Shown: piece by piece, positions 1 to 64,000 of the stretch | Layout of the letters: every line of letters starts with the position of its first letter | Numbering within the stretch: the first letter of the stretch is position 1 | Assembly (NCBI RefSeq): GCF_003033925.1 | Contig: NZ_CP028365.1 | Span: 496,001-560,000 of the forward strand | DNA length: 64,000 nucleotides | Source of the DNA: Tannerella serpentiformis | Lineage (GTDB): Bacteria > Bacteroidota > Bacteroidia > Bacteroidales > Tannerellaceae | Direction: 5' to 3' | Translations under genes and position numbers: made by a program | Notes under the pieces: generated by a model | The model's input: only the letters and a program-made list of their open reading frames with translations | What the model was told of the DNA's origin: nothing | The model's database searches: none

Positions 1-568
1 TGGCGAGCGGCAGAAGGTGATGATCGCCAAGGCGCTGGCGCAGGAGACGCCCATCATCTTCCTCGACGAGCCCACGGCCTTCCTCGACTTCCCCAGCAAG
101 GTGGAGGTCATGCAGCTGCTCCACAACCTTACGCACACGCTCCAGAAGACCGTCTTCATGTCCACCCACGACCTCGAGCTGGCGCTCCAAATCGCGGACA
201 AGATCTGGCTCATGGACCGCACGAACGGCATCGCCATCGGTACGCCTGAGGACCTCTCCTTAGAAGGCAAACTCAGCAGTTTCTTCTCCCGCAAAGGCAT
301 CACCTACGACACCGAAACGGGCTTCTTCCGCATCGACACGGACTACCGCCGCGAGATCCACCTCCACGGCCACGGCAGCCGTTACGCGATGGTGCGCAAA
401 GCCCTGCAACGAAACGGTATCCGTGCCGACCGCCACGTCGCTGACGACTCCCTCCACATTGACACCACCGGCTCCGCAGGCGATCCCTTCGTCATCCACC
501 GCGCAGACGGTAGCACCCAGTCCGCCACCAACATCGAGGCGCTGCTGTCGCTGATTGCGGATCAATGA
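1..568 (+). CDS. ABC transporter ATP-binding protein, FecE/BtuD type (5' end cut by window)
   Basis: The visible part begins inside the ABC signature ([12 protein letters not shown]), followed by a Walker B motif (IFLDEP) and an H-loop histidine (STHD). Walker A and the Q-loop lie outside the window. The order fits the ATPase subunit of an iron-siderophore, haem or cobalamin importer, which powers uptake across the inner membrane. About 110 residues follow the H-loop, longer than a minimal FecE, ending in a region without a recognised motif. The gene runs toward feoAB on the same strand, and both fit metal uptake, but a 42-bp repeat array and a promoter separate them, so co-transcription is doubtful. 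Substrate cannot be told from this fragment. Confidence 0.88.
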
Positions 569-604
569 CGAGCCAGAAATACCCAGAGACGCCCTTACCA
601 AGTT

Positions 605-990
605 CCGTCCCCTGAGGGGATGAGGGCGTACCCGTCCGGAAAGTCCCCGTCCCCTGAGGGGATGGGAGCTTTTTTTGCGGTGACACCCCCGTCCCCTGAG
701 GGGATGGGAGCTTTTTTTGCGGTGACACCCCCGTCCCCTGAGGGGATGAGGCGTAATTTCAAGATGACACCCCTATCCCCTGAGGGGATGAGGCGTAATT
801 TCAGGATGACGCCCCTATCCCCTGAGGGGGTGAGGCGTAATTTCAGGATGAAGCCCCTATCCCCTGAGGGGGTGAGGTGTAATTTCAGGATAACACCCCT
901 ATCCCCTCAAGGGGATGAGGTGTAATTTCAGGATAACGCCCCTATCCCCCGAGGGAATGAGGTGTAATTTCAGGATAACGCCCTGTCTCC
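605..990. repeat. Tandem array, 42-bp unit, nine copies, each with palindrome CCCCTGAGGGG
   Basis: The palindrome CCCCTGAGGGG starts at 609, 651, 693, 735, 777, 819 and 861, exactly 42 bp apart. At 903 the core reads CCCCTCAAGGGG (one base longer), and a degenerate copy follows near 946. Between palindromes two spacer types occur: one with a run of seven T (copies two and three) and one with GTAATTTCAGGAT (later copies). Because 42 is divisible by three the array stays open in several frames, but no codon pattern or family match supports a protein. Confidence 0.93.
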
Positions 991-1022
991 TCTTCGCCAA
1001 TTGGGCAGACGTCCCCCGACAC

Positions 1023-1080
1023 CCCCAATTATTGGGGATATGTGGGGGGGATGATCATAAAACGCCCCCGATTATTTGGG
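1023..1080. promoter_or_regulatory. Inverted repeat CCCCAATTATTGGGG and a degenerate second copy upstream of feoAB
   Basis: A 6+3+6 inverted repeat lies at 1023-1037. A related sequence (CCCCGATTATTTGGG) begins at 1066, 43 bp further on. Both lie upstream of the putative feoAB -7 element. They could be an iron-responsive operator or the degenerate end of the neighbouring 42-bp array. No known Fur or DtxR consensus is evident. Confidence 0.4.
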
Positions 1081-1104
1081 ATTGGTATAAGAAGGGCACG
1101 GAAA

Positions 1105-1112
1105 TATTTTTG
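1105..1112 (+). promoter_or_regulatory. Putative -7 element (TATTTTTG) for feoAB
   Basis: The sequence matches TAnnTTTG, the -7 element of Bacteroidetes housekeeping promoters. It would give a leader of about 70 nt before the feoAB start at 1185. A TTTG lies at 1075-1078, slightly too far upstream for an ideal -33 element. Confidence 0.5.
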
Positions 1113-1184
1113 CGCCCTCCAAAAGGACAGTGCGTAGCAGTGTGCATGCTCCGTAATGTCCCTCTTTACTAATCAAGGATACAG

Positions 1185-3569
1185 ATGAATTTATCGGACT
1201 TACAGAACGGCGACTCGGCCGTCATTGTGCGTGTGTCGGGACACGGAGCTTTCCGCCGACGCATTATAGAGATGGGCTTTGTACGCGGACAGAAGGTCAC
1301 GTCGATGCTCAATTCCCCGCTGAACGACCCCGTCAAATACGGCGTCATGGGCTATGAGGTCTCCCTCCGACGCAGCGAGGCAGCCATGATCGAAGTGCTG
1401 CCCGAAGACGAAGCCAACCAGCCCCTGCCGGACGGCCCGGAGGAGGCACCGAACGCGAACGACCCGACGAACCGTCGCCCGTCGGCCGACACACAGCCCG
1501 CACCACGCAAGAACGAAATCAACGTGGCCCTCGTGGGCAACCCCAACAGCGGCAAGACGTCGCTCTTCAACGTCATCTCCGGCGGGCGCGAGCATGTGGG
1601 CAACTATAGCGGCGTCACCGTGGCCGCCAAAACGGGGCATGTCACCTACAAAGGCTACCGCTTCAACATCACCGACCTGCCGGGCACCTACTCCCTCTCG
1701 GCCTATTCGCCCGAGGAGCGGTACGTGCGTCAGCATATCCTCGACCGCCGGCCGGACGTGATCCTGAACGTCGTCGTAGCCTCCAACCTCGAGCGCAACC
1801 TCTACCTCACCACCGAACTGATCGACCTCAGCCAGCCGACCGTCATCGCGCTCAACATGTACGACGAGCTGGAAGCGAGCGGCGCCACGCTCAACCACGA
1901 GAAGTTGGGCGGCATGATCGGCATACCGATGGTGCCCACCGTGGCCCGCACGGGCGATGGCATCGACACGTTGCTCAACACGATCATCGACCTCTTCGAG
2001 GGCCGCAACCGCGTGACGCGTCAGGTGAACATCAACTACGGCACCACGATCGAACCCGAACTGGCCATCGTCTCCCGCCTCATGCAGCAGAGCGACGAGC
2101 TGCCCCGCCAGTTCCCACCCCGCTACTGGGCCCTGAAGCTCCTTGAGGGCGACACCGAGGCGCAGCGTACCCTGCGCAGCTGTGCGGCTTACCCGGAGTG
2201 GAAGGCGGCGGCCGAACGGGGCGCGGAGAAGATCCACCGACTGCTGGCCGAACAGACGGAGGCCGCCGTCATCGACCGCAAATACGGCTACATCGCCGGC
2301 GCCCTCCGCAAGGTCTACACCCCCGGCACCGTCGACCTCAACCGCGCCACCGACCGCATCGACCGCATCGTGGCCCATAAGTGGCTTGGCTTCCCCATCT
2401 TCATCTTCCTCATGTGGCTCACCTTCTCCACCACCTTCTGGCTCGGCAAGTATCCGCAAGACTGGATCGAGGCCGCCTTCGCGTGGCTCGGCGAACTGCT
2501 CCGCACACACATGTCTGAGGGGCCGCTGCGCGATCTGCTGGCCGACGGCGTCATCGGTGGTGTGGGCAGCGTGACCGTCTTCTTGCCTAACATCTTGCTG
2601 CTTTACCTCTTCATCTCGCTCATGGAAGATTCGGGCTACATGGCCCGCGCAGCCTTCATCATGGACCGCATCATGCACCGCATCGGCCTGCACGGCAAGT
2701 CGTTTATCCCCATGCTCATGGGCTTCGGCTGCAACGTGCCCGCCATCATGGCCACGCGCACGATCGAGAGCCACAGCAGCCGACTGATCACGATCTTGAT
2801 CGATCCCTTCATGTCGTGCAGCGCACGCCTACCGGTCTACATTCTGCTCGTCGGCACCTTCTTCTCCGCCACCGCCGGCACGGTGCTCATCTCGCTCTAC
2901 GCCTTCGGTATCCTCATGGCCGCCCTCACCGCAGTGCTCCTGCGCCGCGGCGTCTTCAAAGCCGACGAGACGCCCTTCGTGATGGAGCTCCCCCCCTACC
3001 GCATGCCCACCGTCCGCGCTACGCTGAAACACATGTGGGACAAAGCCGAGCAGTACATGCGCAAGATCGGCGGCGTGATCCTTGTCATCTCCATCATCAT
3101 CTGGTTCCTGAGTTATTACCCCCGCACCGAGGTGCCCACCGACACCACGCTCGACCCTGTGGCACTGTCCGAAATGCAATACGAGAATTCTTTCCTAGGT
3201 CGCATCGGCAAGTTCTGCCAACCCCTCGTAGCGCCGATGGACTTCAACTGGAAGGCTACCGTGGCGCTCCTCTCCGGTGCCGCCGCGAAGGAGGTGATCG
3301 TCAGCACGCTCGGCGTGCTCTACAGCAACGCGGACGAGGCCTCGCTCTCCGGCACCCTGGCCGCCTCGGGCGACTTTACGCAGCGTTCAGCCCTGGCCTT
3401 CCTGATCTTCATCCTCCTCTACTGCCCCTGCATCGCCTCACTGGCCGCCATCGGCAACGAGACCGGTAGTCGCAAGTGGGTAGCCTTCTCCATCCTTTAT
3501 AATACGGGTGTGGCGTGGCTGATGTCGTACGGAGTCTACCACCTCGCGGGGCTGTTTTTGAGTGCCTGA
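1185..3569 (+). CDS. feoB: Ferrous iron transporter, FeoA-FeoB fusion
   Basis: The 794-residue protein joins a cytosolic FeoA SH3-like domain (residues 1-73) to FeoB through a polar Pro/Asn-rich linker (about 74-110). The G domain shows G1 GNPNSGKTS (118-126), G3 DLPGTYS and G4 NMYD. The C-terminal half carries the hydrophobic segments of the permease, including the gate region GCNVPAIMATR and a second gate near SCSARLPVY. It imports Fe2+ across the inner membrane and is powered or gated by nucleotide hydrolysis. FeoAB fusions are common in Bacteroidetes; no FeoC is seen. It has its own putative promoter. The start is supported because FeoA begins at residue 1 with the typical LSDLQNGDSAVI pattern. 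Confidence 0.97.
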   Translation: MNLSDLQNGDSAVIVRVSGHGAFRRRIIEMGFVRGQKVTSMLNSPLNDPVKYGVMGYEVSLRRSEAAMIEVLPEDEANQPLPDGPEEAPNANDPTNRRPSADTQPAPRKNEINVALVGNPNSGKTSLFNVISGGREHVGNYSGVTVAAKTGHVTYKGYRFNITDLPGTYSLSAYSPEERYVRQHILDRRPDVILNVVVASNLERNLYLTTELIDLSQPTVIALNMYDELEASGATLNHEKLGGMIGIPMVPTVARTGDGIDTLLNTIIDLFEGRNRVTRQVNINYGTTIEPELAIVSRLMQQSDELPRQFPPRYWALKLLEGDTEAQRTLRSCAAYPEWKAAAERGAEKIHRLLAEQTEAAVIDRKYGYIAGALRKVYTPGTVDLNRATDRIDRIVAHKWLGFPIFIFLMWLTFSTTFWLGKYPQDWIEAAFAWLGELLRTHMSEGPLRDLLADGVIGGVGSVTVFLPNILLLYLFISLMEDSGYMARAAFIMDRIMHRIGLHGKSFIPMLMGFGCNVPAIMATRTIESHSSRLITILIDPFMSCSARLPVYILLVGTFFSATAGTVLISLYAFGILMAALTAVLLRRGVFKADETPFVMELPPYRMPTVRATLKHMWDKAEQYMRKIGGVILVISIIIWFLSYYPRTEVPTDTTLDPVALSEMQYENSFLGRIGKFCQPLVAPMDFNWKATVALLSGAAAKEVIVSTLGVLYSNADEASLSGTLAASGDFTQRSALAFLIFILLYCPCIASLAAIGNETGSRKWVAFSILYNTGVAWLMSYGVYHLAGLFLSA

Positions 3570-3673
3570 GGCTGTTCTTTTTGCCCTCAATACGGCTCGC
3601 ATACCCAGTAATAGCGAAGGGTAAGACAGTAATTTACCCACAATTAGGGATTTCGCCCCCCGCTCAGCACCCG

Positions 3674-3681
3674 TACCTTTG
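3674..3681 (+). promoter_or_regulatory. -7 element (TACCTTTG) of a very short transcription unit
   Basis: A perfect TAnnTTTG match with TTTC at 3651-3654, about 19 bp upstream, as a -33-like box. No gene of normal size follows; a hairpin with a T-rich tail lies about 65 bp downstream. Confidence 0.6.
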
Positions 3682-3687
3682 CGGTGT

Positions 3688-3790
3688 GAATTTTTAGTTA
3701 GACATGGATAAAAAAACCACGTAAGTCAAATAAATTTCTTTTCTGGAATCGACCGTAAGTGATTACCGTCGATTCCTATATTTTTATCCC
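3688..3790 (+). ncRNA. Candidate small RNA or leader-peptide transcript (about 100 nt)
   Basis: Between the strong -7 element at 3674 and the terminator hairpin at 3745-3776 lies a region containing only a six-codon frame, ATG to TAA at 3704-3724 (MDKKTT). The unit is closed at both ends and does not continue into a gene on this strand: the next gene is convergent. It may be a small RNA, a micropeptide gene, or the remnant of a deleted gene. No Rfam family is recognised. Confidence 0.4.
3745..3790 (+). terminator. Rho-independent terminator-like hairpin
   Basis: GGAATCGA pairs with TCGATTCC, and the stem continues inward with one mismatch to a GTGA loop. The T-rich tail is TATATTTTTAT. It would end the short transcript starting near 3688. 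Confidence 0.65.
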
Positions 3791-4041
3791 TACCCCTCCT
3801 CCACACATTCCCCTCCCTTCGTCTTGTGACATAACGCGTATGTCGATGTAAGAATAAAGCCCGCAGAGACTCTCTACGGGCGTCACGCGATGGCCAAAGT
3901 GCCTTTGGAAATCTTGCACCGGCGGCGCAACGACTAAAACCATAGAATAGGGACGCGCGTACATTTAGTCATACACGCGCCCCACACTTTCGCGTGCTGC
4001 ATAGGCTCGACAGGCGATTGTACGGGTACAATCGCGCTCCG
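3791..4041. other. Intergenic stretch with a tight inverted repeat
   Basis: No gene is supported here. At 4014-4035 there is a perfect inverted repeat, GCGATTGTAC and its complement with a two-base centre, immediately downstream of the leftward receptor gene's stop. It has no T-tract, so it is not a classical terminator. An imperfect stem with GCGCGT and ACGCGC arms lies near 3950-3985. Confidence 0.5.
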
Positions 4042-6375
4042 TCATCGCTTGTCGCGGATCTTTTCGTAGGACTGGATCTCCTCCGTCTGCTTGACGTCTA
4101 CGCTGCGGCCGCCGCTGAAGGAGTACGAGAGAGAGAGGCCGAAGTATTGCTCGTGCGAGCGGTTGGCCTCGACGAGGCGAAGGTCGGGCGTCTCGGTGTC
4201 GATCACGCGGCCGTGGCGGAAGAGCTTGAAGTTGAGCCGGAGTGCCAGCCGATCGCGCAGGAAGGTGTGGTAGACGCTACCCGACATCTCATAGACGGTG
4301 CGGTAGATACGGTCGGTGAAGTGGTACGTAGGCTCGTAATAGCCCTCGAGCGAAGCGCCCATGTGCGGCGTGAAGCGGAACGTGTTCGAGAGCGAGAAGT
4401 AGTATTTCTGCTGACCGCTGACGTCGAAGTCCTCCGACTTAGATCCGAAAAGCGTGTACATCACCATGCCCTTCAGCTTCCACCACGGCAGGGGATCGAA
4501 GCGTGCCTCGGCGCTAAGTCCGAGCAGACGCTCGTATTTGGCGTTCATCGGTTTCGTGTAAGTCACGGACGGCAGGGCAGGATCCATCCGCGTGGCGTAA
4601 TAGATCGGGGTCTCGTTGTAGATGTAGATCGTGTTGAAGGAGAGATGGTCGTAGAGGTCGAGGACAGCCGTGAGGGTGTGCGACTTGCAGGGGACGAGGT
4701 CGGGGTTGCCGGTCGTGTAGCTGTGGTCGTCGGTGTACTCGCGGTGAGTCGTGAGGGCACTGTAGGGGATGTCGTCGACGGCTTCGGTGTAGTTCAGGGT
4801 GGCGGAGATCTTACGCGCCTCGTTGATCATCCACAGCAGGTTGAAGGAGGAGTAAGCGTCCCAATCGTCGTGCACGGTGAGGTCGGCGGCAGCGTCCGGG
4901 CGATAGGCGATGCGGCTCTCCTGCACGCGCAGCCCGACGCCGTACTGTAGGCGTTTGCCGATAGGGCCTTGCACCTCGGCATAGATGGCGGGCATTCGTC
5001 CCTCGGCGTAGGGCAAGGTGCGGAGGTGGCGCTCGTTGGTGAGGTCGTAATCCACGGTGATGCGACGGTAAGCCAAGCCGCCGTTGATGGCGAGGCCGGA
5101 GGCGAAATTCTTGTTGAGCGACGTGCGGGCCTCGAGCATGTTCGTCGTCTCTTCGGAGCGATTCGAGAGGGTGTCTAAATTGGGCGAGGGGAGGAGGCGC
5201 AGGGTCTGCATGCGATTGCGGGCGTACTGGCGGAGGTAGTCGGCGCCGATGTTGAAGGTGCTACCCTGGTCGTCCAGCTCGCGGTCGAAGCGGAGGGTGC
5301 CCTGGTACGTGCGATAGGTGTAGGGCGTCTCGATGCGTGTGGTGTAGAGCGCCGTGTCGGCCCAGCCCGACGGGGTGCGCACGAACGTGGCCACGTCGGT
5401 GCGGGGTTTGGCGTGGTCGGTAGAGAAGTATAGCGAGGTGCCGAGGGTGTTGCGCGGAGTGAGGTCGTAGGTCAGGCTGAGGCGGTCGTAGAGGCGGTGC
5501 GTCCAGCCGCGAGACTGTACGTCGGTACGCTGCGCGCGTCCCGTGCGGAGGAAGTCGTACGTGTTTTCGTCGTCGGTGGCGAGGTAGTAATCGGTATAAG
5601 AGAGGACATTGTAGAGGCTCAGGCGATTGAATCGGCCGTTGTAGACGGCGTAGGCGAAGTCGCGCGAGAAGCCGTATTTGGAGTACACATCGGCGCCGGC
5701 CATGGCATAGCCGTAGTATCCGCCATCCAGCTCTTTGCGGAGTGTGATGCGGATCACGGCGCCGCGTGTGGAGGCAAATTCACTGCTGCCGGGCGTGTAA
5801 TCCACCTGCACACGATGGATGCGGTCGGCGGGCAGGGCAGCCAGGTCCTTGATGTCGGTCAGCCGGATGCCGTCCACGTAGACCGTTCCGACGGCTTGCC
5901 CGAGCACTTGCAGCTCTCCATCACGGCGCGTCACGCCGGGCAGTAATGCCAGTATCTCGTCCGCCTGTCGGCCCTGTGTCACGGTCGAGCCGAGCAGGTT
6001 GGCCGTGTATCCGCCTGCACTGCGGCGAATGCGATCGGCCGTCACCGTGACCTCGCCGAGCGCTGCCGCCTCGGGTCGTAAGGTGACGACGACGCCCGGC
6101 CGTGCCTCAACGACTTGCGTCTCATAGCCCACGAAGGAGACCTTCAGCACGCGTTTCGCAGCCGTGCCAGGGACGGACAATGAGAAGGCGCCATTGGCGT
6201 CGGTGATCGCCCCCGCCACAAAGGCAGAATCGGGCAGCGCATAGGCTACCACATTGACAAACTCCATCGGACGTTTTGCGTCGTCCACCACGCGTCCGGT
6301 CAGCTCCTGCGCCCGAACCACGCCTGCCATACCGATCAACAGGATCAGCACAGCGCATACTCGTTTTGCTTTCAT
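4042..6375 (-). CDS. Outer-membrane beta-barrel receptor with CarboxypepD_reg N-terminal domain
   Basis: The 777-residue protein begins with a signal peptide (about residues 1-22, ending VRAQ). A carboxypeptidase-regulatory-like beta-sandwich follows (ELTGRVVDDAKRPMEFVNVV), then a plug-like region (LGEVTVTADRI, with VYVDGIRL further on) and a long run of alternating barrel strands rich in aromatic residues. This matches the TonB-dependent-receptor-like 'outer membrane protein beta-barrel family' of Bacteroidetes. No SusD partner is adjacent, so it is not part of a Sus-like pair. Substrate is unknown. A paralogue of the same architecture is at 38619-40967. It is divergent from nnr across a repeat array. 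Confidence 0.9.
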   Translation of the reverse strand: MKAKRVCAVLILLIGMAGVVRAQELTGRVVDDAKRPMEFVNVVAYALPDSAFVAGAITDANGAFSLSVPGTAAKRVLKVSFVGYETQVVEARPGVVVTLRPEAAALGEVTVTADRIRRSAGGYTANLLGSTVTQGRQADEILALLPGVTRRDGELQVLGQAVGTVYVDGIRLTDIKDLAALPADRIHRVQVDYTPGSSEFASTRGAVIRITLRKELDGGYYGYAMAGADVYSKYGFSRDFAYAVYNGRFNRLSLYNVLSYTDYYLATDDENTYDFLRTGRAQRTDVQSRGWTHRLYDRLSLTYDLTPRNTLGTSLYFSTDHAKPRTDVATFVRTPSGWADTALYTTRIETPYTYRTYQGTLRFDRELDDQGSTFNIGADYLRQYARNRMQTLRLLPSPNLDTLSNRSEETTNMLEARTSLNKNFASGLAINGGLAYRRITVDYDLTNERHLRTLPYAEGRMPAIYAEVQGPIGKRLQYGVGLRVQESRIAYRPDAAADLTVHDDWDAYSSFNLLWMINEARKISATLNYTEAVDDIPYSALTTHREYTDDHSYTTGNPDLVPCKSHTLTAVLDLYDHLSFNTIYIYNETPIYYATRMDPALPSVTYTKPMNAKYERLLGLSAEARFDPLPWWKLKGMVMYTLFGSKSEDFDVSGQQKYYFSLSNTFRFTPHMGASLEGYYEPTYHFTDRIYRTVYEMSGSVYHTFLRDRLALRLNFKLFRHGRVIDTETPDLRLVEANRSHEQYFGLSLSYSFSGGRSVDVKQTEEIQSYEKIRDKR

Positions 6376-6590
6376 AATCTACTTGATTGGTTGTTTTATT
6401 TCACGATTGAAAAACGATCGCTCCGTGATCTTATTGCTAAGTGCAAAAAAAAACGAACGAGCACCGTGTTCTTGAGCCTATTTGGAGATGATGGGCAGGG
6501 CGACCGCATCAAAAAGGCGCCTTTCCATGTGCATCTACGGAAACGTGAGTTCGACGTAAGAATAACGTGAGTTTGATGTGGGCCATCCCA
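6376..6590. other. Upstream region of the receptor gene
   Basis: AT-rich just before the start codon, with a run of nine A near 6447. No convincing -7 element was found for the leftward receptor gene and no small gene is supported. Confidence 0.4.
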
Positions 6591-6812
6591 GCGATTTCCT
6601 GAGGAAATGAGCCGAAATAGTTTTGTGGCGGCCGATTTCCTGAGGAAATGAGCCGAAAAAGTTTGTGGCGGCCGATTTCCTGAGGAAATGAGCCGAAAAA
6701 GTTTGTGGCGGCCGATTTCCTGAGGAAATGAGCCGAAATAGTTTTGTGGCGGCCGATTTCCTCAAGGAAATGAGCCGAAAAAGTTTTGTGGCAGGCGATT
6801 TCCTCCAGAAAA
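6591..6812. repeat. Tandem array, 40-42-bp unit, six copies, palindrome TTTCCTGAGGAAA
   Basis: The motif GATTTCCTGAGGAAATGA recurs with starts at 6593, 6634, 6674, 6714, 6755 (core CCTCAAGG) and 6797 (degenerate, CCTCCAG), spaced 41, 40, 40, 41 and 42 bp. The spacer is GCCGAAA(A/T)AGTTTGTGGCGG with small length changes. It lies between two divergent genes. The CCTGAGG core and the late CCTCAAGG variant are the same as in the array at 605-990, while the flanks differ. Confidence 0.92.
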
Positions 6813-6961
6813 TCGCACATCGAACTCACGTTACGGAAAGGAAAGCTACGCGCGGGGTAGGATCTCCGCAGGTCGGCAGAAAGTCTGGAGGCTGGTACGG
6901 TTCAGATGCTGCCGCCCGGGCATGATGAAGGCAATTCCGGCTCGTTTCGCCCTCACAGCCG

Positions 6962-6969
6962 TATCTTTG
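6962..6969 (+). promoter_or_regulatory. -7 element (TATCTTTG) for nnr
   Basis: A perfect TAnnTTTG match 29 bp upstream of the nnr start codon, giving a leader of about 25 nt. A TTTCG at 6945 is the nearest -33-like sequence. Confidence 0.7.
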
Positions 6970-6998
6970 GACACTCAATCCATTAACCCCCACCGGAC

Positions 6999-8522
6999 AT
7001 GATTAAAATATTTGAGACATCGAAACTGAAGAGCCTTGATCAATATACGGTCGACAACGAACCGATCTCGTCGATCGATTTGGTCGAGCGAGCGGCCGTG
7101 ACCTTTGCCAATGAATTTAAGCGCAACTTCTCCAAGCAGCGACGCGTGATCGTCTTTGCGGGGCAGGGTAACAACGGCGCCGACGCCTTGGCCGTAGCCC
7201 GACTGCTGGCCGAGGAATCGTATCGCACGGAAGTCTACCTCTTCAACCCCGGCCAACGACTCTCGCCGGACTGTGAGGAGAACAAGCAGCGCATCTTGGC
7301 TGACGAGAAGGTACGCCTCTATGAGGTGATCGACGACTTTGATCCGCCCGAACTCACCGAGCATGACGTGGTCATCGACGGCCTATTTGGCTCCGGCCTC
7401 AACCGCCCCCTCACAGGCGGCTATGCGGCCGTAGTTGGCTACATCAACCAGTCCAACGCCACCGTCGTATCCATCGATATGCCCTCCGGACTCTTCGGCG
7501 AGGACAACCTGAGCAACAACCCCGACAGCATCATCCGCGCCAAAATGACGCTCACCTTCGAGTTCCCCAAGCTGGCCATGCTGCTGCCTGAAAACGAGGC
7601 CTACGTGGGTCGCTGGAAGGTGCTCCCCATCGGCTTGCACCCCGACATTATCCAGAAGACGCCGACGGCTTATCTCATGGTCACGGACGAGGACATGGAG
7701 CGGCTGATCCGTCCCCGCAGCCGCTTTGCACACAAGGGCGACTTCGGCCATGCGCTGCTCGTCGCCGGCGGTAAAGGCCGCATGGGCGCAGCGCTCTTAG
7801 CCGCCTCGGCTTGCATGCACAGCGGCGTGGGTAAGCTGACCGTCCACCTGCCTCAGCGGGGCGAGATGGTGCTCCAGACGGCCGTTCCGGAAGCCATGAT
7901 CGACCTCGACGCGGACCGCGATCGCATCACCACATTGCCGGATAGCCTGCGGGAGTTCGACACCATTGCCATCGGGCCCGGCATCGGCACGGACGAGCGT
8001 ACGGCCTCCCTCCTGGGGCGTTTGCTGCGCTCGGTAGACCAGCCCCTCCTCCTCGACGCCGACGCGCTGAACCTGCTGGCGCGCAACCGCGAGCTTATGC
8101 CGCTCCTCCCGCCGGGCACCGTGCTGACGCCCCACCCACGCGAGTTCGATCGGCTGTTCGGCGAGAGCGCCAACGGCTACGACCGACTGCACAAGGCGGC
8201 CACGACCGCCGTCAAGCACGCCATCTGTATCGTCCTCAAGGGCGCCTATACGGCCGTCTGCGCGCCGCAGGGGCAGATCTACTTCAACACCACCGGTAAC
8301 CCTGGCATGGCGACGGCCGGCAGTGGCGACGTGCTGACGGGTGTCATCGCCGCACTCATGGCGCAGCGCTACGATCCGGTCAAGGCGGCCATCATAGGCG
8401 TCTTCCTGCACGGTTCGGCGGGCGATCTGGCCGCAGCGCGGTCGTCGGAGGAGAGTCTGGTGGCCAGCGATATTGTCCACGAACTGGGCCGGGCCTTCCG
8501 TATGCAACAGGCGGACGACTGA
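6999..8522 (+). CDS. nnr: Bifunctional NAD(P)H-hydrate epimerase / ADP-dependent dehydratase
   Basis: The 507-residue protein has the usual two-domain order: an N-terminal YjeF epimerase domain (about 1-215, with GQGNNGADALAVARLL) and a C-terminal ribokinase-like dehydratase domain (about 230-500, with GPGIGTD and the NPGMATAGSGDVLTG motif that includes the catalytic aspartate). It repairs damaged NADH and NADPH hydrates in the cytosol. Length is typical of the fused bacterial enzyme. It is expressed alone from its own promoter and followed by a strong hairpin terminator. Confidence 0.96.
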   Translation: MIKIFETSKLKSLDQYTVDNEPISSIDLVERAAVTFANEFKRNFSKQRRVIVFAGQGNNGADALAVARLLAEESYRTEVYLFNPGQRLSPDCEENKQRILADEKVRLYEVIDDFDPPELTEHDVVIDGLFGSGLNRPLTGGYAAVVGYINQSNATVVSIDMPSGLFGEDNLSNNPDSIIRAKMTLTFEFPKLAMLLPENEAYVGRWKVLPIGLHPDIIQKTPTAYLMVTDEDMERLIRPRSRFAHKGDFGHALLVAGGKGRMGAALLAASACMHSGVGKLTVHLPQRGEMVLQTAVPEAMIDLDADRDRITTLPDSLREFDTIAIGPGIGTDERTASLLGRLLRSVDQPLLLDADALNLLARNRELMPLLPPGTVLTPHPREFDRLFGESANGYDRLHKAATTAVKHAICIVLKGAYTAVCAPQGQIYFNTTGNPGMATAGSGDVLTGVIAALMAQRYDPVKAAIIGVFLHGSAGDLAAARSSEESLVASDIVHELGRAFRMQQADD

Positions 8523-8576
8523 CGGACGTACCGCGGGCGGTGACCACAAACGGGCCACCGTAACCGATCACTACCA

Positions 8577-8620
8577 AAAAGGGTTGATGGGCCAAGCAGG
8601 CTCACCAACCCTTTTCTTTT
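8577..8620. terminator. Terminator between convergent genes
   Basis: AAAGGGTTG pairs with CAACCCTTT, followed by a T-rich tail on the plus strand. An A-run at the other side makes it usable in both directions, serving nnr and the leftward methyltransferase gene at 8645. Confidence 0.8.
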
Positions 8621-8644
8621 GGCCGCAGTCGACGGTCGCCCCCG

Positions 8645-9838
8645 TCAGCCGATGCGCGTGCAACGGATCACTACCCGGCGGCCGTCGGCCAGGGTGGTGG
8701 CGAAGAGGTAGACGTCGCCACCGTCGGCTATCCGCAGTCGGGCGCGGAGGGCGTCGGGCGAGAGGGGGAAGTTGCGCACTGCGATGTTCGCGCGGGGCAC
8801 GGTGCGGGCCATCACGCGGGACAATTGGCGACCGAACGGCAGCACCTCGTCCACACGGAAGCGTCGGCCGGGGAAGTCTGTCACCTCGGCGCTCGACGTG
8901 TAGAGGTGGCTGTCCGTGTGCAGCTTACCGAGGCCCATGCGCTGAGCTACGAGTCGGAAGGCGCCCGCCTTGAGGATCGCGGCGTTAGGCTCGTAGAGGA
9001 ACGACGAGACGGAGGCGGTGACGGCCGACGGTGCGGCGCGCTCCTCATCCGGGGTGAAGCGGAAGACCTGCTCCCCGCCGTCGGCCGTGAGGTGAACGCA
9101 GTGGATCATTGGCGGTGCGGCGTGGGCGCGTCGGACGACGAAGGTCAGCTCCTTGCACTCGCCCCGGACGGCCAGCACGTGGATGTCCGACGTCCCCGGT
9201 AGGCGGGCCAGCGTATGTTGCCAATCCAGCATCGGCGACAGTTTGGCGATGAGCGTCGGGGCCTTAGACAGGATCGTCGGAAGCAACTGCTCGAGGTCCG
9301 GACTGCAATCGGCCAACGCAAACAGTCGGCGGTCGCAGCCGTCGCGTCGCGAGGGGTCGATATAGCAGATGTCCACGGGCGGCAGGATAAGGAGGGCGTC
9401 CTCAGCCGAAGCATGGAGGCCGGTCACGTTGCCTAACCCCAAGGCGGAAAAGTTATGCATGGCCGCCTCGAACGTCGGGCCGTCGCGCTCCACATAGATG
9501 ACGCGTGCCACGCGTTCGGCTAAGCTCGCGGTATCCACCCCGAGGCCGCCCGTGAGGTCGCAGAGGCTACCGACCGCGCCCTCGATAAGCCGCTGTTTGT
9601 AGCGCGCCGCCGCCTCCGAGGAGCACTGCTCGACCGACCGCCGCGAGGGGAAGACGAGCCGATCGCGCGCCGCAAACCACTGGGGCAGCTTATCCCGGAT
9701 TCGGCGGTGCGATTCGATCTGTATAACGGCAAACGGCACGTCTACCCGGGGGTAACGTGCCGCTGCGAGCAGCAGCGAACGGGTGTCGTCCGCTGCGTGA
9801 TCGGCTATGAATTGCCGCATGTCCGCGGAAAGTTCCAC
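8645..9838 (-). CDS. Class I SAM-dependent methyltransferase with THUMP-like C-terminal domain
   Basis: The 397-residue protein carries a Rossmann methyltransferase core with motif I DLTGGLGVDT (about residues 93-102), an acidic residue ending strand 2 (VIYVERD) and a motif-IV-like IDPSRRD. A C-terminal region resembles the THUMP-like domain of this Bacteroidetes family. The substrate is probably RNA, by analogy to the family, but is not shown by the sequence. It starts five bases after the mrp stop codon on the same strand, so it is very likely translated from the same mRNA. Confidence 0.82.
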   Translation of the reverse strand: MELSADMRQFIADHAADDTRSLLLAAARYPRVDVPFAVIQIESHRRIRDKLPQWFAARDRLVFPSRRSVEQCSSEAAARYKQRLIEGAVGSLCDLTGGLGVDTASLAERVARVIYVERDGPTFEAAMHNFSALGLGNVTGLHASAEDALLILPPVDICYIDPSRRDGCDRRLFALADCSPDLEQLLPTILSKAPTLIAKLSPMLDWQHTLARLPGTSDIHVLAVRGECKELTFVVRRAHAAPPMIHCVHLTADGGEQVFRFTPDEERAAPSAVTASVSSFLYEPNAAILKAGAFRLVAQRMGLGKLHTDSHLYTSSAEVTDFPGRRFRVDEVLPFGRQLSRVMARTVPRANIAVRNFPLSPDALRARLRIADGGDVYLFATTLADGRRVVIRCTRIG

Positions 9839-9843
9839 GGAGG

Positions 9844-10968
9844 CTATGAATGTGTGATTTCCACCTTCTGCGTAGGCGCCATGTGCTGCTCACGGTAGGC
9901 CACACGCTCCACCACGCGCTCGGCCAGCTGCCGGAAAGCCATGCCTGTGACCGTATCCTCGTCCAGCGCAGCCGGCTCGCCGACGTCACCACTCTCACAG
10001 ATACTCTGCACGAGCGGAATCTGCCCGAGCAGGGGCACACCTAACTCCTCGGCCAAGCGCTTGCAGCCCTCGCGCCCAAAAATGTAGTACCGGTTCTCTG
10101 GTAATTCGGCCGGAGTGAACCACGCCATGTTCTCGACGAGACCCAACACGGGCACATTCACCTTGTTGTCAACGAACATACTGATCCCCTTACGGGCGTC
10201 AGCCAGCGCCACCTGTTGCGGTGTGCTGACGATCACGGCCCCGGTCAGCGCAAGGGTTTGCACGAGGGTGAGGTGGATGTCGCTGGTGCCCGGTGGCAGG
10301 TCTATGAGCAGGTAGTCCAGCTCGCCCCAGTTGGCTTCGCTAATGAGCTGCTTGAGCGCATTGCAGGCCATGGCCCCACGCCAGAGCACGGCCTCGTCCG
10401 GGTTGACGAAGAACCCAATCGACAGCATTTTCACGCCGTAGTTCTCGATGGGGATAATCAGCTCCTTGTCGCCCACCTTCTCCAACGCAGGCCGGGCGGC
10501 CTCCACGTCAAACATTTTCGGCTGCGAGGGGCCGAAGATGTCGGCGTCCAGCAGTCCCACGCGATAGCCAGCGGCAGCCAGCGCCACGGCCAGATTCGCC
10601 GATACGGTGCTCTTGCCCACACCGCCCTTGCCCGAGGCCACGGCGATGATGTGTTTGACGCCCGGCAGCAGCGGTGCCTCTTCCGAGGCGGGGCCGACGG
10701 GCTGCATCTCCTGCCGTGAGGTGGTGCTGATGTTGCCCTTGATCTCCACGTCCGGCGAAACGTAAGCCAGAATCGAGGCCTCGGCGGCCTTGACCACCGA
10801 TCGGGTGAACGGATCGTTGGGCTTATCGAAAATGAGCGTGAAAGAGACTTTCATGCCGTCGATACGGATATCATCGTCCACCATTCCGGACTCCACGAGG
10901 TTCTGCCCCGTGCCTGGGTATCGCACTTTTTCCAGTGCGTCTAAAATCAATTTCGGATAAAGTTTCAT
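9844..10968 (-). CDS. mrp: Mrp/ApbC/NBP35-family P-loop iron-sulfur carrier
   Basis: The 374-residue protein has an N-terminal DUF59 (MIP18-like) domain (about 1-90) and a deviant Walker A GKGGVGKST (about residues 112-120), followed by the Mrp ATPase core (DADIFGPSQPKMF, DLPPGTSD). Family members load or carry 4Fe-4S clusters. Where many Mrp proteins have a CxxC cluster ligand after the VENM motif, this one reads AWFTPAELPENRYY, with no cysteine pair. The next gene follows after five bases; trmB lies 166 bp upstream on the same strand. Confidence 0.92.
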   Translation of the reverse strand: MKLYPKLILDALEKVRYPGTGQNLVESGMVDDDIRIDGMKVSFTLIFDKPNDPFTRSVVKAAEASILAYVSPDVEIKGNISTTSRQEMQPVGPASEEAPLLPGVKHIIAVASGKGGVGKSTVSANLAVALAAAGYRVGLLDADIFGPSQPKMFDVEAARPALEKVGDKELIIPIENYGVKMLSIGFFVNPDEAVLWRGAMACNALKQLISEANWGELDYLLIDLPPGTSDIHLTLVQTLALTGAVIVSTPQQVALADARKGISMFVDNKVNVPVLGLVENMAWFTPAELPENRYYIFGREGCKRLAEELGVPLLGQIPLVQSICESGDVGEPAALDEDTVTGMAFRQLAERVVERVAYREQHMAPTQKVEITHS

Positions 10969-11134
10969 CTTATATAATCGTGTTGTGCAGCCACTTGGCC
11001 GCTATAGTTTATAAGGACAAGCCGGGCAGCCATCTGGGGTGGATGGGACCTTTCGGCCTGTGATTCAAAAGCATTTTTGAGGGGGTAGCCCCCGATCGGG
11101 AGATGCCCCGGAGGCCCTTGCCGCGTGTCAGCCC
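10969..11134. other. Spacer between trmB and mrp
   Basis: No gene is supported. A short GGGGGTA/GCCCCC inverted repeat lies near 11080. No good -7 element was found, so mrp may be read from the trmB promoter. Confidence 0.4.
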
Positions 11135-11929
11135 TCAGCGGGAGGAGCGACGGGAGCGGACGGGCCGGGCGGGCGACAGTTGGCCGCGCCCATAGCTTCG
11201 GTACGCGTCGCGCTCGATCTCCACCTCCGGTTCGATCCAAGCCTCGCGCGGGGTGAGGCAGAAGCTGAGGTACTTGATGGTTAGGCCGCGGTCGAGCCAC
11301 TGCTGCTCGTAGTGTGTGCGGATGGCGCGCACCTCGTCGAGGCTCGTGTCCGCGGTATCGGCGTAGAGGTCGGCCGTGCAGGGCGCCGCCTCCAGCTGGT
11401 TCGCGCGGAGCATTTCGCAGGTGTAAGCAAAGAGAAACGGGCTGTCGGTCTTGAGGTGGACGCGCCCGCCCTCCTGAGGCAAGATGCCGCTGTAGAGCGC
11501 CATGAAGCGGGTGCTGGTGAGGCGTTTCCGCGCCTTCTGCATTTGCGGATCGGGGAAGGTGATCCAAAGTTCGTCCACTTCGCCCGGCTCGAAAAAGCTG
11601 GCCAAAAGTTCGATGTCGGTCCGAAGGAAGGCCACATTGCCCATCTGGCGAGCTGCGGCCACGCGTGCGCCGGCCCACATGCGGGCGCCCTTGACGTCGA
11701 TGCCGACGAAGTTCGCGTCCGGGTGCCGCTCAGCCAGTCCGAGGGTGTATTCCCCGCGCCCACAGCCCAATTCGAGCACGATGCGCCCGGGCCTTCCGCC
11801 GAAAGCGGCCTCCCGCCAGCGACCTTTCAGGGGGCAGCCGCCGCCCTCGGCCAGCGCGGCGTAAGGGTATTGGAAGACGTTGGGCAGGGCTTCCATCTCG
11901 GCGAATTTTTGGAGTTTATTTCTTGACAT
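11135..11929 (-). CDS. trmB: tRNA (guanine(46)-N7)-methyltransferase
   Basis: The 264-residue protein begins with the Bacteroidetes-type N-terminus SRNKLQKFAEMEALPNVF. It then shows SAM motif I ELGCGRGEYT, FVGIDVKGARMW and the TrmB signature ITFPDPQMQKARKRL. It forms m7G46 in the tRNA variable loop, using S-adenosylmethionine. A basic tail rich in Arg and Ser ends the protein. The start is fixed by family N-terminal similarity and lies only five bases downstream of a TACATTTG -7 element, so the mRNA may be leaderless. Confidence 0.95.
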   Translation of the reverse strand: MSRNKLQKFAEMEALPNVFQYPYAALAEGGGCPLKGRWREAAFGGRPGRIVLELGCGRGEYTLGLAERHPDANFVGIDVKGARMWAGARVAAARQMGNVAFLRTDIELLASFFEPGEVDELWITFPDPQMQKARKRLTSTRFMALYSGILPQEGGRVHLKTDSPFLFAYTCEMLRANQLEAAPCTADLYADTADTSLDEVRAIRTHYEQQWLDRGLTIKYLSFCLTPREAWIEPEVEIERDAYRSYGRGQLSPARPVRSRRSSR

Positions 11930-11934
11930 GGCGG

Positions 11935-11942
11935 CAAATGTA
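11935..11942 (-). promoter_or_regulatory. -7 element (TACATTTG) for trmB
   Basis: A perfect TAnnTTTG on the minus strand. Only five bases separate it from the trmB start codon, which predicts a leader of roughly zero to three nucleotides. Confidence 0.65.
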
Positions 11943-11956
11943 GCGGAATCCGGGGG

Positions 11957-12949
11957 CTATGACCGTTCGTCAGCGGTCGGTGTCGTAGTGCCCATCGGGG
12001 GCGACTGAGGCGTCTCGGCCTCCCCGGTAGGTTCCATCGGGGGCACGGCGGACAGGGCGGCTGCTTCCGTAGTGCCCATCGGCGGCGCCTGAGGCGTCTC
12101 GGCCTCCCCGGTAGGTTCCATCGGGGGCACGGCGGACGGGTCGGCTGCCGACCGTTTTCGTTTCGGGGGCGCCTTCGTGTCGGTCGCCTCCGCCGAATCC
12201 TTCATTTGGAGCCGCTTCTTGCGTATTCCCTCGATTCGTTTGAACGAGACCTTGCTCTCGTGCGTGCGCTGGTTGATTTGGTCGATCAGACGACTGATGA
12301 CTTGGCGGTCGGGGTCGTTGTCGGACGCAATGTAGGCGGCTTCGATGTAGCGGAAGATGGTGTTCAAGGTCTGGTCGTTCACCTTCCGGATCGCCTGGCC
12401 CGCGAGGCGGTTTGCGCCGGCGGCTACGGTCGAGCGGACCTCGCGCAACGACTTAAATTCTTCGTTGCGCTCCCGGAGCAAGCTCACGATCGTATCTACC
12501 TCCAGCTGCTTCAGCGCCTCGGCGGCCTCCGCCGTAGACAAATCCCGGAGCAAGGAGTCGATATGCGCCGTCTTCCCAGATCGCCTTTGGTGCTGCAGCC
12601 CCTTGTAAGCATCGATAATGGTTTTCAGCAGGAGCCCCGACTCGCGACGCGCCACTATCGGAGAGCGCGCAGCCTGCCGAATCTCCTGAAACAGCCCCGT
12701 CAGACATTCGTTTCGCTCCGCATCCTTGTCGCGAAGGGCCTCCGACTCTTTCGCCGCCCGTGTCTCGCGGACGACATCCTCCTCCGTCTTAATATCCGTG
12801 AGCCACTGGAGGAAATCGGCCTCCTCCAGACCTATTTTTCGAGGCTCCATCTCGGTGATCACGCCATAAAGTCGTTGCTGATAGTCGAGATGGAGATCCA
12901 GCGGGAAGCGACTGTTTCCCGGTTCATCGATCGTTTTAACCGGTCTCAT
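11957..12949 (-). CDS. DUF6261-like protein with a repeat-encoded C-terminal tail
   Basis: The 330-residue protein has no signal peptide or membrane segment. Residues 1-240 are helical and charged and resemble the Bacteroidetes DUF6261 group (pattern of FPLDLHLDYQQRLYGVI, then IGLEEADFLQWL); function unknown. Residues about 265-330 are low-complexity and consist of 14-residue units alternating PPMEPTGEAETPQ(A/S) and PPMG. The DNA behind them repeats every 42 bp and matches the intergenic repeat that starts 250-450 bp beyond the gene's start codon. A second family member is at 46581-47534. The DUF6261 assignment is from memory of the family; the repeat tail is directly visible. Confidence 0.72.
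   Translation of the reverse strand: MRPVKTIDEPGNSRFPLDLHLDYQQRLYGVITEMEPRKIGLEEADFLQWLTDIKTEEDVVRETRAAKESEALRDKDAERNECLTGLFQEIRQAARSPIVARRESGLLLKTIIDAYKGLQHQRRSGKTAHIDSLLRDLSTAEAAEALKQLEVDTIVSLLRERNEEFKSLREVRSTVAAGANRLAGQAIRKVNDQTLNTIFRYIEAAYIASDNDPDRQVISRLIDQINQRTHESKVSFKRIEGIRKKRLQMKDSAEATDTKAPPKRKRSAADPSAVPPMEPTGEAETPQAPPMGTTEAAALSAVPPMEPTGEAETPQSPPMGTTTPTADERS
11985..12132. repeat. 42-bp repeat inside a coding sequence
   Basis: The plus-strand motif (T/C)CCATCGG(G/C)GGC starts at 11991, 12033, 12075 and 12117, exactly 42 bp apart, with an 84-bp higher-order unit (GTAGTGCCC at 11985 and 12069). The same core, TCCATCGG(A/G)GGCG, occurs 42 bp apart in the intergenic array at 13381 and 13423, on the same strand. 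Confidence 0.9.
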
Positions 12950-12999
12950 TATTTCGTTTTTCGTTTACTTCTATTGAACACTATTTTGCTATCGTCCTG

Positions 13000-13007
13000 C
13001 AAATATA
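13000..13007 (-). promoter_or_regulatory. -7 element (TATATTTG) for the DUF6261-like gene
   Basis: A perfect TAnnTTTG on the minus strand about 50 bp upstream of the start codon at 12949. Confidence 0.6.
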
Positions 13008-13111
13008 TGGCAGCCCCCTTGAACCTCTGGCCCTCGCCGTAGACCCTTCCCGGGGCGCCTGACCGACGGTGGCCGGTAAATTGATTTTCGTTGGAGGCGG
13101 GTCTGTGTCCG

Positions 13112-13239
13112 GGGCTATTGTCGTGAGGGGCTTTGCCCCCTATCCCCCACACCCTTTTCTTGTCTTGATACAAGAAAAGGGCGCAAAAGAAAATCAAGCC
13201 CCCACCGGGGGCGGGGAAGCTGGCCGGGTACGGGATGGG
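13112..13239. repeat. Composite hairpin element, copy 1
   Basis: It contains GGGGCTTTGCCCC, then CTTTTCTTGTCTTGATACAAGAAAAG (a long imperfect palindrome at about 13154-13179), then a C-rich/G-rich stem around CCCCCACCGGGGG and the sequence GGCCGGGTACGGGATGGGG. Near-identical copies start at the equivalent point 1008 bp (14161) and 1176 bp (14329) downstream, i.e. 24 and 28 times 42 bp. Confidence 0.88.
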
Positions 13240-13303
13240 GCTATTGAAATGGTTTCCGACGCGGGCAGCCGACGTGTGGGCGCCGTTGTCGGCTGTCAGG
13301 GTA

Positions 13304-13324
13304 GGGGCGAATTGTATTCGCCCC
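13304..13324. repeat. GGGGCGAATTGTATTCGCCCC palindrome, variant of the dispersed GCGTATGC family
   Basis: Complementary GGGGCGAAT and ATTCGCCCC-like arms. Relatives are at 14479-14499 and 14577-14597 in this stretch, and at 13 further places listed with the entry at 25333. Confidence 0.85.
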
Positions 13325-13364
13325 AGCACGTACCAAAAAGGAACGGGGGCGCCTGACGGTCAGT

Positions 13365-14110
13365 GGCCGGTAAATGGGTTTCCATCGGAGGCGGACGACG
13401 GCCGGTGGCCGGTAAATGGGTTTCCATCGGGGGCGAATGGGTGACACGGGCCGACAAAATAAATTCCGGCGGGGGCGGGTTTGTGTCAGTGGCCGGTAAA
13501 TGGGTCTCCATTTGAGGCGAATGGGTGACACCGGCCGGTAAAATAATTTCCGTTGGGAACATTGGACGCAAAGTCGCTCCCGAATGGGTTTCCAACGGGG
13601 AGATAGGAATGATCTATACACAGAAAGACAGATGGTTCGGCTACTCCCACCGGATAGACGCTCGCATCGGATTTTATTTCATGGACTCCCGTCGTTGTCT
13701 CGCCTCCATTGAGGATATCAATGGGGGTGTGTTTTTGAAATTATGCCCCATTGAATACTTCAACGATAGCGTGATCGCACAATTACACCCCATTGAACAC
13801 TTCAATGAGGGTGTGATCGCAAAATAACGCATCATTGAAGGCCTCAACGGGGGCGTGATCGTGAAATAGGTTCCCAAACGGATTTTTTATGGAGGCGACG
13901 GTGCGCCGGGGGTTCGTGAAATGTTTTCCGATGGGGGCGGATGGGTACCCAAGGTTAGCGAAATGGTTTCCGACAGGGGCGGGTTTGTGTCCGGAGTTCA
14001 CGAATTGTTTTTCGATGGAAGCCATTGACATGAAATCGCCCCCACCGGAATATGCGGCGGAGGCGGATGGGTGCCCGAGGTTCTCGAAATGGTTTCTGGC
14101 GGGGGCGGGG
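13365..14110. repeat. Degenerate 42-bp lattice between DUF6261 and MBOAT genes
   Basis: GGCCGGTAAA or its variant starts at 13365, 13407, 13449, 13491 and 13533, all 42 bp apart. The register then passes to a CATTGA palindrome set (ATTGAA-CAC-TTCAAT) at 13707, 13749, 13791 and 13833, again 42 bp apart. GTTTCCGA(C/T)(G/A)GGGGCGG-type units follow at 13924, 13966, about 14008 and 14092. The sequence changes along the stretch but the spacing does not. Small open frames here are by-products. Confidence 0.88.
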
Positions 14111-14119
14111 TTGTGTCGG

Positions 14120-14413
14120 GGGCTATTGTCGTGAGGGGCTTTGCCCCCTATCCCCCACACCCTTTTCTTGTCTTGATACAAGAAAAGGGCGCAAAAGAAA
14201 ATCAAGCCCCCACCGGGGGCGGGGAGGCTGGCCGGGTACGGGATGGGGCCATTAAAATGGTTTCCGACGGGGGCGGGTTTGTGCCAGGGGCTATTGTCGT
14301 GGGGGGCTTTGCCCCCTATCCCCCACACCCTTTTCTTGTCTTGATACAAGAAAAGGGCGCAAAAGAAAATCAAGCCCCCACCGGGGCGGGGAAGCTGGCC
14401 GGGTATGGGATGG
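14120..14413. repeat. Composite hairpin element, copies 2 and 3 in tandem (168-bp step)
   Basis: CCTTTTCTTGTCTTGATACA begins at 14161 and again at 14329, 168 bp (4 x 42) apart. Each copy includes the GGGGCTTTGCCCCC stem, the tract around the CAAGAAAAG palindrome, and the CCCCCACCGGGG stem. Confidence 0.9.
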
Positions 14414-14711
14414 GGCCGTTGAAATGGTTTTCGGCGGGGGCGGGTTTGTGTCGGGGGCTATTGTCGGCCGTCAGGGTAGGGGCGAATTGCATTCGCCCCA
14501 GCACGTACCAACAAGGGACGAGGGCGCCTGACCGAAAATCGCTCGTCATGGATTTGCCCCTGACGGGGCATCTGTGGGGGCGTATGCCATACGCCCCTAC
14601 CCTACCGGCGGATGGCATGTGCCCGCCGTTGAAATGGTTTCCGACGGGGGCACCTGACGCCTAAGGGCTGTATATGGGTACCAGGCCATCTTGGCCGGCG
14701 TCCCTGACGCC
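14414..14711. repeat. Remaining repeat-derived spacer before the MBOAT gene end
   Basis: It holds GAAATGGTTT(T/C)CG-type units and two dispersed palindromes (14479-14499, 14577-14597). No gene is supported. Confidence 0.7.
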
Positions 14712-16253
14712 TCAGAACTGGAAGTAGATGAAGGGGACGATGTCGGCGCTCTTGAGTTGCAGGACAATGATGATGGCGACCGTGAGGTAGAGGGCTTGCA
14801 CCAGCGTCGGAGACTGGGTGACCCACCCGCGGACGGTCGTGTCGACCACTCGGGGCATGAAGTGGATCGCGTAGCCGCCGAGGATCAGCAGAAAGACTTC
14901 GGTGTATCCGACTACGAACTGGCTGAAGACTTCCGGGTGGAAGGCGGTGAAGATCTGGCGGATCACGTCCCAACCCGTGGCCATCGTGTCGGCCCGGAAG
15001 AAGATCCAGCCGAAGCATACGACGTGGAAGGTGATGAGGACGCCGCAGACGCGCCGAAGTGGCGACATCGTGTCGCCGGTAGGGCGGAAGCTGGGGAAAT
15101 GGTTCATCATGAACTTATGAACGGCTAGCGCTGCCCCGTGAAGTCCGCCCCAGAGGATGAAGCGGCCCGATGCGCCGTGCCAGAGTCCGCCGAGGAGCAT
15201 CGTAAGCATGAGGTTGACGTACGTACGGACGCGGCCGCGCCGATTACCGCCGAGACTGATATATAGGTAGTCCTTGAGCCAGGTGGAGAGCGAAATGTGC
15301 CACCGTCGCCAAAACTCCGTGATGGTGGCCGACTGGTAGGGGGAGTCGAAGTTGGTATTGAAGCGGATGCCCAGCAGCAGGGCGATGCCAATGGCCATGT
15401 CGGAGTAACCCGAGAAGTCGCAGTAGATCTGAAGCGCATAGCCGTAGGCGCCGACGAGGTTCTCGAGGCCCGTGTAGAGCGTCGGGGCGTCGAAGATGCG
15501 GTCGACGAAGTTGACGCTGATATAGTCCGAGATGACGCTTTTCTTCAGCAGGCCGCAGATGATGAGGTAGAGCCCTTCGCCGAGCGTCTCGCGGGTCACG
15601 ACGGGCGTCCGGAACATCTGGGGGATGAAGTCGCGGGCCCTGACGATAGGTCCGGCCACGAGTCCGGGGAAGAAGGAGACGTAAAACAGGTAGTCGATCC
15701 AGCGTCGGAGCGGCTGGAGCTCACCGCGGTAGACGTCGATGGTGTAGCTGAGCGATTGGAAGGTGAAGAACGAAATGCCGACGGGCAGGAAGATGTCCAA
15801 CGGCTCGTAAACCGTGCCTCCGACGGGAGCCACGCCGAACCAAGAGCCCATGCTCTGACCTATGGCGAGGAGGGTCTGGAGGAGGAAGTTGGTGTATTTG
15901 AAGTAGGCCAGCATGCCCAAGTTGATGACCAAGCTGAGCGCGACCCAAGCCTTTCGTCCAGCCGGGCGGACGGTGGCGGCGAGGGCCCGGGCGATGAGAA
16001 AATCGGACGTGGCGGTGAAGACGAGAAGCAGGAACCAGACGCCGCTGCTCTTATAATAGAAGTAGAGCGAAAAGAGGACGACGTAAAGGATGCGGGCGGT
16101 CGTCGTGTGGCGCAGGGCGCGATAACCGATGTAGAAGGCGATGAAAAGGAAGAAAAAGAGGCCTGTGCTGAAGAGCATCGGGCTCTCAGGCTGATACGCG
16201 AAGAGGGCGCGGAGGCGCTCGAGGCTGAGGTCAAGGGGTAGGCTGTGGATCAT
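14712..16253 (-). CDS. MBOAT-family O-acyltransferase (AlgI/PatA type)
   Basis: The 513-residue integral membrane protein has about ten hydrophobic segments. It shows the MBOAT signatures EFWRRWHISLSTWLKDYLYI and GLWHGAS, whose histidine is the catalytic residue in the family. Such proteins move acyl groups, usually acetyl, across the inner membrane for O-acetylation of extracellular polysaccharide, peptidoglycan or lipids. Its start overlaps the end of the SGNH gene upstream by four bases, so it is the last gene of a three-gene operon with two SGNH proteins that probably transfer the acyl group to the final acceptor. The acceptor cannot be told. Confidence 0.93.
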   Translation of the reverse strand: MIHSLPLDLSLERLRALFAYQPESPMLFSTGLFFFLFIAFYIGYRALRHTTTARILYVVLFSLYFYYKSSGVWFLLLVFTATSDFLIARALAATVRPAGRKAWVALSLVINLGMLAYFKYTNFLLQTLLAIGQSMGSWFGVAPVGGTVYEPLDIFLPVGISFFTFQSLSYTIDVYRGELQPLRRWIDYLFYVSFFPGLVAGPIVRARDFIPQMFRTPVVTRETLGEGLYLIICGLLKKSVISDYISVNFVDRIFDAPTLYTGLENLVGAYGYALQIYCDFSGYSDMAIGIALLLGIRFNTNFDSPYQSATITEFWRRWHISLSTWLKDYLYISLGGNRRGRVRTYVNLMLTMLLGGLWHGASGRFILWGGLHGAALAVHKFMMNHFPSFRPTGDTMSPLRRVCGVLITFHVVCFGWIFFRADTMATGWDVIRQIFTAFHPEVFSQFVVGYTEVFLLILGGYAIHFMPRVVDTTVRGWVTQSPTLVQALYLTVAIIIVLQLKSADIVPFIYFQF

Positions 16254-17653
16254 TTTCGTTTACGTTGCTGGTAATCCAATGCACTGCGGACGAGTGCCTT
16301 GTACAGTAGCCGCCCCTGCTCCCTATAACCGGAGGCGCTGTAATGCACACGGTCGTGCGAGAAGAGTCCTTCGGCTTGCCACCGCTCGCACGAGCCTGCG
16401 CCGCCGGTCATGCCGTAGAGGTCGAAGCAGGCCAGACCCTCCCGCGCGGCATAATCGAGGATCGCCTCAGCGGCCTCACCGACGTGCACGTTGCGGGTAT
16501 AGCCCCGCGTGACGGTGGTCGTCGTGCGACGTTTCTTGCCCTTGGCCCGCCGAGTGACGGTGGTTCGCGCCGCGAGGTAGTTTTCGGCCGGAGTAGTGAG
16601 TACGATGGTCGTCAGGGGCATGTATCGCTGGGCCAGTCGCACGAAGCGGTCTACGCGCGTGATGAAATCGGAGGCCGAGAAGTGCGTGCCGTACGATTCG
16701 TTGGTGCCGAGCGAGATAATGAGTATGGCAGGCTCCAAGAGCGAGAGCTGGCGGACGAATCGCTCGGAGGTGTACTGCGAATAGGTGGCTCCGTTGCGAC
16801 CGATGGCGTGATAGACCACCCCGGGGCGCCCGTTGAAGAGCGAGAATCCGTAGTAGCAGCTCGCGCCCGTGACTGAGGTGGGAGCCTCACTGCGGCTGAC
16901 GCTCTGCAAACGGAGCTCGCGCACAGCCTCGGGCAGGAAGAAGCTATCCACCGTCAGGTCGGGCGCATAGGTATCCTTGCCCCAAGCCGTCCGCGCATTG
17001 CGGATCCCCTCCGGGAGCATGGGTCGGGCGTACTCTCCGCGGTACATCAGCACCTGCGTGAAGTCGTCGTCCGCCCCATTGACCGCGATCGTGAAGTCGA
17101 TCGTGGCGGCATCCGTCTGCAAGCCCATGCCGCCCAGCCCCCACGGCGTGCCCGACTGCGGACGCGTGCACCGCCCGACGCTCCAGCTCTTCACTTGCGA
17201 GAAAATACGATAGTCCGAGGGGCCATTTTCGCGTGCAGGCCGGTAAGGTGCGATCCATCCGCGGCCGGCATTGCCAAAGGTGCGCCGGAGCAGATTCATA
17301 GTCTCGTTCGTATAGAATCCGCCCTGGATATGGGAGTCGCCCAAGTGAGCGATAGGCAGTACGGTGTCTTTACCATTGTATAGGCTGAGCAGATTCTCCC
17401 AGAACTCGTCCAGCGTGTGCCTCGGATCAATGATGCGACAAAGCGAATCGACGGCAAACGTCATCGTGAGGTCGACCTGATCCGTCAGGGGGCTGGTCTT
17501 CTTCTTTTCGGGGGCAGCTTTTTCCGCTGCAAGGTTCCTGTTTTCAATCGGCGAATGCGGCCTTTCGGCCTGGGCTGCCGTAGCCATACATAAGCAGCAG
17601 AGCGCCGCCCAGAAAGGTGCCCTGTTAGCGCTGCGTTTTTTCCAGATTGTCAT
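16250..17653 (-). CDS. SGNH/GDSL-type exported hydrolase or acyltransferase (second of operon)
   Basis: The 467-residue protein has an N-terminal signal peptide (hydrophobic AALCCLCMATAAQA). The SGNH blocks are block I HLGDSHIQGG (about residues 103-112), block III-like ISLGTNES, and block V HDRVHYSASGY with the catalytic Asp-His pair. It is expected in the periplasm. The middle of the protein is a long insert, as in AlgX/PatB-like or CBM-containing SGNH proteins. The gene overlaps the next upstream SGNH gene by 29 bases and the MBOAT gene by four, which indicates tight coupling. Confidence 0.87.
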   Translation of the reverse strand: MTIWKKRSANRAPFWAALCCLCMATAAQAERPHSPIENRNLAAEKAAPEKKKTSPLTDQVDLTMTFAVDSLCRIIDPRHTLDEFWENLLSLYNGKDTVLPIAHLGDSHIQGGFYTNETMNLLRRTFGNAGRGWIAPYRPARENGPSDYRIFSQVKSWSVGRCTRPQSGTPWGLGGMGLQTDAATIDFTIAVNGADDDFTQVLMYRGEYARPMLPEGIRNARTAWGKDTYAPDLTVDSFFLPEAVRELRLQSVSRSEAPTSVTGASCYYGFSLFNGRPGVVYHAIGRNGATYSQYTSERFVRQLSLLEPAILIISLGTNESYGTHFSASDFITRVDRFVRLAQRYMPLTTIVLTTPAENYLAARTTVTRRAKGKKRRTTTTVTRGYTRNVHVGEAAEAILDYAAREGLACFDLYGMTGGAGSCERWQAEGLFSHDRVHYSASGYREQGRLLYKALVRSALDYQQRKRK

Positions 17654-19064
17654 ATAGCGTTTTCTCTAAAATGATTGCGTCGTAGAGGGCATTGGCCAAT
17701 TCGCGGCCACCCTGAAAACTGAGGTGTGTATAATCCTTGGCCGCCCAATTGCGCTTCACGTAATTGACCATGCCATCCTCTCCGCCCATCGCCTCGTAAA
17801 CGTCCCAGAAGGCTACTCCCGCCTCGAGGGCCGCCTCACGTTGCGCGCGGCGAAGATTCTTCACGGCCGACATCGTGTGGCGCTCTCCGCCGACCACTTT
17901 ACTGCGGTCCGAGACACCCAAAAGCAGCACGTCGGCCCCTGGGAAACAGGTGCGGATATGTTTAATGATGGCCACCATCCGGTCTCGGTAGAAGCCATAG
18001 TCCTTCGTTCGTTCGACGGCCACATTCAGGCCGTATTGGATCACGATCAGGTCGTAGGGGCGTATGCCCTGCAACGCTTGGCAGCGCGCTACGTCCAAGT
18101 TTTCCAGCGGCAAACCGGAATTACCTCGCAAAGCAAAATTGTCCACTACCACTCCACGGTCATCCTCTAACGCAATGCCCAACGCTTGCAACCCTTGCGC
18201 ATGTGTAAAGGCCAATTTGCCCTCCGTAAAGGAGCCCTTCGCCACATATTGCCCCACGCCGTCGGTCTCTGGGAGGCGCGCAGTGAATGTATCCCGCCCC
18301 TCGTTGCATATCCAGCGGAGGTCTGTCGCTCGATTGCTTGTGTAGAGGAACTTGAGGGTACCGACACTCTTCAAGTGGGGCATATAGTCGGTCGTTTCGA
18401 AGGCTATTGTCGGGGCATCGTTCGCGGCATCGAACAGGAGGCAAGAAAGGAGGTACTTCGGCTTACGGTCGGAGAGTATGGAGCGCGTCGTCCACCCCTT
18501 AGAGCGCAGTCGGACAGTCGGGCGAAACTGTGCCACCTGCGATGACACCGGCACAAAGCCTACGCCTCGGCCACCAAATCGCGCTTGCATCCGCTCGCGG
18601 AAGTCGGCCGTGAGGATGTCACCCTCGATGAAGGAGTCGCCGAGGAACGCCACGCGGACGGGTCGGCCTAACGTGCTGATACCGTTCAGCGCAGCGAAGA
18701 ATCGCCGCAGTCCGATGTGCCCCACGGAAAAGTCTTCGACGACTGCCTTGAGCGTATCGCCCCGCAATTGAGCCATGATGGCCCTATACATCGAGTCACG
18801 GTACGCCAAACGTTCACGGTCGGCTGCACTCAACCCCGTGGAGTCGCCGCGCAACAGTACGGAGTCGGCTCTGGAGAGGTTGCTGTCCTCGTCTTCATCC
18901 TCGCTCCCGACTCTAAGGTCGGAGAGCATATCCATTTTCTTTATGCTTAGGCCAAACAACTCGTCTGGCAACATGTAGAGCGCCAGACAGGCCGCTGCTG
19001 TTACCAGCAGGATCAGTACCAACTGCCCGGAGCGATCATTATTCTCTTGTCCCATTCTTTCCAA
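17625..19064 (-). CDS. SGNH/GDSL-type membrane-anchored protein (first of operon)
   Basis: The 479-residue protein has one N-terminal membrane segment (about residues 15-32, LVLILLVTAAACLALYML) and an acidic, disordered linker. An SGNH domain follows, with block I FLGDSFIEGD, a block-III-like VIQYGLNVA and block V KDYTHLSFQGG. It probably faces the periplasm and works with the second SGNH protein and the MBOAT pump. Codon 1 (19064) lies very close to the -7 element at 19076-19083. Methionine 4 (19055) would leave a more normal leader, so either start is possible. Confidence 0.85.
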   Translation of the reverse strand: MERMGQENNDRSGQLVLILLVTAAACLALYMLPDELFGLSIKKMDMLSDLRVGSEDEDEDSNLSRADSVLLRGDSTGLSAADRERLAYRDSMYRAIMAQLRGDTLKAVVEDFSVGHIGLRRFFAALNGISTLGRPVRVAFLGDSFIEGDILTADFRERMQARFGGRGVGFVPVSSQVAQFRPTVRLRSKGWTTRSILSDRKPKYLLSCLLFDAANDAPTIAFETTDYMPHLKSVGTLKFLYTSNRATDLRWICNEGRDTFTARLPETDGVGQYVAKGSFTEGKLAFTHAQGLQALGIALEDDRGVVVDNFALRGNSGLPLENLDVARCQALQGIRPYDLIVIQYGLNVAVERTKDYGFYRDRMVAIIKHIRTCFPGADVLLLGVSDRSKVVGGERHTMSAVKNLRRAQREAALEAGVAFWDVYEAMGGEDGMVNYVKRNWAAKDYTHLSFQGGRELANALYDAIILEKTLYDNLEKTQR

Positions 19065-19075
19065 AAAAGCGGGGC

Positions 19076-19083
19076 CAAAGGTA
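19076..19083 (-). promoter_or_regulatory. -7 element (TACCTTTG) for the SGNH-SGNH-MBOAT operon
   Basis: A perfect minus-strand match 11 bases before codon 1 of the first operon gene, predicting a very short or absent leader. Confidence 0.65.
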
Positions 19084-19406
19084 GACGCAGTTTTGAGAAG
19101 CCGTTTTGAATTTATTGGGTGATTGTTTCATGGAGGTGTTTGAGTGGATCTTTCTCCTTTCTTGCTTCGGGCCTATCGAGGCCTGTTTCTGCCCTTTTGT
19201 TCCCTCATTAATCCTCACATAGCTCGCTATGCTCGTCTCATGATGAAACAAAATCATCAGAAATATGCTCTAGGGTAGCCTCCGAAATAAATTCCAAACA
19301 GCTTCTGATCCCCTAAAGGCCCGCCGCACGAACATCCATGAAGAGTGCCTCCTCTTCACGCGGCGAGGGGACGGACCCCTACGAGGAAAAATGGGCCGAA
19401 GAGGAA
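19084..19406. other. Intergenic region between divergent operons
   Basis: About 320 bp without a supported gene. It is less GC-rich than the flanking genes up to about 19300, and no repeat array is visible here. Confidence 0.4.
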
Positions 19407-19414
19407 TACCTTTG
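19407..19414 (+). promoter_or_regulatory. -7 element (TACCTTTG) for the alpha-2-macroglobulin gene
   Basis: A perfect match about 90 bp upstream of the chosen start codon at 19505. Confidence 0.65.
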
Positions 19415-19504
19415 TAAACCCTCACAGAGAGGGAGTCCGCTCTCCATTCCCTGGCAAGAACTCATAAAAACATGCTCATACATAACATATCAACAAGTGA
19501 CTCT

Positions 19505-22500
19505 ATGAAACGGATATTTCTACTGATGACGATCGCGACAGTGGCTTGGGCCATCGTGTCGTGCCGGTCAAACCAAGATCTTACCCCTTCCATCGAATTT
19601 GCGCCCTACATCTCTGCCTATACGGGGGGTGTCATCGGCTCGGATGGGACGATACGCATCGAATTGACCGAAGAACAACAGATTGTACAGATGGGCGAGG
19701 AAGTGAAGGACGATCTCTTCGACTTTTCTCCTGGTCTGAAAGGCAAAACGTATTGGGTCAACAGTCGCACGATTGAGTTCGTGCCTGATTCTGGGCAATT
19801 ACGCCCGGGGACACTCTACAATGCGACCTTCCGCTTGGGGCGTGTGATGAAAGTGGAGAAGAAACTGGATGCGTTTCGCTTCTCCTACCGCGTACAAGCG
19901 CGTGACTTTACGGCGCGCATCACCTCAACCGACATCACAGCCTCGGCCCCGGACCGCGTGACCGTGTGCGGCGAGCTTAGACTGAGCGAAGCGCCCAAGG
20001 CGGATGAGGTCGCGAAGATGGTGACGGCCAAACATGACGGCGATAAGCCCAAGGTGACGGTCACAAGGACGGAAGACGCCCGGGTGTACCGCTTCACCGT
20101 CTCGGAAGTCGCCAAAAAAGAGGCCGACACGGAACTCCCAGTGACGATAGACGGCAGCCCTTTCGGCGCAGACCATAAGGAGACGCTCCGAGCTACCATC
20201 CCGGGCACGAAACCCCCTTTCAAGTTGATGCAAGCCGAGATGATCGACGAGCCGGAGAGTGGCGTCTGCCTGACCTTCTCCGCCCCCGTCTCCACGACGC
20301 AAGATGTGAACGGTTTAGTCACTCTCCGGGCTGGCGAAGGGGGATCTGACGGCGCTGTATCCTACACCTGTCAGGTGCAAGACAACAAAGTGCGACTTTT
20401 CTTCGAGCGGCGGAGCGATTTGAAGGCTGTCGCCATCGAGGTAGACGGTGCGCTGCGCAGCATGGCGGGTGATGCCTTGACGGCTTCCTCGTCCGTGCGG
20501 CTGGAGGTGAAATCGCTCAATCCGCAGGTCGAATTCCTGTCCGAGGGGACGATTATGCCGAACGCGGAGCAGCTCATTTTGCCTTTCCGAGCCGTAAATC
20601 TCTATGCGGTAGACCTAAAAATTATCCGCATTTTCGAGCGTAACGTCCTGACCTTCTTACAGGACAACTCGCTCGAGGCTTCCTCCTCGTCAGAACTCCG
20701 GCGGACGGGTCGACTCGTCTATCGCAAGATGCTCAGACTCGACAACGACGCCACGAAAGACATTCACAACTGGGATAATTACTTCATCGACCTCAGCAAA
20801 CTCATTCGTCAGGAACCGGGAGCCATCTACCGCGTCGTGCTTTCGTTTAAGCGCGAGTATTCAGCTTATCCCTGCGACAGCGTCGAGGGTGGTGCGCGAA
20901 ATTTAGGCCCTGCTGGCATGACGCGACTGGATGAAAACGAGTTGGGAGAGGCAGACGAGGCCACGTGGGACAAGCCACAAACCTATTACTCCGACGGCGC
21001 AGACATCGATTGGGATACTTACCAGTGGGAAGAGCGCGACAATCCGTGCTCGGCCAGTTATTATATATCGTCAGACCGTATGGCGGCCACGAACGTACTT
21101 GCCTCGAACTTAGGGCTTATCGTCAAGGCCAATGCGAATAATACGCTCTGGGTAGCAGTCTCTAATTTGATCGATACGAAGCCTTTGTCGGGCGTAGAAG
21201 TGACGGTTTACAACTTCCAACTGCAACCCATCGGCAGCGCAAAGACCGACGAAAATGGCTTTGCCGAAATCAAGACGAAAAATAAGCCCTTCGCCCTCGT
21301 GGCTACCGCTTCGGACAAGCAAAAAGGCTACCTCCGACTCGTGGACGGGGAGGAAAACATGCTTAGCCGCTTCGACATTGGCGGCAAAGAGACTGAACGC
21401 GGACTGAAAGGCTTCATCTACGGCGAGCGTGGCGTATGGCGGCCCGGTGACACCCTCCACGTGACCTTCATGATGGAAGATCGCGAAAAACGTATCCCTC
21501 AAAATCATCCCGTTTCGATAGAGATCTTCAATCCGCGTGGCCAATTCTACACGAAACAGATCTCCGTCAGTGGTGTGAATGGCATGTATGTTTTCCATAT
21601 CCCCACCCGACCGGATGACCCTACCGGACTTTGGAACGCTTACGTGAAAGTAGGCGGTGCCAGCTTCCATAAGGCGCTGCGGATCGAAACCGTAAAGCCC
21701 AATAGGCTCAAAATCAACCTTACGCTGCCCGGTCAAATCTTGCAAGTGTCCCCGCTGCCGGTGCCGATGAACCTTGAATCGGCCTGGCTGACCGGTGCCG
21801 TGGCGCGTGGGCTAAAAGCTAAGGTGGAGATGTCCCTCACGAAGGTGCCGACGCAATTCAAAGGCTACGAAAAGTACACCTTCGACAATCCCGCAGCGGC
21901 ATTCACCTCCGGTACGACCGATCTTTTTGACGGCGCACTGAGTGATGTGGGAAAAGCATCCTTCCTCGCCAACCTGCCTACGGCATCTGATGCACCTGGC
22001 ATGCTGCAAGCCAACCTCACTTGCCGAGTCTTTGAACCTGGAGGTGACGCAAGTCTCTTCACGCAGAGCATTCCATTCTCTCCTTTCCCCGTTTACGTCG
22101 GCGTCAAGCTGGGCAATTTCGACCAAGGTCAGACCCTTGAGACGGATCGGGATCACCACTTCGAGGTAGTCACCCTCTCGCCCGATGGCAAGCCTCTTAA
22201 CCGCCAAGGACTGGAATACAAGATCTACAAAGTGAACTGGAGCTGGTGGTGGGAGCATGACGACGAGACGTTTGCCTCTTATCTCAACAACGCATCTATC
22301 GTCCCCGTCGCGGCGGGAACAATCAACACGGTGGGAAGCGGCAAAGCCGTGATCCCCTTCCGAGTCAACTATCCTGAATGGGGTCGCTATTTGGTGTATA
22401 TCAAGGATCGCGAGGGTGGACATGCCACGGGCGGCACGATTTACGTGGATTGGCCCGAATGGCGCGGTCGCTCGAACAAATCTGACCCTAACGGCATCAA

Positions 22501-25126
22501 AATGTTGGCCTTCGCGCTCGATAAATCGTCTTACGAGGTGGGTGAAACGGCCACCGCCATCATTCCTGCCTCTACCGGCGGACGCGCATTGGTCGCCATT
22601 GAAAATGGTACGGAAGTGCTCCATCGTGAATGGGTCAACATGGCCGCCTCGGGCGATACGAAATACAGTTTTAAGGTCACCGAGGGCATGGCGCCCAATG
22701 TCTACCTCCACATTACCCTCATCCAGCCTTACGCACAGACTGCTAACGATCTGCCGATCCGTATGTATGGCGTGATGCCCGTCTTCGTGACCCATAAAAA
22801 TTCCATCCTGAAGCCCTTGATCGTCATGCAAGATGTGTTGAGGCCCGAAGCGGACTTCACTGTGCAAGTCAAAGAGCAATCAGGCCGCCCGATGACCTAC
22901 ACGCTGGCTATTGTGGACGATGGACTCCTCGACCTGACCAATTTTCAGACTCCCGACCCCTGGAATACCTTCTACGCCCGCGAGGCGCTCGGTATTCGCA
23001 CCTGGGATATGTACGATTTCGTCATGGGCGCCTATGCCGGCCGTCTGGGATCCCTCTTCAGCGTCGGGGGCGACGAGTCTCTGCGCCCAGTAGAGTCAAA
23101 AGCGAACCGGTTTAAGCCTGTCGTGAAGTTCCTTGGGCCTTTCGCGCTGAAGAAGGGAGAAACACAGACGCATAAGCTCAAACTTCCGCCTTATATCGGA
23201 TCTGTTCGCGTCATGGTAGTGGCCGGACAGGAAGGGGCGTACGGACGTGCCGAAAAAAGGGTGGCTGTGCGTGCGCCGTTGATGGTTCTTTCGTCTTTGC
23301 CTCGCGTCGTGAGCACGGATGAGGAAATTCTTTTCCCGGTGAATGTCTTTGCGATGGAGAGCGGCGTGAAAAATGTGACCGTGAAAGTGGAAACCACGGG
23401 CAAGTTGCGACTTACTGAAGGCTCCAGCCAGTCCGTCACGTTCGCGGCACCTGGCGATAAACCCGTGTTTTTCAAGCTCCGATCGGGTCTGACCACTGGC
23501 ATTGAACGCATAGTCGTCACCGCTACCGGCGGCGGACACTCCTCCAAGGAAACGATCGAAATCGGCGTCCGCAATCCCAATCCCCCCATCGTAAGGATCG
23601 ACAGCCGCCTCATCGCTGCGGGATCCACCGGTCTCTTGACCTATCAAACGGGCTTCGGCGGATCATCCGAGGGCTGGGCAAGCCTCGAAGTGGCTCGCAT
23701 ACCCTCTCCCAACCTCAGCAGATGCCTCGATTTTCTCAGCGATTACCCTCATTACTGCACAGAACAGGTCACTTCTGCCGCCTTACCCCTTCTTTACGTC
23801 GGTGCTTTCCGAGAATTGGATAAGCGCGAGGCTGATGCCATCCGTGAAAACGTCCGCCGCGCCGTCCAAGACCTTTACAGCCGACAATTACCCGGCGGTG
23901 CCTTCACGTATTGGCCTGGTGGCTTGCAAGAAGACGAGTGGGCGACCTCGTACGTGGGCACTTTCCTCGTTTTAGCCCGCGAAAAAGGCTACGAGGTGAA
24001 TGCTGGCGCACTGAATCGGTGGAAATCGTACCAGCGACGGGCTGCACAGGGGTGGAGGCCGGCCGCCAAGGCGCCTTCACGCTTTGCTATCGACCAGGGA
24101 GACCTTGTCCAGGCTTACCGACTCTATGCCTTGGCCTTAGCAGGTGCTCCCGAGCTGGGCGCGATGAACAGATTGCGTGAGAGTCGCACACTTTCGATGC
24201 AGGCACGGTGGCGTCTCGCCGCAGCGTATGCTTTGGCGGGCAAGCCGAACATAGCTAACGAATTAATATTCAGAATTCCCCTCGCGGTGGCGACTTACGA
24301 TTGGAGCAATCCGACGTACGGGTCGCCGGAGCGTGATCAAGCCATGATATTAGAGGCGCTCGTGCTGATGGGGCGTGATCGGGAGGCGTTCGAGCAGGCT
24401 CGACGCGTGTCGCAAAGCCTTACCACGTCGCAAGAGTTCGCTACCCAGTCCACGGCTTACGCCCTCTTGGCCTTAGGAAGACTGGCCGAACGCACGTCGG
24501 GCAGCCTTCAGTTCGATTGGAGCCTAAACGGCGGCAAGCAACCGACAGTCAACAGTCAGCGGACCCTCTTCCGCAGCCAGTTGCCCACCTTCCCGCCCGT
24601 AGGACTCGTCTCCGTCAAGAATAACGGCAAGGGTCAGCTCTATGTAAGCCTCACCACGAAGATGATACCCCTTCGCGACTCCCTGCCAGCCATCTCCGAA
24701 GGCCTCCGCATGGAAGTCACCTATACAGATAGGTCCGGGCGTGCCCTCTCGGTGGATCGTCTGCCGCAAGGAACCGATCTCGTGGCCGTGGTCAAGGTAT
24801 CTAACCCCTCGGCGGTGTCCGACTACACCAATCTAGCCCTTACCCAGATCATACCCTCCGGTTGGGAGATCTACAACGAGAGGCTTATCACGCCGGAAGA
24901 CGTCGAGTCGGGCGCCTCAGCCACATCCTACACGTATAGAGACATCCGCGACGACCGCGTACTGACCTACTTCGACCTCAAGAGAGGCGAGACGAAAACG
25001 TTCCGCGTACGATTGCAAGCCTCATACGCCGGATCATTCATTCTACCCGCCATCCGTTGTGCAGCCATGTACGCCCCCGGCGTGCAAGCCCGCACCCGTG
25101 CCAGTCGCGTAGTCGTAGAGCGATAA
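19505..25126 (+). CDS. Bacterial alpha-2-macroglobulin family lipoprotein (thioester type)
   Basis: This start gives 1873 residues and a clear lipoprotein signal (MKRIFLLMTIATVAWAIVSC, Cys20). An in-frame ATG 33 bases upstream would add 11 residues in front of the signal and is less likely. The body has the MG-domain series of bacterial A2M, including the MG2-like FIYGERGVWRPGDTLHVTF, and the thioester motif CTEQ at about Cys1418, followed by an alpha-helical toroid-like segment and a receptor-binding-like end. Such proteins trap foreign proteases near the cell surface. Many bacterial A2M genes sit next to pbpC; none is seen here. A hairpin terminator follows. Confidence 0.93.
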   Translation: MKRIFLLMTIATVAWAIVSCRSNQDLTPSIEFAPYISAYTGGVIGSDGTIRIELTEEQQIVQMGEEVKDDLFDFSPGLKGKTYWVNSRTIEFVPDSGQLRPGTLYNATFRLGRVMKVEKKLDAFRFSYRVQARDFTARITSTDITASAPDRVTVCGELRLSEAPKADEVAKMVTAKHDGDKPKVTVTRTEDARVYRFTVSEVAKKEADTELPVTIDGSPFGADHKETLRATIPGTKPPFKLMQAEMIDEPESGVCLTFSAPVSTTQDVNGLVTLRAGEGGSDGAVSYTCQVQDNKVRLFFERRSDLKAVAIEVDGALRSMAGDALTASSSVRLEVKSLNPQVEFLSEGTIMPNAEQLILPFRAVNLYAVDLKIIRIFERNVLTFLQDNSLEASSSSELRRTGRLVYRKMLRLDNDATKDIHNWDNYFIDLSKLIRQEPGAIYRVVLSFKREYSAYPCDSVEGGARNLGPAGMTRLDENELGEADEATWDKPQTYYSDGADIDWDTYQWEERDNPCSASYYISSDRMAATNVLASNLGLIVKANANNTLWVAVSNLIDTKPLSGVEVTVYNFQLQPIGSAKTDENGFAEIKTKNKPFALVATASDKQKGYLRLVDGEENMLSRFDIGGKETERGLKGFIYGERGVWRPGDTLHVTFMMEDREKRIPQNHPVSIEIFNPRGQFYTKQISVSGVNGMYVFHIPTRPDDPTGLWNAYVKVGGASFHKALRIETVKPNRLKINLTLPGQILQVSPLPVPMNLESAWLTGAVARGLKAKVEMSLTKVPTQFKGYEKYTFDNPAAAFTSGTTDLFDGALSDVGKASFLANLPTASDAPGMLQANLTCRVFEPGGDASLFTQSIPFSPFPVYVGVKLGNFDQGQTLETDRDHHFEVVTLSPDGKPLNRQGLEYKIYKVNWSWWWEHDDETFASYLNNASIVPVAAGTINTVGSGKAVIPFRVNYPEWGRYLVYIKDREGGHATGGTIYVDWPEWRGRSNKSDPNGIKMLAFALDKSSYEVGETATAIIPASTGGRALVAIENGTEVLHREWVNMAASGDTKYSFKVTEGMAPNVYLHITLIQPYAQTANDLPIRMYGVMPVFVTHKNSILKPLIVMQDVLRPEADFTVQVKEQSGRPMTYTLAIVDDGLLDLTNFQTPDPWNTFYAREALGIRTWDMYDFVMGAYAGRLGSLFSVGGDESLRPVESKANRFKPVVKFLGPFALKKGETQTHKLKLPPYIGSVRVMVVAGQEGAYGRAEKRVAVRAPLMVLSSLPRVVSTDEEILFPVNVFAMESGVKNVTVKVETTGKLRLTEGSSQSVTFAAPGDKPVFFKLRSGLTTGIERIVVTATGGGHSSKETIEIGVRNPNPPIVRIDSRLIAAGSTGLLTYQTGFGGSSEGWASLEVARIPSPNLSRCLDFLSDYPHYCTEQVTSAALPLLYVGAFRELDKREADAIRENVRRAVQDLYSRQLPGGAFTYWPGGLQEDEWATSYVGTFLVLAREKGYEVNAGALNRWKSYQRRAAQGWRPAAKAPSRFAIDQGDLVQAYRLYALALAGAPELGAMNRLRESRTLSMQARWRLAAAYALAGKPNIANELIFRIPLAVATYDWSNPTYGSPERDQAMILEALVLMGRDREAFEQARRVSQSLTTSQEFATQSTAYALLALGRLAERTSGSLQFDWSLNGGKQPTVNSQRTLFRSQLPTFPPVGLVSVKNNGKGQLYVSLTTKMIPLRDSLPAISEGLRMEVTYTDRSGRALSVDRLPQGTDLVAVVKVSNPSAVSDYTNLALTQIIPSGWEIYNERLITPEDVESGASATSYTYRDIRDDRVLTYFDLKRGETKTFRVRLQASYAGSFILPAIRCAAMYAPGVQARTRASRVVVER

Positions 25127-25171
25127 AGAAGCGGAGAGATAGGTCGATACACCCGCCTGATTCTATGTCGC

Positions 25172-25207
25172 AAACGGCATCTTCCGAGAGGAGGTGCCGT
25201 TTTTTTG
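25172..25207 (+). terminator. Terminator after the alpha-2-macroglobulin gene
   Basis: AACGGCA and TGCCGTT arms around a short loop, followed by seven T. Confidence 0.82.
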
Positions 25208-25332
25208 TACCGTTCCCTTACGTTTAGATCGTTATGCCCCCAAAACGCGATACGTTTTCAGATTATACGATCGTTATATCCCAAAAACGTGATGCGTTTT
25301 GCGCATTCGCCATCCTTTGGATGACGTCCGGT

Positions 25333-25353
25333 GGGGCGTATGCAATACGCCCC
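25333..25353. repeat. Dispersed palindrome GGGCGTATGCAATACGCCC (first copy of this form)
   Basis: Copies of this form or its inverse (GCGTATTGCATACGC) start near 25333, 25838, 25903, 26300, 26364, 26701, 26844, 26911, 27013, 30543, 30607, 60851 and 61470. Variants at 13304, 14479 and 14577 give sixteen in the window. Most are followed or preceded by CTAC/GTAG. All are intergenic. Confidence 0.9.
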
Positions 25354-25394
25354 TACGTAGGACCCCAAAAAATCAATGCGTTTTCTATTTTCAT

Positions 25395-25635
25395 CATGTA
25401 CCCGGTTAACTTCCCCGGCCTCGGCAGAGGCCTTGATTTTCTTTTGCCTTCTTTTCTTGTATCAAGACAAGGCCCCTACCGGGGCAGGGAAGTTTTTCTC
25501 GGTACATTTTTAAGATCAATCATGTACCCGGTCAACTTCCCCGGCCTCGGTAGAGGCCTTGATTTTCTTTTGCCTTCTTTTCTTTCATCAAGGAAAGAAA
25601 AGAAGGTAGGGGCATGGGGGCAAAGCCCCCGATTT
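25395..25635. repeat. Composite hairpin elements, two copies, 126-bp step
   Basis: CATGTACCCGGT begins at 25395 and 25521, 126 bp (3 x 42) apart. Each copy has a GGCC-rich stem (GGCCTCGGCAGAGGCC type), TTGATTTTCTTTTGCCTTC, and a TTTTCTT stem. The second copy ends in a complete CTTTTCTTTCATCAAGGAAAGAAAAG palindrome and a GGGGCAAAGCCCC stem. Confidence 0.87.
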
Positions 25636-26104
25636 TTATGCCCCAAGATCAATATATCCGGAAAATGTGATCCGTTTTCGGATTATTAGATCGTTATATC
25701 CGAAAAATGAACCGCGTTTCCATCATTCATCGAATATGAATCTCCAAAACGTGACGCGTTTTCGGATTGTTAGATCGTTATAATCTGAAAAACTGACACG
25801 TTTTGCGCATTCGCCATCCTTGGGATGGCGTTTGGTTGGGCGTATGCAATACGCCCCTACATGGGATCTCAAAAAATCAACGCGTTTTCTGATAACACGG
25901 TAGGGGCGTATTGCATACGCCCCACAAACGTTCCATCTATGGATCTAATAACCTAAAAACGTGATGCGTTTCCATCATTCATCGAATATAAATCTCCAAA
26001 ACGTGATGCGTTTTCTGGTTATTAGATCCTTATATCCCGAAAACGTATCACGTTTTCCACATTCATCATCATTAAAATGGTATTCGGTGTAGCGTATTCT
26101 TCTT

Positions 26105-26200
26105 GCCTCTACCTTCTTTTCTTGTCTTGATACAAGAAAAGAAGGCAAAAGAAAATCAAGGCCTCTACCGAGGTCGGGGAAGATGGCCGGATACATGATG
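26105..26200. repeat. Composite hairpin element in inverse orientation
   Basis: CTTTTCTTGTCTTGATACAAGAAAAG palindrome, then AAAAGAAAATCAAGGCCTC, a GGCCTC/GAGG(T)C stem and GGCCGGATACATGATG. A near-identical copy is at 26570-26663, also flanked by AAAACG palindromes 168 bp apart. Confidence 0.87.
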
Positions 26201-26569
26201 GAAATAGAAAACGTGACGCGTTTTGGGATTATATGATCGTTATATCCTGAAAAATTGACGCGTTTCGTGCATTCGCCATCCTTGGGATGGCGTCCGGTAG
26301 GGCGTATGCAATACGCCCCTACATGAGATCTCAAAAAATCAATATGTTTTCCGGTAACACGGTAGGGGCGTATTGCATACGCCACACAAACGTTCTATCT
26401 ATGGAACGAATATCCTAAAAACGTGATGCGTTTCTATCATTCATTGAATATGAACACCAAAAACGTGATGCGTTTTCTGGTTATTAGATCCTTATATCCC
26501 GAAAACGTATCACGTTTTCGACATTCATCATCATTAAAATGGTATTCGGCGAAGCGTATTCATCATGCC

Positions 26570-26663
26570 TCTACCTTCTTTTCTTGTCTTGATACAAGAA
26601 AAGAAGACAAAAGAAAATCAAGGCCTCTGCCGAGGCCGGGGAAGATGGCCGGGTACATGATGA
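26570..26663. repeat. Composite hairpin element in inverse orientation, further copy
   Basis: Same structure as 26105-26200, with perfect GGCCTCTGCCGAGGCC stem. The flanking lattice palindromes start at 26502 and 26670, exactly 168 bp apart. Confidence 0.87.
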
Positions 26664-27061
26664 AAATAGAAAACGTGATGCGTTTTCTGGTAACATGGTA
26701 GGGGCGTATTGCATACGCCCCACAAACGTTCCATCTATGGAACGAATAACCTGAAAACGTGACGCGTTTTCTGATTATTAGATCCTTATATCCCAAAAAC
26801 GTATCACGTTTTGCGCATTCTCCATCATTGGTATGTCGTCCGGTGGGGCGTATGCAATACGCCCCTACATGGAACCCCGAAAAATCAACGCGTTTTCTGG
26901 TAACATGGTAGGGGCGTATTGCATACGCCCCACAAACGTTCTATCTATGGAATGAATAACCTAAAAACATATCATGTTTTGCGCATTCGCCATCCTCGGG
27001 ATGGTGTCCGGTGGGGCGTATGCAATACGCCCCTACCCTGACGGTCTAAAAATTATCGTGC

Positions 27062-27490
27062 CTAAACCTTGCTACTTAGTAGGAAGTGAAAAACGCGCCG
27101 CGTTTGGGACTTGCTACCTAGTAGGAAGTGAAAAACGCGCCGCGTTTGGGACTTGCTACCTAGTAGGAAGTGAAAAACGCGCCGCGTTTGGGACTTGCTA
27201 CCTAGTAGGAAGTGAAAAACGCGCCGCGTTTGGGACTTGCTACCTAGTAGGAAGTGCGAAACACGCCGCGTTTGGGACTTGCTACTTAGTTGGAAGTGAA
27301 AAACGCGCCGCGTTTGGGACTTGCTACCTAGTTGGAGGTGAAAAACGCGCCGCGTTTGGGACTTCCATCTTAGTTGGAAGTGAAAAACGCGCCGCGTTTG
27401 GGACTTCCATCTTAGTTGGAGGTGCAAAACGCGCCGCGTTTTAGTCTTCCATCTAAGATGGATGTTTTGCCTTCGCCGCGTTTTGCTGAT
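27062..27490. repeat. Tandem array, 42-bp unit, nine to ten copies, palindrome AAACGCGCCGCGTTT
   Basis: AAAACG (AAAC in one variant) starts at 27090, 27132, 27174, 27216, 27258, 27300, 27342, 27384 and 27426, each 42 bp apart, with a degenerate tenth copy near 27468. The spacer GGGACTTGCTACCTAGTAGG drifts to GGGACTTCCATCTTAGTTGG in the last copies. It continues the register of the lattice before it: 27090 minus 25242 is 44 x 42. It ends about 110 bp before the uvrA -7 element. Confidence 0.94.
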
Positions 27491-27599
27491 CAATCAAAGT
27501 ATTTTAATGTAAAACTTCGTGTAGATGGGGTCTTTTCCTTTTTTGAAGTGGTGCTTCTTTTTGAGATGGATAATCAGTGTATCAATGACTTATTCGACC

Positions 27600-27607
27600 T
27601 ACCTTTG
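27600..27607 (+). promoter_or_regulatory. -7 element (TACCTTTG) for uvrA; decides the start codon
   Basis: A perfect TAnnTTTG located inside the longest open frame of uvrA. Transcription from here begins near 27612, so methionine codons before it cannot be used from this promoter. The first available one is at 27650. Confidence 0.7.
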
Positions 27608-27649
27608 TGGCCACTTACATCAGACATAGATCTCATCACACGCAACAAA

Positions 27650-30469
27650 ATGACCGTATCCAAGATGAAAGAGGCCGTATGGCAAGACGATAATTGCATC
27701 CTTATCAAGGGAGCAAGGGTCAACAATCTGAAAAATATAGATGTACGTATCCCGAGAGACCGATTCGTGGTCATTACAGGGCTTTCGGGCAGCGGAAAGT
27801 CGTCGCTGGCTTTCGATACGCTCTATGCCGAGGGCCAACGTCGCTATGTGGAGAGTCTGTCGGCCTATGCCAGGCAGTTTCTTGGCCGAATGAGCAAGCC
27901 GGAATGTGATTATATTAAAGGTATACCCCCGGCCATTGCCATTGAGCAGAAAGTGAGCGTCCGGAATCCCCGATCGACGGTCGGGACGTCGACTGAAATC
28001 TATGATTACCTCCGATTGTTGTTCGCCAGACTGGGTCGTACTTTTTCGCCTGTCTCTGGACAGGAGGTGAAGAAGCATCAAGTGTCTGATGTAGTCGAAA
28101 AGGCGCTCTCCTACCCGACTGGCACTCGGTTGGCGGTCTATGCGCCGATCGTTTTGCCGGAAGGGAGGACGATGAAGGAGCAACTCGAGATCTTGCAAAA
28201 AGAGGGTTACACGAGAATAGAGGCGGGCGGGCGCGTGATGCGCCTTCAAGAGGTGTTGGAACAGGAAAAGTGGCCCACGGAAGGGGTATATATTTTGATT
28301 GACCGCCTCGAAGTGTCCGACGACAAGCTCTTTAGGAACAGATTAGCTGACTCCGTGGAAACGGCTTTCTACGAAGGGCATGAGACATGCCGCCTCAGCG
28401 TCTACGCTAAGCCTGGGGCCGATCCTGAGGTCCTCGAATTTTCCAAACGTTTCGAGGCTGACGGCCTGACGTTCGAGGAACCGACCGAGATGATGTTCAA
28501 TTTTAATAATCCGATGGGCGCCTGCCCGCAATGTGAGGGCTTCGGACGGGTAGTAGGTATCGATGAGGACCTTGTGATCCCGGATAAAAACCTGTCGGTC
28601 TATGAGGGCGCGGTCGCGTGCTGGAGGGGTGAGGTGATGGATCAGTGGCGACGCGATTTTATGCGGACGGCATCGAAAAAGGACTTCCCGATTCATCGTG
28701 CTTATTACGATCTAACGGATGAGGAGCGCCATCTGCTCTGGCATGGGGCAGAGGATGTGAATGGCATCGACGATTTTTTCGCAGACGTGGAGGTCAATGT
28801 GTATAAAATACAGTATCGCGTGTTGCTTGCGCGATATCGAGGAAAAACGACTTGCCCCACGTGCCACGGGACGCGCTTAAAACCCGAAGCGCTCTATGTC
28901 CGCGTCGGCGGACGGACAATCACCGAACTGGTATCTATGCCCATCACCGAACTACGTGCTTTTTTCTCCGATTTAAGGCTCAACGAGACCGAGGCAACGA
29001 TTGGAAAGCGACTATTGGCCGAGATCACGACCCGGATTCAGTACCTTCTCGATGTGGGACTCGGTTACCTGACGCTCGATCGCCTATCTGCGTCGCTTTC
29101 AGGCGGCGAGAGTCAGCGCGTCAGCCTATCCACCTCGCTGGGAAGTAGCCTCGTGGGCTCGCTTTATATACTCGACGAACCGAGCATTGGTCTCCATCCG
29201 CACAATACGGATCAATTGATCCGAGTGCTCCGGCAATTGCAGACGCAGGGCAACACGGTCGTCGTAGTAGAGCATGACGAGGAGATTATTCGGGCTGCGG
29301 ATTACATTATTGACATCGGCCCAGCCGCGGGAAGGCTTGGTGGCGAGGTGATATATCAAGGCCCGGTCAGCGAAATAGAAAAAGGCGCCAAGGAGAGCTT
29401 CACCGTGCGCTATCTGACGGGGGAAGAGCAGATTGAAGCCCCCGACGCGCCTCGGCTCTGGAACGAATTTATCGAAGTACGGGGCGCTCGGAAAAACAAT
29501 CTGAAGCAAATCGATGTCAAGTTCCCACTTCACGCCATGACGGTCGTTACCGGGGTCAGTGGGTCGGGAAAAAGCTCGCTCGTTCGGGATATTTTGTATG
29601 AGGGATTGAAACAACTCTTAGACGATGCGCCTCTAACCGTGGAGTGCCTCGCTATCGAGGGCGATGTGCAGCATATCAAGAACATAGAGTTCATAGATCA
29701 AAATTCGATCGGGAAAAGTTCGCGGTCAAATCCCGTCACTTATATCGGGGCGTACGAAGAAATACGGAAACTCTTTGCCGAACAACCGCTTTCGAAGCAA
29801 ATGGGTTACACACCAGCCCATTTCTCGTTCAATAAGGAGGGAGGTCGCTGCGAGGAGTGCAAAGGCGAGGGACGGATCACGGTCGAAATGCAGTTTATGG
29901 CCGACATCACGCTCGAGTGTGAGGCTTGTCACGGGCGGAGGTTCAACGCCGACACGCTGGAGGTGGAATATCACGGGGTGAACATTTACGACGTGCTCGA
30001 GATGACGGTTGCACAGGCAATGGAGTTCTTCAGCGCGCAGAAGGACGACAAACAAGCCAAGAAAATAGTCGCTCGCTTGACGCCTTTGCAAGAAGTAGGC
30101 TTGGGGTATATCAAACTCGGGCAATCCTCGTCGACCCTATCTGGAGGCGAGAACCAGCGCGTCAAATTGGCCTACTATTTAGGGTTAGAGAAGCAGCATC
30201 CGGCGACGATGTTCATCTTCGACGAACCTACGACTGGCCTTCATTTCCACGATATTAAGACCCTACTCAAAGCCTTCTCCGATCTGATCCGCCTGGGGCA
30301 CACGGTAGTTATTATTGAGCACCATCCGGACGTAATCAAGTGTGCCGACTACGTCATTGACCTCGGTCCCGAAGGCGGGAAAGCCGGTGGACACCTGATC
30401 TGTGCCGGCACCCCGCGCGAGATTGCCGCCTGCCCCGAGTCCCTAACCGGCCGCTACCTCAAACTTTAG
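27650..30469 (+). CDS. uvrA: Excinuclease ABC subunit A
   Basis: From the ATG at 27650 the protein has 939 residues, the usual UvrA size. An in-frame ATG at 27416 would add 78 residues with no family similarity, partly coded by the repeat array. It carries two ABC modules: Walker [10 protein letters not shown] and GVSGSGKSS, signatures SGGESQR and SGGENQR, and Walker [12 protein letters not shown] and FDEPTTGLH. Cysteine zinc modules CPQC, CPTC...CHGT and CEEC...CEAC are visible. It recognises bulky DNA lesions in nucleotide excision repair with UvrB. A second possible start, ATG at 27665, also fits ([10 protein letters not shown]). Confidence 0.96.
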
Positions 30470-30529
30470 CAACTCATCAACGGTATATGTCCGCGATCGA
30501 TCCACGGTTCGGGCCATTCGTTCCATAAA

Positions 30530-31008
30530 TGGAACGTTTGTAGGGCGTATGCAATACGCCCCTACCTTGTTACCCGAAAACGTATCGATTTTTCAGGTCT
30601 CTGTGTAGGGGCGTATTGCATACGCCCCACCAGACGCCATTTTAATGATGGCGGATGCCGAAAACGTGATACATTTTTGGGGTACAAGGATCTAATAATC
30701 CCCAAACGCATCACGTTTTGGGCATTCATATTCAATGAATAATGGGAATGCGGTTCATTTTTCAGATATAACGATCTATTAATCCCAATACGCGGTACGT
30801 TTTCTGAATATATTGATCTTGGAGAATAAAAATCAGGGGCTTTGCCCTCATACCCCTACCTTCTTTTCTTTCCTTGATGAAAGAAAAGAAGGCAAAAGAA
30901 AATCAAGGCCTCTGCCGAGGCCGAGGAAGTTGACCGGGTACATGATTTACCTTGAAAATGTACCGTGTTTTGGGCATACATATTCCATGTATCCCTAAAA
31001 ACACACCG
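30530..31008. repeat. 42-bp lattice and hairpin element between convergent uvrA and phosphopantetheinyl transferase genes
   Basis: AAAACG-type palindromes start at 30577, 30661, 30703, 30745 (degenerate), 30787, 30955 and 30998, in steps of 84, 42, 42, 42, 168 and 43 bp. The 168-bp gap holds a composite hairpin element (about 30825-30945, CTTTTCTTTCCTTGATGAAAGAAAAG and a GGCC stem). Two GCGTATGC palindromes lie at 30543 and 30607. Confidence 0.9.
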
Positions 31009-31010
31009 CG

Positions 31011-31640
31011 CTACCCCCTCCTACTCCACGTGAGTACGTAGTCCGAGGTGAGGGAGAAGTCTATTTTGAAGGTGTATGTGTTCGGCGTGAGCGTTTCGTG
31101 GACTGTTAGCTGGTTGGAAGCGGGTTCGTAGGCCACGATACGCACTCCTCGGAGCCAGTCAGACGACCCCAGACGGAGCATTTTGAATGCCGCCTCCTTG
31201 GCACTCCAGCAGACCGTCAGCCGACGGACATCATCCGTGTTCGGGCCGCCGATGAGCGCCAGTTCATCCCTATCCAGAAAGCGGTCACGCAGCCCGACAA
31301 TGCGCGGACGGAACCGTTCGATGTCAATACCGACGACCGTGTCGCGGGAACAGATGGCTGCGGCGTAGTGTCTCGTATGTGAGAAGCTGACGTGCCATCC
31401 ATCGACCTCGGGGTAGCCTTCGGGGCGATAGTTGACGGTCGGTTCATAGCCGAGTAGGGCTCGCAACAGCGCGCGAACGGCTAACCATTCCGTGCGACGG
31501 CCCTCCGCGCGGACATTTTCGAGAAAATCTCGGTAGGCATCACGTCGCTCCAGCCCGTCGAGCAACTCCAATCCTGTTTCGTCTATGCGCCACAGTCCCC
31601 ATCGGCACTTCGACCGCGTATGAATTTCAAGCAATGGCAC
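31011..31640 (-). CDS. 4'-phosphopantetheinyl transferase superfamily protein
   Basis: The 209-residue protein shows the Sfp-type motifs: HVSFSHT(R), VGIDIER with the magnesium-binding Asp/Glu, and CWSAKEAAFK. It transfers the phosphopantetheine arm of CoA to carrier proteins in the cytosol. Whether it serves the fatty-acid carrier (AcpS role) or a secondary-metabolite carrier is not clear; no synthase is nearby. It begins 13 bases after gldD and is the last gene of the ssb-gldE-gldD cluster. Confidence 0.92.
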   Translation of the reverse strand: MPLLEIHTRSKCRWGLWRIDETGLELLDGLERRDAYRDFLENVRAEGRRTEWLAVRALLRALLGYEPTVNYRPEGYPEVDGWHVSFSHTRHYAAAICSRDTVVGIDIERFRPRIVGLRDRFLDRDELALIGGPNTDDVRRLTVCWSAKEAAFKMLRLGSSDWLRGVRIVAYEPASNQLTVHETLTPNTYTFKIDFSLTSDYVLTWSRRG

Positions 31641-31653
31641 GGTAAGGGGGTAC

Positions 31654-32235
31654 TTATTTCCAACGAAAGGTTTGGATCAGCACGGCGACGTCTCTAAGGA
31701 GGTAATCAGTCAGCGGCGCGACAGAGTCGGGGCTCACACGGTCGGAGTAATAGAGCGCGCCCTGAAAAAAGTGGGCTGCACTGTCGGTGAGCATGAAGCG
31801 GATAGGCGCGGGCGAATCTCCCTCGATGCGAAATAGGACGCCGTAGACGCGTGCGTCGGGATCCTCGTAGACTTGTTCGGTAACGGCGTGCACGTCGCGG
31901 ACACTCCGGCGGACAAGCTCGCGACATTCGTCGGTGGCGGCGGCTAAGGTGGCCGAGGTAATGGCTGCCCCGCTGCAATAGATCGTTACGCCCCACTTGG
32001 GGTAGGTAATGTTGAGTCGGTCGTCAGCTTCACCGACGGGGGGAAGCTCCACATTCGCAAGGCGAGAGAAACGAAAGGTGTAGGGACGGCCTAGCGCGGA
32101 AAATTCGGCGTATCGTGGCGCGGGTAAGTCGATGCGCAGCATGCCGCGGGGCTTTGGCATGGGTGCATTGCAGGCCGTGAAGAGGGAAAAAAGGACTGCA
32201 CAGAGGGTGACGAGAGTAGTCGGCCGCGGCTTCAT
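31654..32235 (-). CDS. gldD: Gliding motility lipoprotein GldD
   Basis: The 193-residue protein has a lipoprotein signal with Cys22 (SLFTAC) followed by the GldD hallmark MPKPRGMLRIDLPAPRY. GldD works with GldE and the type IX secretion/gliding machinery in the Bacteroidetes envelope. Non-gliding oral members also keep it. Its first bases overlap the end of the DUF4180 gene by four. Confidence 0.92.
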   Translation of the reverse strand: MKPRPTTLVTLCAVLFSLFTACNAPMPKPRGMLRIDLPAPRYAEFSALGRPYTFRFSRLANVELPPVGEADDRLNITYPKWGVTIYCSGAAITSATLAAATDECRELVRRSVRDVHAVTEQVYEDPDARVYGVLFRIEGDSPAPIRFMLTDSAAHFFQGALYYSDRVSPDSVAPLTDYLLRDVAVLIQTFRWK

Positions 32236-32594
32236 GGCTTGGACAGTAGTTGGAGCGCCTCCGGAAGGGTACAGACGAAGTTCACTTGTCGTCCCTTGTT
32301 GCTTTCTCGGATAAAATCCTGCAAACTCTGGCTTGGAAACTTGGAAAAGTCGCCAATCAAGACCAATGGGAAACGATAGTTCGAGAATTTTTGAAGGATC
32401 TCGCCAGCCATTTTCGTTTTTAAGTCGAAGAATGCGGGGGTGACTTGCCCCTCATGCAGAATGAGTCCGTTGTAACCCTGATAATAGAGATCGCCCATCA
32501 GGTTCAAGGCATCTTCCGTGCTATGTATGACGATTCCGGATGCCTGTATCTCGGCGATTTTCTTGTTTCCGGCCTGGTGTACTGCTAAGTTCAT
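32232..32594 (-). CDS. DUF4180 domain protein
   Basis: The 120-residue soluble protein matches the DUF4180 layout (SGIVIHSTEDALNLMGDLYY, then LHEGQVTPAFFDLKTKMAGE). Its biochemical role is unknown. It sits between gldE and gldD, genes that are more often directly adjacent, and overlaps gldD by four bases, so it is almost certainly co-expressed with them. Confidence 0.9.
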   Translation of the reverse strand: MNLAVHQAGNKKIAEIQASGIVIHSTEDALNLMGDLYYQGYNGLILHEGQVTPAFFDLKTKMAGEILQKFSNYRFPLVLIGDFSKFPSQSLQDFIRESNKGRQVNFVCTLPEALQLLSKP

Positions 32595-32646
32595 TATGCG
32601 CTTGTTTTTCTTGAGAAAGAATGGGAGGTGGAAGCCCCCTCGTGCA

Positions 32647-33963
32647 TCACGCTTTCGTGTTCTCGGCGGGTGACGTGAGGAGGCGATAGAATTTTACCTT
32701 GAGCACACGACGTTCATTGGCCTCAAGCACGCGAAAACGGTAGTGTCCATAGTCAATCGTCTCGCGACGTCGGGGCAGCGTGCCCTTGATTTTGAGTAGC
32801 AAGCCGGTGAGCGTCTCGACGTCCTCAGTCAAATCGCCAAACTCTTCCTCGTCGATGTCGGTTTCGCGAAAGAAATCGTTGAGTTGCGTCTTCCCCTCGA
32901 AAATGTAGCTACCGTCAGGCAGTCGGAAGAAGGGTTTTTGCTCCGTGTCGTACTCGTCACTGATGTCGCCCACGATTTCCTCGATAATATCCTCCATCGT
33001 TACCAGTCCGGAGGCGCAACCGAACTCGTCGACGACGATGGCAATGTGCACTTTGTTGGTTCGGAACTCTTCGAGGAGGTCTTCGATCTTCTTCGTTTCC
33101 GGAACGAAGTAGGCGGGGCGGATCAATTTCTGCCAGTTGAAGTCTTGCGGATCGCGGATGTAGAGCAGAAGGTCCTTGGCGTACAAAATGCCGGTGATGT
33201 TGTCGTCCGACTCTTCATAGATGGGGATGCGCGAGAAGCCGCTGCGGATAATGAGGTCGAGGGCCTCCTGAAACGTGCAATGGGCGCTGATCGCTTTCAT
33301 GTCCATGCGGGAGACCATGATCTCGTCGGCCGTCTTGTTGTAAAACTGCCCGATCTCCTCGAGCATTTCGTGCTCATCGGCCGACTCTTTGGAGAGGATC
33401 GTGGCGGGTTCACTAGTTGCCACCTCGTTGCGATGCATGGCGTTCGAAGGGGCGACGGCTAATCGGCGACTGATGGGCGAACAGAGAAAATCGATGAACT
33501 TCAATACGGGTGCGATGGTCCGCGCCACGCGCAGATGGCCCTTCCTAAGCAGCCATCTCGGCACAAGTCCGCAGCAAAGGCACATCAAAAGGCTACCAAC
33601 AAGGATCACCGACACGCATCCGACTGCCGACTGCAAGGCATCCGGCCACAACAACGCCACGCCATACAATCCGACTGTGCCAATGGCTAACGTCACGAGC
33701 GACTGGACGGCGGCCAGTGAGAAACGCGTCTGCTGCGGGCGATCAGACAATAAATGGAGGAAACGATCGGCAGGATTCTTCTCCTCACGCACCTCACTCA
33801 ACTCTTCCAGGGTGAGCGCAAAGAGTGCGCGCCCACCCGCAGCAATTGCGCAAGCGAGAATCAGGAGAATACAGAGGATGACACAACAAAGGATGGCGTC
33901 CGGAACCGTCCATCCGGGGGCTGCTATTTGCAGCGAAAGGGGCGGGAAATAGTCTGAATCCAA
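32647..33963 (-). CDS. gldE: Gliding motility-associated protein GldE (CNNM/CBS, CorC-type domain)
   Basis: The 438-residue protein has three to four N-terminal membrane segments (about 22-45, 85-110, 117-137). A tandem CBS pair follows (MVSRMDMKAI, then VVDEFGCASGLVTMEDIIEEIVGDI), and then a CorC/HlyC transporter-associated domain (about 350-430). The arrangement resembles magnesium/cobalt efflux proteins. Identification as GldE rests on this architecture and on its position between ssb and gldD, the conserved order in Bacteroidetes. Confidence 0.93.
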   Translation of the reverse strand: MDSDYFPPLSLQIAAPGWTVPDAILCCVILCILLILACAIAAGGRALFALTLEELSEVREEKNPADRFLHLLSDRPQQTRFSLAAVQSLVTLAIGTVGLYGVALLWPDALQSAVGCVSVILVGSLLMCLCCGLVPRWLLRKGHLRVARTIAPVLKFIDFLCSPISRRLAVAPSNAMHRNEVATSEPATILSKESADEHEMLEEIGQFYNKTADEIMVSRMDMKAISAHCTFQEALDLIIRSGFSRIPIYEESDDNITGILYAKDLLLYIRDPQDFNWQKLIRPAYFVPETKKIEDLLEEFRTNKVHIAIVVDEFGCASGLVTMEDIIEEIVGDISDEYDTEQKPFFRLPDGSYIFEGKTQLNDFFRETDIDEEEFGDLTEDVETLTGLLLKIKGTLPRRRETIDYGHYRFRVLEANERRVLKVKFYRLLTSPAENTKA

Positions 33964-33981
33964 GGAATGAGGGGGCTAAGG

Positions 33982-34497
33982 TTAGAAGGGCAAATCGTCC
34001 ACCGGATCAGCGTCGGCGGGAGAGATCGGCTCGAGACCGGAGGCGGATGTCGTCGGTGTAGGTTCGGACTTGGCGGCGAAAGCATGCACTTCGGCGGCAG
34101 CGTCAGCCGGCTGGGTGGCGGCAGATGGGTCGCCCGCGTGTTCGGCATCCTGCGGACGGCGTCCACCGAGGGAAAAGAACTCAATGCGATCGGCGTAGAT
34201 CTCTGTGATGTAGCGCTTGTTGCCCGAGGCATCGTCGTAGCTGCGGGTGCGGATCTTGCCTTCGACGTACACGAGCGATCCCTTATGGACGTGGCGCTCT
34301 ACGAAGAGTGCACGATCGCGGCCGGCGACGATGTTGTGCCATTCGGTGCGCTCCGGGATCTCTGTGCCGTTGGCCAGGCGGTATCCGCGTTCGTTGGTAG
34401 CCAGCGTGAAGTTGGCTACGGCGTTCCCGCTGTCAAAGTAGCGGACGTCGGGTTCGCGCCCCACGTTTCCAATGAGGATGACTTTGTTCAGTGACAT
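33982..34497 (-). CDS. ssb: Single-stranded DNA-binding protein
   Basis: The 171-residue protein has an OB fold from residue 1 to about 110 (MSLNKVILIGNVGREPDVRY) and an acidic, proline-rich tail ending in DDLPF, the conserved partner-binding tip. It coats single-stranded DNA in replication and repair. A TACTTTTG -7 element lies about 33 bp upstream, so ssb can start the gldE-DUF4180-gldD mRNA. Confidence 0.96.
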   Translation of the reverse strand: MSLNKVILIGNVGREPDVRYFDSGNAVANFTLATNERGYRLANGTEIPERTEWHNIVAGRDRALFVERHVHKGSLVYVEGKIRTRSYDDASGNKRYITEIYADRIEFFSLGGRRPQDAEHAGDPSAATQPADAAAEVHAFAAKSEPTPTTSASGLEPISPADADPVDDLPF

Positions 34498-34529
34498 AGT
34501 TATCAGTCTTTTTTATCGTTTAAGTGCGC

Positions 34530-34537
34530 CAAAAGTA
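34530..34537 (-). promoter_or_regulatory. -7 element (TACTTTTG) for ssb and downstream gld genes
   Basis: A perfect minus-strand TAnnTTTG, with a leader of about 28 nt to ssb. It lies between mutY and ssb. Confidence 0.65.
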
Positions 34538-34572
34538 TGGCTTAGAATAGGATCGCACAAAGCGGGGAGCGG

Positions 34573-35646
34573 TCAGTGGCCGTCGACGTGGATACGATCG
34601 ATGAGTAGCGTGATGAGCCGCGGGAGGGGATAGCGATCCAGCTCGGCGCGCGAGGTGTGGGTGAGGCGGAGGAGGGCCTCGGAGGGGTGTTGGATGCGGG
34701 CGAGGTAGCAGGTGGCGTGGAGGATGCGATGGGTGAGGACGTGGCGGACGTCGGCGGCGACAAGCGCAAACTGCGTGCTGCCCGTGTCGGCGAAGAGCGC
34801 GCGGAAGTCGTCCGTACCCATGAGCGCGTCGAGGTCGGCGGGGGCGGACGTCTCGATGAGCGGGAGTTCGAAGAGGCCTTGCCAGATGTCGCCCGCGGGC
34901 CGTCGGCGGAGGAAGAGGTCGTCACCCGTGGTGACGTAGAAATAATGGAAGTAACGGTCGACGGTCTTCGTGCGGTGCTGCTTGACGGGGAAGCGCTCCG
35001 GTGTGCCGGCGGCATGGGCGGCGCAACGCGCGGCGAGCGGGCAGACGCTGCAATCGGGGTTGCGGGGGACGCACTGCAGGGCGCCGAACTCCATGATGGC
35101 TTGGTTGTGTTCGCCGGCATGATCGGGCGGGAGGAGGCTGCGGGCCAGATCGTTGTAGAGGCGTCGGCCGGCGGAGGTGTCGGTGGGCGTGTCGAGGGCG
35201 AAGAGTCGGCCGATGACGCGCAACACATTCCCGTCGACGACGGCATACGGGGCGCCGGTGGCGAAGGAGACGATGGCGGCGGCCGTGTAGTCGCCGATGC
35301 CGCTGAGGGAGCGGACGTCGGCATACGCCGTCGGGAAGCGCCCGGCGAAGCGATCGCGGACGTCGCGCGCAGCAGCGTGAAGGTTGCGGGCGCGGGAGTA
35401 GTAGCCGAGGCCCTGCCAGAGCCGGAGGACGTCCTGCTCGGCGGCGTCGGCCAGGGCGCGGACGTCGGGGAAGCGCTCGAGGAAGCGGTGGTAATAGTCC
35501 ATCCCCTGCGCCACACGGGTCTGCTGGAGGATGACCTCGGAGATCCAGATGCGGTAGGGGTCGCGGGTGTCGCGCCAGGGGAGCGCGCGGCGGTGCGTGT
35601 CGTACCACCGGCAGAGCGTGCGGCTCACGTCATAATCGTTAGGCAT
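34573..35646 (-). CDS. mutY: A/G-specific adenine glycosylase
   Basis: The 357-residue enzyme has the helix-hairpin-helix core (VRSLSGIGDYTAAAIVSF) with catalytic Asp in VVDGNVLRV. The 4Fe-4S cluster cysteines occur as C-x6-C-x2-C-x5-C (CVPRNPDCSVCPLAARC), and the C-terminal NUDIX-like domain reads 8-oxoG. It removes adenine opposite 8-oxoguanine. It precedes ssb on the same strand by 75 bp. The second half is very GC-rich. Confidence 0.95.
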   Translation of the reverse strand: MPNDYDVSRTLCRWYDTHRRALPWRDTRDPYRIWISEVILQQTRVAQGMDYYHRFLERFPDVRALADAAEQDVLRLWQGLGYYSRARNLHAAARDVRDRFAGRFPTAYADVRSLSGIGDYTAAAIVSFATGAPYAVVDGNVLRVIGRLFALDTPTDTSAGRRLYNDLARSLLPPDHAGEHNQAIMEFGALQCVPRNPDCSVCPLAARCAAHAAGTPERFPVKQHRTKTVDRYFHYFYVTTGDDLFLRRRPAGDIWQGLFELPLIETSAPADLDALMGTDDFRALFADTGSTQFALVAADVRHVLTHRILHATCYLARIQHPSEALLRLTHTSRAELDRYPLPRLITLLIDRIHVDGH

Positions 35647-35682
35647 GGGGTGATGTGTGAAACGAGGCGTTGTTTAGCAAAG

Positions 35683-35734
35683 AAAGTGCCAACGGCCTCC
35701 CCGGATCATCTCCGGTTGTGGCCATTGGCACTTT
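35683..35734 (-). terminator. Terminator after the 35779 gene
   Basis: AAAGTGCCAA(T/C)GGCC and GGCC(G/A)TTGGCACTTT arms form a long stem; on the minus strand the stem is followed by TTTCTTTG. It separates the hypothetical gene from mutY. Confidence 0.72.
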
Positions 35735-35778
35735 AAGACGGCTTCGGGCGGCTGCGACCGCCGACTAAACGACCCTCC

Positions 35779-36369
35779 TTATTCCTCCGGCAGATGGATG
35801 TCCGGATCGCCGCCCGTACCCGGTTTCTTCGGCGTGTCCGGCTTCTTCGGGTCGGCGGGCTTTTTGGGGTCGGCGGGCTGCTTCGGGTCGGCAGGCTTGT
35901 TGGGATCGTCTTTCGACTTCTTGTTTGGACGCTCGTAGCGCTTACTCATCTCAGCTACAAGGGCTTTCACGGCAGCGTTCTTACCGCTGGCCGATTTCAA
36001 GTACTCATAAACCTCGTCTGCGGCCTTTATTGCGTCGGCCGATGCGCCATAGATGGTATCGTCAATCTTCTCAAGCAGCGAGGCCACGTCTACACGGATC
36101 TTCCACAGCTTGTTAATCAACTCGATGTCCTTTGCCATCTCAGCCTTGTTGAAGGAAGAGAGCAGATACTCCGAAAAAGATTCAGCGCCGTTCAATGCCA
36201 GGTTGACAAATTCGACACTTTTATGTCCCATCACTCTTGTCCTCCTTCTTTCTTCCGCACTCAATACGATCAAGAATGGAAGAGCGGTTGCGATGTCTCC
36301 AAGACCCTTCTTTACAGCGGTCATTGCTTCATCCGTTATGGATGCTGATACTAAATTTTTCCGTGCCAT
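35779..36369 (-). CDS. Hypothetical helical protein with Lys/Pro tail ending DPDIHLPEE
   Basis: I do not recognise the family. Residues 1-145 are predicted mostly helical, without signal peptide (MARKNLVSASITDEAMTAVK start, then GLGDIATALPFLIVL). Residues about 146-190 are a spacer of five-residue units (PADPK, PADPKK). The last residues read GGDPDIHLPEE. Nearly the same motif appears twice in the tail of the DUF6261 protein at 46581-47534 (DPDIHLPEKEE and PEIHLPKE), though the bodies differ. A TATCTTTA element is at 36394-36401. Confidence 0.75.
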   Translation of the reverse strand: MARKNLVSASITDEAMTAVKKGLGDIATALPFLIVLSAEERRRTRVMGHKSVEFVNLALNGAESFSEYLLSSFNKAEMAKDIELINKLWKIRVDVASLLEKIDDTIYGASADAIKAADEVYEYLKSASGKNAAVKALVAEMSKRYERPNKKSKDDPNKPADPKQPADPKKPADPKKPDTPKKPGTGGDPDIHLPEE

Positions 36370-36393
36370 ATAATCTATGATTTTTAGATGGCG

Positions 36394-36401
36394 TAAAGAT
36401 A
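36394..36401 (-). promoter_or_regulatory. Near-consensus -7 element (TATCTTTA) for the 35779 gene
   Basis: One mismatch to TAnnTTTG, with a leader of about 20-25 nt. Confidence 0.45.
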
Positions 36402-36452
36402 ATGCTTCATTTTTTACGGGAAAGGTGTCCGCACATCCACGAGACGTTTTTT

Positions 36453-36662
36453 ACCTCTCGCGAGACCTTCAGAACCTCTCGTGAGACCTTTTTTACCTCT
36501 CCGAAGACGTTCAGAACCTCTTACGAGACCTTTTCTACCTCTCGCGAGACCTTCAGAACCTCTCGTGAGACCTTTTCTACCTCTCGCGAGACGTTCAGAA
36601 CCTCTCGCGAGACCTTTTTTACCTCTCCGGAGACGTTTAGAACCTCTCAGCCCATTTTTCGC
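36453..36662. repeat. Tandem array, 21-bp unit, ten copies (two alternating forms, 42-bp higher unit)
   Basis: ACCTCTCGCGAGAC-type units start at 36453, 36474, 36495, 36516, 36537, 36558, 36579, 36600, 36621 and 36642, exactly 21 bp apart. The core CTCGCGAG is palindromic. Tails alternate between CTTTTTT/CTTTTCT and (C/G)TTCAGA, so the true period is 42 bp. It lies upstream of the 35779 gene, downstream of the TIR gene. Confidence 0.94.
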
Positions 36663-36840
36663 GCCTTTCTGACATGAAAAAGCGCCTCAAAAATCATAGA
36701 GGCGGACACTTTGTCACCCCTCACCCCTCCTACCGTTAGGGTGGGGGCGTAAAAACATACGTTGAATACCCTTCCGAAAACGCATTCGACATGTTTCACG
36801 CCCTCGCAAAATCCAAAGGTTACGATCAATCCCCGGCCAC
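36663..36840. other. Spacer after the 21-bp array
   Basis: No gene is supported. It contains a GAGGGGTG-rich stretch and a GGGGGCGTAAAAACATACG tract. Confidence 0.35.
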
Positions 36841-36899
36841 AAAAAAGCCTCCCGCCGTCCGGATACTCTCCAAGGAGAAGATCCAAACGGCGGGAGGCT
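36841..36899 (-). terminator. Terminator of the TIR-like gene
   Basis: A 13-bp perfect stem (AGCCTCCCGCCGT with its complement) and, on the minus strand, a following run of six T. Confidence 0.85.
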
Positions 36900-36917
36900 A
36901 AAGGGAGAGATGCTGGA

Positions 36918-37763
36918 TTATATCTTACTCCAATCTACATCATAGCCGGCTTTCTCGAGTTCTTTAGCCACTTGATACTTCCAGTCATTACTTCCATCTT
37001 TCACTTCGATGTACAAAATGCCTTGGGCATCGGAAGGCATTTCTACCTCGCTCTTCCGTAGAGCACAAACGCGCCTCGCACCCAGCTTGCCCATAAATAG
37101 GCCGTGTTCGAAAACTACATTCTGCCGAGCACGAGGCTTACTGTTCTCACTTCCTCTCTTTCTGCCCTCATCACAGAGTGTATACAGTATGATTGCATAA
37201 CCCACATCTGCCTGCTTTTCCAACTTCTGAATGATTGTCAGGCCCTCATTGGCTTGTTCATGTAGGATAACAGCCTCAAGCCCGATCTTTTCAACTAATC
37301 GTGCCGCGCTTTCTTTAAGCTCATCATCGTGCCCATGAACGATAAATACCTTCTTGTTTTTGACAACATCTGTATTAGCTAATCGCGCTTTCGGATGATT
37401 CTCTTCATCAACTACCTTCTGCATACGTTCGATAAATGAGGTCGTGACATCATCTTTTGTATCTCTTCTCACAATAAAAAATGTGTCGGCTCCTGAAGGT
37501 CCTAGGAGGATTGGTAATGGATTTAGAGCTCGAGCTCGATCCTCAGCAAATCCATGAACAGCTTTTCGGGTTTGCACGATTATCATCTGTGGATATTCCT
37601 GAAGATCTATATGCGTACTCTTAAGTAGAAAAGGTTCCTTCTTAATGTATTCGCGAACGATTTTTTCTACCTTCTCCTTTTTAATATTTAGTTCGTAGTA
37701 AGGATAATACGCACTCTCCTTTTTTTCGTGCTCTCCCTTTGTTACAGCAATATGATAGTACAT
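36918..37763 (-). CDS. TIR-like nucleotide-binding protein (CAP12/Pycsar-effector type)
   Basis: The 281-residue protein has an N-terminal region of about 120 residues of unknown fold and a C-terminal TIR-like domain of the predicted nucleotide-binding family. Visible motifs are KVFIVHGHDDELKESAARL (about residues 138-156), LEKQADVGYAIILYT, and ARQNVVFEHGLFMGKLGARR with a conserved Glu. Such domains degrade NAD+ in antiphage defence or bind nucleotides. No cyclase, CBASS or Thoeris partner gene is next to it. Codon use is visibly more AT-rich than its neighbours, suggesting transfer. It has its own promoter and terminator. Confidence 0.85.
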   Translation of the reverse strand: MYYHIAVTKGEHEKKESAYYPYYELNIKKEKVEKIVREYIKKEPFLLKSTHIDLQEYPQMIIVQTRKAVHGFAEDRARALNPLPILLGPSGADTFFIVRRDTKDDVTTSFIERMQKVVDEENHPKARLANTDVVKNKKVFIVHGHDDELKESAARLVEKIGLEAVILHEQANEGLTIIQKLEKQADVGYAIILYTLCDEGRKRGSENSKPRARQNVVFEHGLFMGKLGARRVCALRKSEVEMPSDAQGILYIEVKDGSNDWKYQVAKELEKAGYDVDWSKI

Positions 37764-37791
37764 TATGTCATGTGTTTTGATTAGTTGCCCG

Positions 37792-37799
37792 CAAAGATA
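37792..37799 (-). promoter_or_regulatory. -7 element (TATCTTTG) for the TIR-like gene
   Basis: A perfect minus-strand match about 28 bp before the start codon. Confidence 0.65.
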
Positions 37800-38109
37800 G
37801 ACTTCCCCAAAAGGTTCCTCTCTGAACCTTCAACCTTCACACCACGTTCGTCACAGATTGGCAGGCACATTCGTTCATCCGCTCTTCCTTCCACGTGAAA
37901 AGGCCATGCAATGCAACCACAGAAAGCTCTCTCTACTCAAAAAAGCTCGCCGATGAGCTTCCCCTTGCTCGTCTGCCAACAAAAAACGCTTATTGATCAG
38001 CGATTTACGAGAAACACACACTCCGCCCCCCTCTCCCCTCACCCCCAATCGCTCACCCATCAGCTTCAATTGGTCTGCAAAGAAGAATGGTTTATAAAAT
38101 AAACTGATA
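37800..38109. other. Intergenic region between divergent genes
   Basis: About 310 bp with no supported gene. Short open frames on both strands here have no recognisable family. No tandem repeat was seen. Confidence 0.4.
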
Positions 38110-38117
38110 TACATTTG
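38110..38117 (+). promoter_or_regulatory. -7 element (TACATTTG) for the DUF2141-receptor pair
   Basis: A perfect match about 60 bp before the DUF2141 start codon. Confidence 0.65.
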
Positions 38118-38178
38118 CCCCCGTCATCGAACCCATTCAATGACGATTCAAACCCCATTAAAATAGGAGATAAACAAG

Positions 38179-38607
38179 ATGAAAACACTGAGAATGGCCT
38201 GCCTCGCAGGCGTGTTTTGCATGATGACGGGCGCCGCGATGGTGGCGCAAAGTAGGCCCCTGCCTATGTCGGACAAGGTGAACGTGAACCTGCTCCTTTC
38301 AGGCGTACGCGCTGACGGCGGCAAGCTGATGGCCTCGGCCGTCGACCCGAAAGACAGCAAGCACACGGTCTACGCCATGGTGGATCCGACGGCCGACGAG
38401 CTGCAGGCGGTCGTACTGGAGAACGTGCCCGTGGGCATGTGCGACATCTACGTCTTTCAAGACCTGAACGGCAACAAAAAGCTCGATTGCAACGCGGACG
38501 GCGTGCCCACTGAGCCTTGCTACATGAAGCAGAAGGTGAAGGTTGCTGACCACGGCGTTCTTCTGAGGGCGCACCTCGTGAACCCGGCCGAGATGATGGG
38601 CAAATAG
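38179..38607 (+). CDS. DUF2141 domain exported protein
   Basis: The 142-residue protein has a signal peptide (about 1-24, ending MVAQ) and a beta-rich DUF2141 domain with the typical end FQDLNGNKKLDCNADGVPTE. Its function is unknown; the family is often found beside outer-membrane receptors. The barrel receptor gene begins 11 bases later on the same strand, so they form a pair. Two cysteines in the last third might form a disulfide after export. Confidence 0.87.
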   Translation: MKTLRMACLAGVFCMMTGAAMVAQSRPLPMSDKVNVNLLLSGVRADGGKLMASAVDPKDSKHTVYAMVDPTADELQAVVLENVPVGMCDIYVFQDLNGNKKLDCNADGVPTEPCYMKQKVKVADHGVLLRAHLVNPAEMMGK

Positions 38608-38618
38608 CGGCTACGGCT

Positions 38619-40967
38619 ATGCGCTATACCTTATATATGGTGGCGCTGGCGGCGGCGATGCTCGCCCATGAGGCGCGGGCACAGGAGGTCCGCGGCCGGG
38701 TGACGGACGCCGAGGGCCGGGCGGTGGAGCCTGCCACGGTGGCCGTCTTCCGCGGCGATCGACAGCTGGCAGCCGACGTGACAGACACAGCGGGGCGATT
38801 CCGATTGGCCGCTCCTGACGAGCCATACACGCTCCGTGTGCGGCATGTGGCCTATCGACCGTTGGACACGCTGATCTCGGTGCGCGGCCATTCGGGTGAC
38901 GAATTGTCACTCGTCATGGCTGAGGCGTCCGTGGGTCTTGGCGAGGTGACGGTGCAGGCCGAGCGGATCGTGCGTGAGGCGGATCGCTTCGTGGTGCACG
39001 TGGGCGATGCGCCGGCGATGGCCGGCCGCGATGGCGCGGAGTTGCTCCGCACGGCGCCGGGCGTCTGGGTGACGGACGACGGCGTGTCAGTCAATGGCGC
39101 GGCCGGCGCGCGGGTCTATGTGGACGACCGCGAGCTGCGGCTCTCGGGGCGCGCGCTGACGGCTTACTTGCGCACGCTACGGGCAGCCGATGTGGCGCGG
39201 GTGGAGGTCTTACCCCAAGCTGATGCGTCGTACGGCGCGGATGTGCGGGGCGGCGTCGTTCGGATCGTGCTGCGTCGTCGGCGCGAGCGGGGCGTGGATG
39301 CCAACGTGTCAGCCGAGGCCGACTTCGGCCGGCAGTACGGCGGCGTCCGGCCCTCGGCTTCTGTCCGGGCGCACGCCGGGCGCTGGACGTGGCACGCCTC
39401 CGCCGCGGGTGACCATCTATATAAAGGTATAGGGCAGCTATCGGCCGAGCGTTTTTATGTGAACCGCGAAGCCGGCTCGTTCGCGTCCCAGTCGGTGACG
39501 GACGGCCGGCGACGCAACGTCACGGGGCGCGTGGGGGCGATCTTCGACGCCAACCCGCGGACGTCCGTCGGCGCCGAGGCGGAGCTGTCGCGCGGGCGAG
39601 AAACGGAGCCGTCGGAGGTGGAGACCCGGATCAATCAACACGGCCAGCTGCGGTCTATCACGGGTCACTACGACCGCGAGGAGACGGATCGCACAGCCGT
39701 GGCAGCCCTGAACGTGACACACCGCACGGACACGATCGGCTCGCGACTCAAGCTCGTGGCCGACTACACCGACCGCAGCCTCGGCGGCGAGACGGACGAA
39801 CGTTCGACGGCGGGCTGGACGAACCGCGACATCACGGCCTCGCGCTACCGAGTGTTGGCCATCGACGCCTCCGCCTTGCGCGTCCTCCGGTCGGGCATGC
39901 GGCTCTCCGCCGGCGCGAAGTACACCCGCAACCGCATGCGTGACTCTGTCCGACGTGAGGGCGCGGCGTCCGACCCGGGTTTCCTGACGGATTACACCGA
40001 GCAGATCGCGGCCGGCTACGCTTCGCTCGCCCTCGAGCTCGGTCGCCTCAGCCTCACCGCCGGACTGCGCGCAGAGTGGACACACACGGCCGGTCGCGAG
40101 GGTGTGCGGCGCGCCTATGCCGACCTCTTCGAGAACGCCACCGCGACGTACGCCTTCGATCCGATGCGCCTCTTCATGCTCGTCGCGCAGTATGCCCGCA
40201 ACGTGGAGCGGCCCAACTTCCGCTACCTCAATCCGCGGCGCGTCCGCTCGTCGGACTTCGCCTACATCGAGGGCAACCCGGCGCTCCGCCCGACCTACAT
40301 CCGGCGCCTCAGCCTGACGGCCGTCTGGCACTACCGCTACACGCTGACCGTCGGCGGCAACCTCCACCGCGACCTCGTCCGTGAGGAGGCGCACACCGAC
40401 GCTTCGGCGCCCGAGGTCCGCATCGTGCGGCCCGAGAATCACGACCGCGAGAACCATTGGTTCGTCGCCCTGAGCGCGCCCCTCCGCCCCATGCGCGGGT
40501 GGGAACTCAACGCCAACCTCGTCGGTGTGCGGCAAGATCTGCGCGCCACATCCTCCGATCCGTGGGCAACGCACTGGCTCGGCTTTGCTCGCCTCACGCT
40601 CGGCGTCACCCTCCCCCGCGACGCGTACGCGGAGCTGACCTACAACGCGTCGAGTCGGCTCTATTCGGCCAACTCCGGCATCGAGCCACGCCACACGTTC
40701 GACGTCGCGCTCAAGAAGCAGTTCGCCGACCGTCGGCTGACCGTCACCCTTGGCGTAAGCAACATCTTCGACCGCGGCGTGACGTACTTCTCGCACACCG
40801 AGCGCTTCGACGAGCGCACGTCCGTCTCCGGAGGATCAGCCGGGCGACGCGTCACGGTCGGGTTGCATTACGTGCTGCGTTCCGGCAAGTCCGGCAAGTC
40901 GCGCACCGTGGAGCGTGCCTCGTCCGACGACACCCGGCGGATGGATCGGGTGAAGAATGAGAAGTGA
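38619..40967 (+). CDS. Outer-membrane beta-barrel receptor with CarboxypepD_reg N-terminal domain
   Basis: The 782-residue protein has a signal peptide (about 1-21, ending EARAQ). A CarboxypepD_reg-like domain follows (VRGRVTDAEGRAVEPATVAVF), then a plug-like region (LGEVTVQAERI, with VYVDDRELRL further on) and a barrel. It is a paralogue of the receptor at 4042-6375 with the same layout. The partner DUF2141 gene is directly upstream. Substrate is unknown. The coding sequence is very GC-rich. Confidence 0.9.
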   Translation: MRYTLYMVALAAAMLAHEARAQEVRGRVTDAEGRAVEPATVAVFRGDRQLAADVTDTAGRFRLAAPDEPYTLRVRHVAYRPLDTLISVRGHSGDELSLVMAEASVGLGEVTVQAERIVREADRFVVHVGDAPAMAGRDGAELLRTAPGVWVTDDGVSVNGAAGARVYVDDRELRLSGRALTAYLRTLRAADVARVEVLPQADASYGADVRGGVVRIVLRRRRERGVDANVSAEADFGRQYGGVRPSASVRAHAGRWTWHASAAGDHLYKGIGQLSAERFYVNREAGSFASQSVTDGRRRNVTGRVGAIFDANPRTSVGAEAELSRGRETEPSEVETRINQHGQLRSITGHYDREETDRTAVAALNVTHRTDTIGSRLKLVADYTDRSLGGETDERSTAGWTNRDITASRYRVLAIDASALRVLRSGMRLSAGAKYTRNRMRDSVRREGAASDPGFLTDYTEQIAAGYASLALELGRLSLTAGLRAEWTHTAGREGVRRAYADLFENATATYAFDPMRLFMLVAQYARNVERPNFRYLNPRRVRSSDFAYIEGNPALRPTYIRRLSLTAVWHYRYTLTVGGNLHRDLVREEAHTDASAPEVRIVRPENHDRENHWFVALSAPLRPMRGWELNANLVGVRQDLRATSSDPWATHWLGFARLTLGVTLPRDAYAELTYNASSRLYSANSGIEPRHTFDVALKKQFADRRLTVTLGVSNIFDRGVTYFSHTERFDERTSVSGGSAGRRVTVGLHYVLRSGKSGKSRTVERASSDDTRRMDRVKNEK

Positions 40968-40989
40968 AAAGGAAAAAATGATCGGGAAT

Positions 40990-41100
40990 ACATGCCTGTA
41001 ACAGGCAAGGATGGCTGGCGCCCCTTGGCGCCTTGACTTTCTTCTGCTTCCTTTTCTTGTGTCAAGACAAGAAAAGGAAGTCAGGGGCGCCCCCAATAGG
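40990..41100. repeat. Composite hairpin element after the receptor gene
   Basis: GGCGCCCCTTGGCGCC stem, TTGACTTTCTTCTGC, then the CTTTTCTTGTGTCAAGACAAGAAAAG palindrome and GGGGCGCCCC. It is positioned where a terminator of the receptor gene is expected. Confidence 0.82.
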
Positions 41101-41154
41101 CTCAGCCGGTAGCCGGTAAATCATCCAAACAGATAAGAATCGAAATAACGAATC

Positions 41155-41775
41155 ATGACAATGAAAGAAGAGAAGAAGATCCTGCGGGACGTCCCGCCGA
41201 ATGAAGAAGAAAGTATGGCGCTGATCGCGGAGATGATCCGCAACACGCAGCGCAAGATGGAGCGTGGCGCGGGTACGCCGATGCTCGTGTGGGGCTACGC
41301 CACGATACTGGCCACGCTGGCGGTCTGGGCCGGCTTGAAGTTCACGAACGACCCTCGGATGCAGTACCTCTGGTTCCTAATCCCCGCCATCGGGCTGCCG
41401 TGGCAGCTATTTCAGAAACGCCGGCCGCCGGAGGTCCGCACGTATGTCGACAAAGTGGTGTCGTACATCTGGATCGTCATGGGCTGGAGCGGCTTCATCG
41501 TCTCTTGCCTCTCGTTCCTCGGTGCAATGCGGACGACGATCCTGTTCCTCATCACGCTGATGATGGGTCAGGGCAGCGTCATCACGGGGTTAGTCACGCG
41601 CTTCCGGCCGCTCACCATCGGCGGCATCGTCGCGCTGTTGCTCAGCTTCGCGCTCCTCCATCTCACGGACATAGACTTGCACCTGCTGACCTTCGCCTTG
41701 GCTTTCGTGGCGATGGATATCATCCCCGGACACATCTTGAACCGTCGCGCAAAGAAGGCATGCTCCCCGGACTGA
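41155..41775 (+). CDS. Polytopic membrane protein, function unknown
   Basis: The 206-residue protein has a charged N-terminus (about 1-40) and five to six hydrophobic segments (around 43-62, 72-86, 103-120, 125-145, 152-168, 172-190). I do not recognise a named family, but genes of this kind are often paired with small winged-helix regulators in Bacteroidetes. Here the regulator gene begins inside its last codons (16-base overlap), so the two are translationally coupled. Confidence 0.82.
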   Translation: MTMKEEKKILRDVPPNEEESMALIAEMIRNTQRKMERGAGTPMLVWGYATILATLAVWAGLKFTNDPRMQYLWFLIPAIGLPWQLFQKRRPPEVRTYVDKVVSYIWIVMGWSGFIVSCLSFLGAMRTTILFLITLMMGQGSVITGLVTRFRPLTIGGIVALLLSFALLHLTDIDLHLLTFALAFVAMDIIPGHILNRRAKKACSPD

Positions 41776-42059
41776 ATCCGCTGCTCCACAGCGAACTTCG
41801 GCTGGGCGTGATGTCCATCCTGATCGGCGTAGAAAGTGCCGACTTCACCTACCTGCGCAAGGAGACGGGCGCGACGGCCGGCAACCTGAGTGTGCAGTTG
41901 GAGAAGCTCTCTCAAGCGGGTTATATCGCTATAGAGAAAGGTTTCAGGGGAAAAATTCCACGTACCACCTGCCGTATCACGCCCGAGGGCACGGAAGCTC
42001 TCCATCAATACGTCAAGGCGTTGGACCACTACCTCAAGGGAGTGAAAAACGGAAAATGA
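41760..42059 (+). CDS. Winged-helix transcriptional regulator (HTH_34/MarR-like)
   Basis: The 99-residue protein starts at the ATG at 41760 and consists of a single winged helix-turn-helix. The recognition region is FTYLRKETGATAGNLSVQLE, followed by the wing GFRGKIPRTTCRITPEG. The longer open frame upstream on the same phase lies inside the membrane-protein gene and is not used. It probably regulates the coupled membrane protein or nearby transport genes; no operator was identified. Confidence 0.87.
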   Translation: MLPGLNPLLHSELRLGVMSILIGVESADFTYLRKETGATAGNLSVQLEKLSQAGYIAIEKGFRGKIPRTTCRITPEGTEALHQYVKALDHYLKGVKNGK

Positions 42060-42098
42060 AATGGCATGCTCGATTTCACCTATTGAATTTAGACTGCA

Positions 42099-43073
42099 AT
42101 GAATGACTTGTTCACACAAAACCCTGACCTCCTGTTCCTGATCGAGCAGGCCGTCAAAGCCCCGTCGGGGCATAACACACAGCCGTGGCTGTTCCGAATC
42201 GGCAAGACGGAGATCGACATCTGCCCCGACTACAGCCGGGCATTGCCCGTAGTCGATCCGGACAATCGGGAGTTGTTCGTCAGCCTCGGTTGCGCGACGG
42301 AAAACCTCTGCATAGCCGCCTCGCATAAGGGCTACTGCCCGACGGTGACCGTTGCAGAAGACGGTACGATCTGCATCCGGCTTGATCGCCACGCCGACGT
42401 AACGCCGTCGCCGCTCTTCGCACAAATCGCCCTCCGTCAGACTAATCGTCGGGTGTACGATGGGCGCACGATCCCCGCGGCAAACATCGACCAACTGCGG
42501 GCCGTCGAAGTCGCGCCCTCGGTCCACATCCATTTCTACGAGCGTGGCACGCCTGCTTTTAACGCTATCGCCGAACTGATCTACCGCGGCAACAGCCTGC
42601 AAATGCAGGACGACGCATTCAAAGCCGAACTCCGCAGCTGGATGCGTTACAACAAAAAGCACCGCGACGCTCAGCACGACGGACTGAGTTACGACGTCTT
42701 CGGCGCCCCTAATCTGCCGCGCTTCATCTCCGAAAACGTGATCGCCGGTGCACTCAACGAGCGATCGCAGAACCGCGCCGACCGCAAAAAGATCGCCTCG
42801 GCCTCCCACTTGATCCTGCTCACCACCCGCAGCAATACCGTGGAGCAATGGGTAGCGCTGGGTCGGACGTTGGAGCGCCTCTTGCTCACGTCGACGGCGA
42901 TGGGCCTCGTCCATGCGTACCTCAACCCACCGAACGAGCTTCCGGAACTCACCCATGAGTTGGCCGACACGCTCGGTCTTCCGAGTGAGTATCCGACAAT
43001 CTTGCTGCGCATAGGATACGCTAAACGTATGCCGCATTCAGTGCGGATCCCAGCCGAACAGCGGGTCCGGTAA
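42099..43073 (+). CDS. Acg-type nitroreductase family protein
   Basis: The 324-residue protein begins with a nitroreductase-like FMN-binding pattern (APSGHNTQPWLF) and has the longer, two-half layout of Acg-family proteins (LRQTNRRVYDGR in the middle, SHLILLTTRSNT and MGLVHAYLNPP later). Activity is unproven for many Acg proteins; some store flavin. It follows the regulator by 39 bp, so it may be in the same operon. A hairpin terminator follows. Confidence 0.88.
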   Translation: MNDLFTQNPDLLFLIEQAVKAPSGHNTQPWLFRIGKTEIDICPDYSRALPVVDPDNRELFVSLGCATENLCIAASHKGYCPTVTVAEDGTICIRLDRHADVTPSPLFAQIALRQTNRRVYDGRTIPAANIDQLRAVEVAPSVHIHFYERGTPAFNAIAELIYRGNSLQMQDDAFKAELRSWMRYNKKHRDAQHDGLSYDVFGAPNLPRFISENVIAGALNERSQNRADRKKIASASHLILLTTRSNTVEQWVALGRTLERLLLTSTAMGLVHAYLNPPNELPELTHELADTLGLPSEYPTILLRIGYAKRMPHSVRIPAEQRVR

Positions 43074-43085
43074 CAGACAATGAGA

Positions 43086-43121
43086 AGAGGGTAAGACCAC
43101 GACGTCCTACCCTCTTTTTAT
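43086..43121. terminator. Terminator between nitroreductase and tadA
   Basis: AGAGGGTA and TACCCTCT arms followed by TTTTTATTT on the plus strand, between convergent genes. Confidence 0.78.
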
Positions 43122-43171
43122 TTGCTCTGGGCGGCCACATCGGTACACCCCCGCAAGCACACGATAACACC

Positions 43172-43618
43172 TCACCGCTTAGCACGGAAGAAAGCTGTCA
43201 TCTCGGCAGCGCATTCCGCCTCCATCACGCCGCCACGCACCTCCGTCCGCGGATGGAACGCCTGCGGAGCGTAAACGGTGAAGCCGCGCTTGGCGTCTGG
43301 CGCACCGTAGACGACGGCGCCTAATTGTGCCCAACCGATGGCGCCAGCACACATGACGCAAGGCTCGACGGTAACGTAGAGACGACATTCGGGCAAATAT
43401 TTCGCTCCCATAGCCCCGGTGGCGGCGGTGATCGCCAGCATCTCGGCATGCGCAGTCGGGTCGTTGAGGCGCTCCGTTTGGTTGTGGGCACGGGCAATGA
43501 CGCGATCGCCGCAAACTACGACCGCTCCGACGGGCACTTCGCCCTCTGCAGCGGCCTGACGCGCCTCATCGAGGGCACGGCGCATGAAGTATTCGTCATT
43601 AAAAGGCTGTACGGTCAT
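43172..43618 (-). CDS. tadA: Nucleoside deaminase, TadA-like
   Basis: From the ATG at 43618 the protein has 148 residues. It shows the zinc-deaminase motifs HAEM (catalytic Glu) and PCVMCAGA, and the TadA-like N-terminus DEYFMRRALDEARQAA. It converts the wobble adenosine of tRNA-Arg to inosine, or acts on free bases. A frame extension to 43705 exists but would overlap the RHH gene widely. The chosen start overlaps its stop by four bases (ATGA), a typical coupling signal. Confidence 0.9.
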   Translation of the reverse strand: MTVQPFNDEYFMRRALDEARQAAAEGEVPVGAVVVCGDRVIARAHNQTERLNDPTAHAEMLAITAATGAMGAKYLPECRLYVTVEPCVMCAGAIGWAQLGAVVYGAPDAKRGFTVYAPQAFHPRTEVRGGVMEAECAAEMTAFFRAKR

Positions 43619-43845
43619 CGGCGCATTTCGTTTTCGTTGAAGAGTGTCGGATGATCCTCGCTCATAACGCGAAAAACGTGGGTGAGAATCGTCATGCGAA
43701 GCCAATTCGAACGGTTTTTAATCTTGTATCTTGCTAAATGATGCGTGACAGCCCGATATTCTTCTTCGTTCATCAAAAATGATACGCGATGCATGCGCGG
43801 CTTGCGTTCCGAACGAGGCACCGCACCTTTTTGAGCTTTCTTCAT
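43615..43845 (-). CDS. Small ribbon-helix-helix-like protein
   Basis: The 76-residue basic protein has a core (HRVSFLMNEEEYRAVTHHLARYKIK, given here in part: RVSFLMNEEEYRAVTHH) that fits a beta strand plus two helices, as in Arc/MobC-type ribbon-helix-helix DNA-binding proteins, followed by SNWLRMTILTHVF. It overlaps the esterase gene by four bases upstream and tadA by four bases downstream. A regulator role is inferred from the fold only. Confidence 0.7.
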   Translation of the reverse strand: MKKAQKGAVPRSERKPRMHRVSFLMNEEEYRAVTHHLARYKIKNRSNWLRMTILTHVFRVMSEDHPTLFNENEMRR

Positions 43846-45932
43846 GGCTTGCCCTCCTGTTCGACATCGACGGAGAAGGTCGAAGCGGGCAGTCCTGCGC
43901 CATTCGTTAGGTTGGCCCGATTGAATGACGCCCAACCGTAGCGCACGCGATGCGGACGGGGGACGTGTGGTGAGTAAGCGCTCAGCCTGTCCTCGATAAT
44001 CTCGGCCGTAGCGGGGTAAAACGGGCCTTCGGCATCGGCCAACTCGACCGTGCGAACTGGCTGACGGTCAGACGTGATGAGATCCGCAGCCGATCGGAAG
44101 TAAATCGTCACTCGGCCATCGTGTTGCACGGCGCGTTCGACGATCGGACCGTCGGCGATCACGTCCGTGTGGCCGTAGCTGTGATAAAGGGCCTGTCGCG
44201 CTAGCCGTTCCCCGACGTCGATCTTATGCGGGAAATGGATGTCGATCGAATCGCCACGGTCGCTGCTGATGGCCATGTAACAGGCGGGGACGCACTCGGG
44301 CAGGCGGCGCTGCATGTCGCGAAAACGACCCCAATCGGGCTTTTCGGTAGTGGAAATTTGGACAAAATAGAACGGTAATGTGGCGTCGCTGAAGCAACGC
44401 CGCCAACTGCTGACGAGTAACGGGAAGAAGCGCGCGTAACCCGCCGCATCGTGCGCGTTCGACTCGCCTTGATACCACAACACGCCGCGGACGGGAAGCT
44501 GCGCAAGGGGCCAAACGCCGGTCTCAAAGAGGTACGTGGGCGCGTACGGGTGGCGTTGTCGATTCGATGTCGCACGCCGTAGGTTGAACGCAGTGCGGCT
44601 GCGCACCCAGGGATGAATGAGCACGTTCGACGCGAAGTCGCTGAGCATCTCCGGGCCGTCAGCTTCTAAGGTCTCGCGATCGATCCAAGCCTCAAGCGGT
44701 GAGCCATCGACAGCATTGAGGATGAGGCCAATAGGAACGTTCTCCGTCTCCTGAATCCGCTTAGCGAAGACCATCGCTATAGCTGAAAAATGGCCGACCG
44801 TGGAATCGTCGCACTGCTCCCAGCGCGCGGGCAGGAAATATTCCAAGCGGTTGAGGCTGTCGAGCATCGGCGCCTCCCATTCCTCGGCAAAGGGGATCCG
44901 CGAGGGCTGCATGAGGAAGAGACGCACGGCGGGAAGGGTCTTCGCGAAGGCGCGCAATACGGCGCGCTCGGCCGGCACGACGCTGTCCGTGGGGTAGGCC
45001 ATGTTCGACTGCCCGGAGCAGAGCCAAACGTCGCCCACGGCTACGTCGTCAAAGCGGAGTTTGCGCTTCGGGGTGGCCACTTCAAGCGTGAGACCGGTGG
45101 CGGCGGGCATGGCGTCGAGCGTGACGAGCCAGCGCCCGTCGGCTGCGGCCTGCGCCGAGTGCGTGCGATCGGCTATGCGCACGGTTACGGTCTCACCGGC
45201 GTCGGCCGTGCCCTCGATCTTGATCGGCCGGTCGCGCTGGAGCACCATGTGATCGGTGTACATGGCAGGCATGCGCAGCCCGCCGTGCCTCCCGGTCAGG
45301 GCCTCGCCAATGGTTGCGGCCAACAAGCGTGCGCCCTCGGCGTTCGGATGGAGGCCGTCAAAAAGTAGGTCGAGGCGATGGCGGAACGGCTCGCGAAGGT
45401 CGATCAGTGAGGCGCCTGTTTCGCGAGCCACATCCGCAATTTTCTGTCGAATCATGGCATAGCGCTCACGAAGGCCGTGGAAATAGTTCGGATAGTCATA
45501 CGCGATCGGCGTCATGTGGCAAATCCAAATGCGACACCGCGGATTGACCCGACGGAAGGCGTCGATCAGCTCGCGGTAGTCGCGAGTAAAGGCCGTGTCG
45601 TTGGGTGTCCAATTCATCGGATCTACATCGTTCATTCCGAGGTCAATAACGACGTAATCAGGGGCAAAAGCAAGGGCGCGTTTACACTCGCTCTGAAGAC
45701 GGTAGGTCGTGCCACTGCCATGCATGAGGGTGGCGCCATTGCGGCCGAAGTTGCGCACGTCAAACGTATCGCCGAGCAGCTTTTGCAGCTGTGCGGGATA
45801 AGCGTCGGTGGCAGGATTCGGCAAACCATAGCCATAGGTTACGCTGTTGCCCACGCATGCGACCTTGATCCGCTGGCCGACTACCGCGGTAAAGCTCGTA
45901 ATCATGATCAGGGTGATTATCAGTTTGGACAT
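43842..45932 (-). CDS. nanS: Sialate O-acetylesterase, two-domain (NanS-like)
   Basis: The 696-residue exported protein has a signal peptide (about 1-19). The first SGNH domain (about 22-215) has block I VACVGNSVTYGYG (Ser in GNS), LGMNDVD and DGLHPNAEGA. The second is a sialate-esterase domain with CSGQSNM, GVLWYQGESNA and a late histidine (DIHFPHK). The double-domain layout and size match NanS of Tannerella forsythia, which removes O-acetyl groups from host sialic acids; no other nan genes are in the window. The gene symbol is by analogy. A TATCTTTG element is about 175 bp upstream. Confidence 0.85.
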   Translation of the reverse strand: MSKLIITLIMITSFTAVVGQRIKVACVGNSVTYGYGLPNPATDAYPAQLQKLLGDTFDVRNFGRNGATLMHGSGTTYRLQSECKRALAFAPDYVVIDLGMNDVDPMNWTPNDTAFTRDYRELIDAFRRVNPRCRIWICHMTPIAYDYPNYFHGLRERYAMIRQKIADVARETGASLIDLREPFRHRLDLLFDGLHPNAEGARLLAATIGEALTGRHGGLRMPAMYTDHMVLQRDRPIKIEGTADAGETVTVRIADRTHSAQAAADGRWLVTLDAMPAATGLTLEVATPKRKLRFDDVAVGDVWLCSGQSNMAYPTDSVVPAERAVLRAFAKTLPAVRLFLMQPSRIPFAEEWEAPMLDSLNRLEYFLPARWEQCDDSTVGHFSAIAMVFAKRIQETENVPIGLILNAVDGSPLEAWIDRETLEADGPEMLSDFASNVLIHPWVRSRTAFNLRRATSNRQRHPYAPTYLFETGVWPLAQLPVRGVLWYQGESNAHDAAGYARFFPLLVSSWRRCFSDATLPFYFVQISTTEKPDWGRFRDMQRRLPECVPACYMAISSDRGDSIDIHFPHKIDVGERLARQALYHSYGHTDVIADGPIVERAVQHDGRVTIYFRSAADLITSDRQPVRTVELADAEGPFYPATAEIIEDRLSAYSPHVPRPHRVRYGWASFNRANLTNGAGLPASTFSVDVEQEGKP

Positions 45933-46105
45933 ATTGTCAAGAATGGGAAAAGATGAAGCTATTAGCGGTTGATTAATAATCAGTTATACATGACAGAAAG
46001 AAATTCTAATCGATGTCTCGCCCAGTTTACCCTAAAAAGAGTTTTTCCGAAGAAAGTACTCACTAAATATCTGATAAACAGGACGCCAACTCAGAATTTA
46101 CCCGG
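45933..46105. other. Leader region of the esterase operon
   Basis: AT-rich, about 170 nt from the -7 element to the start codon. No structured riboswitch was recognised. Confidence 0.35.
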
Positions 46106-46113
46106 CAAAGATA
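46106..46113 (-). promoter_or_regulatory. -7 element (TATCTTTG) for nanS-like, RHH, tadA
   Basis: A perfect minus-strand match upstream of the esterase gene. Confidence 0.55.
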
Positions 46114-46124
46114 GCGACACTCGT

Positions 46125-46400
46125 AATGCCCCGATCCTCTTTCCCTCCCTTTCTCTCATTAAGAAGGGAAAAGACCTCTTCGGAGGCGGGGAAGTTTGCC
46201 TAATACCAAGCCCATTCATCCAAAATCCCTGACATTTTGGCGCTATTTTACTCCTTTTTTACTGGATACCCGGCCAGTTTGGCTAACACTCTTGATCTCT
46301 TAATCTACTTCCCGCCCTTTTCTCTCATCAAGGATAAAAAAGGAAGAAGAAATTCAAGAGGAACGTCTATAAAAAAGTATAGACGAAGGGCGCACTCGCT
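46125..46400. repeat. Two decayed composite hairpin elements
   Basis: CCTTTCTCTCATTAAGAAGGG...CTTCGGAGGCGGGGAAG near 46145-46200, and CCCTTTTCTCTCATCAAGGATAAAAAAGG near 46310-46345 with TACCCGGCCAGTTTGGCT before it, are recognisable but mutated versions of the element seen at 25395 and 30825. Short open frames here are not supported as genes. Confidence 0.6.
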
Positions 46401-46580
46401 AAATATCCTCTATACGAACACTTTACGAATAGAAACAAAGCCAAGATTTCGCTACAGATAGGCAAAATGAAAGGCGCACGAACCAAGGTTTCCCTTCGCC
46501 GTGCACCCAGTCATTATCTATCTCATCAAAAGGTAGTTAGGGCATTACAAACGATTCCCAGACCTGCCCAGTCTATGCAT

Positions 46581-47534
46581 CTATTCTTTCGGGAGATGAA
46601 TTTCGGGGCCGCCTCCGCCGCCGCCTTCCGTTCCGCCACCAGCAGACCCGCCGCCTCCTTCAGGCTTTTTGTCCTTGCCATCCTCAGGCTTCTTAGGTTC
46701 CTCTTTCTCAGGCAGATGGATATCCGGATCATTGTCCTTTTTCTTGGGCTTTTTCGGTTTAGGATCCTTTGGCTGACCGGGATCTTTCTTCCGATTGGCC
46801 TTTTTCTCCGCCAAACTGCGGTGATAAGCCTCCTCGATCTCTCGGGTACGCTGATTCATCTCGGCTACCATCTTCGTAATCAGCTCCTTTTCTACGGGTG
46901 CGGTGCCAAAAGTGTAAGCGCTCTGTATCGCAAAGACAATGTGGTCAAAAACCTCGTCCGTCTTTGGGCGGACTACCCGAGCCGGAGGCAGTTCGGCGGC
47001 CGCTGTACGATCTTTTGCCCGTTTTGCGACAAATTCGTCGTACGCTTTGTTCACCGTCTCCAATTTATTCACGGCGTTTGTCAAATGAAGGGCTGTAACA
47101 AACGAAGCATTTTCAGTTTTCCGTAAGTCGGTCACTAAGCCAAAGATATCGGCAGACTTGCGCTCGTGCGCTTCCTGTTGCAGACCATCGTAAGAGCGAA
47201 TCACGGTGTACAGCGTCATAGCCGCATCGGATTCGTTGTCGTCGGGAGACTGCCGCGCGTTCCGAATAGCATTAAAAATGAACGTGATCAGCTTGCCACG
47301 CTCTTCGTCTTTCTTAAGCATGCGCTCTGTGTTCACATTCATGCCTGCCTCTTTGTTAATATCGCCCTCTAAATTGATGTCGCCATTCCATTCATCCATC
47401 AAAGCGGTCGTAAGGCCAATCTTGGTCAGATCATACTGTTTTACAATGCCATAGATCTCGCTGTGATAACGTACATGAAGAGAGTTGTCGTACTTTTTCA
47501 TGCCCACTCTCTTAACTTCAATCGTTCTTGCCAT
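46581..47534 (-). CDS. DUF6261-like protein with duplicated IHLP tail motif
   Basis: The 317-residue protein has a helical, charged body (about 1-235; LHVRYHSEIYGIVKQYDLTK, then ITFIFNAIRNARQSP) that aligns by eye with the DUF6261-like protein at 11957-12949 (same RYHS/LDYQ...YG(V)I pattern and AR(Q/S)SP block). Function is unknown and there is no signal peptide. The tail is Lys/Pro-rich, then DNDPDIHLPEKEEP, a Gly-rich stretch, and a final PEIHLPKE. The IHLP motif is shared with the unrelated protein at 35779-36369. Confidence 0.75.
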   Translation of the reverse strand: MARTIEVKRVGMKKYDNSLHVRYHSEIYGIVKQYDLTKIGLTTALMDEWNGDINLEGDINKEAGMNVNTERMLKKDEERGKLITFIFNAIRNARQSPDDNESDAAMTLYTVIRSYDGLQQEAHERKSADIFGLVTDLRKTENASFVTALHLTNAVNKLETVNKAYDEFVAKRAKDRTAAAELPPARVVRPKTDEVFDHIVFAIQSAYTFGTAPVEKELITKMVAEMNQRTREIEEAYHRSLAEKKANRKKDPGQPKDPKPKKPKKKDNDPDIHLPEKEEPKKPEDGKDKKPEGGGGSAGGGTEGGGGGGPEIHLPKE

Positions 47535-47643
47535 CTTTTTCCTGTTTATATTTAGTATTATAATTTACATCTGGAAGAGAATCTACTACCCGCTGTGACT
47601 TATAAGTCTCATATCGGCAACGATTCCCTTCGTTTCATGGCCA

Positions 47644-47651
47644 CAAAGTTA
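47644..47651 (-). promoter_or_regulatory. -7 element (TAACTTTG) for the 46581 gene
   Basis: A perfect TAnnTTTG on the minus strand, about 110 bp before the start codon. Confidence 0.5.
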
Positions 47652-47759
47652 GAACATGTTTTTGAAACAAACACCAAGCACAATCGAAAAAAAATGGAGG
47701 CACTTTTTCCTCATATATAAAGTACGGAGAAGCAAGCCCTCGGCAAAGATGGCTCTCCC

Positions 47760-48490
47760 CTCCCCCAATCGTACCAAACATCGCCCATTAACTATATGTA
47801 CAAGGCAAAAATAGATGGCGATCATCGCCTTGATTTTCTTTTGATTCTTTTTCTTTCATCAAGGAAAGAAAAGAAGAACCGTTCCGAGAGGCAACCACAT
47901 GGCCAAACCCATGCAAAGCAGCGCTATCCCGATAAAAGATCAGACTATCTTTCTATAGATCAAACTTAGAGCATGCTCTCAAAAACGAAAACCTCACAAG
48001 GACACTCCCCTCCCTCTCCAATTGTACAAAATACTGCCCATTAATTACATGTACAAGGTAAAAATAGATGGCGATCATCGCCTTGATTTTCTTTTGATTC
48101 TTTTCTTTCATCAAGGAAAGAAAAGAAGAACCGTTCCGAGAGGCAACCACATGGCCAAGCCTATGCAAAGCAGCGCTATCACAATAAAATATCAGCCTAT
48201 CTTTATACAGATTAGACTTATAGAGCACTCTCAAAAGCAAAAAACCAGCGAGGATGCTCTTCCTATCCCCTAGGTGCACAAAATACTGCCCATTAACTAC
48301 ATGTACAAGGCAACAATAGATGGCGATCATCGCCTTGATTTTCTTTTGATTCTTTTCTTTCATCAAGGAAAGAAAAGAAGAACTGTTCCGAGAAGCAATC
48401 ACATAGCCAAACTCATATAAAGTAGCGTTACCACGATAAAAGATCAGCCCATTTTTATATAGATCAGACTTAGAGCGCGCTCTTAAAAGT
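47760..48490. repeat. Three direct copies of a ~252-bp unit containing the hairpin element
   Basis: GCCCATTAA(C/T)TA starts at 47783, 48036 and 48287 (steps 253 and 251, i.e. 6 x 42). Each unit has GCGATCATCGC (palindromic), TTGATTTTCTTTTGATTC, the TCTTTCATCAAGGAAAGA palindrome, and a long AT-richer part ending with AGAGC(A/G)C(G/T)CTCT. Copies have diverged by point changes. Confidence 0.9.
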
Positions 48491-48499
48491 AAAAACCCG

Positions 48500-48732
48500 G
48501 TGAGGATTCACATCCAAGAGCCAAAAGACACGAAAAACCCATCGAGGATTCCTATCCAAGAGCTAAAAGACATGAAAGACCTGCCGGGGATTCCCATCCA
48601 AGAGACAAAAGATACGAAAGGCCTGCCGGGGATTTCTATCGAAGAGCCAAAAGACACGAAAAACCCGGCGAGGATTCCTATCCAAGAGCCAAAAGATACG
48701 AAAAATCCGGCAAGGATTCCCATCCAAGAGTG
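48500..48732. repeat. Tandem array, 42-bp unit, about 5.5 copies
   Basis: GAGGATTC-type starts at 48502, 48544, 48586, 48628, 48670 and 48712, exactly 42 bp apart. Unit: GAGGATTCCTATCCAAGAGC followed by CAAAAGACACGAAAAACCCG and GC. No clear palindrome, unlike the other arrays. It follows the 252-bp repeats directly. Confidence 0.93.
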
Positions 48733-49060
48733 CCAATGAAGCAAATTCCCGCCAATTTTTAGATCTGGTATGTATCAGAGAAGCAAATCTTTGATAGGTT
48801 TTGAGTGCAAAGTGAGTCAGAGAAGCATATCTTGATCTAATTTGAAGTAGGAAAAGTGTCAGTGAAGAAAATCATCGATAGGTGCTCTGCCATTTTCTTT
48901 TCATGGAAGCAGATTCTTGGTAGATTCTAGATACTCTTCTTTTCTCGGAATTGAATTTATGACAGACTGATGATCAAAATCTACTTGTGGAAGTGATTTT
49001 TCGATGGATTTAGGGTATAAATCTTCTCGATGAAGATAAGAAACGCCGATATTTTAGATC
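48733..49060. other. AT-rich intergenic stretch
   Basis: About 330 bp, clearly more AT-rich than the genes, with loosely repeated phrases such as GTCAGAGAAGCA (48774, 48812) that may be decayed repeat units. No gene is supported. Confidence 0.4.
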
Positions 49061-49099
49061 AAAAAAAGACCGGAAAGCGCAAAGCCTTCCGGTCTTTCG
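49061..49099. terminator. Terminator of the alpha/beta hydrolase gene
   Basis: An 11-bp perfect stem (AAAGACCGGAA and TTCCGGTCTTT). On the minus strand it is followed by a T-run, and T-rich sequence also follows on the plus strand. Confidence 0.82.
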
Positions 49100-49212
49100 T
49101 TATGGGATAGAGTCGCGTCAGCCGACTCGCCTCCTTTGCGCTTCATTTTACGCCTGCGTACGGCAATAAGGCTACGAAAAGGTTTATCTGGCGGTCAAAG
49201 AATGTCATTTTG

Positions 49213-50250
49213 TCACTTTGCGCGGTCCTTTTTGATGTATTTCTCCCAAAACTTGACAGCTCCTATCTGCCATCCCTCGGCGGTAGTGCCAATGCCCATA
49301 CCGAAACCGTGAACAAGGTTCGGGTAAACGTGCACCTCGGCGTCGATGCCGGCAGCCTTGAGGTTAGCTACGCGGCGACGCATGGCGGAAGCCTTCGTGA
49401 CACGATCGTCAGCGCCAACAACGGCGTAAGTGGGTGGGTCGTGACGGGTGTAATCGGCGTGCTCGGTATAGCAGAGGATGACCGCGGCCGGGCGAGGCCG
49501 AACAATGCTCGGGACATAGTGCCGTGTGCCGTGCGAACCGAGCGCAGCGGCCATTTCAGCCCCCGCCGAGGCGCCCCAAAGGGAATAGTCGGCGGTACCG
49601 ACCTTCCATTCGTCGGCGTGCTTGAAAACGTAATCGATGCCGCGGGCCAAATCTTTGCAAGCGATCTGAAACCCGCCGGTGCGATACTGAAGAACGAAGG
49701 CGTTATAGCCTAAGTCGCTGAGTGCCATCGCCAACGGGAAGCCCTCATGGATGGATCCGACGTAGTAAAACCCGCCGCCGGCACTGATAATGGCAAACGG
49801 GGCGCCGGGCCGACCGCGGAAGAAGAAAAGACCGACGTCCTGCCCAATGCTGTGGTAGCTCATCCGACCGGCATCGACGCGCTCGATCATTTTGTTAATG
49901 CAATCGGCAGCCTGATTGGCGTCAACGTTACGGTGGAAGGGCAATGTCTTGGCCACATCGGCTAACTTCATGTGGGGCTTGTATCCGATGCGCTCGCGAG
50001 CCAAAATGTACTGGCCGAAGCCCTTGAACTGGGGTATGGTAACGATTTCGGACCAGGTTGTTTCGGTCGTTACCTTCGGGCGAACGGGTTCGGGGGCAGG
50101 TGTGGCGATCGACGGCGCTGTGTCAATCTGTGTCTCGCCACGTTTCGCATCAGCCTGCACCACAGGATCTTTCGCCTCGCGCGACATGCAGGCCATTTCC
50201 GTCGCTACACACGCGGAAGCGACGATCAACAGTAAAAATGTCTTTTTCAT
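49213..50250 (-). CDS. Exported alpha/beta hydrolase (esterase, BD-FAE-like)
   Basis: The 345-residue protein has an N-terminal export signal with cysteines suited to lipid attachment (VASAC or EMAC), then a Thr/Pro-rich spacer and a hydrolase domain. An oxyanion-type ISAGGGFYYVGS is followed by the nucleophile in WGASAGAEMA, the acid in VVGADDRV and the histidine in LVHGFGMG. Carboxylesterases of this type act on acetylated sugars or xylan in the envelope. The substrate is not determined. A small membrane-protein gene lies about 100 bp upstream on the same strand. Confidence 0.87.
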   Translation of the reverse strand: MKKTFLLLIVASACVATEMACMSREAKDPVVQADAKRGETQIDTAPSIATPAPEPVRPKVTTETTWSEIVTIPQFKGFGQYILARERIGYKPHMKLADVAKTLPFHRNVDANQAADCINKMIERVDAGRMSYHSIGQDVGLFFFRGRPGAPFAIISAGGGFYYVGSIHEGFPLAMALSDLGYNAFVLQYRTGGFQIACKDLARGIDYVFKHADEWKVGTADYSLWGASAGAEMAAALGSHGTRHYVPSIVRPRPAAVILCYTEHADYTRHDPPTYAVVGADDRVTKASAMRRRVANLKAAGIDAEVHVYPNLVHGFGMGIGTTAEGWQIGAVKFWEKYIKKDRAK

Positions 50251-50353
50251 AACGGGAATTTATGGGAGTTGTGCTCCCGGGTGATTGGGGGAAGAGAGGA
50301 TTTGGGCGTCCTCCCGATCGTGTTGTGAATCGTAAAGCGTGCCCCGCCGAGGA

Positions 50354-50581
50354 TCACCATCTGAGCCTCGCTCCTAACGCTTGACCCGCCACACCCAGGG
50401 TAATAAAAACGGGTATCGTCCATAACGGTACGCCGAGTCCTATACGCAGTGGGATAACGATGGGGATCGAGGCATGTATCAGCACCCACCACATGGGGCT
50501 GAATTTCCGATAGCGTACGCGCCACCGTCCTAGTAACAGGTTGATAGCGAACGTCACAATGGCAACGATAAGGATGTCCAT
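50354..50581 (-). CDS. Small hydrophobic membrane protein
   Basis: The 75-residue protein from the ATG at 50581 has three hydrophobic stretches (MDILIVAIVTFAINLLL, MWWVLIHASIPIVIP, LWTIPVFITLGVAGQAL). Upstream methionines in the same frame reach into the rplT terminator and are unlikely. No family name is recognised. Confidence 0.62.
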   Translation of the reverse strand: MDILIVAIVTFAINLLLGRWRVRYRKFSPMWWVLIHASIPIVIPLRIGLGVPLWTIPVFITLGVAGQALGARLRW

Positions 50582-50631
50582 AGGGCAGGCGGTTAAGGGC
50601 TTGGATGGGGTGCGCAGAGTGGCGACAATAA

Positions 50632-50658
50632 ACAGAAAGAGCCCGACCTTCATCGGGC
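50632..50658 (-). terminator. Terminator after rplT
   Basis: GCCCGA and TCGGGC arms with a TGAAGG loop. On the minus strand it is followed by TCTTTCTGTTT, just beyond the rplT stop codon. Confidence 0.62.
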
Positions 50659-50702
50659 CGAGCTCCTTCAACGATCTATTTTCTCACATTATCTTTTCAT
50701 CG

Positions 50703-51050
50703 TCACTTCGCGATCTTGGCAATAACGGCCTTGAACGCCTCGGGGTGATTGACGGCAAGGTCGGCCAACACTTTGCGGTTGATTTCGATACCGGCCTCAC
50801 GCAACCCACCCATCAGTCGGGAGTACGACAGCCCTTCAAGGCGTGCCGCAGCGTTGATACGCTGAATCCACAGGGCGCGGAAGTTGCGCTTCTTGTTTCG
50901 ACGATCGCGGAAGGCGTAGGTCAGACCTTTCTCCCACGTGTTTTTAGCTACCGTCCACACGTTCTTACGGGCGCCATAGTAGCCGCGCGTAAGTTTCAGA
51001 ATCCGTTTTCTTTTTGCTCTCGAAGCAACATGATTTACTGATCTTGGCAT
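50703..51050 (-). CDS. rplT: 50S ribosomal protein L20
   Basis: The 115-residue basic protein matches bL20 over its full length ([19 protein letters not shown] start, then [13 protein letters not shown]). It binds 23S rRNA early in large-subunit assembly. It is the last gene of the thrS-infC-rpmI-rplT cluster, 111 bp after rpmI. L20 autoregulation is known in other bacteria; no leader structure for it was identified here. Confidence 0.98.
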
Positions 51051-51161
51051 AAGTTCTTGTTTTTGAATGTCAGCGTCATCCCTTCTGCAAGCGATGATCT
51101 TTGGCGCTGATTCATTCGGTTAGTAAAATGATATTCTGTCCTCTCTGTTTTGCGGATCAAC

Positions 51162-51359
51162 TTACTTCATGCAAAGCATTTCCTTCACGCTACGAACATT
51201 GGCGCGATCCACGAGACCGGTGGCGGTCAGGTTGCGCTTTTGCTTTTTCGTCTTCTTAGTCAGGATGTGACTTTTGAAGGCATGTTTTCTTTTGATCTTC
51301 CCTGTTCCGGTAAGGGCGAACCTCTTTTTGGCACCGGAATTAGTCTTCAACTTTGGCAT
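51162..51359 (-). CDS. rpmI: 50S ribosomal protein L35
   Basis: The 65-residue basic protein matches bL35 ([20 protein letters not shown]). It lies between infC and rplT in the conserved order. Confidence 0.98.
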
Positions 51360-51397
51360 AATCTACTCTTAATTAATACTGTATATCGATGTATATA

Positions 51398-52051
51398 TCA
51401 TTCTTCCTCGTCGGAGTCAGCGGATTCTGTGGGCTGGGTGTCATCGGCGTTCTTGGCGGCTTTCTGTACCGCAGCGGCCTGCTGTTTAGCGGCAGCGGCC
51501 TTGCTCGATACGCTCTTCTTAGGCGAAAGCATGATGGTCATGCGCTTACCCTCTAAGACAGGCATCTGATCCAGCTTGGCATACTCTTCCAGATCGTTAG
51601 CAAATCGCAGCAGCAGCACCTCTCCCTGCTCCTTAAACAGGATCGAGCGGCCTTTGAAAAATACGTAGGCCTTAACCTTGGCACCCTCGTCCAAAAACTC
51701 TTTGGCGTGGCGGAGCTTGAAGTTATAATCGTGATCGTCAGTCTGCGGTCCGAAGCGGATCTCCTTCACGACGACTCTGACCGACTTAGCTTTTTGCTCT
51801 TTCTGCCGCTTTTTCTGCTGATAAAGAAACTTCTGATAGTCGGTGATTCTACACACCGGGGGATCGGCGTTGGGAGAGATCTCCACCAGATCCATCTCGT
51901 GGCTCTCTGCTATCTGCAATGCTTTTTCTATCGGATAGACTCCGTTAGTCACATTCTCGCCGACCAAACGAACTTCAGGTACGCGAATCCGGTCGTTGAT
52001 CCGGTATTGGTCCTTCAGTTTGTCGTTTCTCATCTTACCTCTCGTATCCAA
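51398..52051 (-). CDS. infC: Translation initiation factor IF-3
   Basis: The protein has the N-domain ([19 protein letters not shown]), linker and C-domain ([20 protein letters not shown]), plus an Ala-rich and then acidic tail ending DSDEEE, as in Bacteroidetes IF-3. It prevents early subunit joining and checks start codons. ATG at 52051 gives 217 residues; ATG at 52033 (MRNDKLKDQ) gives 211 and looks closer to relatives. Both are ordinary ATG codons, unlike the rare AUU of enteric infC. Confidence 0.96.
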
Positions 52052-52089
52052 ATGAGTAATATATCCTCCTTTTTAATTGTACGGTGAAA

Positions 52090-54048
52090 TCAATTTATCT
52101 GTTCTTTTTCCCAGCGATGCATCATGTCGTTGACCTCGTCTGTTAAAAGCGCGGCAAATGTAGAAATTTCCATTACTCCTTTATCGCCCTCACCTTGTTT
52201 CCTGACAGATACGGAATTGCTTTCCTGCTCCTTCTCTCCGACGACAAGCATGTAGGGGATACGTTTGAGCTCGTTGTCACGAATCTTACGTCCGATTTTC
52301 TCGTTACGGTCGTCTACGAGGACACGGATGTCATGCTGCTCCAGCTCTTTGGCCACGCGATGAGCATAGTCATTGTAGCGCTCGCCTACGGGAAGTACGA
52401 CAACTTGGTCAGGAGTAAGCCAGAGGGGAAACTTTCCGCCGGTATGCTCGATCAATACGGCAACAAAGCGTTCGATGGAGCCGAAGGGCGCACGGTGGAT
52501 CATCACTGGGCGATGCTTCTGGTTATCCTCGCCTGTGTACTCCAACTCGAATCGTTCGGGCAGATTATAGTCGACTTGGATAGTACCCAGTTGCCAACGG
52601 CGTCCAATAGCATCCTTGACCATGAAATCGAGTTTGGGACCGTAGAAAGCGGCCTCGCCAAGCTCTACTTTGGCTGGAAGACCTTTCTCTTCGCAGGCTT
52701 CGATGATGGCACGTTCAGCTTTTTCCCAGTTCTCATCGGAGCCGATGTATTTCTCTTTGTTGTTAGGATCGCGGAGGGAGATCTGCGCCTCGAAGCTCTC
52801 AAAGTTGAGCGCTTTGAAGATGATGAAGATGATATCCATCACCTTGAGGAACTCGTCCTTAAGCTGATCGGGGCGGCAGAAGATATGGGCGTCATCTTGC
52901 GTGAAGCCGCGGACGCGCGTCAGGCCGTGCAATTCGCCGCTCTGTTCGTAACGGTAAACCGTGCCGAACTCAGCCAGGCGCAAAGGCAGATCACGGTAGG
53001 AACGTGGGAAAGATTTGTATATCTCGCAGTGGTGCGGGCAATTCATAGGCTTGAGAAGGAACTCTTCGCCTTCCTGCGGCGTGTGGATAGGCTGGAAAGA
53101 GTCCTTGCCGTATTTGGCATAGTGGCCGGAGGTGACGTAGAGGTGTTTGCTGCCGATATGCGGTGTCATAACCTGCTTGTAACCATACTTCTTCTGGATC
53201 TGCTTGAGAAACTCCTCCAGTTTGAGTCGGAGCTGTGTGCCACGAGGGAGCCACAGAGGCAGACCGGCACCTACGGCAGGTGAGAAGGTGAACAGCTCTA
53301 GTTCGCGGCCTACCTTACGATGGTCTCGCTTCTTCGCCTCCTCGAGCATGGTAAGGTAGTCGTCGAGCATCTTCTTTTTCGGGAAAGTAATGCCGTAGAG
53401 ACGCACGAGTTGCTTGCGTTTCTCGTCGCCGCGCCAATAGGCTCCGGCCACGCTGGTGATTTTGACCGCTTTGATGTACGATGTATCCGGAACGTGCGGA
53501 CCACGGCAGAGGTCGGTGAAAGAGCCTTGCGTATAGGTGGAAATCTTACCGTCTTCGAGTTCGCTGATTAGTTCCGTCTTGTACACCTCGCCACGGTCGC
53601 CAAACATCTTCATGGCGTCAGCCTTGGAGATGCTCCGGCGGACAATCGGTTCGGCGCGTGCAGCCAATTCCTGCATGCGAGCTTCGATGCGTGAGAAGTC
53701 TTCGTCTGTGATGGTGCGGTCGCCCAGATCGACATCGTAGTAGAAGCCGTTTTCTATGGCGGGGCCGATACCGAACTTAACGTCGGGATAGAGTTGCTGG
53801 AGGGCTTCGGCCATAAGGTGTGCGCTGGAGTGCCAATAAGTGTGTTTACCGCCTTCGTCCTCCCATTTGAGGAGTTCAACTTGGGCGTCTTCGTTGAGAG
53901 GTCGTGTGAGGTCCCAAACGGTGCCGTTAACTTTGGCCGCGAGCACCTCTTTGGCCAGTCTGGGGCTGATGCTTTCGGCTATCTGCATGGAGGTCGTTCC
54001 CTCTGCAAATTCTTTTACGGAGTGATCCGGGAATGTGACTTTTATCAT
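52090..54048 (-). CDS. thrS: Threonyl-tRNA synthetase
   Basis: From the ATG at 54048 (MIKVTFPD) the enzyme has 652 residues: TGS domain (1-62), editing domain with HWHSSAHL-like HxxxH ([13 protein letters not shown]), class II catalytic core (motif 2 FRYEQSGE-like [16 protein letters not shown]) and anticodon-binding domain. A frame extension to 54090 has no family support. It charges tRNA-Thr and heads the infC-rpmI-rplT cluster; infC starts 39 bases after its stop. Confidence 0.97.
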
Positions 54049-54316
54049 TATTGCTATTTGAAAATCTGTCTGCTGTAAATATGGGCGCAAAGTAAAGACA
54101 TGCGTACGGATCTAAAAACGGGGGCCATAAGACACCTCCGTTTCCATTGCAAAAAGTTACCCTTCGAAAAACACGCCCTTGATCCCATTGACACCCTCCG
54201 TCGGGGTGCAAAACCGAGCAAGGATCGCTATCCGACCTCCCCTCACAGCGGAAAATCAATCCAGTTTTTCGATCGATAATCCCGACAGGGCGAAAAACAG
54301 GGTAAATGTCCCGAAA
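54049..54316. other. Region upstream of thrS
   Basis: About 270 bp without a gene. It should hold the thrS promoter; the nearest TAnnTTTG-like sequence (TTACTTTG near 54087-54095, minus strand) is one mismatch off. No T-box is expected or seen. Confidence 0.35.
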
Positions 54317-54345
54317 GATCACTTCTCACCAAGGAAAAAGTGATC
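54317..54345 (-). terminator. Probable terminator after lpxH
   Basis: GATCACTT and AAGTGATC arms just beyond the lpxH stop codon; on the minus strand it is followed by CTTTCGGG, a weak T-tract. Confidence 0.5.
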
Positions 54346-54355
54346 GGGAGCGCGG

Positions 54356-55108
54356 TCAGCCTTCGTCTTGAAGCAGACGGAGCTCGAGGCCGTCCCAGAC
54401 GGCGTAAGAGAAATACTGCATCCAGTCGCCGAGGACAATCATGCGAGTGTGGGGCGTGAGCTGGCGGTCAAGCATGAGGTGGAGATGGCCGAAGAGGAAA
54501 AAATCCGTCTCGGGATGGGATTGCAAATAAGTGCGGGCAAAGGCGTCGAGCGAGCGTGTGTTGCGTTCCTGTGCGGCTGCGCGACGTGTCTCGGCGAGGC
54601 CTTTGCGACGGCTGCTGAGCGACCATCCCCGGGCAAAACCGAACGTCCACCGAGGGTGGATCGAGGCATAGAGCACTTGACAGAGTCGATTGCGAAAGAT
54701 GCGCTGAATGAAGCGGTATTTTCGGGGCTGGTAGCCCACCTCATCGCCGTGAGCGAGGAAAAAGTGATGGCCGAGCAGCTCCACAGTCAGCGGGCCGCGA
54801 TGGATGACAGCGCCCACCTCGGCGGGTAGGTAATCGAACATCCAAATGTCATGGTTGCCGATGAAGAGGTGGATTTCCACGCCGGCGTCGTGCAGCTCGG
54901 CCAGTTTGCCCAAGAAACGCACGTGGCCGCGGGGCACGACGTAGCGGTACTCGTACCAATAGTCGAACATGTCACCCAGAAAGTAGATGGCCGCGGCATC
55001 CGGGGCAATGCGGTCCATCCAGCGGACGAGCCGCTTCTCGTCGGCCATGGGATCGGCCGCGTAACGGTTGCCGAGATGGGCGTCGGAGGCAAAGTAGATC
55101 TTCTTCAC
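54356..55108 (-). CDS. lpxH: UDP-2,3-diacylglucosamine diphosphatase
   Basis: The 250-residue calcineurin-like phosphoesterase shows all metal motifs: SDAHLG (Asp8, His10), FLGDMFDYW, GNHD, AHGDEVG and GHLHL. It hydrolyses UDP-2,3-diacylglucosamine to lipid X in lipid A synthesis at the inner membrane. It follows the DUF59 gene by 27 bp on the same strand and is likely in one mRNA with it. Confidence 0.95.
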   Translation of the reverse strand: MKKIYFASDAHLGNRYAADPMADEKRLVRWMDRIAPDAAAIYFLGDMFDYWYEYRYVVPRGHVRFLGKLAELHDAGVEIHLFIGNHDIWMFDYLPAEVGAVIHRGPLTVELLGHHFFLAHGDEVGYQPRKYRFIQRIFRNRLCQVLYASIHPRWTFGFARGWSLSSRRKGLAETRRAAAQERNTRSLDAFARTYLQSHPETDFFLFGHLHLMLDRQLTPHTRMIVLGDWMQYFSYAVWDGLELRLLQDEG

Positions 55109-55135
55109 AGAGGGAAGGTCGGCGGAGGGGCGGGA

Positions 55136-55453
55136 TTAGAACAGGCCCAGCTCGAGCTTAGCCTCGTCGGTCATCATGTCCTTGTTCCACTCGGGCTCAA
55201 AGACAAGATTGATCGTCACGCCATGCACGCCAGCGATGCCCTCCACTTTTTGCTGCACATCGTCCAGGATAAAGTCGGCGGCTGGGCAACTGGGCGCGGT
55301 GAAGGTCATGTCGATCGTCACATCCTTATCGTCGTCGACTTCGACGCGGTAGACTAGTCCCAGATCGTAAATATTGACGGGTATCTCGGGGTCAAAAACG
55401 GTGCGAAGGACCTTCACGATCTCTTCTTCTATTCTCAGGAATTCGTTATCCAT
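55136..55453 (-). CDS. DUF59/MIP18-family iron-sulfur assembly factor (SufT/PaaD-like)
   Basis: The 105-residue protein has the DUF59 signature (LRTVFDPEIPVNIYDLGLVY) and the reactive-cysteine region FTAPSCPAADF. Family members help deliver Fe-S clusters or mature metal centres. It lies between a 124-bp repeat array upstream and lpxH downstream. Confidence 0.92.
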   Translation of the reverse strand: MDNEFLRIEEEIVKVLRTVFDPEIPVNIYDLGLVYRVEVDDDKDVTIDMTFTAPSCPAADFILDDVQQKVEGIAGVHGVTINLVFEPEWNKDMMTDEAKLELGLF

Positions 55454-55454
55454 A

Positions 55455-56580
55455 ATGGAGTTAAAAAGTAGTTATGCAACCTTGCGGGCTGCGGGATTTG
55501 GCGCACCCTTGGGGGCGACTTTCGTTTGGCCTCAAGGCCGTTCGGGTTGCGGATTGATCCGCGGTATCCTTGGCCGAAAGAGGTCTAAAGAACATTCATG
55601 CAACCCTGCGGGCTGCGAGATTTGGCGTACCCTTGGGGGCGACAGTCGTTTGGCCCCAAGACTGGGCAAGTTGCGGGCTGCGCCCGCGACACCTTGGCCC
55701 AAAGGGTCTAAAAAAACATTCATGCAACCCTGTGGGCTGCGGGATTTGGCGCGCCCTCGGGGGCGACTTTCGTTTGGCCTCAAGACCAAGCAAGTTACGG
55801 ATTGAGTCCGCGGTACCCTTGGCCCAAAAAGGGCTAAAAAACAATCATGCAACCTTGCGAGCTGCGGGATTTGGCGCACCCTTGGGAGCGACAGTCGTTT
55901 GGCCTCAAGGCCGGGCGGGTTGCAGACTGCGCCCGCGGCACCTTGGCCCAAAGGGGTCTAAAAAACATTCATGCAGCCTTGCGGGCTGCGAGATTTGGCG
56001 CACCCTCGGGGGCGACTTTCGTTTGGCCTCAAAACCAAGCGATTTGCGGGCTACGCTCGCGGCACCTTGGCCCAAAGGGGGCTAAAAAAACATTCATGCA
56101 ACCCTGCGGGCTGCGGGATTTGGCGCGCCCTCGGGGGCGACGGTCGTTTGGCCTCAAGGCCGGGCAATTTGCGGACTGAGTCCGCGGTACCCTTGGCCGA
56201 AAGGGCGCTAAAAAAAACATTCATGCAGCCCTGCGGGCTGCGGGATTTGGCGTGTCCTCGGGGGCAACTTTCGTTTGGCCTCAAGGCCGGGCAAGTTGCG
56301 GGCTGCGCCCGCGGCACCTTGGCCCAAAGGGGGCTAAAAAACATTTCTGCAACCCTGCGGGCTGCGGGATTTGGCGTGCCCTTGGGGGCGACGGTCGTTT
56401 GGCCTCAAGGCCGGGCGATTTGCGGGCTGCGCCCGCGGCACCTTGGCCGAAAGGGGTCAAAAAAACATTCATGCAACCCTGCGGGCTGCGGGATTTGGCG
56501 CGCCCTTGGGGGCAACTTTCGTTTGGCCTCAAAGCCGGGTGGGTTGAGGATTGAGTCCGCGGCACCTTGACCGAAAGAGG
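55455..56580. repeat. Tandem array, ~124-bp unit, nine copies
   Basis: (A/C)TGCA(A/G)CC starts at 55474, 55598, 55722, 55847, 55971, 56096, 56223, 56347 and 56471; steps are 124, 124, 125, 124, 125, 127, 124 and 124 bp. Each unit has GCGGGCTGCGGGATTTGGCG, then a variable GACTTTCG/GACAGTCG part, TTTGGCCTCAAGGCC (palindromic), GCGGGCTGCGCCCGCGGCAC, and an A-run of 4-7 bases. The A-run explains the small length changes. The TCC/GGA variants (GGATTGAGTCCGCGG) alternate irregularly. Confidence 0.95.
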
Positions 56581-56604
56581 TACGCTTCGGAGCGTGAACG
56601 AGGG

Positions 56605-57315
56605 TTAGGTGCGCGGCAGGCGACCTTCGTCGGCGTAACTATAATATCGCTTGTCGCAGAGGATGATATGATCAATCAGCTGGATGCCGAGGAGCGCAGC
56701 GGCGCGGGCGATGCGATCGGTCAGGGCGTCGTCCTGCCTACTGGGGCGGGGATCGCCTGAGGGATGGTTGTGGCAAAGCACAATGCCCGAGCAGAGGTTG
56801 TTGATCGCTGCTTTGAGAACGATCAGCACGTCGGCGGAGGTATGATCTGTGCCGCCGCGACTGATCATCGTCCGGGCGATCACCTTGGCACTGCGATTGG
56901 TGAAGGCCGCCCAGAGTTCCTCGTGCGGCAAGTCGCAGAGGTGCGGATGGAAGAGGCGAAAGGCTTCGGCGCTGCTTCGGATCGTGTCGCGGTCCGCGTC
57001 GTCGTTGGTGAGTCCCTTGCGCCGCCCCAGCTCCATCGCGGCGGCGATGGTGATGGCTTTCGCCTCGCCGATGCCACGAAAAGCCATCAGCTCGTCGACG
57101 GTCAGGCGGGCGAGCCGCCCGAGACTGTTATCGACGGTGCCGAGGATACGCTGCGAGAGCTGCACGGCCGTTTCGGTACTGCTACCGGATCCGATCAAGA
57201 TCGCGATCAGCTCGGCGTCGCTCAGCACAGCGGCCCCTTTGAGCCGCATTTTCTCGCGCGGCCGATCTTCCTCGGCCAACTCCTTGATGCGCAGCCTGTC
57301 GTCCATTGCGCCCAA
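56605..57315 (-). CDS. radC: RadC-family JAB/MPN metalloprotein
   Basis: The 236-residue protein has an N-terminal helix-hairpin-helix part (LMAFRGIGEAKAITIAAA) and a JAB/MPN domain with the zinc motif HNHPSGDPRPSRQD. RadC's role in DNA repair is disputed; the family may act on DNA or protein. Start at 57315 (MGAMDDRL) or 57306 (MDDRL); the second is closer to relatives. The array before its end is not part of the gene. Confidence 0.94.
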   Translation of the reverse strand: MGAMDDRLRIKELAEEDRPREKMRLKGAAVLSDAELIAILIGSGSSTETAVQLSQRILGTVDNSLGRLARLTVDELMAFRGIGEAKAITIAAAMELGRRKGLTNDDADRDTIRSSAEAFRLFHPHLCDLPHEELWAAFTNRSAKVIARTMISRGGTDHTSADVLIVLKAAINNLCSGIVLCHNHPSGDPRPSRQDDALTDRIARAAALLGIQLIDHIILCDKRYYSYADEGRLPRT

Positions 57316-57432
57316 TCGTTACGCGTTACGAATGGTAAGTAACCGCTACGGGTGATTGACAAACGGGGCGAGCATGCGTATGCTCCCCCTTGCCGCACCC
57401 CTATATATATAGGTATAGGACGGCGACGCGCG

Positions 57433-57996
57433 TCACTTCACGCGACCCGTGTAGGATCCGTCCTGGGTGTTGATCTCGATCACATCCCCCTCGTTGATGA
57501 AGAGCGGCACGCGCACTTCAGCGCCTGACTCAACCTTGGCCGGCTTCAGCGTGTTCGTCGCCGTGTCTCCCTTGATGCCCGGCTCGGTGTACGTCACGGC
57601 CAGCTGCACTTTGATGGGCATGTCGGCAAAGAGAATCGTGTCCGTAGAGGCATCCGAGACGACGTCTACAATCTGACCCTCTTTCATAAAGTCTACCCCG
57701 TTGATCAGCGACTTGGCAATAGGGATTTGCTCGAAAGTTTCCTGATTCATGAAGATAAACTCTTCGCCCTCTTGGTAAAGGTACTGGTACGGGCGACGCT
57801 CCACACGTACGTCTTCCAGTTTCTCCCCGATGTTGAATCGGCGTTCGATCACATTGCCGCGAACGACGTCTTTCAGGGTCGTGCGCATGATCGTATTGCC
57901 TTTCCCGGGCTTTACGTGAAGGAAGTCGATGCAGAAGTAGAGCTTGCCGTCGAGGCGGATACAGGTCCCTTTCTTGATGTCTTGAGAGTTAATCAT
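57433..57996 (-). CDS. efp: Translation elongation factor P
   Basis: The 187-residue protein has the three beta-barrel domains of EF-P. The tip of domain I reads KPGKGNT, with a lysine at the usual position for post-translational modification; no modification enzyme gene is in the window. It relieves stalling at polyproline. Expressed from a TACTTTTG -7 element about 50 bp upstream. Confidence 0.97.
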   Translation of the reverse strand: MINSQDIKKGTCIRLDGKLYFCIDFLHVKPGKGNTIMRTTLKDVVRGNVIERRFNIGEKLEDVRVERRPYQYLYQEGEEFIFMNQETFEQIPIAKSLINGVDFMKEGQIVDVVSDASTDTILFADMPIKVQLAVTYTEPGIKGDTATNTLKPAKVESGAEVRVPLFINEGDVIEINTQDGSYTGRVK

Positions 57997-58043
57997 TTTC
58001 TTATTCTGTTATTACTGTAATTCGTTGAAAATTAAACTGGCCG

Positions 58044-58051
58044 CAAAAGTA
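58044..58051 (-). promoter_or_regulatory. -7 element (TACTTTTG) for efp
   Basis: A perfect minus-strand TAnnTTTG, with a leader of about 40 nt. Confidence 0.65.
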
Positions 58052-58123
58052 GACCAATCTCGCAAAAGTCAAAAGCCGCTTCCGGAGCGGGATCTGAGGC
58101 GCCCAAGGAGGGCGTGATCGGGA

Positions 58124-58873
58124 CTAAAGATAGATGTCGGCCGGATAGTGCACCTCGACGAGTGCGAGACCTTCGGCGGCGGCCGAGTCGCCCGCCTGAC
58201 TGCGGTCGAGGGCTTCGATCACGTGTCGAAAGCCCTCCTCGCTCAGTCGGCCGCGCCCCACCTCGAGAAGGGTGCCGACGATGGCGCGGACCATGTTGCG
58301 CAGGAAGCGGTCGGCCGTGATCGTGAACGTCCAGCGGTCGCCCTGGCGTCGCCATTCGGCGCGCGTCACGTGGCAGAGGTTGGTCTTCACATCGGTGTGT
58401 AACTTGCTGAAAGAAGTGAAGTCGCGATAGTCCAGCAGCGTCGCCGCGGCGCGGTTCATAGCCTCAAAATCGACGCCTCGCAAGACCATCCGATGTACGG
58501 CCGGAGGCGCGAAGGGGTCTTTGACGCCCGTCACGGTGTACTCGTAGGTGCGCGCCGTGGCCGAAAACCGGGCGTGGGCGTCGGGCCGCACGGCGTCGAG
58601 GCTCCACACGGCGATGTCGGGCGGTAGGAGTCGGTTGAGCCGACCCACCAACCCGGCGGGATCGTCGATCGGGACGTCCGTATCTAAGTGCGCCGCCATG
58701 CGTCGGGCATGCACGCCGGCGTCTGTACGGCCGGCTCCGGTGAGGGGCGTGGGCTGACGAAGGATGGTGGCCAAGGCCTCCTCCACGCGCTGTTGCACAC
58801 TCATGCCGTTGGGCTGTCGCTGCCAGCCGCAGTAGGCGCCACCGGTGTATGATAGCCAAATGAAGTATCTCAT
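58124..58873 (-). CDS. truA: tRNA pseudouridine(38-40) synthase
   Basis: The 249-residue protein has the TruA start (YFIWLSYTGGAYCGWQRQ) and the catalytic motif AGRTDAGVHA, whose Asp attacks uridine. It modifies positions 38-40 of the anticodon arm. It ends about 70 bp before the efp promoter. Confidence 0.96.
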   Translation of the reverse strand: MRYFIWLSYTGGAYCGWQRQPNGMSVQQRVEEALATILRQPTPLTGAGRTDAGVHARRMAAHLDTDVPIDDPAGLVGRLNRLLPPDIAVWSLDAVRPDAHARFSATARTYEYTVTGVKDPFAPPAVHRMVLRGVDFEAMNRAAATLLDYRDFTSFSKLHTDVKTNLCHVTRAEWRRQGDRWTFTITADRFLRNMVRAIVGTLLEVGRGRLSEEGFRHVIEALDRSQAGDSAAAEGLALVEVHYPADIYL

Positions 58874-58969
58874 CAGAAGGGTTGTTATGCGGCCTAATGG
58901 CCGCGGTAGTAAGGGCGCCGCTCATGGTGCCCGGTAGTAAAAAGTAGTAAGAAGTAGGGGGGTCTTTTT

Positions 58970-59047
58970 GCGCGGCTTCGCCCCGCGCCTCATCTTCTTT
59001 TCTTGTCTTGATACAAGAAAAGAAACAAAAGAAAATCAAGGCGTCAG
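58970..59047. repeat. Composite hairpin element between truA and cbiA
   Basis: GCGGCTTCGCCCCGCGC stem, the CTTTTCTTGTCTTGATACAAGAAAAG palindrome and AAAAGAAAATCAAGGCGTC. It lies at the end of the leftward cbiA gene, as a terminator might. Confidence 0.8.
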
Positions 59048-59078
59048 GGACGCCGGCCCGTCTTTACCTCGTGGCGCC

Positions 59079-60374
59079 CTATCCGAACAGCGTCGCGATG
59101 TCCGACTCGCCCCAATAGAGGTGGGTATAGCTGGCCAGGACGTTGGCGTGGCGATAAACGGGGGTATCGACCGTGCCGCCCTTGGCATTGTACTGCTGGG
59201 CGACGCTGGGCGGGGCGTCGGGCGAGGGAACAACCGAGGAGTAGTGGAACTCGTGGCCGCGCCAGTCTGTCCCGCCAAGCTCGAAACGGCGATAGCCGAG
59301 GCGCAGCCGCATACCCTCCATCGTGGCGTCCTGAGCGAGGATGCCGACCATCTCCCGCCGCACGCCGTCCATCCCCGTCACGGCGCGACAGAGATACATC
59401 ATGCCGCCGCATTCGGCCAGTATCCGGCCGCCGCGCTCGGCATAGTGACGGATCGCGTCGCGCATCGGGGTGTTCGCCGTGAGGGCGTCGAGATGGAACT
59501 CGGGGTATCCGCCCGGCAGGTAGACCAGATCGGCCTCCGGCAGCCGCTCGTCTCGCATCGGGCTGAAGCGGACGACCTCGGCGGCCTGCTCGAGCCTGGC
59601 GATGTTCTCGCGATAGACGAAGGCAAACGCCTCATCGTCGGCCACGGCCACGCGTCCGATGGGGCGCATGAGGGGCGGGGCCTGGCCGGCGGGGGGCGTG
59701 GGGCGACGGCAGACGCTGAGCAAATGATCCAGATCGACGTGCTGCTCGACGGTGTCGGCTACGCGATCGATCCATTGTTCGAGTTGGAAATTCGTATCGA
59801 GCGTCAGCCCGAGGTGTCGCGAGGGCACCTCCAGCTCCGCCAGCCGAGGCAGGCAGCCGAGACAAGGCACACCGACGTCGGCACACGCCTCCCGGAGGTA
59901 AGCGGCATGCGACGTCGAGGCGACCATATTAAAGACCACGCCGGCCACCTCGACACGCGGATCAAAGTACGCAAAGCCGTGGATGAGAGCCGCCACGGAG
60001 TAGGCCGTCGAACGGGCATTGACGACGAGCACGACCGGCAGGCCGAGCGTCCGCGCCACCTCGGACGAGCTTCCACGCGTCTTGTCGAAGCCGTCAAAGA
60101 GCCCCATCACGCCCTCGGCCACGCACGCATCGGCCGACCCGCCGTATTTGCCATATATATATTGTATATGATCGGGCGACGCCATCCAAGTGTCGAGGTT
60201 CACGGACGCCAGGCCCGCGGCCCGGGTGTGATAGCGTGCGTCGATATAGTCCGGCCCACATTTGAAAGGTTGCACGGAGAGCCCGCGTCGCCGGAGTGCG
60301 CGCAGTAGCCCGATGGTGAATGTGGTCTTGCCACAGCCTGAGTTTGTGGCCGCGATGAGCCATTGAGGAATCAT
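59079..60374 (-). CDS. cbiA: Cobyrinate a,c-diamide synthase
   Basis: The 431-residue protein has a P-loop (TNSGCGKTTF), the CbiA-type ATPase domain (FKCGPDYID), and a C-terminal class I glutamine amidotransferase domain with nucleophile Cys in ILAECGGMMYL. It amidates the a and c side chains of cobyrinate, an early inner step of cobamide synthesis. No other cobalamin gene and no cobalamin riboswitch were found nearby. Confidence 0.94.
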   Translation of the reverse strand: MIPQWLIAATNSGCGKTTFTIGLLRALRRRGLSVQPFKCGPDYIDARYHTRAAGLASVNLDTWMASPDHIQYIYGKYGGSADACVAEGVMGLFDGFDKTRGSSSEVARTLGLPVVLVVNARSTAYSVAALIHGFAYFDPRVEVAGVVFNMVASTSHAAYLREACADVGVPCLGCLPRLAELEVPSRHLGLTLDTNFQLEQWIDRVADTVEQHVDLDHLLSVCRRPTPPAGQAPPLMRPIGRVAVADDEAFAFVYRENIARLEQAAEVVRFSPMRDERLPEADLVYLPGGYPEFHLDALTANTPMRDAIRHYAERGGRILAECGGMMYLCRAVTGMDGVRREMVGILAQDATMEGMRLRLGYRRFELGGTDWRGHEFHYSSVVPSPDAPPSVAQQYNAKGGTVDTPVYRHANVLASYTHLYWGESDIATLFG

Positions 60375-60573
60375 ATCTGTAGAAAATGTAGGGCGTCGCG
60401 TCAGTGCGCCGCCGGGTTGTTCAAAATCGCCTGCAAAAGAAGCGTACGCGCACCGATATTGAAGCTCCCGCCAGACAAATATCGGTCAGCGACCGACGGA
60501 GCAAAGAAAAAAGTACCCCATTTTCCACCCCCACCCGTATCCGGCCTAATTCCCCGCCCTCTTTTCCGTTCCC
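60375..60573. other. Region upstream of cbiA
   Basis: About 200 bp with no gene and no perfect TAnnTTTG element on the minus strand. Confidence 0.35.
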
Positions 60574-60815
60574 ACATGTACCCGGCCAACTTCCCCGGCC
60601 TCGGTGAGGCCTTGATCTTCTTTTGCTTCTTTTCTTCCATCAAGGGAAGGCCCCTACCGGGGCAGGGAAGTTTTTCCCGGTACATTTTTAAGACCGATCA
60701 TGTACCCGGCCAAATTCCCCGGCCTCGGTGAGGCCTTGATCTTCTTTTGCTTCTTTTCTTGTATCAAGACAAGAAAAGAAGAACATGAAGGCAAGAAAAA
60801 ATACCCCTTTTTTGA
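60574..60815. repeat. Composite hairpin elements, two copies, 125-bp step
   Basis: CATGTACCCGGCCAA begins at 60574 and 60699. Each copy has CCCCGGCCTCGGTGAGGCC (stem), TTGATCTTCTTTTGCTTC and a TTTTCTT palindrome; the second copy has the complete CTTTTCTTGTATCAAGACAAGAAAAG form. The linker GGCCCCTACCGGGGCAGGGAAG matches the one in the pair at 25395-25635. Confidence 0.88.
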
Positions 60816-60921
60816 TGTCGATCATTCGTTTCCTACCGGAAACGTCCAAAGGGCGTATGCAATACGCCCCTACCGCCTGCCGGCCGATGGGTTTCGGATT
60901 CGTTTTGCCACAAGTTTCAGT

Positions 60922-61220
60922 AAAACCCACCGGGTTTCACTCAGACTTGTGGCAAAGTCCAAAACCCGCCGGGTTTCGCGCCATGTCGTGTGGCAAAGTC
61001 CAAAACCCGCCGGGTTTCACGCCATGTCGTGTGGCAGAGTCCAAAACTCGCCGGGTTTCACGCCATGTCGTGTGGCAGAGTCCAAAACCCGCCGGGTTTC
61101 GCGCTATGTCGTGTGGCAAGGTCCAAAACCCGACGGGTTTCACGCTATGTCGTGTGGCAGAATCCAAAACCCGCCGGGTTTCGTGCTATGTCGTTTGGCG
61201 GAATCCAAAACCCGGCAGGT
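60922..61220. repeat. Tandem array, 41-bp unit, eight copies, palindrome AAACCCGCCGGGTTT
   Basis: AAAACCC/AAAACTC starts at 60922, 60961, 61002, 61043, 61084, 61125, 61166 and 61207; steps are 39 and then 41 bp throughout. Spacer: (C/G)(A/G)CGC(C/T)ATGTCGTGTGGCA. It is intergenic; a GCGTATGC palindrome precedes it at 60851. Confidence 0.94.
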
Positions 61221-61235
61221 TTTGGGGCCTTGCTA

Positions 61236-61500
61236 TGATCTTCTTTTCTTCCCTTGATGGAAGAAAAGAAGCAAAAGAAGATCAAGGCCTCACCGAGGCC
61301 GGGGAATTTGACCGGATACATGATCGGTCTTAAAAATGTACCAGGAAAAACTTCCCTGCCCCGGAAGGGGCCTTTTCTTGTATCAAGGGAAGAAAAGAAG
61401 ATCCTGAAGGCAAGAAAAAAAACGCCCATTTTCGGTATCGATCATTCGCTTCCTACCGAAAACATCCAAGGGGCGTATGCAATACGCCCCTACCCGGGTA
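61236..61500. repeat. Composite hairpin elements in inverse orientation plus GCGTATGC palindrome
   Basis: CTTTTCTTCCCTTGATGGAAGAAAAG at about 61243-61268 is followed by AAAAGAAGATCAAGGCCTCACCGAGGCC, CCGGATACATGATCGGTCTT, a second partial element (TTTTCTTGTATCAAGGGAAG) and the palindrome at 61470-61490. It mirrors the arrangement at 60574-60869 on the other side of the 41-bp array. Confidence 0.85.
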
Positions 61501-61553
61501 CATGTGGGTAATTTTTTGATCCCCGATAACTGTCGGACTCAAATCCTTGCCTC

Positions 61554-62663
61554 TTATCGGAAGGCACGCTTCGGCTTCATTCCCTCAGACATCTTGAAAA
61601 GGGTGCCTGTCGGGCAGACAAATCGGCAGTAGGGACGAGGAATGAAGGCCGAAAGGAGGGTCACTATGGCGGTGAGGATGATTAGGACCACGGGCGCGGT
61701 GCGGACAAGGAAGGCGGGGAAGAGTTCCCAGTCGATCCAGTCGGCCAGTACGCCGGTCCAGAGGCAAATCATCAGCGCCACCCAAAGCCCTTTGCGAAAA
61801 CGCTCCAATAGGCGGACGGTACGGCTGCTGAGGTGCCACTTGCGTCGGTTGACGCGCCCGGCCAACTGTTGCAGCGATCCGAGGGGGCAGATGTGGGTGC
61901 AGTAGTACTGCGGATGACCGAAAAGGGGGTAGATGAAGGCGGTGACGAGCATCACGATCGGAACGATCGACAGGAGCAGCTGGGCACCGTTGGTGAGGTA
62001 TCCCAAAAAGAGCGTGTAGGAGAGAAAGGAGCCGCTCCAGAAGCCGAGCACAGCCACGTTAAGCACCTGCTGCACGGTCTGATACGTGCGATTGTACACG
62101 AAAAGGGGCAGGATGGCGGCCAGGAGTACGACCAAGAGCGCGGCGATCGACCCGGGCGAGAGGTCGAGCGTGTCCCAGAGCGAGGGTGCGGCGGGATGGT
62201 CTGTCGCATAGGCAGCGGCGCGGCGAACGTTTCCGATCAGTGCGCGCGAGGTGAACGTGGCGCCGGAAACGACATCCACCTCCATCGTGGCCGCCTCTTC
62301 CGCAGTGTGCCCGACCCAGCGCGCGGGCAGCTCATCGGTCACCGCCTCGAGGAACGAGGGCGTCTCGCTGTTCGGTAGCACCTCGAGGCGCTCAATGCGC
62401 CCGTCACGCAGATGGAGTTCGATCGGCACCGGGCCGGCGTAGCCGACAAGGTCGGCCCCCAGCGCGGTGGTGTTGATCACTGTCGTGCCGTCGGACGAGG
62501 TGCGTATCGTGGGCACGGTGTCCTTCGGTGCCTCCGTCGAGGTGGATTTTTTGGCCGTAAAATCGTGCCCGAAAAGTTTGCCACCGCGCAACAGGGCGAT
62601 GGACATCATCATCAAAAAGCAGGTCACCAAACAAAGGAGCTGCATCCATTTTCTTCTATTCAT
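61554..62663 (-). CDS. FMN-binding domain / 4Fe-4S membrane protein (NosR/RnfG-like, flavinylated)
   Basis: From the ATG at 62663 (MNRRKWMQLL) the protein has 369 residues: one N-terminal membrane segment, and a periplasmic FMN-binding domain with the covalent flavinylation motif VVSGATFTS (Thr or Ser linked to FMN by ApbE in this family). Several membrane helices follow. Cysteine motifs CTHICPLG and CRFVCPTG resemble 4Fe-4S loops, although each shows fewer cysteines than a full ferredoxin. Likely role: moving electrons across the inner membrane. A longer frame to 63002 has no family support and contains the promoter at 62825. Confidence 0.88.
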   Translation of the reverse strand: MNRRKWMQLLCLVTCFLMMMSIALLRGGKLFGHDFTAKKSTSTEAPKDTVPTIRTSSDGTTVINTTALGADLVGYAGPVPIELHLRDGRIERLEVLPNSETPSFLEAVTDELPARWVGHTAEEAATMEVDVVSGATFTSRALIGNVRRAAAYATDHPAAPSLWDTLDLSPGSIAALLVVLLAAILPLFVYNRTYQTVQQVLNVAVLGFWSGSFLSYTLFLGYLTNGAQLLLSIVPIVMLVTAFIYPLFGHPQYYCTHICPLGSLQQLAGRVNRRKWHLSSRTVRLLERFRKGLWVALMICLWTGVLADWIDWELFPAFLVRTAPVVLIILTAIVTLLSAFIPRPYCRFVCPTGTLFKMSEGMKPKRAFR

Positions 62664-62824
62664 TGGGTCTAAAATTCGATAGGGAAAGCGATCGATCTGC
62701 CCGCCATCCTCTCGGAAAGGGCAAAAAAAGAAGGTAGGGCATCCGGGGTTTTGGAGATTCATTGCGTAAATGAAAAAAAGATATGGTCCCGGACGCCCCC
62801 ACCTAAAGATATGGATTTCGGGGA

Positions 62825-62832
62825 CAAAGATA
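62825..62832 (-). promoter_or_regulatory. -7 element (TATCTTTG) for the FMN-binding gene
   Basis: A perfect minus-strand match about 160 bp upstream of the chosen start. It lies inside the longer open frame and so supports the shorter protein. Confidence 0.5.
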
Positions 62833-63069
62833 AAGCGCTGGCGCCAATTTTTCGGCAGCGATAACTGACGAAGTTCCTCCCCTGCCACGCTGCACACCAA
62901 GTAAATATGTCGACTGCCCAACCTGCCCCGCGGAGCATCTCCCCCACTCGATCGATTGCCCCAAGCATTACTTTTTTCAGCCCTACATTTTTCGGAAAGC
63001 ATCTCCCGCCACGCCGCAGATCCTGAAAATAGGCCGCCCCCGACGCCGTGGCGTTTTGGACGGAGATTC
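62833..63069. other. Spacer between divergent promoters
   Basis: No gene or repeat array seen. A TTTTGG tract at 63054 may belong to the prfB promoter. Confidence 0.35.
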
Positions 63070-63077
63070 TACATTTG
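63070..63077 (+). promoter_or_regulatory. -7 element (TACATTTG) for prfB
   Basis: A perfect match about 57 bp before the prfB start codon. Confidence 0.65.
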
Positions 63078-63133
63078 CGACCGCTTCGAACGAGGCTTTT
63101 TATTCACAGAATGAACGAACAAGATTTACGAAC

Positions 63134-64000
63134 ATGATTACGATAGACCAACTGAAGGATATGTTGGAACGCGAGCAGGCGTTGAGGAGGTTTCTTTGAC
63201 GTCGATGCGAAAACCGTTCAATTAGAGGAAGAAGAGCTGCGCACGCGCGACCCGGCCTTCTGGGAAGACGCCCAACGGGCGGAGGCGCAGATGAAAGTGG
63301 TCAAGGATCTGAAGAAATGGATTGAGCTATACCGCGCTGTCCACGATGCGACGGAGGAGCTGAGCCTGGCTTTCGAATACGTCAAGGAGGGCGTGACGAC
63401 CGAGGACGAGGTCGACGCCGCCTATGCGCGCACGAAGGAACTGGTGGAGAACCTCGAATTTCGCAACATGTTGCGCGGCGAGGCCGACGCGATGAACTGC
63501 GTGCTCAAGATTAACTCCGGCGCCGGTGGTACCGAAAGCCAAGACTGGGCTTCGATGCTTATGCGCATGTATATGCGTTGGGGCGAGGCCAATGGATACA
63601 AGGTGACCATCAGCAACCTACAAGAAGGCGACGAGGCAGGCATAAAAACCGTCACGATGAATATCGAAGGTGACTATGCTTACGGCTATCTCAAAGGGGA
63701 GAATGGCGTCCATCGCCTCGTGCGCGTCTCGCCATACAATGCGCAAGGAAAACGCATGACGTCGTTCGCCTCCGTCTTTGTCACACCGCTCGTCGACGAC
63801 ACGATCGAGGTCAACGTGGAGCAGGCGCGCATTTCTTGGGACACTTTCCGCTCCGGCGGCGCGGGAGGTCAGAACGTCAACAAGGTAGAGTCTGGTGTCC
63901 GTCTGCGCTATCAGTACAAAGACCCGTACACGGGTGCCGAGGAGGAGATCCTCATCGAAAACACCGAGACGCGCGATCAGCCGAAGAACCGCGAGAACGC
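63134..64000 (+). CDS. prfB: Peptide chain release factor 2 with programmed +1 frameshift (3' end cut by window)
   Basis: The first frame runs from ATG 63134 through 21 codons to an in-frame TGA at 63197-63199. The site reads AGGAGG TTT CTT TGA C, the classical RF2 frameshift signal with a Shine-Dalgarno-like AGGAGG three bases before the CTT slip codon. After skipping one T the second frame gives DVDAKTVQLEEEELRTRD and continues as RF2 to the window end, including the peptidyl-tRNA hydrolysis motif GGAGGQNVNKVES. RF2 reads UGA and UAA; low RF2 favours the shift, which gives autoregulation. It is read as two frames, not as a pseudogene. Confidence 0.96.
63185..63200 (+). promoter_or_regulatory. 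prfB programmed +1 frameshift site
   Basis: AGGAGG (63185-63190), three bases, CTT (63194-63196), TGA (63197-63199), C. Spacing equals that of the enteric prfB site. Confidence 0.93.

What the first reader, a model, noticed from the sequence alone, without database searches (positions are those of the whole stretch)
25233..27490. Register kept net over 44 units although different elements are inserted
The AAAACG palindrome ladder goes from 25242 to 27090, a distance of 1848 bp = 44 x 42. In between lie composite hairpin elements in gaps of exactly 168 bp (26040-26208, 26502-26670) and 294 bp (25368-25662), and GCGTATGC palindromes in 84-bp gaps. Single-base slips (43 then 83) compensate each other. 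The hairpin elements therefore do not interrupt the lattice; they occupy whole multiples of it.
Basis: seen in the sequence. Interest (0 to 1): 0.78.

Follow-up and report, generated by a model that had tools for sequence, protein, structure and literature searches.

The report
Genome-wide 42-bp palindromic repeat lattice
Between two genes of a Tannerella-like bacterium lies a 2.2-kb stretch built on an exact 42-base grid (four turns of the double helix) that keeps step even where other mobile repeats sit inside it, and hundreds of unrelated repeat arrays in the same genome use nearly the same step, so the spacing, more than the sequence, seems to be what is conserved.

Summary
From 25242 to 27468 the A2M-uvrA spacer is 53 rows of exactly 42 bp. 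All 27 ladder palindromes are at phase 0; the reported 43/83 slips do not exist. Hairpin elements (168 and 294 bp gaps) and GTAG-type REP palindromes (84 bp gaps) fill whole rows, and inverted copies sit at exactly mirrored phases. An inverted paralogue beyond uvrA holds one hairpin element where this locus holds two; the gap differs by exactly 126 = 3 x 42. Four loci of this family give 109 rows with at least 449 substitutions and no net indel. Genome-wide, 26 of 46 close same-strand REP spacings are exact multiples of 42 (p about 2e-30); most others follow a local pitch of 43 or about 42.2. About 75 arrays per 400 kb, of unrelated sequence, have periods near multiples of 41-42. Other loci do slip by 1-5 bp, so the register is strong, not absolute. 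Best reading: satellite-like higher-order arrays of DNA dyads two turns apart, shuffled by recombination at in-phase palindromes and kept by selection on dyad spacing, probably for a dimeric DNA-binding or nucleoid protein (inferred). Nearest known kind: P. gingivalis 22/23/41-nt minisatellites, plus REP mosaics. Function untested.

The parts
25242..27468 (.). 42-bp lattice: 53 rows of exactly 42 bp with ladder palindrome AAAACGNNNNNCGTTTT at phase 0
25172..25202 (+). intrinsic terminator of the upstream alpha-2-macroglobulin gene, just before the lattice
   Evidence: 13-pair stem, T tail
25395..25466 (+). hairpin element, truncated copy, first of the two in the 294-bp gap
25521..25607 (+). 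hairpin element (about 86 bp), second copy, 126 bp after the first; hairpin centre at phase +3.5
26111..26197 (-). hairpin element, inverted, in a 168-bp gap; hairpin centre at phase -3.5 (mirror of the + copies)
26573..26659 (-). hairpin element, inverted, second 168-bp gap, 462 bp after the previous one
25333..25356 (-). GTAG-type REP palindrome (GTAGGGGCGTATTGCATACGCCCC), centre at phase +9
25837..25860 (-). GTAG-type REP palindrome, phase +9
25900..25923 (+). GTAG-type REP palindrome, phase -9 (33)
26299..26322 (-). GTAG-type REP palindrome, phase +9
26362..26385 (+). GTAG-type REP palindrome, phase -9
26698..26721 (+). GTAG-type REP palindrome, phase -9
26845..26868 (-). GTAG-type REP palindrome, phase +9
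26908..26931 (+). GTAG-type REP palindrome, phase -9
27013..27036 (-). GTAG-type REP palindrome, phase +9
25746..26669 (+). 462-bp (11 x 42) tandem duplication, two copies, 41 substitutions and no indel between them
27068..27441 (+). homogeneous part of the lattice: 8.9 copies, two palindromes per unit with centres exactly 21 bp apart
30516..30965 (-). inverted paralogue of 25500-25949 on the other side of uvrA; same 42-bp rows, one hairpin element in a 168-bp gap
19472..25126 (+). upstream neighbour: bacterial alpha-2-macroglobulin
27650..30469 (+). downstream neighbour: uvrA (longest ORF starts at 27416 inside the lattice; homology starts near 27660)

Best explanation
The locus is one of several hundred satellite-like intergenic arrays. 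Each is a one-dimensional lattice of DNA dyads (palindromes) about 21 bp apart, giving a 41-43 bp repeat, close to four helical turns. Shown: the exact register, the mirrored phases of inverted modules, in-register higher-order duplication, capture of REP-type and hairpin elements in whole multiples of the pitch, the same pitch on unrelated sequences, and dyad columns more conserved than the rest with no G-U bias.
For: Four loci of one family: 109 rows of 42 bp, at least 449 substitutions, zero net indels. Inverted paralogue 14-15% diverged with no net length change. Mirror phases +9/-9, +3.5/-3.5, +6.5/-6.5 for oppositely oriented elements. Whole-genome GTAG-REP spacing: 26 of 46 exact multiples of 42 (p about 2e-30); by cluster, 9 of 18 first spacings (p about 1e-10); six more are exact multiples of 43. 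The hairpin captures at 1.213 Mb and in the window have different flanks and element length, yet both fill whole multiples of 42. 62 of 140 spacers of 150 bp or more are strongly periodic, mostly at 41 or 42, against 8 of 491 coding windows. Periods fall on 4, 8, 12 and 16 turns; odd turns are rare. Dyad columns 6.8% divergent against 10.1% elsewhere; 42 compensatory cells against 22.9 expected (permutation maximum 31); G-T and A-C changes equal within error. Convergent spacers depleted: 4/20 against 58/120, p 0.027. Sister-species arrays of unrelated sequence also use 42 or 21.
Against: No binding protein is identified and no binding data exist. Over 67 sampled arrays the indel:substitution ratio is 136:1527, not obviously below a neutral ratio, although 42 arrays have none (839 substitutions). 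Slips of 1-5 bp exist at other loci, and pitch differs between loci (41, 42, 43). No 10.5-bp harmonic of A/T tracts above the others was found, so intrinsic curvature is not the reason. Rows and loci are related by duplication, and ectopic gene conversion could spread indel-free copies. Many array units have only one clear palindrome.
Confidence: 0.45

Rival explanations
1. Neutral higher-order satellite. The 42-bp grid is only the footprint of slippage and unequal exchange. Once a 42-bp minisatellite existed, every duplication, deletion or inversion between repeats preserved the register, and concerted evolution removed indel-bearing copies.
For: The 462-bp duplication and the 84/126/168/210/252/294 higher-order periods look like alpha-satellite-type higher-order repeats. 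Recombination between palindromes preserves a dyad-symmetric lattice automatically, mirror phases included. Arrays are species-specific in sequence.
Against: It does not explain why hundreds of unrelated sequences, and sister species, share 41-43 or 21-22 bp, nor zero indels against at least 449 substitutions.
Confidence: 0.3
2. REP/RAYT mosaic. The arrays are BIME-like products of a Y1 (IS200-like) transposase acting on hairpins, and the spacing reflects transposition geometry.
For: 199 GTAG-tagged REPs in the genome. One Y1 transposase gene, flanked on both sides by similar REP-like palindromes. REPs occur in both orientations.
Against: Most arrays contain no REP. Y1 genes do not track arrays: absent or fragmentary in sister genomes that have 42- or 82-bp arrays. 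Known REP mosaics are not described with an exact pitch across families.
Confidence: 0.1
3. RNA-level function: arrays of hairpins in transcripts (terminators, mRNA stabilisers).
For: Palindromes and hairpins abound; terminator-like sites are 16 against 3.4 expected.
Against: No G-U bias in stem changes (68 against 53, p 0.2). The array lies after A2M's own terminator. Convergent spacers are depleted. RNA hairpins need no exact pitch. No Rfam match.
Confidence: 0.07
4. Assembly artefact (collapsed or mis-threaded repeats).
For: Repeats are assembly-prone; the reads are not available here.
Against: The units are diverged and distinguishable; exact register at four separate loci; independent 42-bp arrays in other species' assemblies.
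Confidence: 0.02

Closest known systems
Porphyromonas gingivalis minisatellite MITEs: BrickBuilt (23-nt repeats) and PgRS/MITE464 (41-nt repeats) (PMC4596501)
   Same: Intergenic tandem repeats of 22/23/41 nt in a related order; species-restricted sequences; predicted stem-loops; copy-number differences between strains
   Different: About 10-20 copies per genome inside elements with IS5-like terminal inverted repeats. Here about 75 arrays per 400 kb of unrelated sequence, no such TIR enrichment in the window, and REP elements embedded in register
GTAG-tagged REPs and BIME mosaics with RAYT transposases (PMC3733652, PMC2817692)
   Same: The embedded 24-bp palindrome carries GTAG at one end; about 200 copies; both orientations; clusters; a single Y1 transposase flanked by REP-like repeats
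   Different: That survey lists GTAG repeats in Proteobacteria, Cyanobacteria, Chloroflexi and the PVC group, not Bacteroidetes. Exact 42n spacing and lattice phase are not described; most arrays contain no REP
Eukaryotic higher-order satellite repeats (analogy, own knowledge)
   Same: Diverged monomers of fixed length re-amplified as higher-order units in register
   Different: Bacterial, intergenic, short, dyad-symmetric; four-turn rather than nucleosomal monomer
Intrastrand-triplex repeats (PMC4666352)
   Same: The hairpin element has a TTTTCTTTT tract beside a CTTCTTTTCTTT/AAAGAAAAGAAG stem, as in pyrimidine-motif triplexes
   Different: Not tested as a triplex; describes only the embedded element, not the lattice

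Membership tests
BrickBuilt / PgRS minisatellite MITEs | Intergenic tandem repeat of 22, 23 or 41 nt | tested here: met
   Arrays of 41-42 nt (and 21-22) in intergenic regions; here the unit is 42
BrickBuilt / PgRS minisatellite MITEs | IS5-like terminal inverted repeats (GAGACYNTTGCA type) at the ends | tested here: not met
   Matches with up to 2 mismatches in the window equal chance (24 vs 27.3) and none lies in 25127-27650
BrickBuilt / PgRS minisatellite MITEs | Promoter activity, bidirectional | not testable with these tools
   Sigma-70-like hits equal shuffles; needs reporter assays
GTAG REP (the embedded palindromes) | 20-40 bp palindrome with GTAG at one end, high copy number, intergenic | tested here: met
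   GTAGGGGCGTATTGCATACGCC: 99 + 100 copies with at most 1 mismatch, reversed-pattern control 0; the listed copies keep the tag
GTAG REP (the embedded palindromes) | Associated RAYT gene flanked by the same REP | tested here: inconclusive
   One Y1 transposase gene flanked by REP-like palindromes of another sequence; IS200/IS605 model just below its cut-off
CRISPR array | Near-identical repeats separated by unique spacers | tested here: not met
   The whole 42-bp unit repeats and the intervals repeat too
CRISPR array | cas genes adjacent | tested here: not met
   Direct neighbours are alpha-2-macroglobulin and uvrA
Known RNA family | Match to an Rfam model | tested here: not met
   No match in the window
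Protein-coding repeat | Open reading frame through the repeat | tested here: not met
   Longest ORFs in the lattice are 136-156 aa; periods of 22, 41 and 43 are not multiples of 3

The most novel reading that the evidence does not exclude
Chromosome-wide, sequence-tolerant 'pitch code': spacers are selected to hold dyads every two helical turns on one face of DNA, so that a chromosomal protein can polymerise along them. Mobile repeats persist in these spacers only when they fill whole multiples of the local pitch (41, 42 or 43 bp).
Probability: 0.25. Interest if true: 0.9.

Novelty: new variant of a known kind. Interest (0 to 1): 0.7.

Why it matters
If spacing, not sequence, is what is kept, these arrays would be a bacterial counterpart of phased satellite chromatin: a feature invisible to sequence-similarity searches, occupying at least 5% of a genome, and a natural assay for which DNA geometry a nucleoid protein reads. 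It also suggests that the 22-, 23- and 41-nt minisatellites of Porphyromonas belong to an order-wide phenomenon with a two-turn quantum.

Tried and rejected
Strain comparison at the orthologous spacer: no second strain is held, and A2M is not next to uvrA in the 16 congeneric uvrA loci examined, so paralogues were used. Phage and plasmid records: no match. Coding repeat: rejected (periods not multiples of 3). RNA structure: rejected as the main cause (no G-U bias). A-tract curvature at the helical pitch: no special 10.5-bp harmonic. Y1 transposase as the driver: does not track arrays. Helical phasing in general (any number of turns): odd turns are rare, so the quantum is two or four turns. A strict 42-bp law genome-wide: rejected because of +3, -1, +1, up to -5 and 124-bp cases. 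The 124-against-126 difference first looked like adaptation of the element to a local 41-bp lattice, but it is fully explained by two internal bases. Literature searches found no description of these arrays in Tannerella.

Full report
Setting. The window is G000:C1:496001-560000 of a single-contig, 3,013,500-bp genome with 57% GC in the sample. Many of its nearest named relatives are Tannerella sp. assemblies; the exact species was not established. The finding lies between a bacterial alpha-2-macroglobulin gene (19472-25126) and uvrA (homology from about 27660). An intrinsic terminator (25172-25202) closes the upstream gene just before the repeat starts.

Observation. Written in rows of 42 from 25242, the region is a perfect grid to about 27468. 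The top autocorrelation lags are all multiples of 42. In 25233-27060, 76% of repeated 9-mer pairs are exact multiples of 42, against 2.4% expected.

What fills the larger gaps. (a) A 24-bp palindrome GTAGGGGCGTATTGCATACGCCCC in 84-bp modules, nine copies. It carries the GTAG tag of the REP superfamily described in PMC3733652, and the genome holds 199 copies with at most one mismatch. (b) A dispersed hairpin element of about 86 bp (66 hits in 464 kb) that folds strongly as single-stranded DNA. Both occur in both orientations, and their phases are exact mirror images about the ladder dyads: +9/-9, +3.5/-3.5 and +6.5/-6.5. This is what inversion between two in-phase palindromes would give.

Presence/absence test. 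No second strain is available and the gene order is not conserved in congeners. But 25500-25949 has an inverted paralogue at 30516-30965, on the far side of uvrA: 450 against 450 bp, 61 substitutions, no net indel. There, one hairpin element sits in a 168-bp gap, where the first copy has two in 294 bp, a difference of exactly 126. Two unlinked loci at 1.213 and 2.612 Mb carry the same ladder palindromes. In them a hairpin (126 bp), a REP pair (168 bp) and a 3 x 168 = 504-bp block again fill whole rows. The 1.213-Mb hairpin has different flank lengths and element length from the window's, so it looks like a separate capture. Together the four loci give 109 rows, at least 449 substitutions on a minimum spanning tree, and no net indel.

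Genome-wide. In 464 kb, partly chosen at hits, tandem-repeat periods concentrate at 41 and 42 and at their multiples. A second sample of 400 kb, spread over the genome and, except for one stretch, not chosen at repeat hits, holds 75 arrays near multiples of 41.6 bp, covering 5.4% of the sequence; the period histogram peaks at 4, 8, 12 and 16 turns plus 2 turns. 62 of 140 spacers are strongly periodic against 8 of 491 coding windows. The unit sequences differ between arrays. Same-strand spacings between neighbouring GTAG REPs over the whole genome (99 plus-strand copies) are exact multiples of 42 in 26 of 46 cases, and exact multiples of 43 in six more. One cluster follows about 42.2, and only a few spacings fit no pitch. 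Pitch is therefore a property of the locus.

Limits. Other heterogeneous lattices slipped: +3 at 1.262 Mb, -1 at window 12950-14711, +1 at 47535-49212, up to -5 where several 41-mers intrude. Over 67 arrays the indel:substitution ratio is 136:1527; 42 arrays have none. Rows are related by duplication, so counts of rows are not counts of independent events.

Level of constraint. In 48 arrays, 42 double changes restore pairing against 22.9 expected (500 permutations, maximum 31). Dyad columns diverge less than others (6.8 against 10.1%). G-T and A-C single changes are equal within error when oriented to the genes, which argues for duplex DNA rather than RNA. Hairpin-templated repair could also produce compensatory changes. 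The A/T pattern has no special 10.5-bp harmonic. Arrays are rarer in convergent spacers (p 0.027).

Relatives. The sequences are not shared within the genus, apart from short matches in five of the 40 other genomes searched. But congeners hold their own arrays of period 21 or 42, with palindromes whose arms change together: the array between A2M and the next gene in L042 keeps 42 while TTGCAATTGCAA becomes GGCAATTGCC. In noncoding DNA of relatives, close direct repeats prefer 21/42 bp (Tannerella), 22/44/66 (other Tannerellaceae), and 22-23 and 44-46 (other Bacteroidales). P. gingivalis has 22-, 23- and 41-nt minisatellites (PMC4596501).

Mechanism. Shown: a dyad lattice, in-register duplication and inversion, whole-row capture of mobile palindromes. 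The strongest rival is a neutral higher-order satellite; it explains the local register well but not the shared pitch of unrelated arrays.

Verdict. Observation confirmed, interpretation supported with the caveat that slips exist elsewhere. New variant of a known kind (Bacteroidales intergenic minisatellites combined with REP mosaics), with an unexplained sequence-independent pitch.

Noticed in passing
window 30516-30965 and 25500-25949: uvrA is bracketed by inverted copies of the same lattice, which could allow inversion of the gene.
   Followed up: partly
window 55474-56581: Array with alternating 124/125-bp spacing (249, 373, 498), about 3 x 41.5 bp per unit, covering a 1.1-kb spacer.
   Followed up: partly
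L214 1489-1947 (G000:C1:1380004-1380351): Single Y1 (IS200-like) transposase gene flanked on both sides by similar REP-like palindromes (CCAGGGGTTTCGCCCC type) and near the left half of the hairpin element: a REPtron-like locus.
   Followed up: partly
window 25521-25607 and dispersed copies: The hairpin element has a TTTTCTTTT tract that could form a pyrimidine-motif intrastrand triplex with its own hairpin stem.
   Followed up: no
L042 6261-6760: In another Tannerella assembly a heterogeneous 42-bp lattice lies between A2M and what reads like a penicillin-binding protein 1C gene, in a gene pair that is adjacent in other relatives.
   Followed up: partly
G000:C1:892507-893541, 968570-968914, 1789661-1789919: REP clusters with a local pitch of 43 instead of 42 bp (129, 172, 258, 387).
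   Followed up: partly
G000:C1:2548805-2548912: Three GTAG REPs spaced 53 and 54 bp (about five turns), an exception to the four-turn rule.
   Followed up: no
window 36440-36648: Array whose unit is a single 21-bp palindrome (CGAGA..TCTCG), the half-unit of the 42-bp lattice.
   Followed up: no
window 6592-6804 and L106 14160-14533: Arrays with a 40-bp period, the short end of the observed pitch range.
   Followed up: no
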